This document shows, one piece after another, positions 1-64,000 of a DNA stretch of 64,000 nucleotides (position 1 is its first letter; each line of letters starts with the position of its first letter). The notes below the pieces were generated by a model. That model saw nothing but the letters and a program-made list of their open reading frames with translations, ran no database searches and had not been told where the DNA came from. This DNA comes from Verrucomicrobiia bacterium (GTDB lineage Bacteria > Verrucomicrobiota > Verrucomicrobiia > Limisphaerales > DSYF01). The stretch covers positions 1-64,000 of the forward strand of contig DASTWL010000039.1 in NCBI GenBank assembly GCA_035765895.1. The letters run 5' to 3'. A program made the position numbers and the translations under genes.

Positions 1-1593
1 GCGGCCAAGGACCATCTCGGCCTCGTCAAACTCGTGCTGCTCAGCAACGGCGGCAAGGCCACACAGGATCAAATCCAGCAGGCGCTCGTGCCGGACGTCA
101 TCAAGGACGACTGGAAAAAATGGTGGGAAGCCGCCAAGCGCGAGTTGAAGAAGAGCGGCCATTTCCTGGTGCCGGCAAAAAAGAGCGAGCCCATCGTGTA
201 TCAGGCGCAGGAAATTTCCATGCAGGACCGGCTGCTCGAAGATTTCCGCAAAGCCCGCGGCCTGAAGGCCAAGGTGGTCGTTGGCAATGAAATCGCCGTG
301 AACGCCGCCGACCTGACGGACAAGGTTGCCGCCGCCAACGAGGTGATCCCCGCATTGAACGCGGAGATCCCGAGCTACCAACGCACCCAGCCAGGCGTCG
401 CACTGGAGGCCATTTTTGTCCGCAATGAACTGCGCGCCGCCGCTGGCACGCCCGTGCAGGACGGTGAACTGACCGACGACGCGATCTGGGCGCAGGAACC
501 CAGCCTCAGCGAGGTCATGGAAGGCATGCCCGCCACGCGGCACCGCAAGGCGCTGGAATCCTTCAAGGCCGCGCGGGCCAATGACTGGGCGGACACTTTG
601 CTCAAAAGCATCAACACCATCCCGACCCGCACCTGCAAGGAATTCGCCAGCCTGCTCATTCACGAGGGCAAGATCGGGGACCTCAAGCTGGCCCTGCGCC
701 GCCTCATCACGCAGCACGCCGCCAGCAGCGAACTGCTCCTCTGGTTCGGCAAGGAACGCAGCGAGGACTTTGCGGACATTCTCGGACCGGAAGTGTTCCG
801 CGCCATGCTCACCGCCATGGAGCGCGACCAGTTCAACGAAAAGCGCTCCAGCAAGCTGCGCGATTACATTCTGTCCGACCAGCAGCTCGTCGTGGAACTC
901 ATCAGCTCCGCGGACATCGAACTGATCAAGGACATGACGCGCGCACTGCAGTATTCACCGGTGTTTGATGACCTCGAAAAGCGCCTGCTGCTCGGCTGGA
1001 TCGTCAAGACGTTCCCGGTCATTCAACCGCTCATCTCCGGCACGCAGACGCGCCAGGACACGACGCTGATCGTCTCGTGGGAGAGCCTCGAACGCGCGAA
1101 GAACGAATACCACGAGCTCGTCGAGAAGAAGATTCCGGCGAACTCGAAGGAAATTGCGCTGGCCCGCAGCTACGGCGACCTCAGCGAAAACCACGAGTTC
1201 AAGGCGGCCAAGGAAATGCAAACCGTCCTCATGCGCCGCAAGGGCGAACTCGAAGTGGCCCTGGATCGGGCCCGCGGCAGCGACTTTGCGAATGTCAGCA
1301 CCGACATGGTCAGCATCGGCACCATTGTGCACCTGACCGACCTCGAAGCGAACAAGCCGGAAATCCTGACCATTCTCGGCGCCTGGGACGACGACGCCGA
1401 CAAGGGCATCATCAGCTACCTCACGCCGGTGGCGCAGGCGTTGATGAACAAGAAGGTGGGCGAATCCGTGGAATACGAAGTGCACGGCGTCCGCCATCAT
1501 CATCGCATCGAAAACATCGAGGCTTACAACAAGACGGTGACGCCGCCCGTGGAAAGCGCACCCACCGCCGAAGCCCCGTCGGCCGCGGCTTAA
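1..1593 (+). CDS. GreA/GreB-domain transcription elongation protein, large form (5' truncated)
   Basis: The frame is open from base 1, so the real start lies outside the window; 530 codons are visible. The last ~170 residues match GreA: a coiled-coil N-domain with the EIALARSYGDLSENHEF signature, then the C-terminal FKBP-like domain (VSIGTIVHLTDLE ... GESVEYEVHG). GreA rescues backtracked RNA polymerase by stimulating transcript cleavage through acidic residues at the coiled-coil tip, and an acidic tip is seen here (GDLSENHE). The ~350 residues before it are not part of normal GreA (about 158 aa); they are charged, probably helical, and I do not recognise a family. The C-terminus is a short Ala/Pro tail. 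The GreA call is secure; whether this large form keeps cleavage activity is unknown. Confidence 0.85.
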   Translation, partial: AAKDHLGLVKLVLLSNGGKATQDQIQQALVPDVIKDDWKKWWEAAKRELKKSGHFLVPAKKSEPIVYQAQEISMQDRLLEDFRKARGLKAKVVVGNEIAVNAADLTDKVAAANEVIPALNAEIPSYQRTQPGVALEAIFVRNELRAAAGTPVQDGELTDDAIWAQEPSLSEVMEGMPATRHRKALESFKAARANDWADTLLKSINTIPTRTCKEFASLLIHEGKIGDLKLALRRLITQHAASSELLLWFGKERSEDFADILGPEVFRAMLTAMERDQFNEKRSSKLRDYILSDQQLVVELISSADIELIKDMTRALQYSPVFDDLEKRLLLGWIVKTFPVIQPLISGTQTRQDTTLIVSWESLERAKNEYHELVEKKIPANSKEIALARSYGDLSENHEFKAAKEMQTVLMRRKGELEVALDRARGSDFANVSTDMVSIGTIVHLTDLEANKPEILTILGAWDDDADKGIISYLTPVAQALMNKKVGESVEYEVHGVRHHHRIENIEAYNKTVTPPVESAPTAEAPSAAA

Positions 1594-1611
1594 ACCACTT
1601 TGCCAGAAAAA

Positions 1612-1638
1612 GGCGCGGAGCCGTTCGGGCTCCGCGCC
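1612..1638. terminator. Bidirectional intrinsic terminator between convergent genes
   Basis: An 11-bp perfect GC-rich stem (GGCGCGGAGCC at 1612-1622 with GGCTCCGCGCC at 1628-1638) closes a 5-nt loop. It is followed on the plus strand by CTTATTGTTT and preceded by AAAAA at 1607-1611, which reads as a U-run on the minus strand. It lies between the GreA-like gene and the DUF5069 gene that converge here. Confidence 0.8.
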
Positions 1639-1692
1639 CTTATTGTTTCAACAGCCTGCTTGCTGCCCGGCTGCCGAAGCCCCCACTTTCAA

Positions 1693-2142
1693 TCAGGCCT
1701 TGCCGCCGAACGTGACAAAATCGTCCACGTCGAGGTAATCGAACCACGTGACGAAGTCGGTGCGCTGCGGCGCGATCCGCTTGTGCTCGGCATTGAAGTA
1801 ATCGCGGCTCTCAGGATTGTCCGGCGCGCGACGTTCCATGAGGGCGGACCACGCCTCGATTTCCAATGCATTACGCTTGTGTTGCGCGTGCTTTTGAATC
1901 CAGGCGAGGATTTCGCTGTCGCCCGCGCCCCGGGCCAGCTCGGCCTTCAAGGCTTCCGGGTCCACCCCGACAAACTCGAGGAACCGCTGGTCTTGCGGGC
2001 AGGCGTAATGATATTCGCCATTCTTGCCGGCCAGTGTGGCGCGGCCCTTGTCGAGCATGCGCGGCAGCAGGACATAACCGCCGAGCCGGACCCGGGGGCT
2101 GCGCGGTGGTTGTTTCGTGAGATCAGGTGCTGATAATGACAT
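1693..2142 (-). CDS. DUF5069 domain-containing protein
   Basis: 149 residues from the ATG at 2142; an upstream in-frame TTG at 2148 is less likely. The sequence SPRVRLGGYVLLPRMLDKGRA near the N-terminus, followed by HYACPQDQRFLEFVGVD and FDYLDVDDFVTFGGKA at the C-terminus, matches the DUF5069 family as I remember it, which is common in Verrucomicrobiota. No catalytic motif, signal peptide or membrane segment is visible, so it is probably a small cytosolic protein of unknown function. It converges on the GreA-like gene across a bidirectional terminator. Confidence 0.75.
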   Translation of the reverse strand: MSLSAPDLTKQPPRSPRVRLGGYVLLPRMLDKGRATLAGKNGEYHYACPQDQRFLEFVGVDPEALKAELARGAGDSEILAWIQKHAQHKRNALEIEAWSALMERRAPDNPESRDYFNAEHKRIAPQRTDFVTWFDYLDVDDFVTFGGKA

Positions 2143-2261
2143 AAACAATTAAACGGCTGCGCCGCGAAACCATTCCGCGGCGAGTTCGCAACATGCCTCA
2201 GATCGCACCCGGCGCAAGGGGTGGCCGGCGGAAATTTAGCGCACTGCCGCCATCACCTTGA

Positions 2262-3413
2262 TTACTCGAAACGGAAGTCCCGCTTCGCGGCCTGTTCCCG
2301 CACGGCGGCAATGACCACGGCGTCGAGCGTGTTGGTGGCGGCCTGCTGCTTCATTTGCGCGGCGAGATATTTCTCGCGTTCGGCGTTCAACGTTTGGATT
2401 TTCGCCTGCAATCCGGAGCGTTCGCCCGCTTTCTTCTGCACATATTCCTGGCGTTCCGCCGGGCTCAGTTGCTGCATTTCCGCGGGCAGATCTGCTGTCT
2501 TCACCGCTTCCAGCTTGAAGTTGGAGTCCTTCGTCGCATCAACCAGATCCCAGTTGCCGTTGAAATAATTGACCGATGCCTTGGTCAACGCGCGCTGCAC
2601 GACGGCACCCGACGACGGCGCCAGCGTGGCGGCATTGGCATCCTGGGCCGCCTGCCGCTGCGCTGCCGCGCGGCCGGCGTCGCCATACGCGAGATACGTC
2701 TTGTTCAAGTCCGCGCTCAACCGGGCGAGTTCCTGATCCTGGGGCGCCTCGATGTGAACCACGGCACGGTTCTGGTCGATGACCAGATATTTGCCGTCGG
2801 CCAGCAACGCGCCATCCTGCCATTTGCCATTGATGCCCTCCGCCTCGCTGCCGCAGTGAATCGTGTTCACAATGATGCCCTTCGCGATCGCGGCTTTGCA
2901 GGCGTCCGCGTAATTGACCGGGCCCTGTGTGAAGGGCTCGTTGCCCGCAATCAGAATCGCGCGATACACCTTTGGATCGTCGCTCCACGCCAGCTCGTTC
3001 ACCGCATCCTTGATGACCCAGCCGCAGTATTCATCACCCCCGTTGGTTTTCAGGGCGAAGAGGTCCTCGGACAGCTTGTCGAGGTCGGTCGTCAGCGGCT
3101 GAATGCGCCGAATCCAGCCCGATTGCGGCGACAAACTGCTCTTGCCGTATTCATACAACGCCACCTGCACCTCGGGTGTCTGGCCATCCTGCCTCGCCTT
3201 GAGAAATTCGTTCACAATCTTCCAAAGCTGGCTTTTGGCCTGATCGATCAAACCGTCCATGCTGCCACTGGTGTCGAGCAGCACGGCCAGCTGCACGAGC
3301 GGCTTCTTCGCCGGCTCGGCGGATTCCGCCATGGTTTTGTCCTTCGCGAAGGCCGGGCAGATCATTGCCAGCACGGCCAGGCCGGTGACGAGAGTGCGGG
3401 AAAATGTTTTCAT
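2262..3413 (-). CDS. Secreted von Willebrand factor A domain protein
   Basis: 383 residues. A signal peptide (MKTFSRTLVTGLAVLAMICPAFA) precedes a VWA domain whose metal-ion-dependent adhesion site is intact: the DTSGSMDG motif near residue 48, with further acidic residues (GGDEYCGW) downstream. The C-terminal ~120 residues are Ala/Gln/Lys-rich and likely a long helix or coiled coil. VWA domains bind partners through a coordinated divalent metal. It follows the larger VIT-VWA gene by 18 bp, so the two are almost certainly co-transcribed and may act together in the periplasm. The ligand cannot be told from sequence. Confidence 0.85.
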   Translation of the reverse strand: MKTFSRTLVTGLAVLAMICPAFAKDKTMAESAEPAKKPLVQLAVLLDTSGSMDGLIDQAKSQLWKIVNEFLKARQDGQTPEVQVALYEYGKSSLSPQSGWIRRIQPLTTDLDKLSEDLFALKTNGGDEYCGWVIKDAVNELAWSDDPKVYRAILIAGNEPFTQGPVNYADACKAAIAKGIIVNTIHCGSEAEGINGKWQDGALLADGKYLVIDQNRAVVHIEAPQDQELARLSADLNKTYLAYGDAGRAAAQRQAAQDANAATLAPSSGAVVQRALTKASVNYFNGNWDLVDATKDSNFKLEAVKTADLPAEMQQLSPAERQEYVQKKAGERSGLQAKIQTLNAEREKYLAAQMKQQAATNTLDAVVIAAVREQAAKRDFRFE

Positions 3414-3431
3414 GGGCTTCCTGGGTTTGGG

Positions 3432-5789
3432 TTATTCGTAAATCTCGTAAAGCGTGTCCTTGATGACGAACTGCACATTCTGACCGAGCGCGAGCCACGG
3501 GCGCGCGGCGGCGTTGGTGGCGGCAAAGGCGAAATATTCAGGCGAATTGAACTGCAGCCGGATGCGCCGATTGATCTGCTGCTTCTGCACTTCGGAATCC
3601 ACCCATTGCTTGCCGTTCTGATAAAAGTTCCGCCCATTCACAAACTGCGAGTTCTGCACCAGTTGCGGGTTTCCACCGCCGCTGGCGCCGTTGACGGCGA
3701 CTGTGCTCGCAGCACTGCCCGGCGCGGCTGGAGCGGCGAACGAATAGGCGCGATTCGCATCCGCGTAACCTGCTGCCGTCTGCCCAAAATTCTCCGCCGA
3801 CTTGAATGCGTAGTTGGCGCGGGCGCTATTTACGGCCAGCCCGCCGGAACGGTCCTTGCCGTAGCTGTCCGCCAGCTTCGCCAGGCCTTCCATGGCGACG
3901 GCATCCGTGCGCAACTGCGGCACCGACTGGAGCGCAAGCGGCACACCGCGCCGCGCCTCGTCTTCGAGAATCAAATAGGCCGTGTAGGGCGTGACGAGGC
4001 CGTATTGGCGTGCCAGTTCGGTCACCTCGGACTTGAGTTCGGCGCTTTCGCCGTGCAGCCGGATTTCATCCAGCAGGTAGCCCACGCGGCGCGTCGCCCA
4101 CAGACGCGGGATGAAATCATTGCCGGCGGATTCCGCGGCAAAGTCCACGTCGGCCGTGAATTTTTTCTGCGCGTCATTTACCGTGCCCCCGATGATGGCC
4201 GCCGAAGGGCCGTCGCCGGAATACCGCCCGACAAGCACGAGTTGTTCGCCCTTGAACAAGTCGGGCAGCGGCGCCGGATACAACTTCGTCACGCGCACCT
4301 GGCTGGTGAATTTCAGCGTGGGATTCGCGAGCACCGGCTCTTTAATCTTGGCGTAGAAATTCGAGAGCTTCACTTCGAGGTCTTCCTCCGGCAGGACGTA
4401 TTGGCTGACCGCGCGGGTCTGTTCAGTGATGTTGTCGAGCAGGTGCGTATTCACGTCGTTGCCAATGCCAAAACAAAACACGCGCACATTGCCGCCGGTG
4501 GCCTGCTTGACGTCGGCGAGGATTTGGTCCTCGTCAGTCGTGCCGATCGTGGGCAAACCGTCGGTCAAAAAGATGACGAAGAACGGCCGGCCTTCGCGCC
4601 CGGGCTTCAGGGCCAGCGCCTTTTTCAACGCATCGTCAATCGCCGTGCCCCCGATGGGTTTGAGGCCGCGAATGAAGGCATCCGCCTTTGCCCGGTGGCC
4701 GTCATCGGCCGGCACCAACTGGTCAAACAGCGGCTCCACTTCGGTGGAGAAGCGGACCAGTTCGAAGCGATCGCCTTCGTTGAGATTCTCCACGCAGAAC
4801 AAGAGCGCCTTTTTCGCCTGTTCGAGTTTTTTGCCCGCCATTGAGCCGGACGTGTCGAGCACGAACACCACGTCCTTCTTCACCAGCCGGTTCTCCTGCA
4901 CATCCACGCCCGGCGACGCCAGCAGCAGGAAATACCCATCCTCCCCGGCCACCCGATGGGTCAGCAGATTCACCCCGAGATCATCCTTTTCCGGTGCGAA
5001 ATACAACGCCAGATCGGTGTCGGGCACCACGTCCCGGCCTTCGTAGCCGACGGTGGCCCGGCGGTCGCCGTCCCGCTTGATCTCGACGTCGTGGCTCGGC
5101 GAGTAAATGGATTTCAACGGGCGCTTCGTCGCGAGATCGAGCTTCACACTGACCGACGGGATGGGCTTGCTGGAATACTTCGCCGTGTTGAGCGGCACGG
5201 TGTAATCCACCAAACCGTTGTCGAGCTTGAGCAACTGCGTGTAGCGCACCGTGACGCGCTTGGTGGCGTGCGGCTCAATCGGGAAAATGCGCACTTTGAA
5301 GACGTCGCGTCCCGAATACTCCAGCAACGCGGGATCCTTGGCCCGGCGCACAATGTCCTCGTAAATCGTGCGGGCCTTGTCGGCGGCGAGCAGCTCGGCT
5401 TCGACCTTTTTGCCGTCAATCTCCATCGCGAACCGGTCGAGCTGCGCGCCCTTGGGCACCGGAAACAGAAACGTGCCCTCAAGCCGGGCGGCGTTCGGAT
5501 TGTAAAACGCCTCGTCAATGGTGGTGACCGCGACCTGATCCTCGATTTGGGCGGTCACCTGGCAGGAATTTATCTCCAGCGGCGCAAAGACATGCGGGCG
5601 CCAGAACGGCGGCGGCGGAATCGGGCGCGGAGGAATGGGCGGATGCGGCGGCGGCCACGGCGGAGGAATCACTTCCGGCGGCGCGGGCCGCCAGTGCGCT
5701 TCGTCCACGATGATCAAACCAACGCCGCGCGCGGGCACAACGGCGGCCAGCAGCGCGCCCAACAACCCGAGGAAGATCCAGCGTTTCAT
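3432..5789 (-). CDS. VIT and VWA domain protein (inter-alpha-trypsin-inhibitor heavy-chain-like)
   Basis: 785 residues from the ATG at 5789, chosen because it begins a clean signal peptide (MKRWIFLGLLGALLAAVVPARG); the open frame runs 62 codons further upstream without signal-like sequence. After a Pro-rich linker (repeated PPPP/PIPPRP near residues 35-60) comes a VIT domain (ITTIDEAFYNPNAARLEGTFLFPVPKGA) and then a VWA domain with an intact metal site (VFVLDTSGSMAGKK). The last ~200 residues are poorly conserved and rich in Ala/Asn/Gln. Bacterial VIT-VWA proteins are envelope or secreted proteins of mostly unknown role; some carry sorting signals, but none is visible at this C-terminus. First gene of a pair with the VWA gene downstream. 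Confidence 0.85.
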   Translation of the reverse strand: MKRWIFLGLLGALLAAVVPARGVGLIIVDEAHWRPAPPEVIPPPWPPPHPPIPPRPIPPPPFWRPHVFAPLEINSCQVTAQIEDQVAVTTIDEAFYNPNAARLEGTFLFPVPKGAQLDRFAMEIDGKKVEAELLAADKARTIYEDIVRRAKDPALLEYSGRDVFKVRIFPIEPHATKRVTVRYTQLLKLDNGLVDYTVPLNTAKYSSKPIPSVSVKLDLATKRPLKSIYSPSHDVEIKRDGDRRATVGYEGRDVVPDTDLALYFAPEKDDLGVNLLTHRVAGEDGYFLLLASPGVDVQENRLVKKDVVFVLDTSGSMAGKKLEQAKKALLFCVENLNEGDRFELVRFSTEVEPLFDQLVPADDGHRAKADAFIRGLKPIGGTAIDDALKKALALKPGREGRPFFVIFLTDGLPTIGTTDEDQILADVKQATGGNVRVFCFGIGNDVNTHLLDNITEQTRAVSQYVLPEEDLEVKLSNFYAKIKEPVLANPTLKFTSQVRVTKLYPAPLPDLFKGEQLVLVGRYSGDGPSAAIIGGTVNDAQKKFTADVDFAAESAGNDFIPRLWATRRVGYLLDEIRLHGESAELKSEVTELARQYGLVTPYTAYLILEDEARRGVPLALQSVPQLRTDAVAMEGLAKLADSYGKDRSGGLAVNSARANYAFKSAENFGQTAAGYADANRAYSFAAPAAPGSAASTVAVNGASGGGNPQLVQNSQFVNGRNFYQNGKQWVDSEVQKQQINRRIRLQFNSPEYFAFAATNAAARPWLALGQNVQFVIKDTLYEIYE

Positions 5790-5854
5790 GCCCCATTGGA
5801 CGGGGCGCCCGGGAAAATGCTCCCGGACAATTCGTCGCGGCCGGCCGGCCCGGG

Positions 5855-6514
5855 TTACAGCAACGGCACCCGGAACCATCCTGCGATAATGCGGAACGAC
5901 GTGTCCGTCATCACCGCCAGCGCCAGCCGCACGAAGGGAATTTGCAGGACGAGAATCAAAGCCACGAAGCCCCATTGGGCGAGGCGCACAAACGTTTCGT
6001 AGCTCATGTTGGTGGCAACCCGCAGCACCTGCGAACCATCAAGCGGCGGAATCGGGATCAAATTGAAAAAGCACAGCAACAGGCTCAGCGACGACAGGCG
6101 CAGGCAGAATTCCGCCATTTGTTCCGAGTGAAGCAGCAGGCCAAGTTTCGCCAGCCCCATCAGCCCCACGGCGAGCAGCAGATTCATCCCCGGCCCGGCC
6201 AGTGTGACGAGGAGGTCGTCCCGCTTCGGATGGCGCAGGTTGTGCGGATTCACCGGCACCGGCCGGGCCCAGCCAACCAGAAACCGCGCCGCACCGGAAC
6301 CGGTCATCGAGAGGAAAATCATCGCCAGCGGCAGAATCACCGTGCCGAGGACGTCCATGTGAACGATGGGGTTCAGGGACACGCGGCCCCGGTCCCTGGC
6401 CGTGTCGTCGCCGCACTTCATCGCCACCCAGGCATGCCCGAATTCGTGGAAGGTCAGCAAAATCACCAGGCCAATCCACAACAGCACACCGTCAATCACG
6501 AGGTTTGCATCCAT
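5855..6514 (-). CDS. Site-2 protease family (M50) membrane zinc metalloprotease
   Basis: 219 residues with about five hydrophobic segments. The zinc motif HEFGH sits in the first helix (LTFHEFGHAWVAMKCG, near residue 24) and the third-ligand region NLIPIPPLDG is in the C-terminal half, so both halves of the active site are present. There is also the NPIVHMDVLGT segment typical of the short rhomboid-like M50B group. These enzymes cleave substrates inside the membrane; the substrate is unknown. Its start is 11 bp downstream of the esterase-like gene, so the two probably share a transcript. Confidence 0.88.
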   Translation of the reverse strand: MDANLVIDGVLLWIGLVILLTFHEFGHAWVAMKCGDDTARDRGRVSLNPIVHMDVLGTVILPLAMIFLSMTGSGAARFLVGWARPVPVNPHNLRHPKRDDLLVTLAGPGMNLLLAVGLMGLAKLGLLLHSEQMAEFCLRLSSLSLLLCFFNLIPIPPLDGSQVLRVATNMSYETFVRLAQWGFVALILVLQIPFVRLALAVMTDTSFRIIAGWFRVPLL

Positions 6515-6525
6515 CGCGCGTCACG

Positions 6526-7827
6526 TTAGCGATTGTCGCCGGCAGCGTCGAGCGGCGCCGGCAGCTTCACCGTGACGGCGGCGCTGAACGCGAGGTTGGT
6601 GTCGCCACGTGCCGCCAACGTTTGCGCCAGCGTCGCGACGGTCCGGGCGGCGACATTCGAGAACAATGTTTGCCCCTCCGCCCGGACAATGACCGGAAGA
6701 TCCAGATCCAGCGACGCATCGTTCAATTCCACGGTCACCGTGCTGGTATTCGTCGAGCTTAGGGTGATGGTTTGCCCCGCGCGTTCCGCCGTGAGCAGTT
6801 GCCCGGCCTTGACCTCGCTCTTGGGGCGGGCGAGCCAGTAAAGCTCCGCGTGTGTCACGTCATCCTGATACCACACCACCTTCGGCGGGCATGGCTGACG
6901 CGTGAATTGCTCCATCCACGGAATGGCCTTGCGATCTTCCAGGTCCATCCAATGCGCCTTGCCCGCGTGCAGTTCGGTGAAATGCACGTAGCCCGCCGGG
7001 TCCGCCTGCTGCAGGGCATCGAGCCTTTTCCCCCACGCGGCCGCCACCGCGTTGCGCTGATACGCCGCGTCCCGGGCGCCCACTTGAATCGCGAATGGCA
7101 CGTTGCGCAGGCCCAGCGGTGACGCGTCGTTAGGATGGCCCGCCATCATGGCGGCGGCCGCCCAGCGATCCGCCGTGCGCGGTGTCACCTGATAAACGCC
7201 GTCGCCGCCGGCCGAATAACCCAGCACGTAAACGCGGTTCGGATTCACGTGCTCGAACACGACAAAATCCTCGATGAGCCGCGCGAAGAAATCGTCAATC
7301 GGCGCCTGATGCCACAGGTCCCACGCATCGGTCGGCGCCCGTGGCGCAACGTAGATGCCCTCGCGCGGACGATACGCCTCGCCGAGGCGGATTTGGTTGG
7401 TCCATTGCGCGTCGTTCACCGCCCGGGTCGTCCCGCCGCCACCGTGCAGCGACAGGAACAGGCTCCGGCCGGCCGGCGGAATCGCGTTGCTGTCGCCGAA
7501 GCTCAGCCAGTCGAATTTCATCGATTGGCCATCGAGCTCGATCACCTTGGCGCGCATTTCCGCCGCCCGCGATTCGCGGAGCTGCGCCAGGCGATCCCGC
7601 CATAGGGCGGACAGGGCAGCGTCCGCATCCGCGCGGGTCAAGGGTGGCGTGGCGAAAGACTGTTGTGTCAGGGCCGGACGCGCCGTCGCGGGCTGCTGCA
7701 ACCACGCGTGCAATTCGTGCAGCGCCCGGGCGGAGGCGTTGGTCGAAGCGACATCGGCGGGGAAAGCAGCAGTCGCCACCAAAACACTCATGAGCCCGGC
7801 AACACGCACAAACAGGCGAAACATCAT
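6526..7827 (-). CDS. Secreted alpha/beta hydrolase (PHB-depolymerase/feruloyl-esterase-like)
   Basis: 433 residues from the first of two tandem ATGs (7827); the second is at 7824. It begins with a hydrophobic signal sequence (MMFRLFVRVAGLMSVLVATAAFPA). The hydrolase fold shows the oxyanion strand LFLSLHGGGGT, the nucleophile elbow GYSAGG (serine in VYVLGYSAGGDGVYQ) and a candidate His in ELHAGKAHWMD. The final ~110 residues form a beta-rich module (TITLSSTNTSTVTVELND) that could be an accessory or binding domain. Secretion fits a carbohydrate-ester or polyester substrate, but specificity is a guess. A TACACT box lies 6 nt before the start with no Shine-Dalgarno, so the mRNA may be leaderless. 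Confidence 0.8.
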   Translation of the reverse strand: MMFRLFVRVAGLMSVLVATAAFPADVASTNASARALHELHAWLQQPATARPALTQQSFATPPLTRADADAALSALWRDRLAQLRESRAAEMRAKVIELDGQSMKFDWLSFGDSNAIPPAGRSLFLSLHGGGGTTRAVNDAQWTNQIRLGEAYRPREGIYVAPRAPTDAWDLWHQAPIDDFFARLIEDFVVFEHVNPNRVYVLGYSAGGDGVYQVTPRTADRWAAAAMMAGHPNDASPLGLRNVPFAIQVGARDAAYQRNAVAAAWGKRLDALQQADPAGYVHFTELHAGKAHWMDLEDRKAIPWMEQFTRQPCPPKVVWYQDDVTHAELYWLARPKSEVKAGQLLTAERAGQTITLSSTNTSTVTVELNDASLDLDLPVIVRAEGQTLFSNVAARTVATLAQTLAARGDTNLAFSAAVTVKLPAPLDAAGDNR

Positions 7828-7833
7828 GGCCGC

Positions 7834-7862
7834 AGTGTAGGCCGGTGACGCGGCGCGGTCGA
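7834..7862 (-). promoter_or_regulatory. Putative promoter of the esterase gene (leaderless)
   Basis: On the minus strand, TACACT (7834-7839) lies 6 nt upstream of the ATG at 7827, with a weak TCGACC (7857-7862) 17 bp further up. Any transcript would start at or next to the start codon. The -35 is poor, so the assignment rests mainly on the -10 and its distance to the start. Confidence 0.45.
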
Positions 7863-7882
7863 TGGTTACGTGCCCGGTCGCT

Positions 7883-8992
7883 TCAAGACGCCGCCTCGGG
7901 TTCAAGCGGCCGCAGCTCGGCCACTTCATCGCCGGCACAATGCCAGACGTGCAACGCGCCGGCTTCTCCACGTTTCAACGCGCGAAAAGCGTCGGGCAGT
8001 TGTCGTTTGGTGACGCGCTTTTCCGCGACTCCCGTCGCGTCGCAGCCCAGCACCACGACGTGCGGCTTGTAAATGCGCGGCCGGCCCAGGAAACGCACGG
8101 CACCAGCCGGCAGCGCGGGTGCGGGCCGGCGGTCCAACACCAGAAAACTGAGCGGCAGGCTGCGCAAATCCACCCCGGCCAGCTCGCCGAACCGCGCCCA
8201 GTTTCCATCCGTGAACACTTCGGGCGGCGGCGCCGCGAAGTGATGGCACCAATGGTTTTCGTTGCCCGGCGCCAGGATGCCGCATGGCACCGGATGCGTG
8301 CAGGGCGCGATGACGTTGAGCTTCCCGCGCAACCGTTCCCGCACGGCGATGAGCGTAAGACTGGCCTCGAAGGTGCCAGGTTCCACCCAGATCACGCTGG
8401 TGGCACCGGCCGCGAAATCTGCCAGCGCCTCGACTTGTGCCGGGGGGAGTTCGGTCAGCACGTGGCTGATGAGGAGGGTGGTGTTAGACTTCCCCTCACC
8501 CTGCCCTCTCCCCATCGGATGGGGAGAGGGTGGCGTCTTGCCGGGTGAGGGGTTTTCGTCCGGTTCATGGCCCGGGTGTGCATCCGTTCTCGGAGGCCGA
8601 TGCTCTCCCTGAACCGAGGCGTCGGTGATCACCTTCAAGCCCGCATATTTTCCCCTCGCCCGCCGTTCGGCAAAGCGCACCGCGAGCGGCGAACGATCCC
8701 ACAGTTGCAGTTCACCCACCGTTGCCATGCCGAAATGATCCAAAAACGCGCGGTGCGCGATGCCACTGCCGCAACCCCAGTCCAGCAACGTCCCGGGTGC
8801 GGGCGTCCAGCCGCGCCGCAGCAATTCGGCCAGCACGTAATCCCATTTCCAGCCGATGCGCTGGGCGAACGTGGCGTCATAACTGGCCAGATCCGATTCG
8901 CTGCGCCAGTAATCGGCGTGTCCAGCCGTGCCGTCGAGAAACGCCGCCCGCAAGCGTTCGAGCGCCTTCCAGTCAATGGCTTCCCAATTCAT
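7883..8992 (-). CDS. Rsm22-family ribosomal small-subunit methyltransferase-like protein
   Basis: 369 residues from ATG 8992 (the open frame extends to 9067, overlapping the upstream gene). It has the SAM-binding motif LLDWGCGSGIAHRAF near residue 70 and the Rsm22 hallmarks APCTHPVPCGIL and NHWCHHF, whose cysteines are metal/Fe-S ligands in that family. The C-terminus (GRPRIYKPHVVVLGCDATG) also fits. In mitochondria Rsm22 (METTL17) is needed for small-ribosomal-subunit assembly; the bacterial role is unclear. Residues ~124-169 are a Pro/Gly/His-rich insert encoded by a palindromic repeat (8492-8552) plus flanks, absent from the normal fold, placed between two core strands and in frame. The gene is 13 bp after another methyltransferase. 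Confidence 0.78.
   Translation of the reverse strand: MNWEAIDWKALERLRAAFLDGTAGHADYWRSESDLASYDATFAQRIGWKWDYVLAELLRRGWTPAPGTLLDWGCGSGIAHRAFLDHFGMATVGELQLWDRSPLAVRFAERRARGKYAGLKVITDASVQGEHRPPRTDAHPGHEPDENPSPGKTPPSPHPMGRGQGEGKSNTTLLISHVLTELPPAQVEALADFAAGATSVIWVEPGTFEASLTLIAVRERLRGKLNVIAPCTHPVPCGILAPGNENHWCHHFAAPPPEVFTDGNWARFGELAGVDLRSLPLSFLVLDRRPAPALPAGAVRFLGRPRIYKPHVVVLGCDATGVAEKRVTKRQLPDAFRALKRGEAGALHVWHCAGDEVAELRPLEPEAAS
8492..8552. repeat. Nested palindromic repeat inside the Rsm22-like gene
   Basis: Outer arms CCCCTCACCC (8492-8501) and GGGTGAGGGG (8543-8552) enclose an inner pair of 13-bp arms: CCCTCTCCCCATC (8504-8516) and GATGGGGAGAGGG (8518-8530). Both pairs are perfect. The element lies within a coding sequence and keeps the frame. 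A related copy sharing GATGGGGAGAGGGTGGC lies in dnaE at 18144-18160. Confidence 0.85.
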
Positions 8993-9005
8993 GCCGGGCG
9001 ACGAT

Positions 9006-10400
9006 TCATTTCGGCCCCTCCGCGCCGGGAGTTTTTTCCAGCAAAGGATCCAGCGCGTGTCGTTCAATGCCGAAGAATTTCTTCAGGGCCACAATTTGTT
9101 CGCGGGCGGCGGGATTGGTAAACGGCGCGCGTTCGCGCATCGCGGCGAGCATCAAATTCTTCGGCGTGTGCTCGGAGGCGACAAATTCCATGAGCTTCGT
9201 GCGATAACCGGCCCATTCGAGGAACAGCGCGCGCAGGCCGTCCGTAACCCATTCGGCCATGCGTTCGGCCATGATGCCGTGTTCCAGCACCGGGGCGAGC
9301 GGCGCGGGCCGGCCCAGTTGCGGCCGCACCTCCTTGTGGCAGCACGGCGCCACAACAATGAGCTTTGCGCCCAGTTCGAGTCCGCGGCGGATGGCATCGT
9401 CCGTCGCGGTGTTGCACGCGTGCAAGGCGATGAGCGCATCCACACGCGGCAGTTCAGCCGTGGCGATGTCGCCCCCAACGAACTCCAGACCGGGTGCGTC
9501 AATTTTACGGGCGAGCTGACTGGTGGTCTTGACCAAATCGGGACGTGCCTCGACGCCCACCACCCGCACGGGAATCCGCCAGCGGCGCCGGAACAAATGC
9601 CACGCGCCGAAGGTGAGGTAGCCCTTGCCGCAGCCCATGTCGGCCAGGGTGAGTTCCGCGGCAACAGGAACGTCAGGCAGATGGGCTGGCGTCACCGCCG
9701 GCCCGGTTTCCGCGGGCGCTTCGCCTTCAACCCACACCCGCCGCACGGGCTGGGCTTCGGGAACGCCCTTGGCGGCATCAGGCGCCCAGCCGCAATCCCT
9801 CGCCAGGTGCGAAAGAATGTCGAGGTAACGCTGCATTTGCCGGTGCTTGTCCGCCATGCTCGGATTGACACGGCCATGCGCATCGCAAACGCCGAGGCCG
9901 TGCAACCAGTCGCGGGCGGACGCGTCGAGCCACGTTTGCCGGGCTTCATCATGGTCGCGGGCGGGAGCTGTCCTGGTATGCGGTTTGTGACTGATCAGCC
10001 AGGGCTCCTTGTCGGGCGGAAAATTGAGCTGCCACTCCCGCACCGTGGTGCCAAGCAGGGCGCTCCGAAAATGGCCGGTGAGTTGCAGCCGCAACCACCC
10101 CGCCACCTCGCCCACGGGCAGATTTTGCGTCACGTCGCGGGTGGCGTGGCGGAGCGTGAGCGAAAGGTGCGGCGCGCCGCGCAGCTTGATGAGCCGGGCG
10201 AGCATGCGTTTGGGCGCGGATGCGTCGCCACTGCCGCCGGAAAAAACGAGCCGGACAAACGTGTTGTCCGTGATGCTTGTCACCGTGTGGCGGATGAAAT
10301 CTTCAACCGGATGCGCGCTGGCCATGACCGGCGAATGGTGCGGCGCCCCGCCGGCGTGGGCGAGCCGAAAGCGCGGAAATCCGGCGCGTTGAACTTTCAT
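9006..10400 (-). CDS. METTL25/RRNAD1-like SAM-dependent methyltransferase
   Basis: 464 residues from ATG 10400. The N-terminal ~200 residues are a variable domain; the C-terminal half is a class I methyltransferase with SAM motif ADMGCGKGYLTFGAW, an acidic strand end (VVGVEARPDLV), and the motif APCCHKEVRPQ preceded by LHACNTATDDAI. That combination is typical of the Methyltransf_32 family that includes eukaryotic METTL25 and RRNAD1. The C-terminal FVASEHTPKNLMLAAMR also fits. The substrate is unknown, perhaps RNA or a ribosomal component by association with the downstream Rsm22-like gene 13 bp away. The start is divergent from the acuI-like gene with only 35 bp between them. Confidence 0.75.
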   Translation of the reverse strand: MKVQRAGFPRFRLAHAGGAPHHSPVMASAHPVEDFIRHTVTSITDNTFVRLVFSGGSGDASAPKRMLARLIKLRGAPHLSLTLRHATRDVTQNLPVGEVAGWLRLQLTGHFRSALLGTTVREWQLNFPPDKEPWLISHKPHTRTAPARDHDEARQTWLDASARDWLHGLGVCDAHGRVNPSMADKHRQMQRYLDILSHLARDCGWAPDAAKGVPEAQPVRRVWVEGEAPAETGPAVTPAHLPDVPVAAELTLADMGCGKGYLTFGAWHLFRRRWRIPVRVVGVEARPDLVKTTSQLARKIDAPGLEFVGGDIATAELPRVDALIALHACNTATDDAIRRGLELGAKLIVVAPCCHKEVRPQLGRPAPLAPVLEHGIMAERMAEWVTDGLRALFLEWAGYRTKLMEFVASEHTPKNLMLAAMRERAPFTNPAAREQIVALKKFFGIERHALDPLLEKTPGAEGPK

Positions 10401-10423
10401 TCGCCCCCGATCTGGCACGGGGT

Positions 10424-10429
10424 TACGCT
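10424..10429 (+). promoter_or_regulatory. Putative -10 box for the acuI-like gene (leaderless)
   Basis: TACGCT ends 6 nt before the ATG at 10436, and no Shine-Dalgarno is present. No convincing -35 was found in the 35-bp divergent gap, so this is a weak call supported by the same spacing seen at several other starts. Confidence 0.35.
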
Positions 10430-10435
10430 CCGGAC

Positions 10436-11422
10436 ATGGCATTCAACGGCTTGTTGCTGGAAAATTCGGCGGGCAATTTTTCCGCCCGGGTGGCCGCGTT
10501 GAACGAGGCGGATCTGCCGCCGGGCGAGGTGCTCATCCGCGTTTCGCATTCAACGCTCAACTACAAGGACGCGCTGGCCATCCAGAATCGCGCGCCCATC
10601 GTGCAGCACTTTCCGATGGTCGCGGGCATCGACCTGGCGGGCGTCGTGGAGAGCAGCAGCGATGCACGGTGGCGGCCGGGCGACGCCGTGCTCGTCAATG
10701 GCTGGGGCCTGGGCGAATCGCGCTGGGGCGGGCTGGCGCAATGGTGCCGCGTGCCGGGTGATTTCCCCCTGCCCCTGCCCGCCGGCATGTCGCCCGCCAC
10801 CGCCATGTCCATCGGCACGGCGGGCTACACCGCGGCGTTGTGCGTGAACGCCCTGGAACGCGCGGGGCTGCAACCCGGCCAGGGCAACGTGCTCGTCACG
10901 GGCGCCGCCGGCGGCGTAGGCAGCCTGGCCATCTGCCTGCTGGCCCGGCTGGGCTACCACGTCCTGGCCTCGACGGGCCGCGTGGCTGAAGCCGATTATT
11001 TGCGGTCGCTGGGTGCGGCGGAAATTCTGGAGCGCCAGACGCTGTCGGCCCCCGGCAAACCGCTGCAAAAGGAGCGCTGGGTGGCGGCCATTGACAGCGT
11101 CGGCAGCCACACGCTCGCGAACGTCTGCGCGGGCACCCGGTATCGCGGCTGGGTGGCCGCCTGCGGCCTGGCACAGGGCATGGATTTCCCGGCGACGGTG
11201 GCGCCGTTCATCCTGCGCAGCGTGAGCCTGCTGGGCATCGACAGCGTGCGGGCGCCGCGGGCCGAACGCGCAGCCGCGTGGCAACGGCTGGCCACGTTGG
11301 TGGACCCGGCCAAGCTTGCGCAGGTGACGCAGACGATCCGGCTGGACGAAGCGATCCCGGCCACCGCCGCCCTGCTGGCGGGCAGGGTGCGCGGGCGTTT
11401 GCTGGTGCAAGTGACGGATTGA
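10436..11422 (+). CDS. YhdH/YhfP-family oxidoreductase (acrylyl-CoA reductase AcuI-like)
   Basis: 328 residues, a full-length medium-chain dehydrogenase/reductase without zinc ligands. The N-terminal catalytic domain shows STLNYKDALAIQNRAPIV and GIDLAGVVESS; the Rossmann domain has NVLVTGAAGGVGSLAICLLARLGYHV. The C-terminal LLGIDSVRAPRAERAAAWQRLA is characteristic of the YhdH/AcuI group, NADPH-dependent reductases of acryloyl-CoA and similar enoyl compounds. Cytosolic. It stands alone between a divergent methyltransferase and ychF, so its metabolic setting cannot be read from neighbours. Confidence 0.85.
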   Translation: MAFNGLLLENSAGNFSARVAALNEADLPPGEVLIRVSHSTLNYKDALAIQNRAPIVQHFPMVAGIDLAGVVESSSDARWRPGDAVLVNGWGLGESRWGGLAQWCRVPGDFPLPLPAGMSPATAMSIGTAGYTAALCVNALERAGLQPGQGNVLVTGAAGGVGSLAICLLARLGYHVLASTGRVAEADYLRSLGAAEILERQTLSAPGKPLQKERWVAAIDSVGSHTLANVCAGTRYRGWVAACGLAQGMDFPATVAPFILRSVSLLGIDSVRAPRAERAAAWQRLATLVDPAKLAQVTQTIRLDEAIPATAALLAGRVRGRLLVQVTD

Positions 11423-11466
11423 ACATTGCAAGCGACCGCCCGGCCGGCGCTCATGCAAGGCACAAC

Positions 11467-11494
11467 TTGCAACCCACCGCGCCATCCCTAGACT
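11467..11494 (+). promoter_or_regulatory. Promoter of ychF (leaderless)
   Basis: TTGCAA (11467-11472), a 16-bp spacer and TAGACT (11489-11494) are followed by only 6 nt before the ATG at 11501. No Shine-Dalgarno fits in the gap. Predicted transcription starts at or beside the start codon. Confidence 0.6.
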
Positions 11495-11500
11495 GCGCGG

Positions 11501-12604
11501 ATGCTTAAGGCTGGCATCGTCGGCTTGCCCAACGTGGGCAAGTCCACCCTGTTCAACGCCGTCACCCGCACACGCAAGGCGGAGGCGGCCAATTACCCGT
11601 TTTGCACCATCGACCCCAACGTCGGCGTCGTCACCGTGCCGGACGAACGGCTCCATGTCCTCAAGGACATCGCCAAGACAAACGTCGTCATCCCGGCGGC
11701 GATTGAATTCGTGGACATCGCGGGCCTCGTGAAGGGTGCGAGCGCGGGCGAAGGGCTCGGCAACAAGTTCCTCAGCCACATCCGCGAGGTGGACGCCATC
11801 GTGCAGGTGGTGCGCTGCTTTGAAGACGCGGATATTCATCACGTCTCCGGCACCGTGGATCCGGTGCGCGACATCGAAATCATCAACACGGAACTCATCC
11901 TCGCCGACCTCGACAACGTGACCAAGCGCCTGGAGAAAGTCACCAAGGACGCCAAGCGCGGCGACAAGGTGGCGGTCGCGGAGGAGGCGGTGTTGAAGAA
12001 ATTCCAGACCGCGCTGAACGCCGGCAAACTGGCGCTCACAGTCGAGTTGCATCCCGAGGAAAAAGCCATCGCGCGCGGCTTCTACCTGCTCACGGACAAG
12101 CCGACGATTTTTGCGTGCAACGTCAAGGAAGGCGACCTCGCCACGGCGAACCAGAACCCGTTCGTGCAAAAGGTGAACGAGTATGTAAAGACCCACCTCG
12201 CCTGTGAAGCGGTCGTCATCAGCGCGCAGATTGAGAGCGATTTGATTGATTTGTCCGAGGACGAGGCAAAGGCGTTCCTCGCCGAGCTCGGCGTGAAGGA
12301 ATCCGGCGTCGGCGCGTTGATTCGCGCCACCTACCATCTGCTCGGCCTGCGGACGTATTTCACCGCCGGCGAAAAGGAGGTGCGCGCGTGGACCATTCAC
12401 GTGGGCGACACCGCGCCCAAGGCGGCGGGCGTGATTCACTCAGACTTCGAGCGCGGCTTCATCAAGGCGGAAACGGTCGCCTACCAGGACCTCGTGGCGT
12501 GCGGCTCGGTCGCCGCGGCGCGTGACAAGGGGCTTTACCGCATGGAAGGCAAGGAATACGTCGTCAAAGACGGTGACGTGCTGCTGTTCAAGTTCAACGT
12601 CTGA
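11501..12604 (+). CDS. ychF: Redox-regulated ATPase YchF (Obg family)
   Basis: 367 residues, the usual YchF length. The P-loop [16 protein letters not shown] is at residues 8-23, the G3-type [20 protein letters not shown] follows, and the specificity motif region is CNVKEGD, consistent with ATP rather than GTP preference. A coiled-coil insertion (residues ~130-200) and the C-terminal TGS domain ([42 protein letters not shown]) complete the family architecture. YchF binds ribosomes and is implicated in translation control and oxidative-stress response. It appears monocistronic, with a close-set promoter and a convergent amidase gene downstream. Confidence 0.97.
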
Positions 12605-12613
12605 GCTGGCGGC

Positions 12614-13528
12614 TCATTTCAGCCCGGCCACAAAGGACTTCGCCGGGAAATGCCGCCCCGGGCAGCGCGTGCCGATGATGTTGATCTGTTGATGGGTTTT
12701 GACGGCTCGATACGTCAGGTCGCACCGGTGCATCAGGGCCTCGACCAGCGCATGCAGGCTCCGCAACTGGCGGGCGCTGGGCGCATGTTTGTCGAAGTTG
12801 CCCACGAGGCAGATTCCGATGGCGATTTTGTTCTGAGCTTCACTGCGCAGGTGCCCGCCGTCCAGTTGTTCGCGCCAACGATGGCCCACGGCGATTTCCC
12901 CGTCGCCCATGCCGTGCCCGTTGCCAATGACGAAATGGTAGGCCAGGCCGTTTTCCATGTGCCGCACTTCGCGATGGTAACGGTCCATCCCCTTGACCGT
13001 GCCCTCGTCCACGCCGCTGTGATGAATGACGATGTATTTCCACCGCCCCGCGCGCACATCCGCATTCTGAATCGCGCGGCGGATTGAATCCGGCAGACCA
13101 TCGTCGGACGCGACGGACCCTGACGTGGACCGCGCGGCGGGAATGACGAGCCGCTCGCCCACCTTGAGCTGGTAATTTTTGCTGAACCCGTTCCGTGCGG
13201 CGAGCACGTCAACAGAAACGCCGTATTTGTCGGCCAGGCCGTAAAGCGTGTCGTTGCGCTGGACGGTAATGGTGAAGGAGGAGCCGGCGGCAGCCGGTGC
13301 CGGCTTATCGTCCGAGCCCGTGCCGGGAATGATCAGCCGTTGACCGGCGAGGACGTGGTAGTTTTTGCTGAGGCCGTTGCGCTCGGCGAGCCGCGCCACG
13401 GAGATGCCGTGCTCGTCCGCGATGCCGTAGAGCGTGTCGTTCCGCCGGACGACGTAGGTGGTTTCCCGGGCCCAGGCGGCCGGCGCCAGCAGCGCGGCCA
13501 GCATCACGCCCGCAAGGAGCGTCCGCAT
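12614..13528 (-). CDS. LysM-containing N-acetylmuramoyl-L-alanine amidase (PGRP/amidase_2 type)
   Basis: 304 residues from ATG 13528, which opens a signal peptide (MRTLLAGVMLAALLAPAAWA); an in-frame ATG lies at 13555. Two LysM repeats follow (TYVVRRNDTLYGIADEHGIS and ITVQRNDTLYGLADKYGVS), each ending in RLIIP/RLVIP, then a PGRP-like amidase domain with zinc ligands suggested by YIVIHHSGVD and AYHFVIGNG, plus IAIGICLVGNF. It would bind peptidoglycan glycans through LysM and cut the muramoyl-L-alanine bond in the periplasm. It is separated from apgM upstream by a strong terminator, so it should have its own promoter in 13529-13670. Confidence 0.88.
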   Translation of the reverse strand: MRTLLAGVMLAALLAPAAWARETTYVVRRNDTLYGIADEHGISVARLAERNGLSKNYHVLAGQRLIIPGTGSDDKPAPAAAGSSFTITVQRNDTLYGLADKYGVSVDVLAARNGFSKNYQLKVGERLVIPAARSTSGSVASDDGLPDSIRRAIQNADVRAGRWKYIVIHHSGVDEGTVKGMDRYHREVRHMENGLAYHFVIGNGHGMGDGEIAVGHRWREQLDGGHLRSEAQNKIAIGICLVGNFDKHAPSARQLRSLHALVEALMHRCDLTYRAVKTHQQINIIGTRCPGRHFPAKSFVAGLK

Positions 13529-13674
13529 CGATTTTCCAGCTTCATACAACTGCATTGTTCATTCCGCATCACTATGTTCAACGCCCACACAAACACAGTC
13601 CCGGCCGCTGATGCGAGAACTTTATGCGGATTCGCGGCATTTTTTGGCGCGGCGACGCGGTGCATTGGTGCAGG

Positions 13675-13706
13675 AAAAAGGCGCCTGCCATTGCTGGCAG
13701 ACGCCT
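13675..13706 (-). terminator. Intrinsic terminator of apgM
   Basis: On the minus strand a 12-bp stem (13679-13690 with 13695-13706, one G-U pair) with a 4-nt loop is followed by a U-run encoded by AAAAA at 13675-13679. It lies 18 bp after the apgM stop. Confidence 0.8.
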
Positions 13707-13723
13707 CGTAAAGCCGCAATTGC

Positions 13724-14950
13724 TCAGGCACCGTATTTGTCAAACGCCTTCGCATTCGCCTGCATGAGGCGGAGGAGATACTTCGCCTCGAACACGCCCA
13801 ACGAACCAAGGTTCGCGCCGGTTTCCGTGAAGCGCTCCAGCTTGTCCGAGCCGCTGAGCTTCGAGTGCAGCAACACCGGCTGCGGATGCCACGAGTGGCC
13901 CTTCATCGCGCACGGCGTTGAATGATCGCCCGTGATGGCCAGCACGTCGGGTTTCTTGCCGAGCAGGATGGGCAGCGCGGCGTCGAACTCCTCGATGTAT
14001 TTCTTCTTCGCCTCGAAGTTGCCGTCCTCGCCGGCCTTGTCGGTGTATTTGAAGTGGATGAAGAAGAAATCATAGTTGGCGTATTCCTTCACATAACGCT
14101 CGAACTGCTCGCGAATCGTGGCGGGGCCTTCGATCTTGGTCATGCCGACAAGCTGCGCGAGGCCCTTATACATGGGATACACCGCGAGGCACGCGGGCTT
14201 CATCTTGTAGCGCTCCTCAAACGTCGGGATGTCCGGCTGATGCGCGATGCCGCGCATGAGGAAACCGTTCGCGGGCTTCTCCTTCGCGATGATGGGCAGC
14301 GCGAGCTTGTAGAAATCGGCGATCAACTTCGCCATCTTCTTTTGCTTCGCGTTCTTTGCATCGCGCGGCTTGACAGTCGGAATGGCAAAGCCTTCACGGT
14401 TCGGATCCGCATCGGTCAACGGCCCTTCAAGCCCCTTGCCGCGGAAGACGACGACGAAGCGGTGTTCCTTGCCGGCTTTGATGATCACCTGCGTGTCGCC
14501 AATCTTCTTGATCTTGGCGGACAGCATGGCGCAGAGCTTTTCGCAGGTCTCGGTCGGGATGCGGCCGGCACGACGGTCGGTGACAATGCCCTTCGCGTCG
14601 AGCGTGGCAAAGTTGGCGCGGGCGCAAACGTCGCCGGCCTTGAGTTCCACGCCGAGGCCGAGCGCTTCAATCACACCACGGCCGACCTGATACTCGACCG
14701 GATCGTAACCGAACAGCGCGAGGTGGCCCGGTCCGCTGCCAGGCGTAATGCCGGGCGCCACCGGGGTCATCCGGCCTTGGGCACAGCCCGCGCGGACGAG
14801 GGCGTCGAGATTGGGCGTGTGCGCGGCCTCCAGCGGGGTCATGAAGCCTTGCTCCGGCGTGGCCAGGTCGCCCAAGCCATCCATCACCACGAGGGCGACT
14901 TTGGCGCCGGTTTTGAGTGTCAGTTCAGAGTAGAGTTCGTCGAGTTTCAT
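13724..14950 (-). CDS. apgM: 2,3-bisphosphoglycerate-independent phosphoglycerate mutase, archaeal (ApgM) type
   Basis: 408 residues from ATG 14950; the open frame continues upstream but without family-like sequence. Alkaline-phosphatase-superfamily metal motifs are visible: VALVVMDGLGD (N-terminal Asp), LVRAGCAQGRMTPVAPGITPGSGPGHLALFGYDP with the phospho-acceptor Ser, and the second metal cluster DVLAITGDHSTPCAMKGHSWHP. It interconverts 3- and 2-phosphoglycerate in glycolysis and gluconeogenesis in the cytosol, using two metal ions and a phosphoserine intermediate. The length and the TGDHSTP/GHSWHP pair separate it from the longer bacterial GpmI type. Monocistronic, ended by a strong terminator. 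Confidence 0.92.
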   Translation of the reverse strand: MKLDELYSELTLKTGAKVALVVMDGLGDLATPEQGFMTPLEAAHTPNLDALVRAGCAQGRMTPVAPGITPGSGPGHLALFGYDPVEYQVGRGVIEALGLGVELKAGDVCARANFATLDAKGIVTDRRAGRIPTETCEKLCAMLSAKIKKIGDTQVIIKAGKEHRFVVVFRGKGLEGPLTDADPNREGFAIPTVKPRDAKNAKQKKMAKLIADFYKLALPIIAKEKPANGFLMRGIAHQPDIPTFEERYKMKPACLAVYPMYKGLAQLVGMTKIEGPATIREQFERYVKEYANYDFFFIHFKYTDKAGEDGNFEAKKKYIEEFDAALPILLGKKPDVLAITGDHSTPCAMKGHSWHPQPVLLHSKLSGSDKLERFTETGANLGSLGVFEAKYLLRLMQANAKAFDKYGA

Positions 14951-15200
14951 GTTCAAAGCAATGTTCGGTTTCCGCGGGGCCAGCGGCCAGCAGTCCTCCG
15001 GGACCCGCGATTCTGCCGCAGAAGCGGGGCGCGTCAACGGGGAATTGCGCGGCGTCTGGCGCGGGGCCGTGCGGCCAGCCTGTCTGACGGGTCGTCGCAT
15101 GGGAAAGGCCGTCGGACGCGCGCACCTCGCCAGACCGGTGGAATGCCGGTCCCACAAATTTCTGCTCGCGCCCGATGAAGCCGGCGAGTAGAAGAGGCCC

Positions 15201-16832
15201 ATGTCCTCTGCATTAGGGAAGGAGTCTTGGAGCTCGCGCCTGGGCGTCATCATGGCCGTGGCCGGCAGTGCCGTGGGCTTGGGCAACTTCCTGCGGTTCC
15301 CCGGCCTGGCCGCGCAATACGGCAGCGGTGCCTTCATGATCGCCTACTTCATTTCGCTGCTGATCCTCGGCATCCCGATTTGTTGGGCCGAATGGACCCT
15401 GGGCCGTTACGCGGGGCAACGCGGCTTTCACTCCAGCCCCGGCATCTTCTACGCGCTGATCAAGCATCCCATCGGCAAATACGTCGGCGTCATCGGGGTG
15501 ATCATTCCGGTGGTCATCTACATGTATTACGTTTACATCGAAGCGTGGTGCCTGGGGTATTCCTATTACGCCGTGACCGGAAAACTGAGCCTCGGCAACG
15601 ATGTGACGGCCTACGGCGATTTCTGGGCCAAGTTTGTCGGCGCCACGGAGAACGGGCTGACCATCACGCGCGAGCACAATCACGTTCTCATCTTTCTGCT
15701 GATCGTCTTCATTCTGAATTTCATCATCATCTACCGCGGCATTTCCAAGGGCATCGAAACGTTCTGCAAGTGGGGCATGCCGGCGTTGATCGTGCTCGCG
15801 CTGATCGTGCTCGCGCGCGTGCTGACGTTGGGCACGCCCGATCCGGCCAAACCGGACCAGAGCCTCCTCAACGGGCTGGGCTACATGTGGAACCCGGACC
15901 GCGGCGACGGCGTCTCGGTGCTCAGCCAGCTCGCGAATCCACAACTCTGGCTGGCCGCGGCCGGACAAATCTTCTTCTCCCTCTCGGTGGGTTTCGGCGT
16001 GATCATCACCTACGCCAGCTACCTGACCAACAAGGACGACGTCGTGCTCAGCGGCCTGACGGCCACCAGCGCCAACGAATTTTGCGAGGTCGCCCTCGGC
16101 GGCCTGATCACGGTGCCCGCGGCGTTCATGTTCCTGGGTGCCGCCGGCATTGTCGGTCAGGGCACCTTCGGCCTCGGCTTCAAGGTCCTGCCGCTGGTGT
16201 TTTCCAAAATGCCCTTCTCGTGGTTCTTCGGCGGCGCCTGGTTTTTCCTGTTGTTCCTCGCCGCCATCACCAGTTCGCTCTCGATGCTTCAGCCGGGCAT
16301 CGCGTTTCTGGAGGAGGGGCTGGGCCTGAATCGCAAACAATCGGTTTCGCTGCTGGGCTTGCTGACCGCCTTGGGCACGTTGTTCGTGGTTTATTTCAGC
16401 GAGGACTTGAAGGCGCTCGACACGCTGGATTTCTGGGTGGGCACCTTCCTCATTTTCGTGCTCGCCACGGTGTTGATCATCGTTTTCGGCTGGGGGATGG
16501 GAATTCGTCGCGGCTGGCAGGAGGCCCATCGCGGCGCGGCGATGCGCATTCCCGGATTTTACAAGTTCATCGTCAAATATCTGTGCCCGCTGTATCTGCT
16601 CACCATCTTTGGCTTCTGGGTGCGGTTCAACGTCTTCGCCACCAATCCTCAAACCGGCCGGCTGGAACCGGCGGGCTACATCAAGGATCTAGTGGGCAGC
16701 CACGCCAGCACGGCAGCCCGGCTGAGCATTGCGTTCCTCCTGATTTGCATCGTGTTCATCTGCATTTTGACCGCGGCGGCCGGACGGCGTTGGGACCGGG
16801 CGGCCGTGGAAGGAAAGGAGGCGCAGCCATGA
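15201..16832 (+). CDS. Neurotransmitter:sodium symporter (NSS) family transporter
   Basis: 543 residues with about 12 hydrophobic segments. The first helix carries the family sodium/substrate signature AVAGSAVGLGNFLRFPGLAAQYGSGAF, and helix 6 the unwound region FFSLSVGFGVIITYASYL. NSS proteins of the LeuT fold import amino acids with sodium. The stop codon overlaps the ATG of a 48-residue membrane peptide (ATGA), the arrangement of MetP/MetS in actinobacteria, where the small subunit is required for methionine and alanine uptake. Substrate is therefore probably a small neutral amino acid, but this is by analogy. AGAAGAGG, 4 nt before the ATG, is a plausible ribosome-binding site. Confidence 0.92.
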   Translation: MSSALGKESWSSRLGVIMAVAGSAVGLGNFLRFPGLAAQYGSGAFMIAYFISLLILGIPICWAEWTLGRYAGQRGFHSSPGIFYALIKHPIGKYVGVIGVIIPVVIYMYYVYIEAWCLGYSYYAVTGKLSLGNDVTAYGDFWAKFVGATENGLTITREHNHVLIFLLIVFILNFIIIYRGISKGIETFCKWGMPALIVLALIVLARVLTLGTPDPAKPDQSLLNGLGYMWNPDRGDGVSVLSQLANPQLWLAAAGQIFFSLSVGFGVIITYASYLTNKDDVVLSGLTATSANEFCEVALGGLITVPAAFMFLGAAGIVGQGTFGLGFKVLPLVFSKMPFSWFFGGAWFFLLFLAAITSSLSMLQPGIAFLEEGLGLNRKQSVSLLGLLTALGTLFVVYFSEDLKALDTLDFWVGTFLIFVLATVLIIVFGWGMGIRRGWQEAHRGAAMRIPGFYKFIVKYLCPLYLLTIFGFWVRFNVFATNPQTGRLEPAGYIKDLVGSHASTAARLSIAFLLICIVFICILTAAAGRRWDRAAVEGKEAQP

Positions 16833-16975
16833 CCACAGGCGGTTGGATTACCATGAGCCTCTCCGTGGGCTTCGTCGTCGTGCTGTTCGTCTGGTGCGTC
16901 TGGCGCGTGCTCACGTCAAAGCCGGAACACATCCACGGCATCGAGGACATCGACACGCAGGACCAAGACGATTAA
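16829..16975 (+). CDS. NSS transporter small subunit (MetS-like)
   Basis: 48 residues starting with ATG in a 4-bp overlap with the transporter stop, so it is translationally coupled. One transmembrane helix (ITMSLSVGFVVVLFVWCVW, residues 7-25) is followed by an acidic cytoplasmic tail (EDIDTQDQDD). MetS-like peptides have this size and topology and always follow an NSS gene; in the characterised actinobacterial case the transporter does not work without them. Recognised by position and topology rather than by strong sequence identity. Confidence 0.8.
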   Translation: MTTGGWITMSLSVGFVVVLFVWCVWRVLTSKPEHIHGIEDIDTQDQDD

Positions 16976-17062
16976 GCCGCGCGCTCCCGTCCGTGACGCG
17001 GCCGCTCAGACACCGTCACGTTGCCCGGCTCCGGTTTGTTTTCTTCTGTGAGCAACCCCTGC

Positions 17063-17092
17063 TTGCCCCGCGCCGCTCGCGGCAGGTAAGTT
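17063..17092 (+). promoter_or_regulatory. Putative dnaE promoter (leaderless or near-leaderless)
   Basis: TTGCCC (17063-17068), an 18-bp spacer and TAAGTT (17087-17092) end 7 nt before the ATG at 17100. GGCAGGTAAG overlapping the -10 could instead serve as a Shine-Dalgarno for a transcript started further up, so this call is moderate. Confidence 0.4.
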
Positions 17093-17099
17093 GCCGTGC

Positions 17100-20000
17100 A
17101 TGTCGCACGCGGACTTCGTTCATCTCCATGTCCACACCGAGTATTCGCTGCTGGACGGCGCCTGCCGGCTCGACCGGCTCATGGAGCGCGCCCACGAACT
17201 GAAGTTTTCCTCGCTCGCCTGCACCGACCACGGCGTGCTCTACGGCGCGATCGATTTCTACCGCGCCGCGCGGGAAAAGGGCATCAAGCCCATCATCGGC
17301 TGCGAAATGTATGTCGCGCCCGGCAGCCGGCTGGAAAAGAAAACCGGCAGCGGCGGCCGTGATGTTTATCATCATCTCGGTCTGCTTGCGAAGGACGAGA
17401 CCGGCTACAAAAACCTCATCCGCCTCGCCACGCTGGCGCACACGGAGGGCTATTACTACAAGCCGCGCATCGACAAGGAACTCCTCGCGCAATACGGCCG
17501 GGGCTTGGTTGCGCTGTCCGGTTGCCTCGCCAGCGAGATTCCCGACCTGATCATGAAGGATCAGTTCGACAAGGCGCGCGCGACCATTGACTGGTTCAAG
17601 CAAACGCTCGGCGCGGAGAATTTTTTCCTCGAACTCCAGAACCACGGCATCGCCGAGCAGGCCAAGGTCAACAAACACCTCATTCCGTGGGCGAAGGAGT
17701 TCGGCCTCAAGCTCGTCGCGACGAACGACGTGCACTATGTCGAAAAGGAACACTGGAAGGCGCACGACTGTCTCATCTGCATCGGCACACAGGCGCAATT
17801 GAGCGACACGAAGCGCATGCGTTACGCGCAGGAGCAATTTTACCTGCGCTCGGCCGAGGAGATGAAGGCGCGCTTTGCCGAAGTGCCCGAGGCAGTGAAG
17901 AACACACTCGAAGTCGCCGACATGTGCAACCTCGAGATCAAGTTCGGGGAGCTGCATTATCCGGTGTTCGAGCCGCCCGCCGGCAAAACACGCGATGGTT
18001 ACTTGCGCGAACTGCTCGCCGACGGTTTGGAGCGGCGCTACACGCTCAAGACGCACGTGGACGGAAAAGATTTCGTGGTGGACGGCATCACGGACCCAAA
18101 GCGCCTGCCGACGTATGTTGTTAGCCGGCCCCCCACCCCGTCCGATGGGGAGAGGGTGGCCGATGGGCCGGGTGCAGGGAAACCAGATGCGCCACTGCAC
18201 GCGCACCCTGAAGTCGCCGTGGCCATCAAGACTGTGCTCGACCGCCTGCAACTGGAAATGGGCGTGATCGAAAAGACCGGGTTCATCAGCTACTTCCTCA
18301 TCGTCGGTGATTTCGTGCGCAAGGGCCGTGACATGGGCGTGGCGTGCGTGGCGCGCGGTTCCGCCGCCGGCTCCATCGTCACCTATCTGCTCGACATCGC
18401 GAACGTGGACCCGATCCGCTACGCGTTGCTGTTCGAGCGCTTCCTGAATCCCGAACGTGTCAATCCGCCCGACATTGACATTGATTTCGCCGACGACCGG
18501 CGCGCGGACGTCATCGAATACGTGCGCCAGAAATACGGCCGCGATTCCGTCGCGCAGATCATCACGTTCGGCACGATGGGCGCGAAGTCCGTCATCCGCG
18601 ACGTTGGCCGCGTCATGGGCCTGACCTACGGCGAGTGTGACCGGCTGGCGAAGATGGTGCCCGCCGACTTGAAGATGACGCTCGAAAAGGCGCTCAAACA
18701 ATCGCCCGAATTCAAGCAGGCTTACGAAACCGAGGAAGTGACGCGCGAACTCATCGACACCGCGCTCGTGCTCGAAGACCTCGCACGCAACGCGGGCGTG
18801 CACGCGGCCGGCGTCGTGATCGGGCCCGAGCCGCTCATCAATTTGCTCCCGCTCAAGCAGGACGAGGATGGCACCATCGTCACCCAATACGCCATGGGCC
18901 CCGTCGGCGACCTCGGCCTGTTGAAGATGGATTTCCTCGGGCTGAAGACGCTTACGGTCATCCGCAACACCTGCGAGATGGTGAAGAAAACCAAGGGCGT
19001 CACGCTCGACATGGACACCTTGCCGCTCGACGACCAGAAGACCTACGACCTGCTGAACCGGGCGGAGACGCTGGGGGTGTTCCAGTTGGAATCCGGCGGC
19101 ATGCGCGACCTTTGCAAAAAGTTCCAGATCACCTCCGTCGAACACATCACCGCGCTCGTGGCGCTGTATCGGCCGGGCCCGATGGACCTCATTCCGGAAT
19201 TCATCAAGCGCCGCCACGGCGAGGTGAAGGTCGAATACGAGCATCCGTTGCTGGAAAGCATTTCCAAGGAGACCTATGGCATCCTGATTTATCAGGAGCA
19301 GGTGATGCAGGCAGCGCAGGTGCTGGCAGGCTACTCGCTCGGCGGCGCGGATTTGCTGCGGCGCGCTATGGGCAAGAAGAAGAAGGAGGAGATGGACAAG
19401 CAGCGCGGCACGTTCGTGAAGGGCTGCAAGGAGGTGAACAAGATTCCCGAGGCCAAGGCGAACCAGATCTTCGACCTGCTGGAAAAGTTTGCGGGTTACG
19501 GCTTCAACAAATCGCACGCCGCCGCGTATGCCATCGTTGCGTATCAAACCGCGTATCTGAAGGCGAACTACCCGGGCGAGTTCCTGAGCGCGATGATGAC
19601 GAACGACATGGGCGACACCGCGAAGCTCAGTCAATACATCGCCGAGGCGCGCACGATGGGCATCGAAGTGCTGCCGCCGGACGTGAACGAGAGCCAGATG
19701 CATTTCGGTCCGGCGCCGGGGAGCGCGGCTATCCCACCCACAGCACCTTCAACCGCAACCAAAGCATCGGGAAAATCCGAAAGTCACCCGACCGGCGGGG
19801 CTGCTGCGGCTGGGGACAGCCGCGCTCCGGGAATGGCCATTCGCTTCGGTCTCGTGGCTGTGAAGGGCATCGGTGAAATCGCCGTGGAATCCCTCATCAA
19901 GGCGCGCACGGAAGCGGGTCCGTTCAAGTCGCTCGGCGATTTGTGCGAACGCGTGGACGGACGCACGGTGAACCGCAAGGCGTTGGAAGCGCTCATCAAG

Positions 20001-20891
20001 TCCGGTGCGTGCGACTGCTTCGGCGAAACCCGCGCCACGCTGTTCGCGAGCATTGACATGGCGTTGACCCGCGCGGCAGGAATCATCGCCGACCGCCAAC
20101 GTGGACAGGCCTCGATGTTCGACATGCTGGAGGACGCCGGGAGCAAACCGGAACTCCAACTCATCAAGCTCGACGAATGGCCGCAGCACGAATTGCTCGC
20201 GGCAGAGAAGGAATTGCTCGGCTTCTACGTCACGGGCCATCCGCTGTCGCCGCTCGCACCGATTCTGGAAAAATATTCGCTGCATACGACCGTGGGACTC
20301 GCGGGCCTGCCGAACCGCTCGATGACGCGCATCGGCGGCATGGTGGGCGCGGTGCAAAGCGGCTTCTCGAAGAAAACCAACAAGCCCTACGCGCTGGTGA
20401 CGCTGGAGGATCTCGAGGGCTCCGTGCAGTTCCTCTGCATGAACGAGAACTACGACAAATACCGCGAGCTGCTCGTGCAGAACAAGGCGTTGCTCGTCAT
20501 CGGCGAGGTGAACACCACCGAGGACAAGCCGAAGATTTTCCCGCAGGAAATCCTGCCGTTGGAAGACGCGCCGAAGAAGTTCACCAAACAGGTCCACTTC
20601 CGGCTCCAGATGGCGCACCTAGCACCCGTGCACATGGAGCAACTCAAGGAACTGGTGGCCGCACATCCGGGCAAATGCCCGCTGTTGCTGTGCTTCATGC
20701 GCCCAACCGGCGGCGTCATCTTCGTGGATACGAACGAGCGTTACTCAGTGACGCCGTCGCTCGCTCTCCAGCAAGCCGCTGACGCCCTGCTCGGCGAGGA
20801 CACCTATTACGCCAAGGTGGACACCAGCCTGCCCGAACGGCAGCGCCGCGTGTGGGAGCGCAAGCCGGCCAACGGTGGCGAGAACGAATGA
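17100..20891 (+). CDS. dnaE: DNA polymerase III alpha subunit with two repeat-encoded insertions
   Basis: 1263 residues from ATG 17100. An in-frame TTG at 17091 is less likely. The PHP domain begins at once (FVHLHVHTEYSLLDG, CTDHGVLYGAIDFYR); the polymerase core has ARGSAAGSIVTYLLDI and the catalytic aspartates in NPPDIDIDFADDRR; GYGFNKSHAAAYA and the helix-hairpin-helix region follow; and the C-terminal OB fold is RSMTRIGGMVGAVQSGFSKKTNKPYALVTLEDLEGSVQFL. It is the replicative polymerase. Two low-complexity inserts interrupt conserved sequence: residues ~339-378 (Pro/Gly-rich, before LQLEMGVIEKTGFISYFLIV) and ~872-912 (Ala/Ser/Thr-rich, before MAIRFGLVAVKGIG). Both coincide with palindromic DNA repeats found elsewhere in the window, and the reading frame is kept. 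Confidence 0.97.
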   Translation: MSHADFVHLHVHTEYSLLDGACRLDRLMERAHELKFSSLACTDHGVLYGAIDFYRAAREKGIKPIIGCEMYVAPGSRLEKKTGSGGRDVYHHLGLLAKDETGYKNLIRLATLAHTEGYYYKPRIDKELLAQYGRGLVALSGCLASEIPDLIMKDQFDKARATIDWFKQTLGAENFFLELQNHGIAEQAKVNKHLIPWAKEFGLKLVATNDVHYVEKEHWKAHDCLICIGTQAQLSDTKRMRYAQEQFYLRSAEEMKARFAEVPEAVKNTLEVADMCNLEIKFGELHYPVFEPPAGKTRDGYLRELLADGLERRYTLKTHVDGKDFVVDGITDPKRLPTYVVSRPPTPSDGERVADGPGAGKPDAPLHAHPEVAVAIKTVLDRLQLEMGVIEKTGFISYFLIVGDFVRKGRDMGVACVARGSAAGSIVTYLLDIANVDPIRYALLFERFLNPERVNPPDIDIDFADDRRADVIEYVRQKYGRDSVAQIITFGTMGAKSVIRDVGRVMGLTYGECDRLAKMVPADLKMTLEKALKQSPEFKQAYETEEVTRELIDTALVLEDLARNAGVHAAGVVIGPEPLINLLPLKQDEDGTIVTQYAMGPVGDLGLLKMDFLGLKTLTVIRNTCEMVKKTKGVTLDMDTLPLDDQKTYDLLNRAETLGVFQLESGGMRDLCKKFQITSVEHITALVALYRPGPMDLIPEFIKRRHGEVKVEYEHPLLESISKETYGILIYQEQVMQAAQVLAGYSLGGADLLRRAMGKKKKEEMDKQRGTFVKGCKEVNKIPEAKANQIFDLLEKFAGYGFNKSHAAAYAIVAYQTAYLKANYPGEFLSAMMTNDMGDTAKLSQYIAEARTMGIEVLPPDVNESQMHFGPAPGSAAIPPTAPSTATKASGKSESHPTGGAAAAGDSRAPGMAIRFGLVAVKGIGEIAVESLIKARTEAGPFKSLGDLCERVDGRTVNRKALEALIKSGACDCFGETRATLFASIDMALTRAAGIIADRQRGQASMFDMLEDAGSKPELQLIKLDEWPQHELLAAEKELLGFYVTGHPLSPLAPILEKYSLHTTVGLAGLPNRSMTRIGGMVGAVQSGFSKKTNKPYALVTLEDLEGSVQFLCMNENYDKYRELLVQNKALLVIGEVNTTEDKPKIFPQEILPLEDAPKKFTKQVHFRLQMAHLAPVHMEQLKELVAAHPGKCPLLLCFMRPTGGVIFVDTNERYSVTPSLALQQAADALLGEDTYYAKVDTSLPERQRRVWERKPANGGENE
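18130..18180. repeat. Diverged copy of the 8.5-kb palindromic repeat, inside dnaE
   Basis: Bases 18144-18160 (GATGGGGAGAGGGTGGC) are identical to 8518-8534 in the Rsm22-like gene, and GCCGGGTG follows at similar distance in both. The left arm is degraded (CCCCCCACCCCGTCC). The repeat lies in frame in dnaE and encodes the Pro/Gly-rich insert. Confidence 0.75.
19720..19828. repeat. 109-bp inverted-repeat element inside dnaE
   Basis: Perfect 11-bp terminal inverted repeats GGAGCGCGGCT (19720-19730) and AGCCGCGCTCC (19818-19828) bound the insert, which encodes dnaE residues ~874-910. The right end (19802-19829) also contains a subterminal palindrome (GCGGCTGGGGACAGCCGC) and matches 21213-21239 downstream of dnaE with two differences. 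Confidence 0.8.
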
Positions 20892-20929
20892 GCATTTGCC
20901 CGGACCGCACTTTGCGGTGACTTTGCAGC

Positions 20930-21127
20930 ATGACGACGCCCGTTCAAACCGACGACAGCGCGTTCCGGCCCGTGGATGATGCCGTGTGCGACCAGTGCGG
21001 ACGGTTTGGCGCCTTGCGGGTCAACGAGCGCTGGCTCTGCGAGGATTGTTATTCCGTGTGCGGTTCGTGCTGCGCGGAGTTCGAGGGCAAGCCAAAGAAA
21101 GATGCCGACGTCGCCCAACCCAATTAG
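20930..21127 (+). CDS. Small zinc-ribbon-like protein
   Basis: 65 residues, 38 bp after dnaE. It contains CDQCG (residues ~20-24), LCEDC (~37-41) and VCGSCC (~44-49), so seven cysteines in a 30-residue core, as expected for a zinc ribbon or treble-clef fold. The tail is charged (EGKPKKDAD). No family name is certain. Position suggests co-transcription with dnaE, though the gap is long enough for a separate start. No signal peptide. Confidence 0.6.
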   Translation: MTTPVQTDDSAFRPVDDAVCDQCGRFGALRVNERWLCEDCYSVCGSCCAEFEGKPKKDADVAQPN

Positions 21128-21129
21128 GG

Positions 21130-21240
21130 CGGCGCGCGGCTGTCCTCAGCCGCAGCGGGGGCAGGCACCAAGGCGGTCCAAATTTTCGAGGACTCGTGCG
21201 GGCCAGCGGGCGTGCTGCGGCTGGGACAGCCGCACTCCGA
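21130..21240. repeat. Intergenic copy of the inverted-repeat element found in dnaE
   Basis: Opposed copies of the GCTGCGGCTG-type palindrome end at 21132-21156 (reverse) and 21213-21239 (forward), making an element of about 110 bp, the same size as the insert in dnaE. It starts only 3 bp after the stop of the small zinc-ribbon gene. Confidence 0.75.
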
Positions 21241-21430
21241 TTCATGGAACCGGGGTAAACCAGCGCACCTTGGCCACCGAAATTTTGGAAGTGGCGTAGC
21301 GTCGAAAGCATTTGAAACCGGACCCGTTGGGGCGGCGGCATCTGATCAGACCTCCCTGCGCGCACAAGCCAAGCCGGCCAGGGGCCGGCGCACCCATGCA
21401 AGAGCGGCAGCCGCGCGAACCGGGAGCGGG
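21241..21430. other. Non-coding remainder of the 356-bp gap between the zinc-ribbon gene and pal
   Basis: The gap 21128-21483 holds the repeat at 21130-21240 and the pal terminator at 21432-21466. Between them I see no gene, RNA or promoter that I can support; open frames here are short and without recognisable sequence. Confidence 0.6.
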
Positions 21431-21431
21431 C

Positions 21432-21466
21432 AAAAAAACAGCGCGCTTCCGGGCGGAAGCGCGCTG
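21432..21466 (-). terminator. Intrinsic terminator of the tol-pal operon
   Basis: On the minus strand a perfect 12-bp stem (21439-21450 with 21455-21466) around a 4-nt loop is followed by seven Us (A-run at 21432-21438). It lies 18 bp after the pal stop. Confidence 0.9.
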
Positions 21467-21483
21467 CAAAGGAAAGGCGAAAC

Positions 21484-22086
21484 TTACTTGGGCGTGCAGG
21501 CGACGAACACGCCGCGCCGGTTCTTGCTCCACGCCGCTTCGTTGTGACCCTGAACCGCCGGCCGATCCTCACCGTAGCTGATGGTGCGGATGCGTTCCGG
21601 ACTGATGCCGGCCTTGACCAGGTCTTCACGCAGCGAAAGGGCGCGGCGCTCACCCAGCGAGCGGTTGTATTCCTCGGTGCCACGTTCGTCGCAGTGACCT
21701 TCGATGAGCAGATAGAGCGACGGGGTGCTTTGGAGCGCTGAAGCCACTGCGCTCACCTTGCTTTCCTCGCCCGAGCGGACCGCCGAGCTGTCAAAGGCAA
21801 AATAAACCGTGTCAGCCTCAAATATGGTGCGATCCTGGTTCATGTCCTCCGGGTTCCAAGTCGCGCTCGTCGGAATCTCCCCATTGTTTCCCGTCGTGCT
21901 GCTGACATCCGAGCCGTTGGGCTTGAGGCCGGTGGTGTTATCGACAACCGGCCCTTCGTTGCCGGGCAGGCCGGTGCGTTGACCCGGGAGCGGTGTCACC
22001 TGGCCCGGGTGTTTTTTGCACCCGGTGGCGGCAACGGTCATGGCCAGTGCGAGCACCAGCAGGGCGGACAATTTAATGAGCTTCAT
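21484..22086 (-). CDS. pal: Peptidoglycan-associated lipoprotein Pal
   Basis: 200 residues from ATG 22086. A lipoprotein signal (MKLIKLSALLVLALAMTVAATGC) puts the lipidated cysteine at residue 23. A Gly/Pro/Asn-rich linker leads to an OmpA-like peptidoglycan-binding domain: VYFAFDSSAVRSGEE, LLIEGHCDERGTEEYNRSLGERRA, ISYGEDRP and SKNRRGVF. Pal anchors the outer membrane to peptidoglycan and works with TolB and the TolQRA motor during constriction. Last gene of the tol operon, followed by a strong terminator. The length slightly exceeds E. coli Pal because of the linker. Confidence 0.92.
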   Translation of the reverse strand: MKLIKLSALLVLALAMTVAATGCKKHPGQVTPLPGQRTGLPGNEGPVVDNTTGLKPNGSDVSSTTGNNGEIPTSATWNPEDMNQDRTIFEADTVYFAFDSSAVRSGEESKVSAVASALQSTPSLYLLIEGHCDERGTEEYNRSLGERRALSLREDLVKAGISPERIRTISYGEDRPAVQGHNEAAWSKNRRGVFVACTPK

Positions 22087-22115
22087 GGTATCAGACTTTC
22101 CTTTGGGCAGGGCCG

Positions 22116-23285
22116 TTATTTGGCCCAACTGGGTTGTGAGTTGTTGCCCGAAATTCGGGCGGCATCCTTGACTTGTTTCGTAGGCACGTCAAGCAAAGAC
22201 AGGTGGCGCGCACCGCCGCCGCGCCGGGCGAAGACCACCGTGCGCGAGTTGGGCGCCCAGGACGGATCCTCGCCCGAAACGAGCACCGTCGTCTGCCCGC
22301 CTTCGGCGGGGACCACGCAGATCTGGAAGTCACCCATTTGCGAGGTAAAGACGATCCACTTGCCGTCCGGCGACCAGTCCGGTTCGCTCGGACTGGAGAC
22401 CCCGCGGGTGATGATGCGCTCGGGCGAGCCGCCGTCGGCCGAAATCTTGTAGAGCCCGCGAATGCCATTGTGCTTGGAGGCGTAGCAAATCCACCGGCCG
22501 TCCGGCGACCAGCACGGCGAGGACTCGTCCTCCCGGGTGTGCGTCAACTGCTTCAGCCCGCTGCCGTCGAGATTGCAGACATAAACGTCTGGACTGCCGC
22601 TTTTGCTGAGGATCATCGCGACGCGGCGGCCGTCGGGCGACACGGCAGCGGCCGTGTTCAAGCCGGAGTAGCGCGCAATGGTGGCGCGGGTGCCGGTGAG
22701 CAGGTCGTGCCGGAAGATGTCGGGATTGCCGAGCCGGTAGCTCGTATAGCACAGTTCCAGCTTGCCCGGAACCCACGTGGGCGCGGCGACGATGCTGTTG
22801 TCGCGCGTAACCTGCTGGGCGTTGTGGCCGTCGAAGTCGGCCATATAAATCTCGCTGTCTGCGCCGGTGTCCACCTTGAAGGCGATCTTGGTCAGCGCGA
22901 TGCCCTTGCTGCCGCTCAGGGCGAAGGCGAGGTCGTCGGCCAGCGCGTGGGCCTGTCGCCGCAGCGTGCCGCCGGTGTAGGCCTTGTTGAGGAGCACCTG
23001 CTTGTTGAAGCGGTCGGTCGCCGTGCCCTGGACGTTCGGACTGGCGGTGCCGGAAATCAGATACTGCGCCTGATCCGCCGCCACGTTGATGAAGCCCATC
23101 ACGTAGAGGTCGAAATTCAACACCGAACTGACTTCGCTGTTGAAGCCGGCGATGTTGATCTTGATCGGCGGCGTGGTGCCCGGCGCCTTGAACCCGCCCG
23201 GGTGAATGACCACGGCATCCTGAGCCCGGCCAACCGCGCCAGCCACGGCCAGGGTTACAAACAGTGCGAGAAGTTTTTTCATCAT
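22116..23285 (-). CDS. tolB: Tol-Pal system beta-propeller protein TolB
   Basis: 389 residues from ATG 23285 (a TTG upstream at 23294 is unlikely). Signal peptide MMKKLLALFVTLAVAGAVGRAQ, then the TolB N-terminal domain and a six-bladed propeller with repeated SPDGR/WSPDGKWI motifs (AAVSPDGRRVAMILSKSG, CWSPDGRWICYASKHNG, DWSPDGKWIVFTSQMG). The periplasmic propeller binds Pal. It sits 29 bp upstream of pal and 11 bp after the TolA-like gene. The order matches the classical operon. Confidence 0.92.
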   Translation of the reverse strand: MMKKLLALFVTLAVAGAVGRAQDAVVIHPGGFKAPGTTPPIKINIAGFNSEVSSVLNFDLYVMGFINVAADQAQYLISGTASPNVQGTATDRFNKQVLLNKAYTGGTLRRQAHALADDLAFALSGSKGIALTKIAFKVDTGADSEIYMADFDGHNAQQVTRDNSIVAAPTWVPGKLELCYTSYRLGNPDIFRHDLLTGTRATIARYSGLNTAAAVSPDGRRVAMILSKSGSPDVYVCNLDGSGLKQLTHTREDESSPCWSPDGRWICYASKHNGIRGLYKISADGGSPERIITRGVSSPSEPDWSPDGKWIVFTSQMGDFQICVVPAEGGQTTVLVSGEDPSWAPNSRTVVFARRGGGARHLSLLDVPTKQVKDAARISGNNSQPSWAK

Positions 23286-23296
23286 AGATTTCAAAT

Positions 23297-24202
23297 TTAT
23301 CCCATCATGGCCCGGGCTCGGGGATCGAATTCGAGCCAGAAGGTCTTTTGCGTGTCCTTGACGTTGTCCGGAAACGGCGCGACGTAGGAAACCTTGTCCA
23401 GCGCCTGTCGCACCGACTCGTTCAGATCGGAATTGCCGGACGCGCGTTCAATACGCGACGAGATGACCGTGCCGTCACGCCGGAGCGTGATGACCGCCAC
23501 CACTTTGACATTCAGTTTGGCCACGTCCGCCGGCACCAGCCACGCCCGCATGTAGGCGCTGATCAAGGCCTGATTGAAACCGGCGTAAGGGATGCCGCCG
23601 CCACCGGGACCGGGCAAATCGCTGATCTGCACGCTCCCAGAGGCTCCTTCACGAATGCTGCTGATCGCATTGTCCAACGTGCGGCTCAACCGCTCAGCCG
23701 CGGCGCGTTCTTGGGCGCGTTCCTGAGCACGTTGGGCGGCCGCCTCAGCGGCTGACGTCGAGCTGTCCGACTTGCGAACCACTGGTTTCAAATTCACCAC
23801 CGGCTTGTGGCGCTTGGGCGTGGCTTCCAACGAATCCGGATCGGGTTTGTCGTTGCGCGGTTCCGCCTTCGGTTCCGGCCTGGCTTCCGGCACCGGCTTG
23901 GGTTTTACGGGGGCCGGATCGGGCCGACGCTCCGGCTGCGGCTCAGGTTTTGCGGGCTGCGGCTGTGGCCGTGCTTCCGGACGGGCTTGAGCGGCCGGCG
24001 GCGGAATCACCTGCGCCACATTGGGATTACCGCCGCCGGTAATATCCTGTTGCAGCGTCTTGAACGGAATAAAATCAATGACCTGCTTGGTCTCCACGGT
24101 TTCGTTGGAGCGCAGGAAAGCCGGCCCCACCAGCAACACGAGCACCAGCGTGCCGTGCAGGAGGCCGGATGCGAGGACGCATTTTTTGGCGAGGCGATCC
24201 AT
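23297..24202 (-). CDS. TolA/TonB-like periplasm-spanning energy transducer
   Basis: 301 residues. One N-terminal transmembrane helix (LASGLLHGTLVLVLLVGPAFL), a long Pro/Arg/Lys/Glu-rich middle (residues ~55-125, many PEP/PKP steps) that would extend across the periplasm, a short Ala/Arg/Glu helix (AAAQRAQERAQERAAAERL), and a C-terminal TonB/TolA fold (VVAVITLRRDGTVISSRIERASGNSDLNESVRQAL). Location between tolR and tolB argues for TolA function, while the Pro-rich spacer is more TonB-like than the all-helical E. coli TolA. Its start overlaps the tolR stop by 1 nt. Confidence 0.85.
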   Translation of the reverse strand: MDRLAKKCVLASGLLHGTLVLVLLVGPAFLRSNETVETKQVIDFIPFKTLQQDITGGGNPNVAQVIPPPAAQARPEARPQPQPAKPEPQPERRPDPAPVKPKPVPEARPEPKAEPRNDKPDPDSLEATPKRHKPVVNLKPVVRKSDSSTSAAEAAAQRAQERAQERAAAERLSRTLDNAISSIREGASGSVQISDLPGPGGGGIPYAGFNQALISAYMRAWLVPADVAKLNVKVVAVITLRRDGTVISSRIERASGNSDLNESVRQALDKVSYVAPFPDNVKDTQKTFWLEFDPRARAMMG

Positions 24203-24621
24203 CAGCGGCGGCCCTCCGGTTCGGTGCGCAACGAGAAGCGCGTGATGCCGTTGCGCTGACAGCGGTCAATGACCGCATACAAATCCTTGTTGCGGCCGTT
24301 TTCATCCGCGCGGATGTAAACAACGGTGTTGGGGTTCACCTTCGAGTAATACACCAGCCATTTCTCCATCAGATCGAGGTTCATCGGCCGGCGGTCCAGC
24401 ATGAGGGCGCCGTTGGGCGCAATTTCGACGGTCCGAATATCGTTCGGGGTGATGGGCTTGCTCGGCGTGCCACCCTTGGCCAGTTTGAGATCCAACCCCT
24501 GCTCCAGCAACGGCGTGGTGATGACGAAGATGATCAACAACACGAACGCCAGGTCGAGCAGCGGCGTGATGTTGATTTCGTTCAACGTCACCAGATGACT
24601 GCGTTGGGAGAAGCGGCGCAT
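24202..24621 (-). CDS. tolR: TolR/ExbD-family motor protein
   Basis: 139 residues from ATG 24621. A single helix carries the proton-path aspartate (EINITPLLDLAFVLLIIFVIT, Asp near residue 22), followed by a periplasmic domain ending in ITRFSLRTEPEGRR. With TolQ it forms the proton-driven motor that energises the TolA-like protein. The 93-bp gap after tolQ contains no visible terminator, and the downstream gene overlaps by 1 nt, so the five tol genes form one operon. Confidence 0.9.
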   Translation of the reverse strand: MRRFSQRSHLVTLNEINITPLLDLAFVLLIIFVITTPLLEQGLDLKLAKGGTPSKPITPNDIRTVEIAPNGALMLDRRPMNLDLMEKWLVYYSKVNPNTVVYIRADENGRNKDLYAVIDRCQRNGITRFSLRTEPEGRR

Positions 24622-24714
24622 GACTAAAATGCGGAGCGCGGCACGCGAAGGGCGGCATGAACGGCCGCCCACCCGAGCAGGGCGCGCCGCACACCGGACA
24701 CCTGGCGCCGGGCA

Positions 24715-25443
24715 TTACTCATCGGCCAGATACTCCGTTTCCATCTTGGAGATGAGTTCCTGCGCAAAGTTGTCCAGTTCGACCGTCAGGACGCGCAGGT
24801 TGTGAACGAGATAGTTATAGGCAAACATCGAGGGAATGGCGACGAGCAGGCCGGCCACGGTCGTGACCAGCGCCGCCGAAACGCCCGGTGCCATGGCCGT
24901 AAGCGTGGCGCTGCCGGACTGCGCAATGCCCGCGAAGGTGCTCATGACGCCCCACACCGTGCCGAGCAGACCGAGGAACGGCCCGCCGCTGACGGCAATG
25001 GCGAGGAGGATCAGGCCGGATTCGAGCTTGAGGGATTCCTGCGCCACGGCGTTTTCGAGCGAGCGCTTTACGTGCTCCGCGCTCTTGAGGGAAACGGCGG
25101 TTTTGCGGGCTTCAGGGGCGCCGCTGCGCAACCGGGCATCCAGTTCGCGGCTGCCCGACTGATAAACCACAAACAACGGGCAGGCATCGACTTGCAGCCG
25201 GCGGTCAAACAAATCCAGCACGTGCGGCTGGTTGCGAAATTCGTTGGTGAACAGGTTGTTGAGCCGTTTGGCGCGGCGCATTTGGATGGCTTTGCGGATC
25301 ATCACCGACCACGCCATCACCGAGAAGATGGCGAGGCAGACAATGATGGCCTTGGCCTCGGGGCGGGCCTGGTCCCAAACATAGACCAGCTCCAGCTGTC
25401 CGGACCCGCTGCCAGCGGCAGCAAAAAAGAATAGCGCGTTCAT
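24715..25443 (-). CDS. tolQ: TolQ/ExbB-family motor protein
   Basis: 242 residues from ATG 25443; further upstream codons are not hydrophobic or conserved. Three membrane helices: residues ~25-47 (AKAIIVCLAIFSVMAWSVMI), a central pair with LILLAIAVSGGPFLGLLGTVWGVMSTFAGIA and GVSAALVTTVAGLLVAIPSMFAYNYL, which is the MotA/TolQ/ExbB signature. First gene of tolQ-tolR-tolA-tolB-pal on the minus strand. The 253-bp divergent gap to the GH105 gene should contain the operon promoter, but I could not single out convincing boxes. Confidence 0.92.
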   Translation of the reverse strand: MNALFFFAAAGSGSGQLELVYVWDQARPEAKAIIVCLAIFSVMAWSVMIRKAIQMRRAKRLNNLFTNEFRNQPHVLDLFDRRLQVDACPLFVVYQSGSRELDARLRSGAPEARKTAVSLKSAEHVKRSLENAVAQESLKLESGLILLAIAVSGGPFLGLLGTVWGVMSTFAGIAQSGSATLTAMAPGVSAALVTTVAGLLVAIPSMFAYNYLVHNLRVLTVELDNFAQELISKMETEYLADE

Positions 25444-25696
25444 TCCATGCAAAAGGGATACACCTACAGCTTGGTCGTGAGGAAGGAAGCGCCCAGGCGG
25501 TTTCGGCAAAAATAACTATCGGCCACCCCAAAAATAATCCCGGGACTTTCTATGCCTCATTCCCGGAAATTGCCAAGCAATTTCTGGCGGAAAATTATTC
25601 ACCGGAACGCGCCGTGTCGAGGATCGCGTGAACACAATCGTCCGGCTGGCAAAAATCCCATTGATCCCCGCCCGCTCGCCCGGCATCGTCCGCCGG

Positions 25697-26794
25697 ATGA
25701 AATCTCTTTGGCTGGCCGTTCCGGCTGCGGCTGGGTTGATCACGGGTTGTGCCGCGACCCGGCCCGGGGCGCAGACATATTTCTCACACTGGCCGGACGG
25801 CACCGCGCCCGCCGTCGTCGGGCGCCGCGTGGCGGAAAACTTCCTCGCCCGCAAGTTCGACTTTGAGACCAACCCGAAACGCCAGTTCATCATCTATCCT
25901 GAGGCCTGCGCGGGTTACGGCGCGCTAACGGTTGCGCAGCTTACCGGCGATACCAATCTCCAGGCGGAGCTGGTCCGAAAGTTTGATTTCATCCTGACGC
26001 CCGACGGCGCCCAGCACATCAACCCCGTGGCGCACGTGGATTACCGCGTGTTTGGCATCGTGCCGCTGGAGATTTACCAGCAGACCAAGGACCGGCGGTA
26101 TCTGGACATCGGGCTGAAACTGGCCGACGCGCAATGGGCGAAGACCACGCCAGACGGCATCACGGCCGAGGCACGGTATTGGATCGATGACATGTATATG
26201 ATCCCGGCCGTGCAAGTGCAGGCCTTCCGCGCGACCGGCGACACCAAATACCTCGACCGCGCCGCGCTTGCGATGGCGGCCTACTTCGACAAGCTTCAGC
26301 AGCCGAACGGACTGTTCTTCCACGGCACCAACGCGCCGTTTTACTGGGGCCGCGGCAACGGCTGGATGGCCGCCGGCTCGGCGGAACTGCTGCGCTCACT
26401 CCCGGCGAACCATCCACACCGTGCCCGCATTCTCGCCGGCTACCGCAAGATGATGGCCGCGTTGCTCGCCAACCAGGACCCGAACGGCATGTGGCACCAA
26501 TTGATCGACAAACCCGGGTCGTGGCCGGAAACGTCCGGCTCGGCGATGTTCACCTTCGCCCTGGTGACCGGCGTGAAGAACGGCTGGCTGGACGCGAAAA
26601 CCTACGGCCCGGCCGCGCGCAAATCGTGGATTACGCTGGTGGGGTATCTCGACGCGAACGCCAAAATCCGGGACGTGTGCGTCGGCACGAACAAGGGACA
26701 GAGCGAGCAATACTATCTCGACCGCCCGCGCACGACCGGCGACTTGCACGGCCAGGCGCCCATGCTCTGGACGGCCAGCGCGTTGCTGCGCTGA
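25697..26794 (+). CDS. GH88/GH105 unsaturated rhamnogalacturonyl hydrolase-like lipoprotein
   Basis: 365 residues from ATG 25697, which opens a lipoprotein signal (MKSLWLAVPAAAGLITGC); the frame is open further upstream. The rest is an (alpha/alpha)6 barrel with the family hallmarks RYWIDDMYMIPAVQ (catalytic Asp region), NGLFFHGTNAPFYWGRGNGWMAAG and MWHQLIDKPGSWPETSGSAMFTFAL. GH105 enzymes hydrate the unsaturated uronic acid left by pectate or rhamnogalacturonan lyases and release rhamnose-bearing products. A membrane-anchored form would act in the periplasm or at the surface. The rhamnulokinase 2 kb downstream fits use of the released rhamnose, though the genes are not in one operon. Confidence 0.88.
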   Translation: MKSLWLAVPAAAGLITGCAATRPGAQTYFSHWPDGTAPAVVGRRVAENFLARKFDFETNPKRQFIIYPEACAGYGALTVAQLTGDTNLQAELVRKFDFILTPDGAQHINPVAHVDYRVFGIVPLEIYQQTKDRRYLDIGLKLADAQWAKTTPDGITAEARYWIDDMYMIPAVQVQAFRATGDTKYLDRAALAMAAYFDKLQQPNGLFFHGTNAPFYWGRGNGWMAAGSAELLRSLPANHPHRARILAGYRKMMAALLANQDPNGMWHQLIDKPGSWPETSGSAMFTFALVTGVKNGWLDAKTYGPAARKSWITLVGYLDANAKIRDVCVGTNKGQSEQYYLDRPRTTGDLHGQAPMLWTASALLR

Positions 26795-26800
26795 GCGGCA

Positions 26801-27373
26801 TCACGTCTTCCGCAAATCGTCCAGCTTGCGTTTGGCCTGCTCGACCAATGAGCGAATTTGGGCCAGTTGCTCGGGCGCCAAGACAATCCCGCGGGTCATC
26901 TGGCCGGTGCGCAACGCAAACTCGATTTTGCCTGAGCGCCGGCTGCTGAAGGAATCCACCCGCAAACCGGCCTTCGTCGTGTAGCTGGCGTCGAAGCTCC
27001 CCATCGACGTCACCGACCAGTCAATCCGGCTCAGGTAGTCGAGTGCGTGCGTCAAGGATTCCAGTTCGTCGTAGTCCACCAGCGCCCTCGTCTCCGCTGG
27101 CTCGCTGGTTTTGACGCTGACGAGCAGCCCATGCTCTTTGCTGTCGCCTACGATGTCCTCCTTGCAGAAGACCGTAATCACGGCCGGCCCCGCGGTGACG
27201 CTGCCCACTTCGGTCCGGCCTTTGATGACGATGTTGCCCACCGTGGCTTCCACCGCTTCCAGCCTGGTGGCCGGCGGCGGGAAGTAGAGGTTGGTCATGA
27301 CGGTTTGCGCCTCCGCCCCCGACGTCAACAGACCACCCCCCGTCAGAATGAGGATCAGTTTGCATGTTTTCAT
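26801..27373 (-). CDS. Secreted protein of unknown function
   Basis: 190 residues from ATG 27373, giving a signal peptide (MKTCKLILILTGGGLLTSGAEAQ); another ATG lies upstream at 27397. The mature part reads as beta-rich (ATVGNIVIKGRTEVGSVTAGPAVITVFCKEDIVG) with a long amphipathic C-terminal helix (LAPEQLAQIRSLVEQAKRKLDDLRKT). I recognise no family. The gene converges on the GH105 gene with a 6-bp gap and is divergent from the redoxin gene. Confidence 0.55.
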   Translation of the reverse strand: MKTCKLILILTGGGLLTSGAEAQTVMTNLYFPPPATRLEAVEATVGNIVIKGRTEVGSVTAGPAVITVFCKEDIVGDSKEHGLLVSVKTSEPAETRALVDYDELESLTHALDYLSRIDWSVTSMGSFDASYTTKAGLRVDSFSSRRSGKIEFALRTGQMTRGIVLAPEQLAQIRSLVEQAKRKLDDLRKT

Positions 27374-27588
27374 AACAGGTTGCCGGTTGATTTGCATGCC
27401 CCACTTCCGCCGGCGGCTCCCCTGTCCGGCTCCGGGAACGAAGGGAAACCCGGGCGGCAAGCGACGCACGTTTGACCGATGGTCAATCGCATTCGGCATC
27501 ATCTGAACCGACGTCGGCCGGTGACCGCCCATTCAAGGTGAAGCCAGCCGTGGCGCGTGAATTCCCGTGTAAGGTTTGACCGGCGGGC

Positions 27589-27616
27589 CCGACCAAGGAG
27601 CGTTGAACCATACTGT
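27589..27616 (+). promoter_or_regulatory. Putative promoter of the redoxin gene (leaderless)
   Basis: CCGACC (27589-27594), a 16-bp spacer and TACTGT (27611-27616) end 7 nt before the ATG at 27624, with no Shine-Dalgarno between. The -35 is weak. Confidence 0.4.
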
Positions 27617-27623
27617 CAAATTC

Positions 27624-28199
27624 ATGATCACAAAAACATCCGCCCGCTGGTTTGCTTTGCTTTCCGTCTCGTGCCTGCTCCCGGCCGTTCGGTTGGCCGC
27701 AGAGACGCCCGCAACGCCGCCCAAGGTGGGCGACCCGGCACCGACGTTCACCCTCAAGACGCTCACGGGCCAGCCGGTGGCCTTGGCGGCGTTGACGGCC
27801 AAACAGCCGGTGGTGCTGGTCCTTTTGCGCGGCTGGCCCGGGTATCAATGCCCCATCTGCACCAAGCAGGTGCACCAATACGTCACCGAGGCCGCGGGTT
27901 TCACCGGCAAAGCCCAGGTGCTGATGGTCTATCCCGGTCCCGCCGACAAACTCAAGGAACACGCCGAGGAATTCCTGCATGACAAACAATGGCCGAAGGA
28001 GTTTCTCTTCGTGACGGACCCGGATTACGCCTTCACGAAGGCTTACGGATTGCGGTGGAACGCACCCGCCGAAACCGCCTATCCCGCCACCTTCATCCTC
28101 GACACCGCCGGCAAGGTGCGGTTCGCGCGGATCAGCCACTCGCACGGCGACCGCTCCAGCCCGGCCGAAGTGCTCAAGGCGCTCGACCACATCAAATAA
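27624..28199 (+). CDS. Exported redoxin (AhpC/TSA-like thioredoxin-fold protein)
   Basis: 191 residues from ATG 27624 with a signal sequence (MITKTSARWFALLSVSCLLPAVRLAA). The redoxin domain begins KVGDPAPTFTLKTLTGQPVAL, typical of AhpC/TSA and Bcp proteins, with the redox loop LRGWPGYQCPICTKQVHQY. The CPIC pair would be the redox-active cysteines, one residue tighter to the helix than the usual PxxxTxxC loop. C-terminal ATFILDTAGKVRFARISHSHGDRSSP is normal for the family. Likely a periplasmic peroxidase or disulfide reductase; the electron donor is unknown. Divergent from the secreted unknown protein. Confidence 0.78.
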   Translation: MITKTSARWFALLSVSCLLPAVRLAAETPATPPKVGDPAPTFTLKTLTGQPVALAALTAKQPVVLVLLRGWPGYQCPICTKQVHQYVTEAAGFTGKAQVLMVYPGPADKLKEHAEEFLHDKQWPKEFLFVTDPDYAFTKAYGLRWNAPAETAYPATFILDTAGKVRFARISHSHGDRSSPAEVLKALDHIK

Positions 28200-28265
28200 C
28201 CTCCACGCAACACGCGGCCCGGCCGGCGTGCCAACCCGACCGGCGCGTGACTCGAATCAAGCCAC

Positions 28266-28310
28266 GGAGCCGCCGCCAAGTGCGGCATTAACCGCCCCAA
28301 CGGCGGCTCC
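28266..28310. repeat. Inverted repeat downstream of the redoxin gene
   Basis: Perfect 10-bp arms GGAGCCGCCG (28266-28275) and CGGCGGCTCC (28301-28310) with a 25-nt centre and no U-run. It could be a weak terminator or another member of the GGAGC/GCTCC-ended repeats. It is the only structure I see in the 305-bp gap 28200-28504; no promoter for the following gene was convincing. Confidence 0.5.
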
Positions 28311-28504
28311 CCCTCGCCAGAACGGCGCGGCTCCCAAGAACGGCACACGGTTTGTTTTCTTTTGAGACACGCCGGCGGTGGTGACGGCGGCGGGCCCGGA
28401 TTGCCGGGCGGCGCATGACCGCGCCAGCCCCGCCGTTTCTCATTCTTTGGATTCTCCTGCGTCCGAAGGATTCAGGCACAACTTCTGCACATGCGAAGTT
28501 CATT

Positions 28505-29989
28505 ATGAGTCGTCTTTTTATTGCTTGTGACTTCGGAGAGGAACGCGGCCGTGTCATGCTGGGCACGTTGCACAAGGACCGGCTGAACATCAGCGAAGTG
28601 CACCGCTTCGCCAACGTGCCGCTCCGCGAGAAGGACGCCGTGCTGTGGGACATCGCGCAGATGTATCAGGAGACGCTGGTCGGCCTGCGCGAGATTGGCG
28701 CCTACGAAGAGCCGGTGGATGCCATCAGCTGTCACAGCTGGACGGGCGACTATTTGTTGTTTCACGCCGACGCGTCGTTCATTCCGCCCACGCATCACCA
28801 CGGCGATCCGCGCACCGCGGAAGGCCGCCGCGAGGTGCTGAAGAAGCTGTCGTGGGAATCCCTCTACGCCGAGACCGGCCTCCGGGATTCCAGCCGAAGC
28901 ACGCTTTATCAACTGGCCGCCGAAAAGCCCAAGACGCTCAAACGCGCAGACCATTTGATGCCCGTCGCGGATGGGTTCAACTATCTGCTCGGCGGCGTGC
29001 CGGGCGTGGAAATTTCATCGGCGGCGGCGAGTCAGCTTTACAATCCAACCACCCGCGACTGGTCGGACCGTCTGCTGAATCTCGTCGGCGTGCGCGCCAA
29101 GTTGCTGCCCTCGCTGCTCGCGGCGGGAACGCGCTTGAAGCCGCTGCGGCCGGAACTCGTCCAGGCCACGCGGCTGGAGGACACCCAGGTGGTCGCCTCC
29201 TGCTCCAACGCGCTGGCGGCGTCGCTGGTCGGCCTGCCGGTGCCGGAGGGGGAATCGTGGGCCTTCCTGCGCCTGGGCCGGGAAGCGGTCCTCGGCACCG
29301 AACTCGGGGCGCCCTTCATCAATGAAGCCAGTTGCGAAGCCCGCTTCAGCCATACGCTCGGTCATGGCGGCGCCGTGTATGGTCACCTCGAAACCGCCGG
29401 ACTCGCGCTGCTGGAGGAGTGCCGGCGGATCCTGGCGGAAACCGATCCCGGGCTGGATGACGGTGCGCTGGCCTATCTGGCGGCCTCCGCACCGCCCTTG
29501 GAGTCGTTGATCAACCCAGCCGACCCGCGCTTTGCCACCAGCAACGATCTGCTCGCCAAGATTCAGGGGTTCTGCCGGGACACCGGCCAGACGGTGCCGC
29601 GCAAACCGGGTCCCATCGTCCGCTGTCTGATGGAGAGCCTTGCCCTGGCCCAGCGCCGCGCACTGGACTCGCTTGTGCAACTCACCGGCCGTGAGTTCAC
29701 GCAGGTGCAATTGTTGAGCGACTCCAACAACAGCATGTTGCACCATTTCATCGCCAATGCGTTGCAGCTCCCCGTCGTCGTGGCGCCCGCTGAAACGGCG
29801 GCCATTGGCAACGTGGTCGTGCAGGCGCTCGCCATGGGCCGCATCCATTCCCTCTACGAAGCGCGCCAGTTGGTGCAGCAATCGTTCAAGTGGCCGAGCG
29901 TGCTCCCCCACCCGGCCGCCATCTGGGCACCCGCCTATGAACGCTTTCTGCAGCTTGCAGCCGCCCCGGCGGAAGCCGTTCCCGCTTAA
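28505..29989 (+). CDS. rhaB: Rhamnulokinase-like FGGY carbohydrate kinase
   Basis: 494 residues from ATG 28505. The N-terminal ATPase-fold loop FIACDFGEERGRVMLGTL, the sugar-site motif SCHSWTGDYLLF, FNYLLGGVPGVEISSAAASQLYNP and the C-terminal nucleotide site (LLSDSNNSMLHHFIANALQLPVVVAPAETAAIGNVVVQALAMG) match rhamnulokinase, which phosphorylates L-rhamnulose. The LGTELGAPFINEASCEARFSHTLGHGG segment is close to RhaB. Cytosolic. The GH105 lipoprotein nearby would supply rhamnose from rhamnogalacturonan. Other rha genes are not in the window, so exact sugar specificity is inferred from family resemblance. Confidence 0.8.
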   Translation: MSRLFIACDFGEERGRVMLGTLHKDRLNISEVHRFANVPLREKDAVLWDIAQMYQETLVGLREIGAYEEPVDAISCHSWTGDYLLFHADASFIPPTHHHGDPRTAEGRREVLKKLSWESLYAETGLRDSSRSTLYQLAAEKPKTLKRADHLMPVADGFNYLLGGVPGVEISSAAASQLYNPTTRDWSDRLLNLVGVRAKLLPSLLAAGTRLKPLRPELVQATRLEDTQVVASCSNALAASLVGLPVPEGESWAFLRLGREAVLGTELGAPFINEASCEARFSHTLGHGGAVYGHLETAGLALLEECRRILAETDPGLDDGALAYLAASAPPLESLINPADPRFATSNDLLAKIQGFCRDTGQTVPRKPGPIVRCLMESLALAQRRALDSLVQLTGREFTQVQLLSDSNNSMLHHFIANALQLPVVVAPAETAAIGNVVVQALAMGRIHSLYEARQLVQQSFKWPSVLPHPAAIWAPAYERFLQLAAAPAEAVPA

Positions 29990-30093
29990 CTTCAATTCGT
30001 TGCCAACGCCGGGCGCGCGGCCCGCCGGACGGGCCGCGGCCGGATGTAAAAATGGTTCGCCTGCCAGCGTGGGTTTCCCCACTATGGCACCGC

Positions 30094-30975
30094 ATGAATT
30101 CAATGACGGGTTATGGGCGCGGCGAGTGCTCTCAGGACGGCTTCAAAATCACGGTGGAATTGAGTTCCGTAAACCGCAAGCAGGCGGAGATTTCCCTGAA
30201 CCTGCCCCGCGAACTTGAGGTGCTTGAAGGCCGCATACGCGACACCATCAACCACGCCGTTGCCCGCGGCCGGGTGAACGTGCGCGTGAGCATTCACACC
30301 GCCCGGGGCCGGAACTCGGCCCGCATGCACCTCAATCCCGAACTCGCCCGCGCCTACGCCAAGGAACTCTCCGCCCTGGCCCGGCAGTTGAAACTGAAGG
30401 ACGAGGTCACGCTGGACCAGCTCGTGCGCGCGCCGGGCGTTTTTCAGACGGATGAAGAACTGGCCGGGGAGGAGGATTTCTGGCCAGCCGTGGAAACCGC
30501 GCTGAACAAGGCACTGGCCGCCCTGCTGAAGATGCGCGCCCGCGAAGGCACGCACCTCGCCAAGGACCTCACCCACCGCATCACGGTCATGCGCGCCGCG
30601 GTGGAGGAAGTGCGGCAAAACGCGCCGCAGGTGGCGGAACGCTACCGCACCGCCCTGCTCGAACGCATTCGCGCCGCAGGGCTGGAAAACATCAACACCG
30701 ACGACGAACGACTGCTCAAGGAGGTGGTGCTGTTTGCCGACCGGTCGGACATTTCCGAGGAGTTGACGCGCCTGCAGAGCCATTTTCAACAATTCGACGA
30801 ACTCACGCGCGCCAAGGAGCCCGTCGGCCGCACGCTGGATTTCCTGGCCCAGGAAATCAACCGCGAGATCAACACGATCGGCTCGAAGGCCAACGACGCG
30901 CTGATTTCGCGCGCGGTGGTCACGTTGAAGGCGGAACTCGAAAAATTCCGCGAACAGGCCATGAATGTTGAATAA
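30094..30975 (+). CDS. yicC: YicC/YloC-family endoribonuclease
   Basis: 293 residues from ATG 30094 (MNSMTGYGRGE, the standard family start). The C-terminal block GRTLDFLAQEINREINTIGSKANDALISRAVVTLKAELEKFREQAMNVE is the DUF1732 signature, and EEDFWPAVETALNKALAALLKMREGT-like sequence precedes it. E. coli YicC is an endoribonuclease affecting small-RNA stability. The neighbour gmk starts 2 bp after the stop, the same yicC-gmk order seen in many bacteria, followed by coaC. The three are presumably one transcription unit. Confidence 0.93.
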   Translation: MNSMTGYGRGECSQDGFKITVELSSVNRKQAEISLNLPRELEVLEGRIRDTINHAVARGRVNVRVSIHTARGRNSARMHLNPELARAYAKELSALARQLKLKDEVTLDQLVRAPGVFQTDEELAGEEDFWPAVETALNKALAALLKMRAREGTHLAKDLTHRITVMRAAVEEVRQNAPQVAERYRTALLERIRAAGLENINTDDERLLKEVVLFADRSDISEELTRLQSHFQQFDELTRAKEPVGRTLDFLAQEINREINTIGSKANDALISRAVVTLKAELEKFREQAMNVE

Positions 30976-30977
30976 CC

Positions 30978-31598
30978 ATGGCGCGCAAAAAAATTCCGCT
31001 GCTCGTGCTGGTTTCCGCCGCGTCCGGCGCCGGGAAGACCACGCTGGTCCGCGAAGTGCTGGCGGCGCGCCCCGACATGCAGCGCGCCGTCACCTGCACC
31101 ACGCGCCCCCCGCGGCCGGACGAACAGGACGGCGTGGATTATTATTTCCTCACCCCCGAGCGCTTCGCCCGGCTGCTTGCCGCCGGCAAATTCATCGAAC
31201 ACGCCCGGGTGTATGGTTATGATTACGGTCTGCTGCGCGCGGAGGTGATCAAGAAACTCCGGGCGGGGACGGACGTGCTCGTCAACGTGGACGTGCAGGG
31301 CGCCGCCACCATCCGCGGCATCGCGGCCCGGGATCCCGAGGTCCAGCGCTCGCTGGTCACCATCTTTCTGTCGCCGCCCTCGCTCGCACTGCTTGCCCAG
31401 CGGCTGCGCAAACGAGGCACGGATTCCGAAAAGGTCATCGCCCGCCGGTTGCGCGCCGCCAAACGGGAAATCAAGGCCTGGCGCCACTTTGACTATCTCA
31501 TCATCACGAATACCGTGGAACTGGACCGGCAGCACGCGCTGGCCATCATCGAGTCGGAAAAAATGCGGTGCCTCCGCAGCCCGGCGCCCGCCATCTGA
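30978..31598 (+). CDS. gmk: Guanylate kinase
   Basis: 206 residues, normal length. P-loop LVSAASGAGKTTLVREVL near residue 12, the GMP-binding stretch AVTCTTRPPRPDEQDGVDYYFLTPERF and the lid region KRGTDSEKVIARRLRAAKREI are intact. It phosphorylates GMP to GDP for nucleotide synthesis. The start follows yicC by 2 bp, with coaC 8 bp after the stop. Confidence 0.95.
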   Translation: MARKKIPLLVLVSAASGAGKTTLVREVLAARPDMQRAVTCTTRPPRPDEQDGVDYYFLTPERFARLLAAGKFIEHARVYGYDYGLLRAEVIKKLRAGTDVLVNVDVQGAATIRGIAARDPEVQRSLVTIFLSPPSLALLAQRLRKRGTDSEKVIARRLRAAKREIKAWRHFDYLIITNTVELDRQHALAIIESEKMRCLRSPAPAI

Positions 31599-31606
31599 GA
31601 TCGAAC

Positions 31607-32158
31607 ATGAACGCCGCCAAGACAATTGTTCTGGGAGTGACCGGCAGCATCGCCGCCCACCGGGCCGCGGACCTGACCAGCCGCCTGACGAAGGACGGTT
31701 ACGCGGTGCACGTGGTCATGACCGCCGACGCGCAGCGCTTCATCACCCCGCTGCCATTCAAAACGCTTTCGCGCCACCCGGTCGTCACGGACCTCTACGA
31801 TGAAGCCGAGGGCTGGAAGCCGCAGCACATCGAACTCGCCGACGCCGCCGACCTGCTGCTGATTGCCCCGGCCACGGCCAACCTCATCGCCAAGCTGGCC
31901 CACGGCATCGCGGACGACGCGCTGAGCTGCATTGCGCTGGCGCTGAATCCCAAGGCGCGCGTGCTGGTGGCCCCGGCCATGAACGGAAAAATGTGGCTGC
32001 ACCCCGCCACCCAGTTGAACGTCGGCAGGCTCAAGGCCCGCGGGGTGGAATTCATTGGTCCGGAGGAAGGTCTGCTTTCGTGCGGCTACGAGGGCATTGG
32101 CCGGCTCTGGCCGGTGGAAGGCATTGCCGACCGTGTGAAGCAACTGCTCCCGGGCTGA
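31607..32158 (+). CDS. coaC: Phosphopantothenoylcysteine decarboxylase, stand-alone CoaC flavoprotein
   Basis: 183 residues from ATG 31607. FMN-binding start IVLGVTGSIAAHRAADLTSRL, QHIELADAADLLLIAPATANLIAKLAHGIADD (catalytic His in QHIEL), VAPAMNGKMW, and the substrate-recognition Cys in GLLSCGYEGIGRL are all present. It decarboxylates 4'-phosphopantothenoylcysteine in coenzyme A synthesis. The CoaB synthetase half of the usual bifunctional CoaBC is absent here, so it must be encoded elsewhere. Downstream of yicC-gmk, a position in which coaBC is often found with rpoZ, which is missing. Confidence 0.88.
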   Translation: MNAAKTIVLGVTGSIAAHRAADLTSRLTKDGYAVHVVMTADAQRFITPLPFKTLSRHPVVTDLYDEAEGWKPQHIELADAADLLLIAPATANLIAKLAHGIADDALSCIALALNPKARVLVAPAMNGKMWLHPATQLNVGRLKARGVEFIGPEEGLLSCGYEGIGRLWPVEGIADRVKQLLPG

Positions 32159-32183
32159 CGCGCGCCGGCCCGGCCGTTTTGTC

Positions 32184-33662
32184 ATGACCACCCAGGCCCG
32201 ATGGCTCAGTCAACTGCTCCGCTCCCTGGAGATTCCCGCTCCGGAAATTCCCCGGCGGCTGCGGCGGGTTGAATCGGTCGAGCGCAACCTGGTCCTGCCG
32301 CTCAAAGTCTTTGCGATCGGCATCATCCTTTATTTTCTCCATCAGTCGCCATGGTTCGGCATTCCGCTGGGCTCGCTGGACATCACGGTGACGACCGTCA
32401 ATGCGATTTTTGCGGCCTACATCGCCCTCAACGTGGTCGGCGCAGCCATTTTGCTGCTGGCCCGGCGCCTGCCCTTCCCGCTGGTGCAATGGTCCGTGTT
32501 TGCCCTCAGCCTTTCGGACGGCATTTTTGTCGGGGCACTGACCATCGTCAGCGGGGGCTTCGACAGTCCGTTGTTCTGGCTGTTTGCAGTGTTGATCATC
32601 CGCAACGCCGCCAGCCACCCGCCCGTGTGGTCGCAACTCGCCCTGAACGTCTGCATCTGCGCCTGCTTTGCCACGGCCTGCTCGCTGACCTTCTCGCTCA
32701 ACGCACAAATCGCCGAGGAACTCTACGGCACGCCGGTGCCGCACACGCGCCGCAGCCTCGCGCACGAAGCCGGTCAACCGGGCCACATCAGCCCGGTCGA
32801 GACCACCAGTCCGGAGACATTTCTGTCGGCTGAGGATGACAGTGAAGGCGCCACCGAGCCGGTCATCATCCGCGTCATCGTGCTCCTGCTGACCAGCGTG
32901 TGGTTTTACGCCATCCAGGTGCTGCTGGAAAAACAACGGCTCGCCTCGGAGGAGGCGCGCGAGTTCGCCGCGCGGGAAAACCAATTGCGTTCCGCGGGCC
33001 GGCTGGCCGCCGAGTTCGCTCACCAGATCAAAAACCCGCTGGCCATCGTCAACAACGCGGTCTTTTCGCTCGAACGCGGCTTGAAAACCGGCAAGGGCAA
33101 TCCGCAGCAGCATTTGCGCATCATCCGGGAGGAGGTGGACCGCGCCGACCGCATCATCACGCAGGTGATGGGCTACTCGCAGCTCACGGAAGGCCGCGTG
33201 GAAAAACTCGATCTCGAAGCGGAGATCCGCGGGGCCGTGTCCCAGATGTTTCCGCCGGGACTGACGTTGGGCATTTCCGTGACGCTCGATTTGCAGCCGC
33301 CCTTTCCGCCGTTGCTGATGCAGCGGCGGCATTTTTCCGAGATTCTGCTGAACCTGCTGCAAAACGCCCGCGAAGCGCTGGGGTTGCGCGGCGCCATCAC
33401 CGTCTCCACCCGCGTGCGCCGCGACCAGTCGGTGGAAATCATCGTGGCCGACAATGGTCCGGGCATCGCCGCCGAGCAACTGGCCCGCATTTTCGAGGCG
33501 TATTTCACCACCAAGGAGCGGGGCACCGGCCTGGGGCTGGCCATCGTCAAAAACAACGTCGAACTTTACGGCGGCACGGTGCGCGCGGAGTCGGAGCTTG
33601 GAAAAGGCACCCGCTTCGTCCTAGTATTCCCCGCGAAAGCATCCGTCAAATTCGGTTCATGA
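32184..33662 (+). CDS. Membrane sensor histidine kinase (NtrB/AtoS-like)
   Basis: 492 residues. Five or six hydrophobic helices in residues ~38-175 form the sensor; a large Pro/Thr/Glu-rich loop (residues ~180-220) separates the last two. The kinase core has the H-box EFAHQIKNPLAIVNNA (phospho-acceptor His280), the N-box EILLNLLQNAREAL, G1 VADNGPGIAAEQ, F-box FEAYFTTKERGTGLGLAIVKNNVELYGG. No PAS domain is visible. The stop overlaps the start of an NtrC-type regulator by 4 bp (ATGA), so the pair is co-translated. The signal is unknown; a membrane-embedded ligand or quinone is possible. Confidence 0.9.
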   Translation: MTTQARWLSQLLRSLEIPAPEIPRRLRRVESVERNLVLPLKVFAIGIILYFLHQSPWFGIPLGSLDITVTTVNAIFAAYIALNVVGAAILLLARRLPFPLVQWSVFALSLSDGIFVGALTIVSGGFDSPLFWLFAVLIIRNAASHPPVWSQLALNVCICACFATACSLTFSLNAQIAEELYGTPVPHTRRSLAHEAGQPGHISPVETTSPETFLSAEDDSEGATEPVIIRVIVLLLTSVWFYAIQVLLEKQRLASEEAREFAARENQLRSAGRLAAEFAHQIKNPLAIVNNAVFSLERGLKTGKGNPQQHLRIIREEVDRADRIITQVMGYSQLTEGRVEKLDLEAEIRGAVSQMFPPGLTLGISVTLDLQPPFPPLLMQRRHFSEILLNLLQNAREALGLRGAITVSTRVRRDQSVEIIVADNGPGIAAEQLARIFEAYFTTKERGTGLGLAIVKNNVELYGGTVRAESELGKGTRFVLVFPAKASVKFGS

Positions 33663-35080
33663 GCAACGCCCTGCCTCCCATCCTGATCGTCGATGACGAG
33701 AAGAACATGCGTCAGACGCTGACGAACATGCTGGAGGACGATGATTATTCCGTGCGAACGGTGGAATCCGCAGAAGCCGCGCTCCGGCTGCTGGAACACG
33801 AGGAGGTGTTCATGGTCATCACCGACGCCCGGCTCGGTGGGATGACGGGTTACGAACTGCTCGCCAAGCTCCGCGCCCAGTGGCCGAATCTGCCCACGCT
33901 GATGATCACCGCCTACGCCACGCCCAAGCACGCGGTGGAGGCCATTCAGGCGGGCGCCATTGATTACCTGCCCAAACCGTTCGCTCCGGAGGAACTGCTC
34001 CACGCCGTCGGACGCTGCGCCGAGCGGCATCGTTTGCTGAAGGAGAACGCCTCGCTGCGCGCACGCGCCTCCGAGGTTTACCGCCTGGACCAGATCGTCG
34101 GCGAATGCCCGAAGATGCGCGAGCTGCGGCAGTTGATTCAAACGGTCGCGAAGACCGACGCCCGCGTGCTGGTGCTCGGCGAAAGCGGGACCGGCAAGGA
34201 ACTCGTGGCCGGCGCCCTGCACAGCCTGAGCGAGCGGCGCGACCGGAACTACGTTCGCATCAACTGCGCCGCCATTCCCGAAACGCTCCTCGAGAGCGAG
34301 TTGTTCGGCCACGAAAGGGGGGCGTTCACCGGCGCGCTCAAACAGAAGCGCGGCCGCGTGGAGGAGGCTGACGGCGGCACGATCTTCCTCGATGAGATTG
34401 CGGACATGAGCCGCCCCTTGCAGGCCAAGCTGCTGCGGTTCCTCGAGGACGGCAGCTTCACCCGCGTGGGGGGAACCCAGGAATTGCGCGTCAACGTGCG
34501 GCTCGTCGCCGCCACCAACCGCAACATTGTCGAGGCGATTCACAAGGGCGATTTCCGCGAGGATTTGTTCCACCGGCTCAACGTCGTCCAGTTCCGGCTC
34601 CCGCCGTTGCGCGAGCGGGGCGACGATGTGCTGCTGCTGGCCGAGCATTTCCTGCTGCAATTCGCCACCAGCATGAACCGCTCGGTGCGTCTGCTCTCCC
34701 GCGCCGCGAGACAGAAACTGATGGCACACGCCTGGCCCGGCAACGTCCGCGAGCTGCGCAATGTCATCGAACGCGCGCTGATTCTGGAGGCGTCCGCCGA
34801 GGTGCAGCCGTCGAGCCTCCCCGATTTCCAGCTCGAGGCCCGGCTGCAACGCAACGAAGCCCCCCGGCCCGCCGGCGAATCCCTCGACGAAATCCTTGCC
34901 AACTACGAACGCGAACTCATCGCCAGCATGCTCGAACGAAATCAGCGCAGCATCACCCGGACGGCCGAGCAGTTGAAACTCAGCCGGCACGCCCTGCGTT
35001 ACCGGATGCAACGCCTCAACCTCTCCGCCACCGACGCCGAGGACGAAATCACACCGGCCGGACAGTCTGAACCCGTATGA
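33659..35080 (+). CDS. NtrC-family sigma54-dependent response regulator
   Basis: 473 residues from ATG 33659, in a 4-bp overlap with the kinase. Receiver domain with phospho-acceptor Asp56 (MVITDARLGGMTG), AAA+ domain with Walker A LGESGTGKE (~174-182), the sigma54-contacting GAFTGA loop (221-226), Walker B GGTIFLDEIADM and AWPGNVRELRNVIERALIL, and a C-terminal Fis-type helix-turn-helix (RSITRTAEQLKLSRHALRYRMQRLNL). It would activate RpoN promoters upon phosphorylation. It is coupled to a small membrane protein by another 4-bp overlap. Target genes are not apparent from this window. Confidence 0.95.
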   Translation: MSNALPPILIVDDEKNMRQTLTNMLEDDDYSVRTVESAEAALRLLEHEEVFMVITDARLGGMTGYELLAKLRAQWPNLPTLMITAYATPKHAVEAIQAGAIDYLPKPFAPEELLHAVGRCAERHRLLKENASLRARASEVYRLDQIVGECPKMRELRQLIQTVAKTDARVLVLGESGTGKELVAGALHSLSERRDRNYVRINCAAIPETLLESELFGHERGAFTGALKQKRGRVEEADGGTIFLDEIADMSRPLQAKLLRFLEDGSFTRVGGTQELRVNVRLVAATNRNIVEAIHKGDFREDLFHRLNVVQFRLPPLRERGDDVLLLAEHFLLQFATSMNRSVRLLSRAARQKLMAHAWPGNVRELRNVIERALILEASAEVQPSSLPDFQLEARLQRNEAPRPAGESLDEILANYERELIASMLERNQRSITRTAEQLKLSRHALRYRMQRLNLSATDAEDEITPAGQSEPV

Positions 35081-35433
35081 GCAGCGCCACCCTCACCCTC
35101 CTGATTTCCGGTCCCATCGCCACGGTCAAGTTCTGGCTGAACATGCAGGGCGAAACCGGCTACGTGCTGATCACACTGCTGCTGCTTGCCCTGATTGTCC
35201 TGGCCGTCTTCATCTGGGCGGCCTTTGTGCGCGACCCCGGCCGCCGCCGGCATCACCATCACCGGCATCACTCCGCGACGTGGGAACAGCCGGCCAACGA
35301 TGGCAAACGCGAGCGCCACCGGCACCGCCGGAAGCACGCCCGGGATTTGCCGCGCAATCCCACCCTGGCGGAAACCCGCGGCCTGCCGCCCGTTCGGCCC
35401 CAGCCGCCGGAACCACCGGCCCCGCCCGCCTGA
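35077..35433 (+). CDS. Small membrane protein with His/Arg-rich cytoplasmic tail
   Basis: 118 residues, starting in a 4-bp overlap with the regulator. One helix (YVLITLLLLALIVLAVFIWAAFV, residues ~28-50) is followed by a run of basic and histidine residues (RRRHHHHRHHS) and a Pro-rich C-terminus (PPVRPQPPEPPAPPA). I recognise no family. The coupling suggests a role in the two-component pathway, for example metal sensing or binding by the His cluster, but nothing proves it. hpnD follows 3 bp after the stop. Confidence 0.6.
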   Translation: MSSATLTLLISGPIATVKFWLNMQGETGYVLITLLLLALIVLAVFIWAAFVRDPGRRRHHHHRHHSATWEQPANDGKRERHRHRRKHARDLPRNPTLAETRGLPPVRPQPPEPPAPPA

Positions 35434-35436
35434 CCC

Positions 35437-36306
35437 ATGGAACAAAGCCGGACGATCACGCAGCGCAGCGCCTCAAACCTTGCGCTCGCCTTCATCATGT
35501 TGCCGCGTGAAAAGCGCGACGCCATGTCGGCGCTCTATGCGTTCTGCCGCGCAGTGGACGACGTGGCGGACGAGGAATCGCATTCAGTCGAACAACGCCG
35601 CGCCGCGCTGGCCGAATGGCGCGCGGACATCCAGCGCGCCTGCGCCGGCGACCCGCCCATGATGCCCACGAACCGCGAGTTCCAACCCATCATTCAACGG
35701 TTCCACCTGCCCTTCCCGTTGTTGGATGAATTGATCCGCGGTTGCGAGATGGACCTCGACACGACGAGCTACGCGACCTACGCCGACCTGGAGTTGTATT
35801 GCTACCGCGTCGCCTCGGTCGTGGGCCTGTTGAGCATTGAAATCTTCGGCTACCAAAATGCCGCCTGCCGCGACTACGCGGTCGCGCTGGGCAAGGCGCT
35901 CCAGTTTACCAACATCCTTCGTGACGTCGGCAATGATGCCCAGCGCGGGCGCATTTACCTGCCGCAAACCGAGCTCGAGCGCTTCAAGGTGAAGCCCGAG
36001 GAAATCCTGCGTGGCGAATATTCGGAGCGTTTCCGTGCACTGGCCGGGAGTTTCGCACAGCGCGCCCGCGGCTTTTACCTCACCGCCCGACAAAGCCTCG
36101 CCGCTGAAGACCGGCCCCGGATGGTCGCCGCCGAATTGATGGGCTCCGTCTATTGGCGGCTGCTCCTCAAACTGGAGCAGCAACAGTTCCAGGTGCTGCG
36201 ACCGCAGCCATTGCGCCTGAGCAAACCGCACAAGCTCGCGCTCATCGTCCGGTCGTGGTGCAAGTTCGCGCTGCGGTCCAAGACCCCCAATTACGGCACG
36301 CCTTGA
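35437..36306 (+). CDS. hpnD: Presqualene diphosphate synthase HpnD
   Basis: 289 residues of the squalene/phytoene synthase fold. The two Asp-rich metal sites are ALYAFCRAVDDVADEE and GKALQFTNILRDVGNDAQRGRIYLP, with the substrate stretch YCYRVASVVGLLSIEIFG between them. In hopanoid-making bacteria HpnD condenses two farnesyl diphosphates to presqualene diphosphate, which HpnC and HpnE turn into squalene. HpnC, HpnE and the cyclase are not in the window. The hpnK gene overlaps its stop, which supports the hopanoid assignment over a phytoene synthase. Confidence 0.88.
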   Translation: MEQSRTITQRSASNLALAFIMLPREKRDAMSALYAFCRAVDDVADEESHSVEQRRAALAEWRADIQRACAGDPPMMPTNREFQPIIQRFHLPFPLLDELIRGCEMDLDTTSYATYADLELYCYRVASVVGLLSIEIFGYQNAACRDYAVALGKALQFTNILRDVGNDAQRGRIYLPQTELERFKVKPEEILRGEYSERFRALAGSFAQRARGFYLTARQSLAAEDRPRMVAAELMGSVYWRLLLKLEQQQFQVLRPQPLRLSKPHKLALIVRSWCKFALRSKTPNYGTP

Positions 36307-37136
36307 GCCCGCCCGCCCCCCATCGCCGCCTCATCATCAACGCCGACGACTTTGGGCTCTCCGCCTCCGTCAACGCCGCGGTCATCCGCGCTCATCGCGA
36401 GGGCATCCTGACCACGGCCAGCCTGATGGTGAACGAATCCGGCTGCGCGGAGGCGGTGCAACTGGCCAAAGCTCATCCGCGCCTCGGCGTCGGCCTGCAT
36501 CTCACCCTGCTGATGGGCCACGCAGCCCTCCCGCCCGCACAAATTCCCGGATTGGTCAACGCGCGCGGCGAGTTCAGCAACCATCCGACGGGCACGGGCC
36601 TGCGTTACTTTTTTCGCCGCGAGCTGCGCGCCCAGCTGCGCACCGAGATTCACGCGCAGTTCGCACGGTTCCGCGCCACCGGACTCCCGCTCGACCACGT
36701 GAACGGTCACCTGCACCTGCACCTGCATCCCGTCGTGTTCCGGCTCCTGATGGAGGACGCGGCGGAACTGGGCATCACCCACCTGCGCCTGACGCGCGAG
36801 CCGTTCTGGCTGGATGCGCCGCTCGCCCGGGGCCAGCGCCTGTATCGGGCGTCGCACGCGCTGATTTACCTCGCACTCTCCCGTTCGGCCCGCGCCCGGC
36901 TGAGATTGAAGGGCATCCGGCACACGCGGCACGTGTTCGGCCTGCTGCAGAACGCGCGGGTGAACGAAGCCTACGTCGCCCGGCTCCTGCCCCTGCTGCC
37001 CCCGGGCGACTCGGAACTTTACTCGCATCCGTCGCTCGACGAGTTTAAGCACGAATTCGACGCGCTGATCAGCCCGCGCATCCGGGCGCTGGTCGCAGCG
37101 GAGCGGATTCAACTCATTCGTTACCAAGACCTGTAA
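36303..37136 (+). CDS. hpnK: Hopanoid-associated HpnK, YdjC-like deacetylase fold
   Basis: 277 residues if read from the TTG at 36303, which overlaps the hpnD stop (TTGA). That start puts the metal motif at once: HRRLIINADDFGLSASVNAAVIRAHREGI. LPLDHVNGHLHLHLHP supplies the second histidine cluster, and GDSELYSHPSLDE the C-terminal one. YdjC proteins deacetylate carbohydrates; HpnK is thought to remove an acetyl group from hopanoid sugar head groups. The earlier ATG at 36153 lies within hpnD and is unlikely. The next gene overlaps by 1 nt. Confidence 0.85.
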   Translation: MSPPAPHRRLIINADDFGLSASVNAAVIRAHREGILTTASLMVNESGCAEAVQLAKAHPRLGVGLHLTLLMGHAALPPAQIPGLVNARGEFSNHPTGTGLRYFFRRELRAQLRTEIHAQFARFRATGLPLDHVNGHLHLHLHPVVFRLLMEDAAELGITHLRLTREPFWLDAPLARGQRLYRASHALIYLALSRSARARLRLKGIRHTRHVFGLLQNARVNEAYVARLLPLLPPGDSELYSHPSLDEFKHEFDALISPRIRALVAAERIQLIRYQDL

Positions 37137-37570
37137 TGGCCAAAATCGTCATCATTTTGCTGATTGCCCTCGTGCTGGAGGCCGTGGGCGTCGTTTATTT
37201 AAGCGCGGGTTTGAAACAGATCGGCGAGGTGCAGCACGTCACCGCGGCGGAAATTGCCCGCATCATCGGCCGGGGCGCCACCAACAAGAACGTGCTCGTC
37301 GGCGTGCTGTTCGAGGCCATTTTTTTTGGCACGCTGCTGTATCTGCTCTCGCAACGCGACGTCAGTTTGATCTGGCCGCTGACCTCGCTGGGCTTCGTCA
37401 TCACGGCGTTCGCCGCCAAGCTTGTGTTGAAGGAAGAAGTGTCCTGGGTGCGCTGGTGCGGCGTGATTCTCATCGTCATCGGCGCCGGCGTCATCACCTG
37501 GAGCGAGAAAATGAAGGAGCGGCAACAGGCCGTTGCGCCCGCGGCATCAACCCGCCCGGCGAATCAATAA
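37136..37570 (+). CDS. EamA/SMR-like small multidrug-transporter-fold membrane protein
   Basis: 144 residues with four helices (residues ~4-24, 58-74, 79-99, 104-124), the size and layout of half an EamA transporter or an SMR protein. The motif SLIWPLTSLGFVITAFAAKLVLKEEVSWVRWCGVILIVIGAGVITWSE is typical of the EamA C-terminal half. The ATG overlaps the hpnK stop by 1 nt. Comparable small EamA-like genes occur in hopanoid and lipid A modification clusters, where they move undecaprenyl-linked sugars; that role is inference here. Its 3' end overlaps the convergent hpnG-like gene by 24 bp. Confidence 0.75.
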   Translation: MAKIVIILLIALVLEAVGVVYLSAGLKQIGEVQHVTAAEIARIIGRGATNKNVLVGVLFEAIFFGTLLYLLSQRDVSLIWPLTSLGFVITAFAAKLVLKEEVSWVRWCGVILIVIGAGVITWSEKMKERQQAVAPAASTRPANQ

Positions 37571-38227
37571 TTCACGCAAGGTGCCCCCGAGCCGCTGCGA
37601 ACACCCGGCCAGTTCACGCTGGAAACGCATCAGCTTCGGCACCAGTCCGGGGGATTTGACCAGCGCGACGGCGAGGCGTCCGTAGCTGATGTTGCCGTCG
37701 GCTTTGGCGAGCTGGTTGAAATCCAGCGGCAGGTCCGTGTGCGCATCGTCGGAAATGACCCGGATGGTCGCTGCGGGAATGCCGCGCTCACGGCACGCGG
37801 CGCGAACCACGCCCGATTCCATTTCAACCGCGTCCGCGCCAGTCTGATGACGCAGGGCGTGTTTCTGGGCCACGGTCACAGCAATGCGATCCGCACAAAA
37901 AAATTGGACCGGCGCCGCGCCGAGTTCGATCAGGTGAGACTTGAGCTCCGTGGATTCGTCGGCGTCGAAGATCACCTTGCCCACGGGCAGGTCAGGACCC
38001 AATCCGCCGGCATAGCCGCACGTGAGCACGAGTTCGGGAGCGAACGAGGCCAGCGCACCCAGCAAGGCGCGCTTCGCGTTCGACGCGCCGATTCCGGAAA
38101 TCACAACCTGACAGGCGCAATTGAGTGGCGGTTGAAAGTGCCGGGCCTCCTCGCGCACCGCGAAACAGACGAGCACCCTGCCACCACGCGCCGGTGCCGC
38201 GTTCCCCATGCCGCGTTCCGCGTTCAT
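37547..38227 (-). CDS. hpnG: Nucleoside phosphorylase-fold protein, HpnG-like
   Basis: 226 residues. A phosphorylase/MTA-nucleosidase fold: VLVCFAVREEARHF, VVISGIGASNAKRAL, LVLTCGYAGGLGPDLPVGKVIF, AVEMESGVVRAACRERGIPAATIRVISDDA with the ribose-binding MES motif. HpnG removes adenine from adenosylhopane to give ribosylhopane. The assignment over other nucleosidases relies on the convergent hpnD-hpnK genes. The first ~16 codons are made of a GGAACGCGG-type repeat that recurs elsewhere, so the N-terminus may have been extended by the repeat. It starts in a 4-bp overlap with the upstream exonuclease gene. Confidence 0.75.
   Translation of the reverse strand: MNAERGMGNAAPARGGRVLVCFAVREEARHFQPPLNCACQVVISGIGASNAKRALLGALASFAPELVLTCGYAGGLGPDLPVGKVIFDADESTELKSHLIELGAAPVQFFCADRIAVTVAQKHALRHQTGADAVEMESGVVRAACRERGIPAATIRVISDDAHTDLPLDFNQLAKADGNISYGRLAVALVKSPGLVPKLMRFQRELAGCSQRLGGTLRELLIRRAG
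38197..38225. repeat. GGAACGCGG-type short tandem repeat at the hpnG start
   Basis: On the minus strand the unit GGAACGCGG is repeated around GCATGGG. The same pattern lies at 45021-45054 (same orientation as read on the plus strand) and in reverse at 46189-46216, both within the U32 gene. Confidence 0.65.
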
Positions 38228-38943
38228 TTGATGCCCGCGAGCCGTTCCTTCCAGATGCGATAAAGCTCGACGGTGGCGCGCACGTCGCGCAGGCAGTATT
38301 CGGCAATCTCGCGATAGCGGCCCTCGGCGAGCAGATGCCCCACGTCCATGCCGGTCACACCATGGCTCTTGGGCGATTCGATGCCGAACGCCTTGCAGTA
38401 GAAATCGAGGTTGAAGCGCTTGGCGGCGCCTTCCCGGCCGCTCACGCCGTAGAACGTAAGTTGTTCCGCCAGATCACAATGCGGATCAACGGCGTAGCGA
38501 TAACCGAGCCAGTCCTTGCGGGTGATGGACACGTTCAATAAAGCGGAACGCAGGTAGAGGAACGGCACATCGAAACCCCGTCCGTTGAACGTCACCACGG
38601 CATCGTAATGCCGCGCAACATCCCAAAAGGCGGTGAGCATCTCGGTCTCATCCGCAAACGGCACGAACTCCACCGGTCCGGCTTCACCGGCGTCGTCCTC
38701 GAAGTCATCCGCCGTGAACAACACCTGACCGCGCAGGGTTTCGGTGTTCAACATGGCGACGCAAACGACCTGCGCCGTCAGCGGCCACAGACTGAATTGC
38801 CGTTGGATCTCCACCCGCCGCGCCTCGCGCGCCGCTTCGTCGGGAATTTTCTGGAGTTCGCGGAAGAGATATTCCTGCTGCGTCTCGTCGAACGTCTCCA
38901 CCGGCAGCGCGGAAGTTTCAATGTCGAAGACAAGGGTGGCCAT
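38224..38943 (-). CDS. RNase H-fold 3'-5' exonuclease-like protein
   Basis: 239 residues. DEDD-type exonuclease motifs are visible: MATLVFDIETSALP (Exo I, Asp-x-Glu), AVVTFNGRGFDVPFLYLRSAL (Exo II) and GRYREIAEYCLRDVRATVELYRIW (Exo III). It resembles the predicted PolB-like 3'-5' exonuclease family (RNase_H_2). Such enzymes trim DNA or RNA ends; substrate unknown. Its stop overlaps the hpnG-like start (ATGA), so the two are coupled, although their functions look unrelated. Confidence 0.82.
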   Translation of the reverse strand: MATLVFDIETSALPVETFDETQQEYLFRELQKIPDEAAREARRVEIQRQFSLWPLTAQVVCVAMLNTETLRGQVLFTADDFEDDAGEAGPVEFVPFADETEMLTAFWDVARHYDAVVTFNGRGFDVPFLYLRSALLNVSITRKDWLGYRYAVDPHCDLAEQLTFYGVSGREGAAKRFNLDFYCKAFGIESPKSHGVTGMDVGHLLAEGRYREIAEYCLRDVRATVELYRIWKERLAGIK

Positions 38944-39017
38944 GACTAAAAAAAGAACCAGGATGGGAAACCGATCGTGAGGATCAAGCCTGCCATCCTG
39001 GTGACCTTGCTAAGGGG

Positions 39018-39083
39018 CTACTTCTTCTTCGCGCCCTTCTTCTTCGCAACTTTCTTCTTCGCAGCTTTCTTCTTTGCGGCCAT
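39018..39083 (-). CDS. 21-residue lysine/alanine-repeat peptide
   Basis: ATG at 39083, stop TAG at 39018-39020. The peptide is a near-perfect repeat of a five-residue unit AAKKK/VAKKK/GAKKK, with 12 lysines in 21 residues. A near-ideal Shine-Dalgarno (GGAGGTGA, 39090-39097 on the minus strand) lies 6 nt before the ATG, far better than at most genes here. The composition matches the C-terminal arms of bacterial histone H1-like and HU-extension proteins. It probably binds nucleic acid, or is a free tail module. It is too short for ordinary gene calling. No terminator was identified. Confidence 0.7.
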   Translation of the reverse strand: MAAKKKAAKKKVAKKKGAKKK

Positions 39084-39089
39084 GGATTC

Positions 39090-39097
39090 TCACCTCC
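39090..39097 (-). promoter_or_regulatory. Strong Shine-Dalgarno of the lysine-repeat peptide
   Basis: GGAGGTGA on the minus strand, 6 nt before the ATG at 39083. It is complementary to the 16S anti-Shine-Dalgarno over at least six bases and decides the start. Confidence 0.8.
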
Positions 39098-39429
39098 GAT
39101 CCGTTGTTTGCGGGTTAATGTGCATCACTTACCGCAAGACACGTAACGTGACCAGAGCAAAATTCAAAAAAACTTCCGGCGAACTCTTCACGCGCGGCGC
39201 ACAGGTGCTGCCTGTTCGTCCCGCGCCGTTCGCCAAAGTTGTCTGAACCTGCCAGTCGCATCGCGTTCTTCGCGCGCCACACTAGTGAGGCCGCGCGCAA
39301 TGTTCAACAACAGATCGCATGACGCACCTTCGCAACCCACATCACGATCGTGAAAGATGGCGCAGTGCATTCAGGTTTGGAGCCAGCCTGCTGCGCCACC
39401 CGACGGACAGTTCGCTTCACACACGAATC
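39098..39429. other. Non-coding stretch between the peptide gene and the GH27 gene
   Basis: Apart from the peptide's ribosome-binding site at one end and the GH27 promoter at the other, I see no gene or RNA here. It is somewhat AT-richer than its surroundings near 39140-39180, which may hold the promoter of the peptide gene, but no pair of boxes is convincing. Confidence 0.5.
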
Positions 39430-39457
39430 TTGCCGCGGCCCGTAACTGCGTTAATCT
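39430..39457 (+). promoter_or_regulatory. Promoter of the GH27 gene
   Basis: TTGCCG (39430-39435), a 16-bp spacer and TAATCT (39452-39457). The predicted start near 39464 would give a 5' leader of about 20 nt before the ATG at 39483, without an obvious Shine-Dalgarno. Confidence 0.5.
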
Positions 39458-39482
39458 CGCGTCACCTCGAAACCATCATGCC

Positions 39483-41510
39483 ATGAAAACATTCGCTCAC
39501 TCGATTCAACTCCTCGCGCTCGCCTCGTCGCTCGTGCTGGCTGCCGGCACGGCGGCCGCCGCCGAAACCTTTCGCCTCGATCAGCTCGACATCAGCAAAA
39601 CCGAACAGGACTGGGGCCAGCCGCGCCGCAACCTCTCCATCGACGGCAATCCCTTGAAGCTGGGTGGAAAGACGTTCACCCACGGACTGGGCACCCACGC
39701 CGCCAGCTCGCTTGAACTGGAATTGAAGGGTGGTGCGGAACGCTTCACCGCCGTCGTGGGCGTGGATGACGAAAAGAAGGCCAGCGATGCCTCAGTCGAA
39801 TTCAAGGTGCTGGGCGACGGCAAAACCCTCTGGACCAGCGGCGTCCTCCGCGGCGGGCAGAGCAAGCCCGTGGACGTCAAACTCGCCGGTGTTCAGCGGG
39901 TCACCTTGCAGGTCACCGATGGCGGCGACGGCATTGATTCGGATCACGCCGACTGGGCGGACGCGCAGTTTGAAGGTTGCAGCGCGAAGCCGGTGGCCTT
40001 GGGCGCCGAGCCGGAGGAACCCTACATTCTCACGCCCAAGGCGCCCGCCACCCCGCGCATCAACGGCGCCCAGGTCGTCGGCTGCCGGCCGAATCATCCA
40101 TTTCTGTTCATGGTGCCCGCCACCGGCGAGCGTCCCATGACCTTCACGGCGCAAGGACTGCCGGCGGGTCTGGAACTCGACGCGCAAACCGGCCTCATCA
40201 CCGGCAAGGTGGCCGCGCGCGGAGAATACAAAGTCACGCTGACGGCGCAGAACGCGCGCGGCCGCGCCACGCGCGAATTGAAGATCGTCTGTGGCGATCA
40301 AATCGCGCTCACGCCGCCGATGGGCTGGAACAGTTGGAATTGCTTCGCCGGCGCCGTCACGGCCGAAAAGGTCAAGGCCGCCGCCGATGCCATGGTCAAC
40401 AGCGGACTTATTCAGCACGGCTGGACCTACATCAACATCGATGATTTCTGGGAAAAGAATCCCGCCGCCGCACCCAAGGACCCCACGCTCGGCGGTCCAG
40501 GCCGCGATGCGGAAGGCCGCATGGTGCCGAACCCGCGCTTTCCCGACATGAAAGGGCTGGCCGATTACGTGCATGGCAAGGGCTTGAAGATCGGCATCTA
40601 TTCGTCGCCCGGACCGTTCACCTGCGGCGGCTGCCTGGGCAGCTTCGATCATGAGGCGCTCGATGCGCAGAGTTACGCGGCATGGGGCATTGATTACCTG
40701 AAATACGACTGGTGCTCCTACAAGCCGGAGATGGAGACCCAACGCGGCACCAAGCCGGACTTCTCGGGCATGAAACATTACTGGGGCGAACCCAAGGAGA
40801 AGAAGCTGGCTGAGTTGATGCGGCCGTATGCCGTCATGCGCGCGGCGCTCGACAAGGTGGATCGCGACATCGTTTATAGCCTCTGCCAATACGGCATGGG
40901 CGACGTCTGGGAATGGGGCGGCCAGGTCGGCGGCAACTGCTGGCGCACCACCGGCGACATCAACGACAGTTGGAGCAGCATGTCGGGCATTGGTTTCAAA
41001 CAGAACGGCCACGAGAAATTCGCCAAGCCCGGCAACTGGAACGATCCCGACATGCTCGTCGTCGGCAAGGTGGGCTGGGGCCCCGCGCTGCACCCGACGA
41101 AGCTCACCCCCAGCGAGCAATACACCCACATCACCCTCTGGAGCCTGCTCTGCGCGCCGTTGCTCATCGGCTGCGACATGACACAACTGGACGCGTTCAC
41201 GCTGAACCTGCTGGAGAACGACGAAGTCATCGCCGTGAACCAGGATCCGCTCGGGCAGGCCGCTGGCCGCATCGCGCAAAACGGCCAGACCGAAGTCTGG
41301 GCCAAAAAGATGGAGGACGGCTCGTATGCCGTGGGCCTCTTCAATCGCGGCCCGGTCGAAACGGAAGTCACCGTGAATTGGAGCGACCTCGGCCTGAACG
41401 GCACGCATAAAGTCCGCGATCTCTGGCGCCAGCAGGATCTGGGCACCTTCGCCAGCAGCTACAAAGTCAGCGTCCGGCGTCACGGCGCGGCCTTGGTGCG
41501 CGTGTGGTAA
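39483..41510 (+). CDS. Secreted NPCBM-Ig-GH27 alpha-galactosidase
   Basis: 675 residues from ATG 39483 (signal peptide MKTFAHSIQLLALASSLVLAAGTAAAA). Residues ~30-165 are an NPCBM carbohydrate-binding domain (GGKTFTHGLGTHAASSLELEL); residues ~185-275 an Ig-like putative domain (PRINGAQVVGCRPNHPFLFMVPATGERPMTF); the rest is a GH27 barrel: LTPPMGWNSWNCFAG, YINIDDFW, catalytic nucleophile in DYLKYDWCSYK and acid/base in GNWNDPDMLVVG. A C-terminal beta domain ends the protein. It would release terminal alpha-galactose (or beta-arabinose) from plant or microbial glycans in the periplasm or outside. Length and domain order are usual for Verrucomicrobia/Bacteroidetes GH27 enzymes. Confidence 0.92.
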   Translation: MKTFAHSIQLLALASSLVLAAGTAAAAETFRLDQLDISKTEQDWGQPRRNLSIDGNPLKLGGKTFTHGLGTHAASSLELELKGGAERFTAVVGVDDEKKASDASVEFKVLGDGKTLWTSGVLRGGQSKPVDVKLAGVQRVTLQVTDGGDGIDSDHADWADAQFEGCSAKPVALGAEPEEPYILTPKAPATPRINGAQVVGCRPNHPFLFMVPATGERPMTFTAQGLPAGLELDAQTGLITGKVAARGEYKVTLTAQNARGRATRELKIVCGDQIALTPPMGWNSWNCFAGAVTAEKVKAAADAMVNSGLIQHGWTYINIDDFWEKNPAAAPKDPTLGGPGRDAEGRMVPNPRFPDMKGLADYVHGKGLKIGIYSSPGPFTCGGCLGSFDHEALDAQSYAAWGIDYLKYDWCSYKPEMETQRGTKPDFSGMKHYWGEPKEKKLAELMRPYAVMRAALDKVDRDIVYSLCQYGMGDVWEWGGQVGGNCWRTTGDINDSWSSMSGIGFKQNGHEKFAKPGNWNDPDMLVVGKVGWGPALHPTKLTPSEQYTHITLWSLLCAPLLIGCDMTQLDAFTLNLLENDEVIAVNQDPLGQAAGRIAQNGQTEVWAKKMEDGSYAVGLFNRGPVETEVTVNWSDLGLNGTHKVRDLWRQQDLGTFASSYKVSVRRHGAALVRVW

Positions 41511-41603
41511 CGGGAAAAGGATTGTCCGCGCGACAAAGACCGCCCCGCGCGGCGCACCTTTTCTCCTTTTGCCGGTTTTGGCCCGTTGGCACCATGCGTG
41601 CCA

Positions 41604-42212
41604 ATGGGCATTTCGCTCCAGCAATTCGAGCAGATGAAGGCCCGCGTGGCGGCGCCGCGGCGCGCTGCCGCGCCCGTTCTTGCGGCCGCGCCGCCCAAGG
41701 CCGCCGCGGCCCGTGGCATCATCCTGGGCCTTGACCCCTCGCTCCGCGGCACGGGCTTCGGCGTGATTCGTTTCGCCAAAACCCAGCCGCAGATGCTCGC
41801 GTGCGGCACGATTGCCTGTCCGGCCGGCTGGCAACGTTCGCGGTGCCTCGCGCAAATTTCGCAGACGCTGCGCGACGTGGTGCGCCGGCACGCGCCCACG
41901 ATGTGTGCCGTGGAAGGGCTGTTCTACGCGCAGAATTTGCAGACCGCCCTCATCATGGGTGAAGCCCGCGGCGCGGCGCTCGCCGTGGTCGCCGAAGCGG
42001 GACTGGAGATTTACGAAATCGCGCCACGCAAGGTGAAGCAGGCCATCGTCGGCTACGGCGCCGCGCAGAAGCTGGCCGTCGCGAAAATGGTGCAGCGCCT
42101 GTTGCAGCTCGCTGAACTCCCCGCACCCGATGCCGCCGATGCGCTGGCGCTGGCGCTGGCGCACGCGCAGGAGCACGGCCGGTTCAGTTTGAATGCGCCG
42201 AAGCAGATTTAG
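41604..42212 (+). CDS. ruvC: Crossover junction endodeoxyribonuclease RuvC
   Basis: 202 residues from ATG 41604; ATG 41634 and TTG 41586 are alternatives. Catalytic acids are seen in IILGLDPSLRGTGFG, TMCAVEGLFYAQN and PDAADALALALAHA. An N-terminal extension of ~40 Ala/Pro/Lys-rich residues precedes the usual RuvC start. RuvC resolves Holliday junctions with RuvAB. ruvA follows 117 bp downstream, separated by an AT-richer gap containing TTAAATGGTTAAAC; ruvB is not in the window. Confidence 0.92.
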   Translation: MGISLQQFEQMKARVAAPRRAAAPVLAAAPPKAAAARGIILGLDPSLRGTGFGVIRFAKTQPQMLACGTIACPAGWQRSRCLAQISQTLRDVVRRHAPTMCAVEGLFYAQNLQTALIMGEARGAALAVVAEAGLEIYEIAPRKVKQAIVGYGAAQKLAVAKMVQRLLQLAELPAPDAADALALALAHAQEHGRFSLNAPKQI

Positions 42213-42329
42213 GACGGCCGAGCCAGCGTGGGTTAAATGGTTAAACAAGCAACATGCGAGATCAACAAGCCCGCCCACAAAGAACGGTTCAAATTACTAA
42301 GTTAACTCCTTCGCTCATTTAACCGACCC

Positions 42330-42935
42330 ATGATCACCTTTCTCAAAGGCAAACTCGTCGAGGCCCTGCCCACGCAGGCGATCGTGGACGTTCACGGCGT
42401 CGGTTATGAAGTGCTCATTCCGTTGTCATCATTCGACAAGCTGCCGGCGCCGGGTGGCGACGTGCTGCTGTTGACGCATCTCGCCGTGCGCGAAGATGCC
42501 CATGTGCTTTACGGGTTCATGACCACGGCGGAGCGCGACCTGTTCCGCCTGCTCATCAACACCGTCAGCGGGATCGGCCCCAAGATCGCGCTCAACGTGC
42601 TCAGCGGCATGAACGTCACCGCGTTTCGCGGGGCCGTGGCGGGCGGCGATGTCAAGGCGCTGTCGCAAATCTCCGGCGTCGGCCGCAAGACCGCCGAGCG
42701 CATCGTGGTTGAACTCAAGGACAAGATCGGCGCGGCCGGCGCGTGGGAAGCCGCCAGCGACCGACGCACGCCGGGCTCGGCCGAGCAGAAGGTGAACGAC
42801 GCCGTGCTGGCCCTGATGGCCCTGGGTTTCAAGCAGCCCGAAGCGCACGACGCCGTCCGCGCCGCGCTGGCCGTGCTCGGCGACACGGCCACCGTCGAAG
42901 AACTGGTGCGCGCCTGTCTGAAGAAAGGCTCGTGA
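42330..42935 (+). CDS. ruvA: Holliday junction branch migration protein RuvA
   Basis: 201 residues, standard length. OB-fold domain I (MITFLKGKLVEALPTQAIVDVHGVGYEVLIPLSS), two helix-hairpin-helix motifs (LINTVSGIGPKIALNVLSG and LSQISGVGRKTAERIVVELKDK), and domain III (DAVLALMALGFKQPEAHDAVRAAL) that contacts RuvB. It holds the four-way junction while RuvB drives migration. Its stop overlaps the start of an acyltransferase gene by 1 nt (TGATG). Confidence 0.96.
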   Translation: MITFLKGKLVEALPTQAIVDVHGVGYEVLIPLSSFDKLPAPGGDVLLLTHLAVREDAHVLYGFMTTAERDLFRLLINTVSGIGPKIALNVLSGMNVTAFRGAVAGGDVKALSQISGVGRKTAERIVVELKDKIGAAGAWEAASDRRTPGSAEQKVNDAVLALMALGFKQPEAHDAVRAALAVLGDTATVEELVRACLKKGS

Positions 42936-43657
42936 TGGCTGACGTTCCCGCCACCGCCGCTCCGGAGCCCGCGCCGCGCAAACGCGTCAGCGGCGTGGTG
43001 GTGCCGCATCGGCCCACGCGCGGACAGCGCGCACTCGCCTGGCTGGTGGCCACCTTGATGCGTCTGCTGGCCGCCACCTTGCGTTACCGGGTGGATGGTG
43101 GCCACGGACCGGCCAAACTGCCCAAAACGCCGGTCATATTTGCGCTGTGGCACAACCGGCTCGGCCTGTGCATGAAGGCCTATCACAGCTTCGTCCGCCC
43201 GCAGCACGCCACCGAGCATTTGGCGGCCTTGATCAGCGCCAGCAAGGACGGCGCGTTCCTCGCCGCCATTCTGGAGAACTTCGGCGTGCAACCGGTGCGG
43301 GGCTCGTCCAGCCGGCGTGGCGCGCAGGCGTTGCTGGAACTCAGCTCCTGGGCCGAACGCGGCTACGACCTGGCCGTCACGCCCGACGGACCGCGCGGGC
43401 CATGCTACACCATTCAGCCCGGCGTAATGACCCTCGCGCAAGTCACCGGGCTCCCCGTCGTTCCCTTCTCGTATCGGCTCAACTGGAAGATTCGCGTGAA
43501 AAGCTGGGATCGTTTTCAAATTCCCCTGCCCTTTGCCCGGTGCGAAATGTTCTTCGGAGAGCCCATTCACGTCCCCCGCGATGCCAGCGATGAGGATCGC
43601 GCCCAATTGCGCCAGCGTCTGCACGATGCGCTGATGGTGACGACGCAAGGAGAGTGA
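42935..43657 (+). CDS. DUF374 lysophospholipid-acyltransferase-family protein
   Basis: 240 residues from ATG 42935 in a 1-nt overlap with ruvA. After a helix (LVATLMRLLAATLRYRV) comes the acyltransferase box with IFALWHNRLGLCMKAY (HN in place of HxxxxD, as in DUF374) and AVTPDGPRGPCYTIQPGVMTLAQVTGLPVVPFSYRL, the DUF374 signature. These proteins are predicted inner-membrane acyltransferases acting on lipid A or Kdo-related glycolipids. The linkage to ruvA is probably positional only. Confidence 0.85.
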   Translation: MADVPATAAPEPAPRKRVSGVVVPHRPTRGQRALAWLVATLMRLLAATLRYRVDGGHGPAKLPKTPVIFALWHNRLGLCMKAYHSFVRPQHATEHLAALISASKDGAFLAAILENFGVQPVRGSSSRRGAQALLELSSWAERGYDLAVTPDGPRGPCYTIQPGVMTLAQVTGLPVVPFSYRLNWKIRVKSWDRFQIPLPFARCEMFFGEPIHVPRDASDEDRAQLRQRLHDALMVTTQGE

Positions 43658-43664
43658 GCAAGTC

Positions 43665-43781
43665 GGAGCGCCGACGTTTCGTTGGCTTAAGCCAAGCGGG
43701 CCGGAAGCATGATCCCTTGTTCAGCAGACGGACGCGGATGGTGGCTGGTCCGCGTTAAAGCCAGCTGGAAGCCGGCGCTCC
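43665..43781. repeat. GGAGCGCCG-ended inverted-repeat element
   Basis: Ends GGAGCGCCG (43665-43673) and CGGCGCTCC (43773-43781) are perfect inverted repeats enclosing 99 bp, starting 7 bp after the acyltransferase stop. The related element at 44854-44920 has the same ends. The rest of the gap to 43930 has no recognisable feature. Confidence 0.7.
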
Positions 43782-43930
43782 AACTATCCGGCGTGTTTGC
43801 CGCCTTTCCAAAAAACGAATCACACCTCATATCGCCGCCAAAATCAGGCTGGACAACATTTTGCGTCGCGCCCACGTAAAATCGTGAACAAGGATAGGCT
43901 GCAAAGCAGCGTAAATTCCCGCACGGCGCT

Positions 43931-44809
43931 TCACTGGTTGAGCAGTTTGATTTCGGCGCCATAGCCCTCGCGATACGTCGGGTAGCGAAACACGTAGCCC
44001 AGTTCCGCCTTCAGCTTCCGATTGCTGATCCGCTTGTTCGTCACGCCGCGTTTGCGGGAAACCTCAACATCTTCGGGCGCGGACGGTGGCAGCGGCCGGC
44101 TCAGTTTCGCGGCGAGCCACGCGAAGAAATCACGTTGCGTCACCGGCTCGTCATCCACGGCGTTGTAAATCTCCCCGGGGCGGCCTCGTTCCAACGCCGC
44201 CATGATGCAGCCCGCCACGTCGGCGCGGTGGATCATGTTCAAGGCGCGACGGCCCTCGCCTTCAATTCGCGCCTCGCCCGCGAGGAATTGTTTGAACCAC
44301 CAGCCGCGCCCCGGCCCGTAGATGCCCGCCACGCGCAGCACCACGGCGGGAAAAACCCGTTCGCGCGCCGCCTCGAGAAACACCCGCTCCGTTTCGACGA
44401 GCACGCGGCCGGTTTCGGTGGGCGGTTCGGCCGGTGCGGTTTCGTCCACCCACGCGCCATCATTCTGGCCATAAACGCCCGTGCTGCTGGTGTAAACGAA
44501 CTTCGCGGGCGGCGACTTGGCGAGCCAGTCAATCAGGTTCCGCGCGCCCTGCAAATACACGCGCCGGTAATCCTCCGCCCCGCCATGCGACGACGAGACG
44601 CAGTTGACGACCCAGTCATAGGCTGCGGGCAATCCACTCAACGTCGCAGGCTGGGTGATGTCCCCGGTGAGCGGAACGATTCCGTTGGTGCGCAGTTCGC
44701 CCGCGGCATCGCCACCCCGTCGCAACCCGGACACCGTGTGCCCGAGGCCGATGAGCTGCCGCCCCAATTCTAATCCAACGTAGCCAGGCCCAATGATCAA
44801 CACGCGCAT
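43931..44809 (-). CDS. NAD-dependent epimerase/dehydratase (extended SDR) family protein
   Basis: 292 residues from ATG 44809. The dinucleotide-binding start MRVLIIGPGYVGLELGRQLIGLGHTVSGLRR has GxGxxG; the catalytic block FVYTSSTGVYGQNDGAWVDE carries Ser, Tyr and a displaced Lys region; AVVLRVAGIYGPGRGWW and NMIHRADVAGCIMAALERGRPGEIYNAVDDEPVTQRDFF are typical of the YeeZ/SDR_a group. Reaction unknown. It is divergent from the U32 gene across a repeat-filled gap. Confidence 0.85.
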   Translation of the reverse strand: MRVLIIGPGYVGLELGRQLIGLGHTVSGLRRGGDAAGELRTNGIVPLTGDITQPATLSGLPAAYDWVVNCVSSSHGGAEDYRRVYLQGARNLIDWLAKSPPAKFVYTSSTGVYGQNDGAWVDETAPAEPPTETGRVLVETERVFLEAARERVFPAVVLRVAGIYGPGRGWWFKQFLAGEARIEGEGRRALNMIHRADVAGCIMAALERGRPGEIYNAVDDEPVTQRDFFAWLAAKLSRPLPPSAPEDVEVSRKRGVTNKRISNRKLKAELGYVFRYPTYREGYGAEIKLLNQ

Positions 44810-44819
44810 GGCGGGAGTT

Positions 44820-44975
44820 AAACGCAGAGCCGCCGGGAACGCAAAGGCGGATGGGAGCGCCGGCTTGCAGCCGGCTTTTGGACACGCGAACCCCCCAAGC
44901 CGGTCACAGACCGGCGCTCCAACCCAAGCGCAAAGAGCCTTTGTTTCCACGCGGTCGCGCGTTACTTTCTCCGCA
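44820..44975. repeat. CGCAGAG-type arms flanking a nested GGAGCGCCGG element
   Basis: The left arm AACGCAGAGCCGCCGGGAAC starts at 44821 and loosely opposes a right arm ending CGCGTTACTTTCTCCGC near 44973. Between them, perfect 10-bp inverted repeats GGAGCGCCGG (44854-44863) and CCGGCGCTCC (44911-44920) bound a 67-bp element with a subterminal GCCGGCTTGCAGCCGGC palindrome. The outer arms resemble the elements at 58955-59086 and 60874-60926. One repeat thus appears nested in another. Confidence 0.6.
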
Positions 44976-47645
44976 GTGGCCGACACCTTCACAGTTCAAA
45001 CCCAGCCCACCGGCACGGATTCCGTTCCGCGTTCCGCGTTCCCCATTCCGCGTTTGCCGGAATTGCTGGCGCCCGCCGGCGATTGGGAATGCGCGAAGGC
45101 CGCCGTCGAAAACGGCGCGGACGCCATTTACTTCGGGCTCGACAAGTTCAACGCCCGGATGCGCGCGCACAATTTCACCGAGGCGGACCTGCCGCGGCTG
45201 ATGGAATTCCTGCACCGGCGCGGCGTGCGCGGCTACCTGACGTTCAACACGCTGGTCTTTGAAAACGAGCTCGCCAACGCCGAACACTACCTGCGCTCGG
45301 TGATCGCCGCCGGCGTGGACGCCGCCATCGTGCAGGACGTGGGCATCTGCCGGCTCATCCGCGCGCTGTCGCCGGATTTTCCGATTCACGCCTCGACGCA
45401 AATGACCATCACCAGCGCGGCGGGCGTCGCGTTTGCGCGCGCGCTGGGCTGCGATCTCGTTGTCCTCGCGCGCGAACTCTCGATCAAGGAAATCGGGAAG
45501 ATTCAAGCCGCGCAGGCAAGTGCCATCCATCAATCATCAACCATCAACCATCCACTGCCGTTGGAAGTTTTCGTCCACGGCGCGCTGTGCGTGGCGTATT
45601 CGGGGCAGTGCCTGACCAGCGAATCGCTCGGCGGCCGCTCGGCCAATCGCGGCGAATGCGCACAGGCGTGCCGCATGCCCTACGATTTGATTTCCGACGG
45701 CAAGCCCGTTCCGCTCGGGGACCGCCGCTATCTGCTCAGCCCCCAGGACCTCGCCGGCCTCGACGTGCTGCCCCAACTGGTGGCCGCGGGCGTGGCTTCG
45801 CTGAAAATCGAAGGCCGGCTCAAAGCGCCGGAATACGTGGCCAACATCACGCGCGTTTACCGGAACGCGCTCGATGGACTCGGCACGAGAAGCGTGGAGC
45901 CTGGAACGGAAGCCGCCATTCCGCACCCCCCCCTTCCCGCCCCGCGTTATGAGATGGAGATGGCCTTTTCGCGCGGCCTCCACACTGGCTGGTTTGGCGG
46001 CATCAACAATCAGGAATTGGTGCACGCCCGCTTCGGGAAAAAGCGTGGCGTGCATCTCGGTGAAGTGACCCGGGTGTTTCGCGACGCCGTCGAGGTGCAG
46101 CTGGAATCCGCGCTCAAGCCCGGCGATGGCGTGGTGTTTGACGCCGGCCGGCCGGAGGAAAAGGAAGAAGGTGGACGGGTCTATGAAGTGCGGAACGCGG
46201 CGCACGGAACGCGAAACAAACCTGACGGAGCGCCCGGCTCGCAACGCGTCCTCCTCACCTTCGGTCGCGGCGCGGTAGATTTCTCGCGCATCAACGAGGG
46301 CAACAAGCTGTGGAAAACGAGCGATCCGGAACTGGAAAAGCGCTGGCGGCAGAGCTTCGAAGGCGACGCGCCCAGGTTCACGCGACCCATTTTCTTTGAA
46401 GTCCACGGCCTGCCCGGACAACCACTGACCCTGATCGCCCGCGATGAACTGGGGCACGTGGCACAGGCGGCTTCCGCCATGCCGCTCGCCGTTGCCGAGA
46501 AGCAGCCGCTCAGCACGGCGCGCCTGCGCGACCAGCTGGGGCGGCTCGGCGGCACGCCATTCCATCTCGGCGATTTGTTGAACCAGCTCGCGGACGCCGT
46601 CATGCTTCCCGTGAGCGAATTGAACCGGCTGCGCCGCGAGGTGGCCGCCGAACTGGAGCGGCAGCGCGCCCAGCCCAAACGCTGGAGCCTCCTCGACCGG
46701 GGCTCGCAAAGTGCGGAGCTCGGGGCCGGCGTTGCCCGCGCACCTGCGGTTCCTGGCGCCGCGCTCATCGACCCGCATTTGATCGTCCTCGTCCGTTCGC
46801 TGCCGCAACTGGAGGCGGCCTTGAAGTGCGGCGTCACCACGGTCTATTGCGACTTTGAAAACCCCAAAAAATATCGCGAGGCGGTGACGATGTTCCACAC
46901 CGCGCGCGGCTGCCTGGTCTCCCAACCCGCGACGCTCAACCTGCAACCCGGCATCTTCGTGGCCCCGCCGCGGATTTTCAAACCCGGCGAGGAATGGACG
47001 CTCGAACAGGTGCGCTCGAGCCATGCGGATGGCTACCTCATCCGCAATTACGATCATCTGCAGTTTTTTGCGGCGGACCGGCGCGTCGGCGATTTTTCCC
47101 TGAACGTCGCCAACCATCTGGCGGCGGATTACTTCAAGCACCAGTTCGGCCTGGAGCGCGTGACGGCGAGCTACGACTTGAACTTCGACCAACTGGAGGC
47201 GCTGCTGCACGGCGCGCCGCCGGAGTGGTTCGAGGTCACGATCCATCAGCACATGCCAATGTTTCACATGGAGCATTGCGTGTTCTGCGCGTTTCTTTCC
47301 GCCGGCACGGATTACACCAACTGCGGCCGCCCCTGCGACAAACACGAAGTGCGGCTGCGCGACCGCGTGGGCGCGGAGCATCCGCTCAAGGCGGACGTGG
47401 GCTGCCGCAACACGGTGTTCAACTCCCAGGCACAGACCGGCGCGGAATACGTGGAACGCCTGCTCGCGCTGGGCGTGCGGCATTTCCGGGTTGAGTTTTT
47501 GAATGAAACGTCGGCGGAGGTCGCCACCACGCTGGCCAAGTATCGTCAGTTGTTGCGCGGTGAAATCACCGGCGCACAGTTGTGGCGCGAACTCAAGCTG
47601 CACCACCAGCTCGGGGTGACGCGGGGACAAATGGCGGGCAAATAG
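44976..47645 (+). CDS. U32-family peptidase-like protein (RlhA/DUF3656-type) with several insertions
   Basis: 889 residues if read from GTG 44976; the frame is open back to an ATG at 44793, but that region is repeat DNA and overlaps the divergent SDR start. First U32 domain: LPELLAPAGDWECAKAAVENGADAIYFGLDKFNARMRA, FPIHASTQMTITSAAGV, EVFVHGALCVAYSGQCLTSESLGGRSANRGECAQACRMPY (Cys-rich cluster). A linker and a second U32-like region end in EHCVFCAFLSAGTDYTNCGRPCDKHEVRLRDR. Large U32 proteins include the 23S rRNA hydroxylase RlhA. Extra low-complexity stretches at 45021-45054, ~45515-45560, ~45885-45940 and ~46186-46245 interrupt conserved blocks and match repeat-like DNA. Start uncertain. Confidence 0.82.
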   Translation: MADTFTVQTQPTGTDSVPRSAFPIPRLPELLAPAGDWECAKAAVENGADAIYFGLDKFNARMRAHNFTEADLPRLMEFLHRRGVRGYLTFNTLVFENELANAEHYLRSVIAAGVDAAIVQDVGICRLIRALSPDFPIHASTQMTITSAAGVAFARALGCDLVVLARELSIKEIGKIQAAQASAIHQSSTINHPLPLEVFVHGALCVAYSGQCLTSESLGGRSANRGECAQACRMPYDLISDGKPVPLGDRRYLLSPQDLAGLDVLPQLVAAGVASLKIEGRLKAPEYVANITRVYRNALDGLGTRSVEPGTEAAIPHPPLPAPRYEMEMAFSRGLHTGWFGGINNQELVHARFGKKRGVHLGEVTRVFRDAVEVQLESALKPGDGVVFDAGRPEEKEEGGRVYEVRNAAHGTRNKPDGAPGSQRVLLTFGRGAVDFSRINEGNKLWKTSDPELEKRWRQSFEGDAPRFTRPIFFEVHGLPGQPLTLIARDELGHVAQAASAMPLAVAEKQPLSTARLRDQLGRLGGTPFHLGDLLNQLADAVMLPVSELNRLRREVAAELERQRAQPKRWSLLDRGSQSAELGAGVARAPAVPGAALIDPHLIVLVRSLPQLEAALKCGVTTVYCDFENPKKYREAVTMFHTARGCLVSQPATLNLQPGIFVAPPRIFKPGEEWTLEQVRSSHADGYLIRNYDHLQFFAADRRVGDFSLNVANHLAADYFKHQFGLERVTASYDLNFDQLEALLHGAPPEWFEVTIHQHMPMFHMEHCVFCAFLSAGTDYTNCGRPCDKHEVRLRDRVGAEHPLKADVGCRNTVFNSQAQTGAEYVERLLALGVRHFRVEFLNETSAEVATTLAKYRQLLRGEITGAQLWRELKLHHQLGVTRGQMAGK
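45021..45054. repeat. GGAACGCGG-type tandem repeat at the U32 N-terminus
   Basis: The plus strand reads three CCGCGTT/TTCCGCGTT units broken by CCCCATT, the same order as at 38197-38225 in hpnG. Confidence 0.65.
46189..46216. repeat. GGAACGCGG-type repeat within the U32 gene (opposite orientation)
   Basis: CGGAACGCGGCGCACGGAAC begins at 46191 and encodes part of an Asn/Ala/Gly-rich insert between VYEV and RVLLTFGRGAVDF. Confidence 0.55.
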
Positions 47646-47651
47646 CCGCGC

Positions 47652-48644
47652 TTAAGCCGCGCGCCCGGCCAGCTGTTTGGCCAGGCGAAGGGCGGAAATC
47701 ATGCTCGACGGACTGGCGATGCCCTGCCCCGCGATGTTGTAGGCGGTGCCGTGGTCGGGCGAAGTGCGGATGAACGGCAGGCCGAGCGTCCAATTGATGC
47801 CCGTGTCGAACGCCACCGTCTTGAGCGGCGCCAGCCCCTGGTCGTGATACATCGCCACGACCGCGTCAAACTCACCGGCCAGCGCATGGTGAAAAACCGT
47901 GTCGCCGCTGAGCGGACCGGCCACCTCCAGTCCGCGTTGGCGCAACGCCGCCAGAGCCGGCTCGATCAAGCGCGGCTCCTCGTCGCCAAACGCGCCGCCT
48001 TCACCGCAGTGCGGATTCAGCCCGCAGACAGCCACACGTTGACGCGCCAGCCCAAGATTGCGGCACGCCTCCGCCGCGCGTTCGACGGCGAACTGGATCT
48101 TCTCTGCCGTCAGCTTCACCGGCACGTCGCGCAGCGCGATGTGCACCGTCGCCAACGCCACGCGCAGCCAGCGGCCGCGCTCATCGTGGCCGAGCAGCAT
48201 CATGACCGTGCGGTCCGCCCGGGCGCGCGCGGAAAAGAATTCGGTCTGCCCCACAAAAGGAATGCCCGCGCGATTGATTGCCTCCTTGTTCACGGGCGCC
48301 GTGACAACTGCGTGCAGCTCACCGCACAAACAGAGGTCGGCCGCTTCACCCAACCAGTCCACCGCCGCGCGGGCGGCTTCGGGAGCACCGTGGGAGAGGG
48401 AACTGGAAAGTGGTTGTGAACGGGAATCGAGCACCGTGAACCGGTCCGCCCCGAGCGACCCGTTGGCAGGCGTGAAGGCCAGGTTCAACCCCAACTGGAC
48501 GTTCCAGCGTTGGATGCAATCGGCGTCTCCGATCAGGACGTAGCGCGTTTCGTCCTCGCCCGCCACGGCCCCAACGGCCTTCAGCGCCACCTCCGGACCG
48601 ATGCCGGTGACGTCCCCCAAAGTGATGCCGATGCGGAGAGGCAT
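47652..48644 (-). CDS. pdxA: 4-hydroxythreonine-4-phosphate dehydrogenase PdxA
   Basis: 330 residues from ATG 48644. The start PLRIGITLGDVTGIGPEVALKA, TAPVNKEAINRAGIPFVGQTEFFSARA, CGLNPHCGEGGAFGDEE, VVAMYHDQGLAPLKTVAFDTGINWTLGLPFIRTSPDHGTAYNIAGQGIASPSSM cover the substrate and metal His residues. It oxidises 4-phosphohydroxy-L-threonine in the DXP-dependent vitamin B6 pathway. It follows surA by 65 bp on the minus strand, the same surA-pdxA order as in Gammaproteobacteria. It converges with the U32 gene across 6 bp. Confidence 0.95.
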   Translation of the reverse strand: MPLRIGITLGDVTGIGPEVALKAVGAVAGEDETRYVLIGDADCIQRWNVQLGLNLAFTPANGSLGADRFTVLDSRSQPLSSSLSHGAPEAARAAVDWLGEAADLCLCGELHAVVTAPVNKEAINRAGIPFVGQTEFFSARARADRTVMMLLGHDERGRWLRVALATVHIALRDVPVKLTAEKIQFAVERAAEACRNLGLARQRVAVCGLNPHCGEGGAFGDEEPRLIEPALAALRQRGLEVAGPLSGDTVFHHALAGEFDAVVAMYHDQGLAPLKTVAFDTGINWTLGLPFIRTSPDHGTAYNIAGQGIASPSSMISALRLAKQLAGRAA

Positions 48645-48709
48645 GATGCGTTGCGCTGCCGCCGGTTCGCTGGACCGCCGCGACCCGCCGAGCCTTGCCG
48701 TGGCCGCGC

Positions 48710-49675
48710 TCAAAAATACCGGACGAAGGTCTTCTTCTTGAGCTTGTCGATGTATTGTTTGGCCAGGCGCGCCCGCTCCTCGACGACGAGCGTCTTTTCA
48801 ATCTCGTCGCGCACTTCGCTCAGCGGCCGGATGTGCGCCGGCTTGCGATCTTCGACGAGCATGATGAAGCACGCGCCGGGCGTGTCGATTACGGGGCTGA
48901 CTTCGCCGGGGTTGAGCTTGAAGGCGACGTCCGCCAGTTCCTTGCGCAGCGTGGAGCGGTCACCCCACCCCCAGTCGCCACCCTGACCGCGTTGTGAGCC
49001 CTGCGAATAAACCGTGGCCATTTCCTGAAAGGAGGCGCCCTCCTTGATCTTTTGCGCGATGTCGTGGGCGAGGTTGACGGTGTTCGTGTCGGTTTCGCCG
49101 GATTTGTTGAGGACGATCATGCGCAGCTTGACCTGGTCTTCGACCTGATAGTCCTGCTGGTGGTGCTGGTAATACTCCTCGATTTTGTGCGGCGAGATGA
49201 TCAGCTCGGCCGAAATGTTTTTGCTGCGCAGCGCATCCACGATGATTTGATCGCGCATCTGCTGGCGGAATTTTTCGTAGGTCTGACCCTCGGCCTGCAG
49301 TGTCTGGGTCAGCGTTTTCCGGTCGCCATACTTCTCGCGGATGCGGTCCTGAATCGCCTCGTCGATGATGCTTTCGGGCAGGTTGTAGCCGGAGGCCTGA
49401 TAGTCATGAAGAATCAACTGCCGTTGCACGAGCTCATCGAGGCTGTTACTGCGCAGTTCGCTGACCTTGTTCATGAACGCCGCCCGATCGTTGCGGAGCT
49501 GGCGGAGCGCGACGTTGACCGCGGGGGCCGCGAACAAATCCACCTCCTGGTAGGTGATGACCGAATCGTGGACGATGGCGTTGATGCCGCTGGCCAGTTC
49601 GGCCCGGGTTTTACCCGCCAGCAGCACCACCAACAACGGAAGCAAAACAACGCGCAACGATTTCATCCGAACCAT
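48710..49675 (-). CDS. surA: SurA-like periplasmic peptidyl-prolyl isomerase/chaperone
   Basis: 321 residues from ATG 49675 (a second ATG at 49666). Signal peptide MVRMKSLRVVLLPLLVVLLAGKTRA, a SurA N-terminal chaperone domain (INAIVHDSVITYQEVD ... LVQRQLILHDYQASGYNLPESIIDEAIQDRI), and one parvulin domain (VKLRMIVLNKSGE, FQEMATVYSQGSQRGQGGDWGWGDRSTL, NPGEVSPVIDTPGACFIMLVEDRKPA). E. coli SurA has two parvulin domains; here there is one. It should escort outer-membrane proteins across the periplasm. A promoter 6 nt from the ATG makes a leaderless mRNA likely. pdxA is downstream. Confidence 0.9.
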   Translation of the reverse strand: MVRMKSLRVVLLPLLVVLLAGKTRAELASGINAIVHDSVITYQEVDLFAAPAVNVALRQLRNDRAAFMNKVSELRSNSLDELVQRQLILHDYQASGYNLPESIIDEAIQDRIREKYGDRKTLTQTLQAEGQTYEKFRQQMRDQIIVDALRSKNISAELIISPHKIEEYYQHHQQDYQVEDQVKLRMIVLNKSGETDTNTVNLAHDIAQKIKEGASFQEMATVYSQGSQRGQGGDWGWGDRSTLRKELADVAFKLNPGEVSPVIDTPGACFIMLVEDRKPAHIRPLSEVRDEIEKTLVVEERARLAKQYIDKLKKKTFVRYF

Positions 49676-49681
49676 AAGTGG

Positions 49682-49709
49682 ATACTAACAATGCCCCCCG
49701 GGGGGTCAA
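49682..49709 (-). promoter_or_regulatory. surA promoter (leaderless)
   Basis: On the minus strand TTGACC (49704-49709), a 16-bp spacer and TAGTAT (49682-49687), then 6 nt to the ATG at 49675. A perfect 12-bp palindrome CCCCCCGGGGGG (49694-49705) fills most of the spacer and overlaps the -35, a possible operator or a structural element. Confidence 0.7.
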
Positions 49710-49729
49710 GCGCCGCACCGGCGGACGGC

Positions 49730-49757
49730 TTGACGGACGCGGCGGCTCTGTTAGGCT
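49730..49757 (+). promoter_or_regulatory. Promoter of the aroF leader transcript
   Basis: TTGACG (49730-49735), a 16-bp spacer and TAGGCT (49752-49757). Transcription should begin near 49764, next to the GTG at 49765 of the leader peptide. The arrangement mirrors the divergent surA promoter, whose -35 is only 20 bp away. Confidence 0.7.
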
Positions 49758-49764
49758 GCCGAGC

Positions 49765-49845
49765 GTGAAGGGCAGCCGTTATTTTAGCCGCGTGTTTGCG
49801 TTCCGGTTTTACTGGCCGGACGGGACGGGCTTGCGGCTGCCTTGA
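49765..49845 (+). CDS. Aromatic leader peptide of the aroF attenuator
   Basis: 26 codons, GTG start at 49765, stop TGA at 49843-49845. Seven of 26 residues are aromatic: Tyr6, Phe7, Phe11, Phe13, Phe15, Tyr16 and Trp17, with the cluster FRFYW at codons 13-17 (49801-49815). This lies directly upstream of a DAHP synthase gene, the first enzyme of Phe, Tyr and Trp synthesis. There is no Shine-Dalgarno, and the promoter places the RNA 5' end at the start codon, so the peptide is probably read from a leaderless RNA. Ribosome position on the aromatic codons would choose between the antiterminator (49828-49837 with 49869-49878) and the terminator at 49870-49891. Not tested, but codons, stems and promoter agree. 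Confidence 0.75.
   Translation: MKGSRYFSRVFAFRFYWPDGTGLRLP
49771..49841 (+). promoter_or_regulatory. Attenuator stem 1:2 enclosing the aromatic codons
   Basis: GGCAGCCG (49771-49778) pairs perfectly with CGGCTGCC (49834-49841). In an untranslated RNA it would sequester segment 2 and so let the terminator form, the role of the 1:2 stem in trp- and phe-type attenuators. Confidence 0.6.
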
Positions 49846-49878
49846 AGCAAACATTCGTTGAACCCGATGCCGCAGGTC
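49828..49878 (+). promoter_or_regulatory. Antiterminator pairing 2:3 of the aroF leader
   Basis: Segment 2 GGCTTGCGGC (49828-49837) pairs with segment 3 GCCGCAGGTC (49869-49878) over 10 bp including two G-U pairs. Segment 3 contains the whole left arm of the terminator, so the two structures exclude each other. Segment 2 starts about 12 nt past the Trp codon, just outside the footprint of a ribosome stalled on the FYW codons. Confidence 0.6.
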
Positions 49879-49898
49879 GCCACGCCTGCGGTTTTTTT
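49870..49898 (+). terminator. Attenuator terminator upstream of aroF
   Basis: A perfect 7-bp stem CCGCAGG (49870-49876) and CCTGCGG (49885-49891) with an 8-nt loop is followed at once by seven Ts (49892-49898). It starts 24 nt after the leader-peptide stop and ends 32 nt before the aroF ATG, so it can only serve to stop transcription before aroF. Confidence 0.85.
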
Positions 49899-49930
49899 GT
49901 GACGATCTCCGGCCAACCCCACAAACCATC

Positions 49931-50947
49931 ATGATCATTGTGCTCAAACCCAAAATCACGCGCACCCAGGAACGCGACGTGTTGCAGGAAATCCGCAAGC
50001 TCGGCTACACGCCTCACGTCATGCGGGGCGTCGCCCGCGTGGTCATTGGCGCCATTGGCGACGAACGGACCCACAAATCGCTCGAGACGCTGGCCACCTG
50101 GCCGCAGGTCGAGAGCGTCATGCCCGTGCAGAAGCGTTACAAGCTCGTCAGCCGCGAAGCCCACCCGCAAAACTCCACCGTCACCGTGCGCCGGGAAACC
50201 CTGCTCGGTGGCAAAAAGTTCCAGGTCATGGCCGGCCCCTGCTCGGTGGAAAACGAGAAGCAGCTGCTCAGCACCGCCGCCGCGGTTAAAAAGGCTGGCG
50301 CCACCATCCTCCGCGGCGGGGCCTTCAAGCCGCGCACGTCGCCCTATGAATTCCAGGGGCTCGGCGAAAAAGGCTTGAAGCTGCTGGCCAAGGCACGCCG
50401 CGAAACCGGTTTGCCGGTCATCACGGAATTGTTGTCGGAGAATCACGCCGAACTGGTGGCGGAATACGCGGACATCCTGCAAATCGGCACCCGCAACGCG
50501 CAGAACTTCCAGCTGTTGATCGCCGCGGCCAAAACCGGCAAGCCCGTGCTGCTCAAGCGTGGCCTGTCGATGAAAATTGAGGAATGGCTGCTGGCCGGCG
50601 AATACATCCTCGCCAACGAAAATCCGAATTTAATCTTCTGCGAGCGCGGCATTCGCACGTTCGAGACCTACACGCGTAACACGCTGGATCTTTCCGCCAT
50701 TCCCATCATCAAACGGGAGTCTCACGCGCCCATTGTCATCGATCCCAGCCAGGGCGCGGGCCGCGCCGATCTGGTGGCCGCGATGTGCAAGGGCGCCGTG
50801 GCCATGGGTGCCGACGGATTGCTTATCGAAGTGCACCCCAATCCGGCGGAGGCGTGGAGCGACGGCGCCCAACAACTCACGTTGGACGGTTTCGGCCGGT
50901 TGATGGAAGAGCTGCGACCGTTCATTGCCGCCGCCGGGCGCGAATAG
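49931..50947 (+). CDS. aroF: 3-deoxy-7-phosphoheptulonate (DAHP) synthase with N-terminal regulatory domain
   Basis: 338 residues. Residues 1-~80 form the ferredoxin-like domain of the Thermotoga-type (I-beta) DAHP synthase (MIIVLKPKITRTQERDVLQEIRKLGYTPHVMRGVARVVIGAIGD), which mediates Tyr/Phe feedback in that group. The barrel has FQVMAGPCSVENEKQ, GGAFKPRTSPYEFQGLGEKGL, LQIGTRNAQNFQLL, KPVLLKRGLSMKIEEWL, ERGIRTFETYTRNTLDLSAIPIIKRESHAPIVIDPSQGAGR and LIEVHPNPAEAWSDGAQQL, covering the metal Cys/His/Glu/Asp and phosphate sites. It commits PEP and erythrose-4-phosphate to aromatic synthesis. Expression appears controlled by the attenuator upstream. No other aro gene is adjacent. Confidence 0.95.
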   Translation: MIIVLKPKITRTQERDVLQEIRKLGYTPHVMRGVARVVIGAIGDERTHKSLETLATWPQVESVMPVQKRYKLVSREAHPQNSTVTVRRETLLGGKKFQVMAGPCSVENEKQLLSTAAAVKKAGATILRGGAFKPRTSPYEFQGLGEKGLKLLAKARRETGLPVITELLSENHAELVAEYADILQIGTRNAQNFQLLIAAAKTGKPVLLKRGLSMKIEEWLLAGEYILANENPNLIFCERGIRTFETYTRNTLDLSAIPIIKRESHAPIVIDPSQGAGRADLVAAMCKGAVAMGADGLLIEVHPNPAEAWSDGAQQLTLDGFGRLMEELRPFIAAAGRE

Positions 50948-50961
50948 TCCGACGGAACGGA

Positions 50962-53900
50962 TCAGGCCACGTTGAGTGCACTTTGCAGGTCGCGTTCGAG
51001 GCGGGCAAACGCCTCCCGCAACTCGGGCAGCAGGGCGGTCGCCACCCCGAGGTCGCCGCGCTTGGCGGCCTCTTCGATGCGCAAGGTCAGGTCCACCGCG
51101 GGCTGGGCGTTGAATTGCAGCGCCGAGCCCTTAAGTTTGTGGGCGGTCCGGGCTGCAGTTGCCGCATCGCCGGCCTCGACCTCGGCGCGCAGTTTGGTCA
51201 GCAGCCCGGGCGTGGTTTCGGCAAAGAGCGTGACCAGCGTGCGGAACATTTCCGCATCGCCCTCGATGTTGGCGAGGCATTGCTGATGATCGTAACTCGG
51301 GGTGCGCGCCGCCCACCGGCCGAGACGCTGCATCACGCGATCGATGGCGTCCGCCAAATCCTGCCGCCGCACCGGCTTGGTGACGTAATCGTCCATGCCG
51401 GCCCCGAGATAACGTTCGCGGCTGCCTTTGATGGCGTGCGCGGTCAGCGCGATGATCGGCGTGTGAGGTGTCCCGGCGGCCTCCATGGCCCGGATGCGTT
51501 GGGTGGCCTCCATGCCGTCCATTTCGGGCATTTGCAGGTCCATGAAGATGAGGTCAAACCGGTCGCGTTCCACCGCCTGCACGGCCTGCCGGCCATTGCG
51601 AACGGTGAACACGGAATGCCCCATGCGCGTGAGCAAATGCATGGCAAGTTCGAGGTTCACCTCGTTGTCCTCAACCAGCAAAACGCGCAGGCGCTCGCCT
51701 GTTGCTGGAGCCGTGGTCTGCACCACCAGCCGGACGCCTTCCGGTTGCAGCACGGTCAGAATGGTGTCGAGCAGTTCGGACTGTCCGACCGGCTTGGTCA
51801 GCGCGTAATGGATGCCTTCCTCCCGGCAGCGGGCCGTTTCGCGGGCCGGTTCGGCGGACGACAACATCATGACGACCGTGGCGGACGGCATTAGTTGTTT
51901 GCGCAGCTCGCGATTCAGGGCGAACCCGTCCATCTCGGGCATTTCGTCGTCCAGAAGCACGAGAGAATAGGGGTGCTGCGCTTCGGCGGCGGCCTTGAGT
52001 TCGGCCAGGGCCGCCCGGCCGTTGGCCACGGAAGTGGGCTGCATCCCCCACCCTGTCACCATTTCGCAGAGAATGCCCCGGTTGGTTTCGTCATCATCCA
52101 CAACCAGCACGCGTTGCGCGGCGAGCCGCTCGGGAACGTGCGGCCCGTCCGCCTGTGGATCGGTTTGCACGCGGAGACGCGCGGTGAAATGAAAACGGCT
52201 GCCCTTGCCCACCCGGCTTTCCACCCAGATTTGGCCGCCCAGCATGCGCACGAGGTTGGAGCAGATGGCCAGACCGAGGCCGCTGCCGCCAAATTTGCGG
52301 GAAATGGTTCCGTCGGCCTGCGTAAACGGCTCGAACACGTGCAGCAGCTTTTCCTCGGGAATGCCCGGCCCGGTATCGAAGACAATGAAATGCAGGTCGC
52401 TTTCCTCGGCCTTTTTTTCAGGCAACTGCCCGCGGCGCTGGGCCAGATGAACCGTATCACTGCCGGCCCGGCGCACCTCGACGCCCACGTGTCCATGCTC
52501 GGTGAACTTGATGGCGTTGCCCACGAGATTGATGATGACCTGCCGGATGCGAACCAGGTCGCCTTCCAGGATGTTCGGCACGTTGGGCAACACGTGAAAC
52601 GTCAGCTCCAACCCCTTCTCGTGGGCCCGCAAGCCGAGCGATTTGAGAGTCTCGTTGAGCGCGTTGCGCAGGTTGAAGCGTTCCAGGTGCAGTTCGAGTT
52701 TGCCGGCCTCGATTTTTGAAAAGTCCAGAATATCGTTGATCAGGCGGAGCAGGTCGTTGGCGGAATTGCGCACGGTGCCGAGATAGCCGCGCTGCTCGGC
52801 CGAGAGCGGCGTCTCCAAGGCCAGTTCCGTCATGCCAATGATGCCGTTCATGGGCGTGCGGATTTCGTGGCTCATGTTGGCGAGAAACTCGCTCTTGGCC
52901 CGGTTGGCGGCTTCGGCGGACTCCTTGGCTTCACGCAAACGTTCATAAAGCCGCACGCGCATGATGGCCGCGGCCGCGCGGTGCGCGAGCGTCGAAAGGA
53001 AGTCCAGGTCGTCCTGGGAAAACTGGCGCGGCTTTGTTTCCAGGGCATAAAGCACCCCAAGCGCTTCCCCTTCCGCCAGCAGGGGAAAGCCCGCGTAGGC
53101 AGACAACCCGGAGGCTCCCAGGATGGGGTTGGTATTCAGCGTGTCCTCCCGCATGTCGCTGACAATGTGCGGCTGGCGGTTCTCCACGATCCAACGGCTC
53201 GCGCCCCCCTCGCGCCGCACATGTTCGGCCGCATACTGCCGCTCGTGGCCGGCCTCGGTGGACGTGCTGAGGGTGAAGGCCTGTTTGCGGGCGTCCCACA
53301 ACACCACGCTCGCCTCCGCCGCCGGCAGGAGGTTTTTGGTGGCCAGGGTGATGCGTTCGAGCACGGCCTGCAGCTCCCGTTGCTCGTTGATGGAAAGCTC
53401 GATTTCCGCCAGCGCGGCCTGCCGCTTGAACTGTTGCGCTAGGCGTTCCTCGGCCTTCTTCCGTTCGGTGACATCCTCCGAAACGCCGATAAAGTTGATC
53501 AATCTTCCCTGGTCATCACGCACCGGAGAGATCGTCACTTCGTTCCAGAACAACTGCCCGTCCTTGCGGAAATTGCGCAGAACGACGTGGCACGAACGCC
53601 CCTGCCGCACGGCGTCCCGCAGTTCCTCCACCCCGGACTGGTCACGGTCCGTGCCCTGCAAAATGCGGCAGTTGCGACCGATCAGCTCGGCCACGCTGTA
53701 ACCGGTGATGCGCGCCCAGGCGGGGTTCGCGTAAATGACCGGGTTGTCCGGCTGGTTGGGGTCCGTGATGATGATGCCGTTGCTGGCCGAAGTGATGGCA
53801 CGCTCCTGCAGGCGCAACCGCGCCGTCATGCCCGCGGCGATGTCATACGCCTGCCGCCGCGCGCTGACCTGCATGAACACGACCCCAAAACCAAGCGCGG

Positions 53901-54927
53901 TCAGCGCCAGCCCGCAGACCAGCACAACCAGCGGCTGGCTCGAGGCTCGGGCGGCGCGAAAATCGGCCGAGGCCGAATAAAAAATCGTCCATGTGCGGTC
54001 GCCGAAGGCCAGGGTGTTCGTCAGCATGAACGGACGGCGAACGTTGTCACCCGCGACATGCAGCTGCCCGTCGTAGTCATAGATGAGCGTGTCGCGCGTG
54101 AGCACGGGACCATCGAACACCTCGAAATCAATGTCCGTTTCGCCGGCCTCGAAAATGCGGTCGAGGAGCGCGCGCAGCGGGAACCGGGCAAACACCCAGC
54201 CGCGCAAGGCCGCCCGGCGATTCTCCACGCTGGTCAGCGGGATGTTGTCCACATACACGGCCAGATACATGCTGATGATGTCCTGGCGGCGGCGGCCCTT
54301 GCCGACGTCCGATTTGGACGTGAGCGTGGCCTCGCCGAGGTCGCACGCGGCGCTGGCGGCGGCCAGTTGATTGGAATCGCTGGCGATGTCGAATCCCAGC
54401 CAGGATGACTCCTCCGGCATGGGCGCGATGTATTTGATGGGAAAGTATTCCGTCCGGTTGGTGGTTTCCGGCCAGATTTGATAGTCGGGCAGAATGGTCC
54501 GGCTGGCTTCACGGACGAAGGAGTATTTTTGCCACTCCGGAATGCGGGCGGCGTAACCGATGGTGGAAATTTCCGGGTAGAGTTTGGAGACGGCCAGCTG
54601 GTCGAGGTAGGCGCGCCACGTCTTGATGTCCGTGGCGGCATCCGGCGGCACCAGGGCGGCCGCACCGCGCAACGCCCGCTCGCCGTTGCGCAAGGAATCC
54701 AGGAGGTCGCCGCGCACGCGGTCGCACCGGTTGTTGAACTGGATCTGCTCCTGATTGCGGTAATGATGCCGCGCCTCGTTCCATAACAAGGCGGTGCCGG
54801 CCAGCCCCAGAATCAACAGCCCCCAAGCCAGGCGGGAACCGAATCCGAACCGGCTCAGCAACGTGCGCAGCATGTCCTGCTGCTCCTGTTCGGGGGCGCT
54901 GGCTTTCGGCTGGTAGGCGGAATTCAT
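50962..54927 (-). CDS. CHASE-LOV-GAF hybrid histidine kinase with two receivers and HPt
   Basis: 1321 residues. A first helix ([16 protein letters not shown]), a CHASE periplasmic sensor (~75-320) and a second helix ([23 protein letters not shown]) lead to a PAS/LOV domain (~375-490) with the flavin-cysteine motif GRNCRILQG (Cys420), Asn452 and Asn462; the usual Gln of FIGVQ is Ser483. A GAF domain (~515-670) precedes HisKA ([16 protein letters not shown], His687), HATPase ([39 protein letters not shown]), two receivers (Asp993 and Asp1130) and a C-terminal HPt domain ([11 protein letters not shown], His1263). A full phosphorelay in one protein, sensing an outside ligand and perhaps blue light. 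Output regulator unknown. It converges with aroF. Confidence 0.88.
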
Positions 54928-55003
54928 GGGTGGAACGGGGCCGCAATCTCACCAATAGTCCATTTTCCGGCTCGCTGGCAAGCCCGCCGCCACAGTCGGA
55001 CCA

Positions 55004-55040
55004 TAAAAAAACCCGGGCGGATGGTCGCATCCGCCCGGGT
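55004..55040 (-). terminator. Intrinsic terminator of the DUF481 gene
   Basis: On the minus strand a perfect 12-bp stem (ACCCGGGCGGAT at 55011-55022 with ATCCGCCCGGGT at 55029-55040) with a 6-nt loop, followed by a U-run (A-run from 55005). It lies 15 bp after the stop at 55056. Confidence 0.9.
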
Positions 55041-55055
55041 CCAATTCAAACGGCC

Positions 55056-55793
55056 TCAGAATGTGTAGGCCAGGGCACTGACGAGTTTCAGGTCGTTTTT
55101 CTTCCGACCCGGTGCCGGCTCGTTGTCGAAGGTGTCCTGTAAAAAGGTGCGCAAGCTGAGCTTCTTGGTGATGGCCGTGTCGAGACCGACTTCGGCGTTG
55201 ATCACGTAATTGTTGAAATCATCCATCTGGGGCAGCCATTCGAGCGATTGCCACATCTTGGCGTGTTCGGTGAATGTGTGCTCGAACCGCTCCGCCACAC
55301 GCAGGGTGGCGTAACCGTCCGTTTCGCCGCCGAGTTTTTCATAGACAAACCCCGGGCCCACTTCGCCGCGCAGGAAGGTGGTCTTGTTCTTGATAAAGTA
55401 GTAACCCACGCCCGGGCTGAGCGTCAGGCGGTAATCCAGATCCGCCACGGCATCGTGCAGGGCATCCACGCGCATCAATCCGAAGAACCGTTCGGAAAAC
55501 AGCCGGTTGTATTGGCTGAAACCGTGCAAGCTTTCCGCGTTCTTGACGCCGTTGGCCTTGCCGTAAGTGCCATCCACGCCCAGGTCCAGTTCATTGGCGG
55601 TCCATTTGCGCGAGGCAAGGAGGTTGGCGGTGAACGTTGTGGAGTCCGAATTGCCACGCGTCAGCGTCAGGCCCGCCGCAGCGGAGGTTTTCCACAGGTT
55701 GGTTTCGGTGGCAGTCGGCGCGCTTTGCGCGAAACCGGCGGTCGTCATGGCGACCAGCCCGCAGGCAAGTGCGATTTTGTGTTTGAGGGTCAT
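55056..55793 (-). CDS. DUF481 outer-membrane beta-barrel-like protein (YdiY family)
   Basis: 245 residues from ATG 55793 (signal peptide MTLKHKIALACGLVAMTTAGFA). The mature part has alternating beta strands ending in the aromatic AYTF, as expected of a barrel: AAAGLTLTRGNSDSTTFTANLLASRKWTANELDLGVDGTYG, LSPGVGYYFIKNKTTFLRGEVGPGFVYEKLG. DUF481 proteins (E. coli YdiY, salt-induced) are outer-membrane proteins of unknown function. A strong terminator follows. The gap to the lipoprotein gene upstream is 123 bp. Confidence 0.82.
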   Translation of the reverse strand: MTLKHKIALACGLVAMTTAGFAQSAPTATETNLWKTSAAAGLTLTRGNSDSTTFTANLLASRKWTANELDLGVDGTYGKANGVKNAESLHGFSQYNRLFSERFFGLMRVDALHDAVADLDYRLTLSPGVGYYFIKNKTTFLRGEVGPGFVYEKLGGETDGYATLRVAERFEHTFTEHAKMWQSLEWLPQMDDFNNYVINAEVGLDTAITKKLSLRTFLQDTFDNEPAPGRKKNDLKLVSALAYTF

Positions 55794-55916
55794 GTGTTGT
55801 TTTTTTATTGCGAGGTTTTCAGGCTGCCGGTTGGCCGCCGTGCGCGCAAATCGCCCCCGACGGGGCCGGTCGTAAGGCAGCACCGGCAGCTTCCGGATTG
55901 TGTTTGGGGGTGAGGG

Positions 55917-56441
55917 TTACTTGTTCAACAGATTGCCCACCGCGCCGGCCGCGTTGGTGGCGCCGGCCGCGGCCATGGCCTTTTGGATCTGTTCCTTCAA
56001 GCTGGTCACGAGCTGTTGCTGTTCCGGTGACAGCTTGAAATTGTTCACTTGCTGGAGGGTGTTCAGTGCATCGGAGTATTTGCTCTGCCCCAACAGCGTT
56101 TTCGCCTGGTCAATCAACTGATTCACCTTGGCATTCACGTCCGCGGAAGCTGTGCTGGTCGCCGGCTGCACGGCGGCACTGACCGTTGAAACGGCGGCGG
56201 TGGCGGCCGACTTGACCTCAGTGGCAGTCTTTTCCACCATCGGTTTGGCGGCATCAACCGCTTGGTTGGCCTCGGTGGCGACCGCGTCCGCGGCCTTCTT
56301 CATTGTGTCGCCGGTGGCCTGTGCGGCGGACGTCCCCTGATCAGTTGACGTGCCGGTGGTTTCGGATTTCTTTTCGCACCCCGCCAGGAGTGCGACTGCG
56401 CAGCAGGTGCCGAGGGCCAGGATGGTCTTTGTTGTTTTCAT
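55917..56441 (-). CDS. Alanine-rich helical lipoprotein
   Basis: 174 residues. Lipobox LLAGC (Cys22) after MKTTKTILALGTCCAVA. The mature protein is low-complexity (Ala, Thr, Val, Lys; KKAADAVATEANQAVDAAKPMVEKTATEVKS), probably a long amphipathic coiled coil, ending with a TPR-like segment (LLGQSKYSDALNTLQQVNNFKLSPEQQQLV). No family recognised. AAGGA lies 7 nt before the ATG. It follows the OmcB-like gene by 77 bp, with a hairpin between. Confidence 0.65.
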   Translation of the reverse strand: MKTTKTILALGTCCAVALLAGCEKKSETTGTSTDQGTSAAQATGDTMKKAADAVATEANQAVDAAKPMVEKTATEVKSAATAAVSTVSAAVQPATSTASADVNAKVNQLIDQAKTLLGQSKYSDALNTLQQVNNFKLSPEQQQLVTSLKEQIQKAMAAAGATNAAGAVGNLLNK

Positions 56442-56459
56442 GGTTTTTCCTTAACTGAA

Positions 56460-56488
56460 GGCTGGCAGGCCGAACGGGCCTGCCAGCC
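56460..56488 (-). terminator. Hairpin between the OmcB-like gene and the lipoprotein gene
   Basis: A perfect 12-bp stem GGCTGGCAGGCC (56460-56471) with GGCCTGCCAGCC (56477-56488) and a 5-nt loop. On the minus strand it is followed only by TTCAGTTAAGG, not a true U-run, so it may be a partial terminator or RNA-stability element that lowers downstream expression. Confidence 0.6.
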
Positions 56489-56518
56489 GGTTGCTACGTC
56501 GTCAAATACCCTTCGCGC

Positions 56519-58126
56519 TCAATAAACGCGAGTGGATTCTTCCGCCGAGGTTGGCGCCGGAATGTCCGTGGACGTGCGGATGAACGTCACACGGGCATCG
56601 CCCGCCTGGGCGCCCTTGGCCTTCACGTGATATTCGAAGGATTGCTTCGGCGCGAGGCGCGGGAAGGCCGGGAACGTCACGGTCCTGCCCGCAATCGTGC
56701 CACCGTTGTCCGCGCTGACCGGCGTGAGTTCCTTCGGGAACTCAACCACCACTTTGACGTTGGTGTCTGCGGCCGTGCCTTGATTGGTCACGCGCACGTA
56801 GTAGGTCGTCTCTTCGCCCACCTGGATCGGGTCGGGATTGTCGCCCTTCTCAAGCAGCAGGGCCGAGATGCCCTTCCACACCGTGCAGGCTTCCGCCGAG
56901 TCACGGAGACCATTGGCGGTGTTGACGGCAACGTTGTTGCAATGCGTGCCGACCGTCTCCGTGGTCAGCACCACGGTGAAGGACTTCGTGGCGCCCGCGG
57001 CGAGTTCGCCCACGTTCCACGTGATGTTCTTGCCATTCACGGAGCCGCCGCCGGCGTCCACGACGGTGGTCGCCGCCGGAGCCGTGTCGGTCACGACCAC
57101 GCCAGTGAGTTTGGTGTCACCCGTGTTGGAAACGACGATGTTGTAGCTGGCGCGCCGGCCGAGGAACTGCTCCTTCGGACCTTCCTTGGTGATCTTCACA
57201 CCGGGCTGCTCGATTACCGTGCAGGCTTCGGCGTTCACCTTGCCGGCATTGCTGGACGCAGCTTCGGCCACGTTGCACACCTTGCCGCGTTGCGTGGCCT
57301 TGAAGGTGACGGGCATTGTCTTGGACTGGTTCGGGCCGAGGTCGCCTACGTTGACGGTGACCGGGTTGCCGCTCATGCCTTTCGGCACGGCGTCGGTGAC
57401 GACGACGTTCTTGGCCGTGATGTTGCCCTTGTTCATGACCGTCACCGTATAGGTCACGTCAGAATTGATGAGCGCCGTGGCCGGACCGGTCTTGGTAATC
57501 GCCAGATCGGGTTTACCCACGAGCGTGGAGATGCAAACCTTCGGCACCGCAGTAACCGTGGCGCAGTTGACCAGTTCACCTTCCGAATCCGCCTTCACGG
57601 TCACTTTCATGGTGCGGGATTCGCCCCGGTTCAGGCTGGCGACTTTCCAGACGAGCGTCTTGCCATCCACCGCCGCCGCCGGATCACTGGAGACGTAGCT
57701 GGAACCCGCCGGGATCATGTCGGAGATGACCACGTCCGCGACGTCGCACTGGGCCACAGCGGTCAGGGTGTAGGTAATGTTTTCGCCGAGCGCCGCGACG
57801 GACGGAGCCGACTTGGTCAGTTTCACCAGACCGCAATCGGTCGTCGCTGTGCTGTAACCTTCACGAGGGGCCGGCGCAGGGGCCGGCGCTGGTTTTGTTG
57901 TTACGGGCACCGGGGCCGGCTTGGCGGCCGGCGGAGCGGGTTTCGCCGAGCTACGCATGAAGGGAGACTTGCCCGTGTAGTTCCCCAGCGGGATTTCGTA
58001 ATTGTTCCGATATTGATCCGTCCACTCGTCGCCCCCCGCACTTTGAGCCTGCATGCGCGCTGCTGGCCATGCGACCAGCACGGCCGCAAGCAGACCGGTT
58101 CCAATGTTTTTGATGGTGGTTTTCAT
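56519..58126 (-). CDS. OmcB-like cysteine-containing DUF11-repeat envelope protein
   Basis: 535 residues from ATG 58126 (AGGA just before it). Signal peptide MKTTIKNIGTGLLAAVLVAWPAARMQA, a Pro/Ala-rich stretch (residues ~55-85), then four DUF11-type beta domains: VKLTKSAPSVAALGENITYTLTAVAQCDVADVVISDMIPAGSSYVSS, LAITKTGPATALINSDVTYTVTVMNKGNITAKNVVVTDAVPKG, VKITKEGPKEQFLGRRASYNIVVSNTGDTKLTGVVVTD, and a last one near LEKGDNPDPIQVGEETTYYVRVTNQG. Eight cysteines sit at domain joins (NCATVTAVPKVCIST, KVCNVAE, EACTVIE, HCNNVA, EACTVW). This is the arrangement of chlamydial OmcB, the disulfide-linked envelope protein. Likely periplasmic or outer-membrane-associated. Function here is not known. Confidence 0.82.
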   Translation of the reverse strand: MKTTIKNIGTGLLAAVLVAWPAARMQAQSAGGDEWTDQYRNNYEIPLGNYTGKSPFMRSSAKPAPPAAKPAPVPVTTKPAPAPAPAPREGYSTATTDCGLVKLTKSAPSVAALGENITYTLTAVAQCDVADVVISDMIPAGSSYVSSDPAAAVDGKTLVWKVASLNRGESRTMKVTVKADSEGELVNCATVTAVPKVCISTLVGKPDLAITKTGPATALINSDVTYTVTVMNKGNITAKNVVVTDAVPKGMSGNPVTVNVGDLGPNQSKTMPVTFKATQRGKVCNVAEAASSNAGKVNAEACTVIEQPGVKITKEGPKEQFLGRRASYNIVVSNTGDTKLTGVVVTDTAPAATTVVDAGGGSVNGKNITWNVGELAAGATKSFTVVLTTETVGTHCNNVAVNTANGLRDSAEACTVWKGISALLLEKGDNPDPIQVGEETTYYVRVTNQGTAADTNVKVVVEFPKELTPVSADNGGTIAGRTVTFPAFPRLAPKQSFEYHVKAKGAQAGDARVTFIRTSTDIPAPTSAEESTRVY

Positions 58127-58358
58127 TCCTGTCTCCATTTGGTTTGTTGTTTTCGCTCCGCGGCCCAGCCTCTGAAAGAAGGCGCCGCGTTTTCCCCTTG
58201 CTGATACATACCCTGCGACTCTCTACCCCCCATCCGCAGCAAATGACGGCGCGCTGGGGGGTGAGGAAAAAGAAAACGCTTCCATTCTTCCGATGAACTG
58301 GGGTTCGAACGAAAGAGACACAACACCCGTTGCGCCAGCCCTGTTCGAATCTGCCTTT
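58127..58358 (-). other. Long 5' leader of the OmcB-like gene
   Basis: From the promoter at 58359-58386 the mRNA would have about 225 untranslated nt. It contains perfect 8-bp inverted repeats ACCCCCCA (58225-58232) and TGGGGGGT (58255-58262). No known riboswitch is recognised and no conserved small open frame stands out. Confidence 0.45.
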
Positions 58359-58386
58359 AGGTTAAGCCCAAGATGCTAAAAATCAA
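58359..58386 (-). promoter_or_regulatory. Promoter of the OmcB-like gene
   Basis: On the minus strand TTGATT (58381-58386), a 16-bp spacer and TAACCT (58359-58364) in an AT-richer patch. Predicted start near 58352. Confidence 0.55.
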
Positions 58387-58436
58387 ATGGGCGCCCCTTC
58401 TCAGGGCATCCGATCCGCTTATATTGAAGGCTAAAA

Positions 58437-58943
58437 TCAGTCCGGAACGGATGTCGAACTACCGGGCTTTTCGGCATCCAGCATAATGATCTTGCGACCG
58501 GAAGACTTGCTGCTGGACAGGCTGTCCATGAGGGTGGGAGCCACAGGGGATGCCGGGGCCGGCGCGGGGGCCGCCGGTGTCAGCGCCGAACGCAGGGCGC
58601 CCTCCACGAGTTGTGCGCAGTGGATCTTCATCGGCGGCAACGGCCCCAGTTCGCCGGCGAGTTCTTCCGTCTTGAGGGCCAGCGCCTCCTCGGCGGTTTT
58701 GCCGCGAATCAACTCCGTGGCCAGGCTCGCCACGGCAATGGCGGTTTCACAGCCGAAGGATTGGAAGGTTGCCTGGTCGATGACCTTGCGCCCGCCTTCC
58801 TCACGGAACTTCACCCACATCCGCAGCATCTCGCCGCAATCGGAGTTGCCCACCGTGCCCACGGCATCGGCGTTCGTCATCTCGCCAACGTTCTGCGGAT
58901 TGGCCAGCGCCGCGCGGATTCGTTTCTCCAAATCTTCATTCAT
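58437..58943 (-). CDS. NifU N-domain-like Fe-S cluster scaffold
   Basis: 168 residues. Three cluster-ligand cysteines of the IscU/NifU N-domain are in place: GNSDCGEMLRMWVKF, SFGCETAIAVASLATELIRGKTAEEAL and MKIHCAQLVEGALRSAL. A Pro/Ala-rich tail (PAAPAPAPASPVAP) and a short Lys/Ser end follow. It would assemble [2Fe-2S] clusters from sulfur supplied by a cysteine desulfurase. It is the last gene of the suf-like cluster, separated from the rhodanese gene by an inverted-repeat element. The cluster also encodes SufU, so two scaffold-type proteins coexist. Confidence 0.85.
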   Translation of the reverse strand: MNEDLEKRIRAALANPQNVGEMTNADAVGTVGNSDCGEMLRMWVKFREEGGRKVIDQATFQSFGCETAIAVASLATELIRGKTAEEALALKTEELAGELGPLPPMKIHCAQLVEGALRSALTPAAPAPAPASPVAPTLMDSLSSSKSSGRKIIMLDAEKPGSSTSVPD

Positions 58944-58954
58944 GATTGAAATTT

Positions 58955-59086
58955 ACCGCAGAGACGCGGAGATGCGGAGAATTATGTTTGGAAAGCAGGA
59001 AGGAGCTTTCAGGAGTTTTTGTTTCTAAAATCTGCATCCTCTATGGATCGAACATTTCCAACTCTGCGTCTCGGCGCCTCCGCGGT
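58955..59086. repeat. CGCAGAG-type inverted-repeat element in the suf cluster
   Basis: Left arm ACCGCAGAGACGCGGAG begins at 58955; the right arm, read on the opposite strand, begins ACCGCGGAGGCGCCGAGACG from 59086. The arms are imperfect inverted copies about 25 bp long around an AT-rich centre (59000-59060). It fills the gap between the NifU-like and rhodanese genes. Confidence 0.75.
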
Positions 59087-59629
59087 TCATCCCAATTTGT
59101 ATCGCCGGACGGACGAATCCACTTCCTGCGACCACGCGTCGATGCCGCCACGCAGGCAACGCACATTCTGCAAGCCGTGGCCCAGAAAATACGCCGCGGC
59201 ATCAAGCCCATTCTTGCCCTGGTGATCTACGACGACAAGCGGCCGCACGTTGGTGCCCTCGGCCATGATTTGCTGCATCACCGGTTGCGAAAGGAGAATC
59301 GAGCCCTCGATGTGGACCGCCTCGAACTCCTCGCGTGAACGGACATCCACCAGACGTAGCGCCGGGTCTTGTTGGCGCCAGTCCGCGAGTTCCTTCGCAC
59401 CGATCAAAATCTTCTCATCCTGCTCGTGGCTGCTTTGAATGTGCGCGAGCACTTCGGGCACATCGAGATTACCATTGCGTTCACAGACGCCCGCGAGCGT
59501 TTCGGTCGGTTGGAAGCCGCAACTGCTGCACCCGCCGATGTGATAGCGCCGGAACAACGCCCGTTGCGCGCCGGGATACGCGGCGAGCACTTCGCTCATC
59601 GGGGATTGTCCAGTGATGCCGGGATTCAT
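59087..59629 (-). CDS. Rhodanese-like domain protein with N-terminal CxxC module, catalytic Cys missing
   Basis: 180 residues. Residues 1-~60 resemble DUF1858-type modules (MSEVLAAYPGAQRALFRRYHIGGCSSCGFQPTETLAGVCERNG; Cys34, Cys37). Residues ~75-175 are a rhodanese fold (LRLVDVRSREEFEAVHIEGSILL ... VRCLRGGIDAWSQEV), but the active-site loop reads VVDHQGKNGLDAA: the catalytic cysteine is His136 and the CxxGxR loop is not kept. It therefore probably does not transfer sulfur by the normal mechanism; the CxxC module might. Its start overlaps the sufS stop (ATGA), so it is co-translated and presumably serves Fe-S assembly. Confidence 0.82.
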   Translation of the reverse strand: MNPGITGQSPMSEVLAAYPGAQRALFRRYHIGGCSSCGFQPTETLAGVCERNGNLDVPEVLAHIQSSHEQDEKILIGAKELADWRQQDPALRLVDVRSREEFEAVHIEGSILLSQPVMQQIMAEGTNVRPLVVVDHQGKNGLDAAAYFLGHGLQNVRCLRGGIDAWSQEVDSSVRRYKLG

Positions 59630-60864
59630 GCGCCGAAGAATTTTTGAATGTCCGCGAGCACCGTGACGAGCCGGTCGATTTCCGCGGTCGTGTTGTAGAA
59701 GTAAAAGCTCGCGCGGCTCGTGGATTCCACACCGAGCTTGCGCATCAGCGGTTGCGTGCAGTGATGGCCGCCGCGCAACGCGACGCCTTTCTGGTTCGCC
59801 AGCTCGGTCACGTCGTGCGCATGGATGTCGTCCAGGAGGAAGCTCACCAGACCCGCGCGACCGATGTGCGGACCGAAGATGCGGATGTTCTTCAGCGCGG
59901 TCAGCCTCTCGAACGCATACGCGCCCATTGCCATGTCGTGCTCCGCGATTTTGTCGCGGCCGAGGGCATCGAGGTAGTCCATCGCGGCGTGCAGCCCGAT
60001 GGGACCGGAGATGTCCGGGGTGCCGGCCTCGAACTTGTGCGGCGCGGGCTTGTAGGTGCTCTTCTGGTATTCGGCCGTGAGAATCATTTCGCCGCCGCCG
60101 TGGTAGGGCGGCATCTGCTCCAGGATTTCACCGCGGCCGTAGAGAAAACCAATGCCCGTCGGGCCGCACATCTTGTGGCCGGACACGGCGAGGAAGTCGC
60201 AGCCGATCTCCTGCACGTCCAGCGGACGATGCCCCGCGCTCTGCGCCGCATCCACCAGCGTGGTGATGCCCTTCTTGCGCGCGCGGGCGCACAATTCGAT
60301 GACGGGATTGATGGTGCCGAGCGAGTTCGAAATGTGAACCATCGAGAAAAGCTTCACGCGGTCGGTCAAAAATTCATCCAGCCGGTTCAGGTCGAGCAGG
60401 CCAATATCGCCGGTGATGGGCAGGAAGCGCAGTTCCGCGCCGGTCCGCTGCGCGAGCAACTGCCACGGCACGATGTTGCTGTGATGCTCCATCTCCGTGA
60501 GCAGGATGACGTCGCCCGCCTTGATGAACTGGTTGCCCCAGGCCGTGGCGACGAGGTTGATGCCCTCGGTGGTGCCGCGTGTCCAGATGATCTCGTCAGG
60601 GCTGCGGGCGTGAATGAACTTCGCGGCGCGTTCGCGGGCGGCTTCGAAGTGATTCGTCGCGCGCATGCTGAGTTCGTGAATGCCACGGTGCACGTTGGCG
60701 TTGTCGCGCTCGTAATAGTTGACCAGCGCCTGCACCACCTGTCGCGGCTTCTGCGACGTGGCGGCGTTGTCGAAGTAAACCAACGGCTGTCCATGAACCT
60801 GCTGATCCAGGACCGGAAAATCCTTCCGTAAGGCCGACCAATCAACTTGCTGTGAATCGCTCAT
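59626..60864 (-). CDS. sufS: SufS-type cysteine desulfurase
   Basis: 412 residues from ATG 60864; the frame runs on upstream into repeat DNA. Group II desulfurase features: FPVLDQQVHGQPLVYFDNAATSQKP, TRGTTEGINLVATAWG, the PLP lysine in FLAVSGHKMCGPTGIGFLYG, and the persulfide Cys in GVALRGGHHCTQPLM. It takes sulfur from cysteine and passes it to SufU. The gene overlaps the rhodanese-like gene and follows sufT across a repeat-bearing gap of 68 bp. Confidence 0.96.
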   Translation of the reverse strand: MSDSQQVDWSALRKDFPVLDQQVHGQPLVYFDNAATSQKPRQVVQALVNYYERDNANVHRGIHELSMRATNHFEAARERAAKFIHARSPDEIIWTRGTTEGINLVATAWGNQFIKAGDVILLTEMEHHSNIVPWQLLAQRTGAELRFLPITGDIGLLDLNRLDEFLTDRVKLFSMVHISNSLGTINPVIELCARARKKGITTLVDAAQSAGHRPLDVQEIGCDFLAVSGHKMCGPTGIGFLYGRGEILEQMPPYHGGGEMILTAEYQKSTYKPAPHKFEAGTPDISGPIGLHAAMDYLDALGRDKIAEHDMAMGAYAFERLTALKNIRIFGPHIGRAGLVSFLLDDIHAHDVTELANQKGVALRGGHHCTQPLMRKLGVESTSRASFYFYNTTAEIDRLVTVLADIQKFFGA

Positions 60865-60873
60865 TGGAATTAA

Positions 60874-60926
60874 ACCGCAGCGGCGCGGGGGCACAGAGAA
60901 GAGTTGTCTCTCCGCGTCCCCGCGGT
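60874..60926. repeat. CGCAGAG-type hairpin between sufT and sufS
   Basis: Left arm ACCGCAGCGGCGCGGGGGCA (from 60874) and a right arm whose reverse complement starts ACCGCGGGGACGCGGAGAGA (from 60926). Same family as 58955-59086, but with a short centre so it can fold as one hairpin in the transcript. Confidence 0.7.
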
Positions 60927-60932
60927 AAAGAA

Positions 60933-61484
60933 TCACATCAGGCCCAACTGCAACTTCGCCGCCTCGGTGAGCATGCCCTGATTCCACGGCGGATCCCAGA
61001 CGAGTTCCACCTGCACGTCCTGCACCGGATCAATGCCCAGCAGCTTGTTCTGCACGTCCTGCTGCAGCACCGGCCCCATCCCGCAACCCGGCGCAGTCAA
61101 CGTCATCTTGACGCTGACCTTGTATTCGTTGCTGCCCATGGGCTCGACGGCACAGTCGTAAATCAATCCCAAGTCCACAATGTTCACCGGGATTTCCGGG
61201 TCAAAACAGGTCTTGAGCAGTTCCCAAACCTGCTTCTCCACCTGCTCCTGCGTCAGCGGACCGCCCGCCGACGCGGCGGCTTTGGCCGCCACCTCGAACC
61301 CAAGTGCGTCGGCGCTTTGGCCGTCAATGCGGAACATGTTGCCGTTGACAATGACGGTGTAGCTGCCGCCGAGCGACTGGGTGACGTAGGCCTGTTCGCC
61401 CTTGAGCAGCGTGACCTTCGTGCCCGCCGGCACGATGGACGCCTCGACATCGCGGGTCAGTGTGACTGGTTCGTTTGCACTCAT
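60933..61484 (-). CDS. sufT: Fe-S assembly protein SufT (MIP18/DUF59 family)
   Basis: 183 residues. The N-terminal half (VTLTRDVEASIVPAGTKVTLLKGEQAYVTQSLGGSYTVIV) is the extension typical of SufT; the C-terminal half is the MIP18 domain: VWELLKTCFDPEIPVNIVDLGLIYDC, KMTLTAPGCGMGPVLQQDVQNKLLGI, VELVWDPPWNQGMLTEAAKLQLG. The conserved Cys in APGCGMG is present. SufT helps cluster maturation under high Fe-S demand. Nine bp after sufU. Confidence 0.92.
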   Translation of the reverse strand: MSANEPVTLTRDVEASIVPAGTKVTLLKGEQAYVTQSLGGSYTVIVNGNMFRIDGQSADALGFEVAAKAAASAGGPLTQEQVEKQVWELLKTCFDPEIPVNIVDLGLIYDCAVEPMGSNEYKVSVKMTLTAPGCGMGPVLQQDVQNKLLGIDPVQDVQVELVWDPPWNQGMLTEAAKLQLGLM

Positions 61485-61493
61485 GGAAAAACT

Positions 61494-61949
61494 TCAGTTG
61501 TGTTCGTCTTCGGTTGAGACCGGCTGGCCTTTGCCTTTAAGCGCGGCCACCAACGCGTGCCAGGACAGGATAGCGCATTTCACGCGCGCGGGAAACTTGT
61601 GCACACCCGCGAACACCGCAAGCTTGCCAACTTCACCTTCCGCCCGGCCTTTCGTGACCAGTTCGCGCACCAATTCAAACATCTGGGTGGCCTCGACGCG
61701 CGTCTTGCCCTTCACCGCCTCGGTCAGCAGCGAGGCCGAGGCCTTGGAAATGCAGCAGCCCGAGCCGACGAACGTGGCTTCCTTGATGGTGTCGCCCTCG
61801 AGGTTGAGGAACAGCTTCAACTGGTCGCCGCACAGCGGATTCTGGCCCTGCGCCGAGCAGGTGCACTGCGGCAGCTCGCGGAAATTCCGCGGATTCTTGC
61901 AGTGGTCCAGAATCACCTGCTGATAAAGATCGGCGATGTCGTCGAACAT
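61494..61949 (-). CDS. sufU: SufU-type Fe-S assembly / sulfur relay protein
   Basis: 151 residues from ATG 61949. LYQQVILDHCKNPRNFRELP, NPLCGDQLKLFLNLEG, FVGSGCCISKASASLLTEAVKGK and FPARVKCAILSWHALVAAL give the three Cys and Asp ligands of the SufU zinc site, which takes persulfide from SufS. A promoter 7 nt from the ATG suggests a leaderless mRNA starting a new unit, downstream of the inserted toxin-antitoxin pair. It leads sufU-sufT-sufS-rhodanese-nifU-like. Confidence 0.94.
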   Translation of the reverse strand: MFDDIADLYQQVILDHCKNPRNFRELPQCTCSAQGQNPLCGDQLKLFLNLEGDTIKEATFVGSGCCISKASASLLTEAVKGKTRVEATQMFELVRELVTKGRAEGEVGKLAVFAGVHKFPARVKCAILSWHALVAALKGKGQPVSTEDEHN

Positions 61950-61956
61950 GGGCGAC

Positions 61957-61984
61957 AATCTAACCGATTTCGGCCCGACGTCAC
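61957..61984 (-). promoter_or_regulatory. sufU promoter (leaderless)
   Basis: On the minus strand GTGACG (61979-61984), a 16-bp spacer and TAGATT (61957-61962), then 7 nt to the ATG at 61949. No Shine-Dalgarno. Confidence 0.55.
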
Positions 61985-62041
61985 GCCGAAGGTTTCGCAA
62001 AACTTCAGGAGGGCAACTTTGACCGAATGGGTAAAGCGCAA

Positions 62042-62365
62042 TTACAGGTGTAACCACTTTCGCAGCCGCTCATTCAACGCCTGTTGGTCGGCGATGGAGA
62101 TGGTTCCCACCACTTTGAGGACGAGATGCTCCTCCACGGTGGCCAGCTGCGACTTGATGCCGGACGGAACATTTAGTCCGGCCGCACCCCAATCTCGGAG
62201 CGGCAAATCGGTGTTGGCGAGGACGGAAGAGATCGGAACCAGGAACAGATCCGCCCCGTTGCGCCCGACGACGACTACCGGACGAACTTTGCGGCTGGTC
62301 AAATCCGTGAAAGGAATTGGAAGCAGGACGACGTCATTTCTGTAGCAGTTCATTGAAGACGTCAT
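62042..62365 (-). CDS. MazF/PemK-family endoribonuclease toxin
   Basis: 107 residues from ATG 62365, or 103 from ATG 62353. RNDVVLLPIPFTDLTSRKVRPVVVVG is the MazF/PemK start, followed by LFLVPISSVL and IKSQLATVEEHLVLKVVGTIS. MazF toxins cut mRNA at short sequences when the antitoxin is degraded. The start overlaps the 3' end of the antitoxin gene by 20-32 bp, so the pair is coupled. Together with the next genes it sits between sufD and sufU. Confidence 0.85.
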   Translation of the reverse strand: MTSSMNCYRNDVVLLPIPFTDLTSRKVRPVVVVGRNGADLFLVPISSVLANTDLPLRDWGAAGLNVPSGIKSQLATVEEHLVLKVVGTISIADQQALNERLRKWLHL

Positions 62366-62540
62366 CCGCGTCGTTGGCCCACACCTTGGTCAGCGACTCC
62401 TCGGAAAGCTTTAGCCAGGCTTCCCGCTCGCCATCCCGGCTCTCGATGGTGACGCGCACCCGCGCGTGCTCGGGCAATGACAACGGCTCCGGGAGGAGAA
62501 GTTTCCCGTTTTCGTAGATGGCATCCACGGTCGTTGACAT
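62334..62540 (-). CDS. AF2212-like (DUF104) antitoxin
   Basis: 68 residues from ATG 62540. VDAIYENGKLLLPEPLSLPEHARVRVTIES is the AF2212-like antitoxin motif (PF01954), a swapped-hairpin-type N-domain; the C-terminal half (REAWLKLSEESLTKVWANDADDVFNELLQK) is acidic and would wrap the toxin. That family is usually seen with VapC/PIN toxins, but here the partner is MazF-like. A promoter 6 nt from the ATG indicates a leaderless mRNA. Confidence 0.8.
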   Translation of the reverse strand: MSTTVDAIYENGKLLLPEPLSLPEHARVRVTIESRDGEREAWLKLSEESLTKVWANDADDVFNELLQK

Positions 62541-62546
62541 GGTGTG

Positions 62547-62575
62547 AGAGTATCGCGGGGTGGCGGGCTTGGCAA
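62547..62575 (-). promoter_or_regulatory. Toxin-antitoxin promoter (leaderless)
   Basis: On the minus strand TTGCCA (62570-62575), a 17-bp spacer and TACTCT (62547-62552), then 6 nt to the ATG at 62540. Confidence 0.6.
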
Positions 62576-62733
62576 GTTGGCGGCATTGGCGCGGTGGGCA
62601 AGCTGGTGGAACTGCGCTCACCCGCGACGCCGGAGGCGATATGTAGCAATATTAACAGTTTGAGCAGAGGATCCCACTAATCTCGTTGCCAAAAGGACTG
62701 CCACTGCTAAAACCCTCGGTGGAAAGGAAAGGT

Positions 62734-63720
62734 ATGGCTGACATCACTTTCAACTGCCCATACTGCGAACAGAAAATCGAGGCGCCAGAAGAACTCGCAG
62801 GTATCAAGGCGGAGTGCCCCGAGTGTAAGTGCGAACTCCATATTCCCAACAAGCCTGCGCCACCTCCCCCACCGGTAACACCAGTTATTCAGCCAGCGAC
62901 CGGGAGCACTTCACGTCAATCTTCAGCTCCTCCTCATTTTGTTGCCGCCAAATGCCCAAGTTGCGGCGGAGATTTGCAAGTTCCTGACAATCGTGAGCAA
63001 GTTAAGTGCATGTATTGCGGCGGCGCAGTAATCATTCGCCAAGCAATCCAGTTGGTTTCCTCCGCCGTGAATTTGGATAATTTGATGGAACTGGCTAGAG
63101 CCGCTCTGGATGCAAACAATCCCAAAGAGGCATACGACTACTTCACCAAAGTTTTAGAGCACGATCCTAAAAATCCTTCTGCGTGGGCAGGCAAGGGCGA
63201 GGCGGCTGGGTGGATGTCAACTTTGGGCAATTTCAGACTGACGGAGATGCTTGCAGGACTCAACAATGCGATCAGCTACGCGGACGATGAATCTCAGTCG
63301 TTAATGTGCGAGCGTTGCTCGAACACGGTCAACACGGTTGCGATGGCCTGCTTTTCCCTCGCTCGAAATCATGTGCTGGAGTTCGCGGGAGTAGAGGGTG
63401 CTTGGGTAGAATATTTGGACCGGTGTGAAACCATCGTTGCTGCTCTAGAGGCTGGCCTTTCTTTCGACCCGAGCAGCAGGACGGCGATAGAGAACATCAT
63501 CCTAATTTGCGTCAGAAATGCCGAAGGTCTCAGCTTCAAAAACTACGACAATCTTCCAAGTTCGCTTTTCGTAAGCGAACAATACGAATCAGTTCTGAGA
63601 GCTAGGATCGACAAGTATTCGGCAACAATGAAATTGTTAAACCCTGGTTTTACCAAACCTGTGATTCAAAAGGTTTCGAGCAGTGCCGGGTGGGATTTTC
63701 TGCGTGCCTTATCGGGCTAG
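62734..63720 (+). CDS. Zinc-ribbon and TPR-like protein of unknown function
   Basis: 328 residues from ATG 62734, chosen because GGAAAGGAAAGG lies just before it; the frame opens at 62686. Two zinc ribbons: FNCPYCEQKIEAPEELAGIKAECPECKCEL (residues ~5-35) and AKCPSCGGDLQVPDNREQVKCMYCGGAV (~70-97), joined by a Pro/Ser/Thr linker. A TPR-like unit follows (EAYDYFTKVLEHDPKNPSAWAGKGEAAG), then a helical C-terminal ~180 residues with no known family. Base composition is visibly lower in GC than its neighbours and it runs opposite to the suf genes, which suggests it was acquired. It has a real Shine-Dalgarno, unlike its neighbours. Confidence 0.7.
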   Translation: MADITFNCPYCEQKIEAPEELAGIKAECPECKCELHIPNKPAPPPPPVTPVIQPATGSTSRQSSAPPHFVAAKCPSCGGDLQVPDNREQVKCMYCGGAVIIRQAIQLVSSAVNLDNLMELARAALDANNPKEAYDYFTKVLEHDPKNPSAWAGKGEAAGWMSTLGNFRLTEMLAGLNNAISYADDESQSLMCERCSNTVNTVAMACFSLARNHVLEFAGVEGAWVEYLDRCETIVAALEAGLSFDPSSRTAIENIILICVRNAEGLSFKNYDNLPSSLFVSEQYESVLRARIDKYSATMKLLNPGFTKPVIQKVSSSAGWDFLRALSG

Positions 63721-63735
63721 CGGGCGAGGCGGTGC

Positions 63736-64000
63736 TTACTTCCCTGCCACCAGCGGATTCGCCTCCAGCCGCTCCCAGACGAGCTGGTCCAGCTCCTGCC
63801 GGACCGCTTCGTGGCGCACGCGTTCGATGATTTCACCGGCGAAGGCGTGAATCAGCATGCGCCGCGCGGTGTCCGGGCCGAGGCCGCGGGAGCGGAGGTA
63901 GAAAATGGATTCGTCGTTGAGCTGGCCAATCGTCGCGCCGTGCGTGCACTTCACATCGTCGGCATAGATCTCCAGTTGCGGCTTCGTGTCCGCCGTCGCG
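63736..64000 (-). CDS. sufD: SufD (C-terminal fragment, continues beyond the window)
   Basis: 88 codons are visible, ending at 63736. The sequence TKPQLEIYADDVKCTHGATIGQLNDESIFYLRSRGLGPDTARRMLIHAFAGEIIERV is the conserved C-terminus of SufB/SufD. I prefer SufD because it would be the last of sufB-C-D, but SufB has the same motif. SufBCD is the scaffold that builds clusters with sulfur from SufS-SufU. The rest of the gene lies past base 64000. Confidence 0.85.
   Translation of the reverse strand, partial: ATADTKPQLEIYADDVKCTHGATIGQLNDESIFYLRSRGLGPDTARRMLIHAFAGEIIERVRHEAVRQELDQLVWERLEANPLVAGK

Follow-up and report, generated by a model that had tools for sequence, protein, structure and literature searches.

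Triplex-type repeats occur in hundreds of bacterial genomes. The G/C-rich intrastrand triplex motif (TM), earlier described as PIT and BoxC, has 23 copies in Escherichia coli, reported to be always intergenic and unlinked to mobile elements, and the study that describes them saw no sign of mobility (Holder et al., 2015, PMC4666352). Palindromic repeats within genes are known from two other systems. The rickettsial palindromic elements (RPEs; Ogata et al., reviewed in PMC10969869) are ~150 bp long, are found in Rickettsia and encode a conserved peptide. Intragenic GTAG/CGTC REPs are richest in Opitutus terrae and Rickettsia conorii, where they lie in uvrA and a DNA ligase of O. terrae, among others, and in DnaE of R. 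conorii too; they have been explained as neutral loops or linkers, with the inactivating ones purged (PMC3733652). That repeats enter genes is already established by the RPEs and the intragenic REPs, Verrucomicrobia included. We found no report of triplex-type motifs inside genes in the open-access literature.

Results

The window, which is the whole stretch of 64,000 nt of verrucomicrobial DNA analyzed here, carries at 7883..8992 on the minus strand an open reading frame of 369 aa (frame open to 9067) for an Rsm22/METTL17-like methyltransferase. The product matches the Pfam Rsm22 profile (PF09243, 47 bits vs a cut-off of 23, E=2.9e-12), has a METTL17-like fold and has retained the residues, those of the Cys motif among them, that do not vary across 30 orthologues. 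The AlphaFold model has a mean pLDDT of 88, and a fold search of the PDB with this model returned chains of mitochondrial small-subunit assembly intermediates at the top (8css_7 and others), as well as entry 9hny, which names Mettl17 in its title; a sequence search of the PDB with the protein gave no match. The assemblies of this genome and its relatives are draft and metagenome-like.

Inside this gene lies a TM/PIT-like nested palindromic element of 61 bp (8492..8552, minus strand, translated NPSPGKTPPSPHPMGRGQGEG), in which the coding strand is also the triplex-motif strand. On the plus strand, the outer arms CCCCTCACCC (8492..8501) and GGGTGAGGGG (8543..8552) are perfect over 10 nt and pair at 12 of 13 positions when extended, the 13-nt inner arms CCCTCTCCCCATC (8504..8516) and GATGGGGAGAGGG (8518..8530) are 100% complementary to each other, and a small second hairpin, GGC-GTCTT-GCC (8532..8542), has arms that covary across copies. 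The original prediction of a nested palindrome with perfect 10-bp outer and 13-bp inner arms in coding sequence was thus confirmed exactly. The inner palindrome pattern has an expectation of 0.00 in shuffles of the window, and the single-strand folding of the element (z = -7.7) was equaled in none of 200 shuffles.

Read along the coding strand, the element is CCCCTCACCC-GGCAAGACGCC-A-CCCTCTCCCC-ATCCGAT-GGGGAGAGGG-CA-GGGTGAGGGG, and one strand of it holds the three blocks of the TM core, CCCTCTCCC / GGGAGAGGG / GGGTGAGGG, separated by short loops. Its last three blocks, CCCTCTCCCC-ATCCGAT-GGGGAGAGGG-CA-GGGTGAGGGG on the minus strand, fit Table 1 of PMC4666352. As judged from its sequence, the element is an enlarged TM/PIT/BoxC intrastrand triplex motif. 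Across 28 distinct full-length copies the covariation score was 0.099, compared with 0.037 +/- 0.006 in shuffles and reached by 0 of 500 of them; column 12/20 in this set holds UA 10 times, CG 9 times and GC 6 times. Since the arm pairs covary, it is the structure of the element that is conserved and not the sequence alone, and the extra 5′ arm together with the small hairpin would allow the whole element to form a three-way junction. This predicted three-way-junction hairpin is conserved among the copies. The only known RNA family that came up was RAGATH-10, below threshold (18.6 bits vs a gathering cut-off of 41.2), and it was rejected. In dispersed copies across many families the ends of the element are discrete at CCCC...GGGG, and the 10-bp outer arms count as terminal inverted repeats of the kind expected in a MITE.

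The whole protein insert, as delimited by orthologue alignment and AlphaFold, covers residues ~124-170 (8483..8623, minus strand) and is a composite of two palindromic repeats. The loop has 47 residues here vs ~10 in most of the 29 orthologues compared, all from the same order, with a range of roughly 7–15 in nearly all of them. Model confidence falls to pLDDT <50 at residues 126-156 and 163-165, and strands 120-123 and 171-176 flank the insert. It is predicted to be disordered and lies, as originally proposed, in a loop between two strands of the core. An insert of ~45 residues derived from the palindrome had also been proposed, but only ~20 residues are supplied by the 61-bp palindrome and the other 27 come mostly from an adjoining imperfect GGTTCA palindrome, CGGTTCAGGG-N36-CCATGAACCG (8561..8616, minus strand), of the form GGTTCAGGG...CCATGAACC. 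This second palindrome is present once in its own genome: BLAST of that genome with 8553-8635 gave a single copy and no high-copy repeat, and the strict pattern GGTTCATGG..CATGAACC had 0 matches there. In two relatives, G101 and G072, GGTTCATGG...CCATGAACC repeats flank copies of the element in the same arrangement as at 8561-8616, which makes the Rsm22 insert look as if two repeat units had been joined in it.

Of the 29 orthologues, 27 are without a comparable insert, and the remaining two, from the sister species G001 and from G054, carry inserts of their own in the same loop with the frame kept. The G054 loop contains the same element family in a different phase, while that of G001 contains a GTAG-tagged repeat dimer, GTAGGGCGGGCAG...CGCCCTAC (L032:1858-1995), with 12 matches in the G001 genome. 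Because one differs in phase and the other is another repeat, both are independent insertions. A sequence similar to the G001 dimer was observed in a kinase activation loop of G036 (L090).

About 16 full-length places of the element were found in the genome that contains the window, and 61 of 116 genomes of the order match it at E <= 1e-6. Eight of the copies in this genome are central in a larger palindromic repeat with shared arms and two are in plain intergenic DNA. Five full copies are in genes, namely Rsm22, valS, a sensor histidine kinase, pheS and the activation loop of a Ser/Thr kinase. The larger repeat around the eight central copies (L003, L006-L008, L010-L013) has arms like AGAGCGGTTTAAA..GTCGTAGCCGTC / GACGGCTACAGTATTTATGAAACTGCTATA, and the arms of a different palindrome, ACCACGGATGGACACGGATGAACACAGATG / ATCCGTGTTCATCCGTGTCCATTCGTGGTT, enclose one further copy (L016:1440-1630). 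The PheS insert has 28 residues vs 4 in E. coli-type chains; known structures align on both sides of it, as they do on both sides of the ValS insert, and both inserts are absent from most relatives. Within the window, the gene for DNA polymerase III alpha (dnaE, 17091..20891, plus strand) contains a degenerate in-frame second copy (18129..18179, plus strand, translated RPPTPSDGERVADGPGAG); the loop that holds it is filled by different, unrelated inserts in other orthologues. The ValS loop likewise has different inserts in different genomes. Since the same loops hold differing inserts, permissive loops gather whichever repeat is active. The claim that a dispersed repeat had entered the Rsm22-like gene in frame is well supported by the open frame, the ~16 genomic copies and the lack of the insert in most orthologues, and no broken frame was met in relatives. 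The genome-wide count also bore out copies in genes in frame; the locus is not an isolated case, with at least five other genes affected, dnaE included.

Genes with copies, named from their Pfam domains, include mnmE, valS, recQ, mutY, trpE, uvrB, gatB, ispG, purL and those for a DUF3418 protein, an aldehyde dehydrogenase, a U32 peptidase and protein kinases; the copies in mnmE, trpE, gatB, uvrB, recQ, mutY, ispG and purL are in relatives. The pheS genes of G000 and G040 (L077, L078), from two families, have the insert at the same site and in the same phase, and the nearest kin of both are without it, which could reflect either gene transfer or common descent from an ancient insertion with losses. 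The trpE genes of two genomes from different families (L163 and L194) share one rare hairpin variant of the element at an identical position. In addition, in-frame stretches in the proteins of L004, L005, L015 and L026 (GSARVSRADSGVSPE..RGTRALP, PTPDPSKEGN, GQASSLSG and GSAGVPPAEPGVAPG) resemble translated dispersed repeats, which suggests several more gene-invading repeat families.

To assess frame keeping, we trained our own coding model on the window plus all loci and applied it to 16 copies from the genome itself and 100 from relatives. A coding signal on both flanks, on the same strand and in the same frame and with no stop, was found for 33 of these 116 copies. With five further in-frame copies and 0 out of frame in G028, all 38 of 38 copies with coding on both sides keep the frame and have no internal stop. 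With insertion lengths random modulo 3 and no selection, the chance of 33 of 34 copies in frame would be ~4e-15, a figure that is indicative because not all copies are independent (two are in trpE and two in paralogous kinases). A candidate frame shift, L173, was rejected as intergenic; the gene upstream has its stop ahead of the element, and another gene begins beyond it. All six phases of the element are used in genes, giving unrelated peptides, and the two kinases with the element in the activation loop (L015 and L175) have it in different phases. The canonical 62-mer contains TGA in one phase per strand. The 11 genic copies in these phases have lengths of 60, 61, 63 or 66 and so avoid the TGA; the Rsm22 copy, a 61-bp variant, is one of them.

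No target-site duplication of >=4 bp was found at any of 73 non-redundant sites, and neither a GTAG nor a CGTC tag occurs at the element ends in the flanks of 73 non-redundant copies. No transposase could be linked to the element. Y1 transposases are present in most genomes, but G033, with at least eight copies, had no match to the Y1 family PF01797, and the loci around the Y1 genes of the genome that contains the window yielded no element core. Mobilization by the Y1 transposases of that genome is thus unsupported.

Discussion

We consider it very probable that the feature in the Rsm22-like gene is a dispersed, non-autonomous mobile repeat of the TM/PIT/BoxC kind, which is tolerated in frame in permissive loops. 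As a small mobile element that is non-autonomous, the ~62-bp repeat would spread through genomes of the order, possibly by way of a single-stranded hairpin on which a trans-acting enzyme acts, and its landing sites would include intergenic DNA, other repeats and genes. Among the genic copies, those that keep the frame, introduce no stop and fall in a permissive surface loop would survive, with selection removing the rest. Since only in-frame, stop-free loop insertions survive under this scheme, the Rsm22-like protein would carry a disordered loop as a result. The inserts are most likely near-neutral.

Several other explanations need to be weighed against a tolerated mobile repeat. The Rsm22-like gene could be a decaying pseudogene, in which case the insert would not matter to any working protein, and the draft, metagenome-like assembly gives this reading some room. 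We regard it as very improbable, given an open frame along the whole gene, conservation of the invariant residues, codon signal on both sides of the insert and the same kind of insert in the essential genes pheS, valS and dnaE. An ancestral 47-residue loop that the other orthologues have since lost is hardly credible: the loops of G001 and G054 are long too, yet the former holds a different sequence and the latter the element in another phase, and the loop is short in nearly all the others. Exaptation, in which selection keeps the insert for the peptide it encodes, as a linker or a regulatory loop (e.g., in a kinase activation loop), would agree with the recurrence of disordered peptides rich in proline, serine and glycine, with the two kinases that carry the element in the activation loop and with the common pheS insert of G000 and G040. 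The use of all six phases, which yields unrelated peptides, speaks against it; unrelated repeats also sit in the same loops, most orthologues are without an insert and the dnaE copy is decaying. On balance, we think it improbable.

The rival that concerns the mechanism is that no transposase is involved and the motif is copied at stalled forks, through template switching or repair where the sequence forms a triplex or hairpin. The lack of a target-site duplication and of a consistent Y1 link, and the copies nested centrally in other palindromes, all agree with such a process, and TM motifs in E. coli have been associated with local instability (PMC4666352). On the other hand, discrete CCCC...GGGG ends across many families and identical copies at unrelated sites look like the mobility of a unit, and we judge template switching to be less likely than not, though a serious contender. 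As for a tolerated mobile repeat, its strongest form would be that TM/PIT is a true mobile element with a three-way junction and an unrecognized mobilizing enzyme and is a general source of new disordered loops in essential proteins of this order; we put this forward only tentatively, as a possibility that falls short of even chances.

It is important to consider what these copies would mean for triplex motifs, for which mobility had not been indicated. That essential genes have both filled and empty sites, that the same loops were entered repeatedly and independently and that the frame is strictly kept is evidence for movement as a unit, and the same evidence argues that triplex motifs can become parts of proteins. 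The mobilizer, the function of the triplex or hairpin and the cost of the inserted loops all become testable. The repeat also accounts for odd insertions that otherwise disturb the annotation and structure prediction of proteins from this group.

Among known systems, the element resembles TM/PIT/BoxC in its core, CCCTCTCCC(C)-loop-GGGGAGAGGG-2-3 nt-GGGGTGAGGGG on one strand, and in its many near-identical dispersed copies. It differs in lying in genes at least 38 times, where the E. coli copies are reported to be always intergenic, and in the additional 5′ CCCCTCACCC arm and second small hairpin, neither of which is present in the E. coli pair at 164.5 kb. With MITEs it shares a small size, inverted arms, dispersal and non-autonomy, but no target-site duplication and no parent IS were found for it. 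The rickettsial precedent that had been invoked for this locus applies in part. Like RPEs, these are palindromic repeats in frame in unrelated housekeeping genes, which survive as protein inserts that orthologues are without. By its sequence the element goes with TM/PIT/BoxC, and on the published description RPEs are set apart from an element that is 62 bp long, G+C-rich, read in six phases and found in another phylum, and the use of all six phases rules out a rickettsial-type element with a single peptide. The GTAG/CGTC REPs are likewise short palindromes in verrucomicrobial genes with the same proposed explanation, whereas the element here is without an end tag and no RAYT association was found. 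By analogy, the best reading is that these are mobile REP-like elements tolerated in protein loops, as the RPEs are in Rickettsia and the GTAG-REPs in Opitutus.
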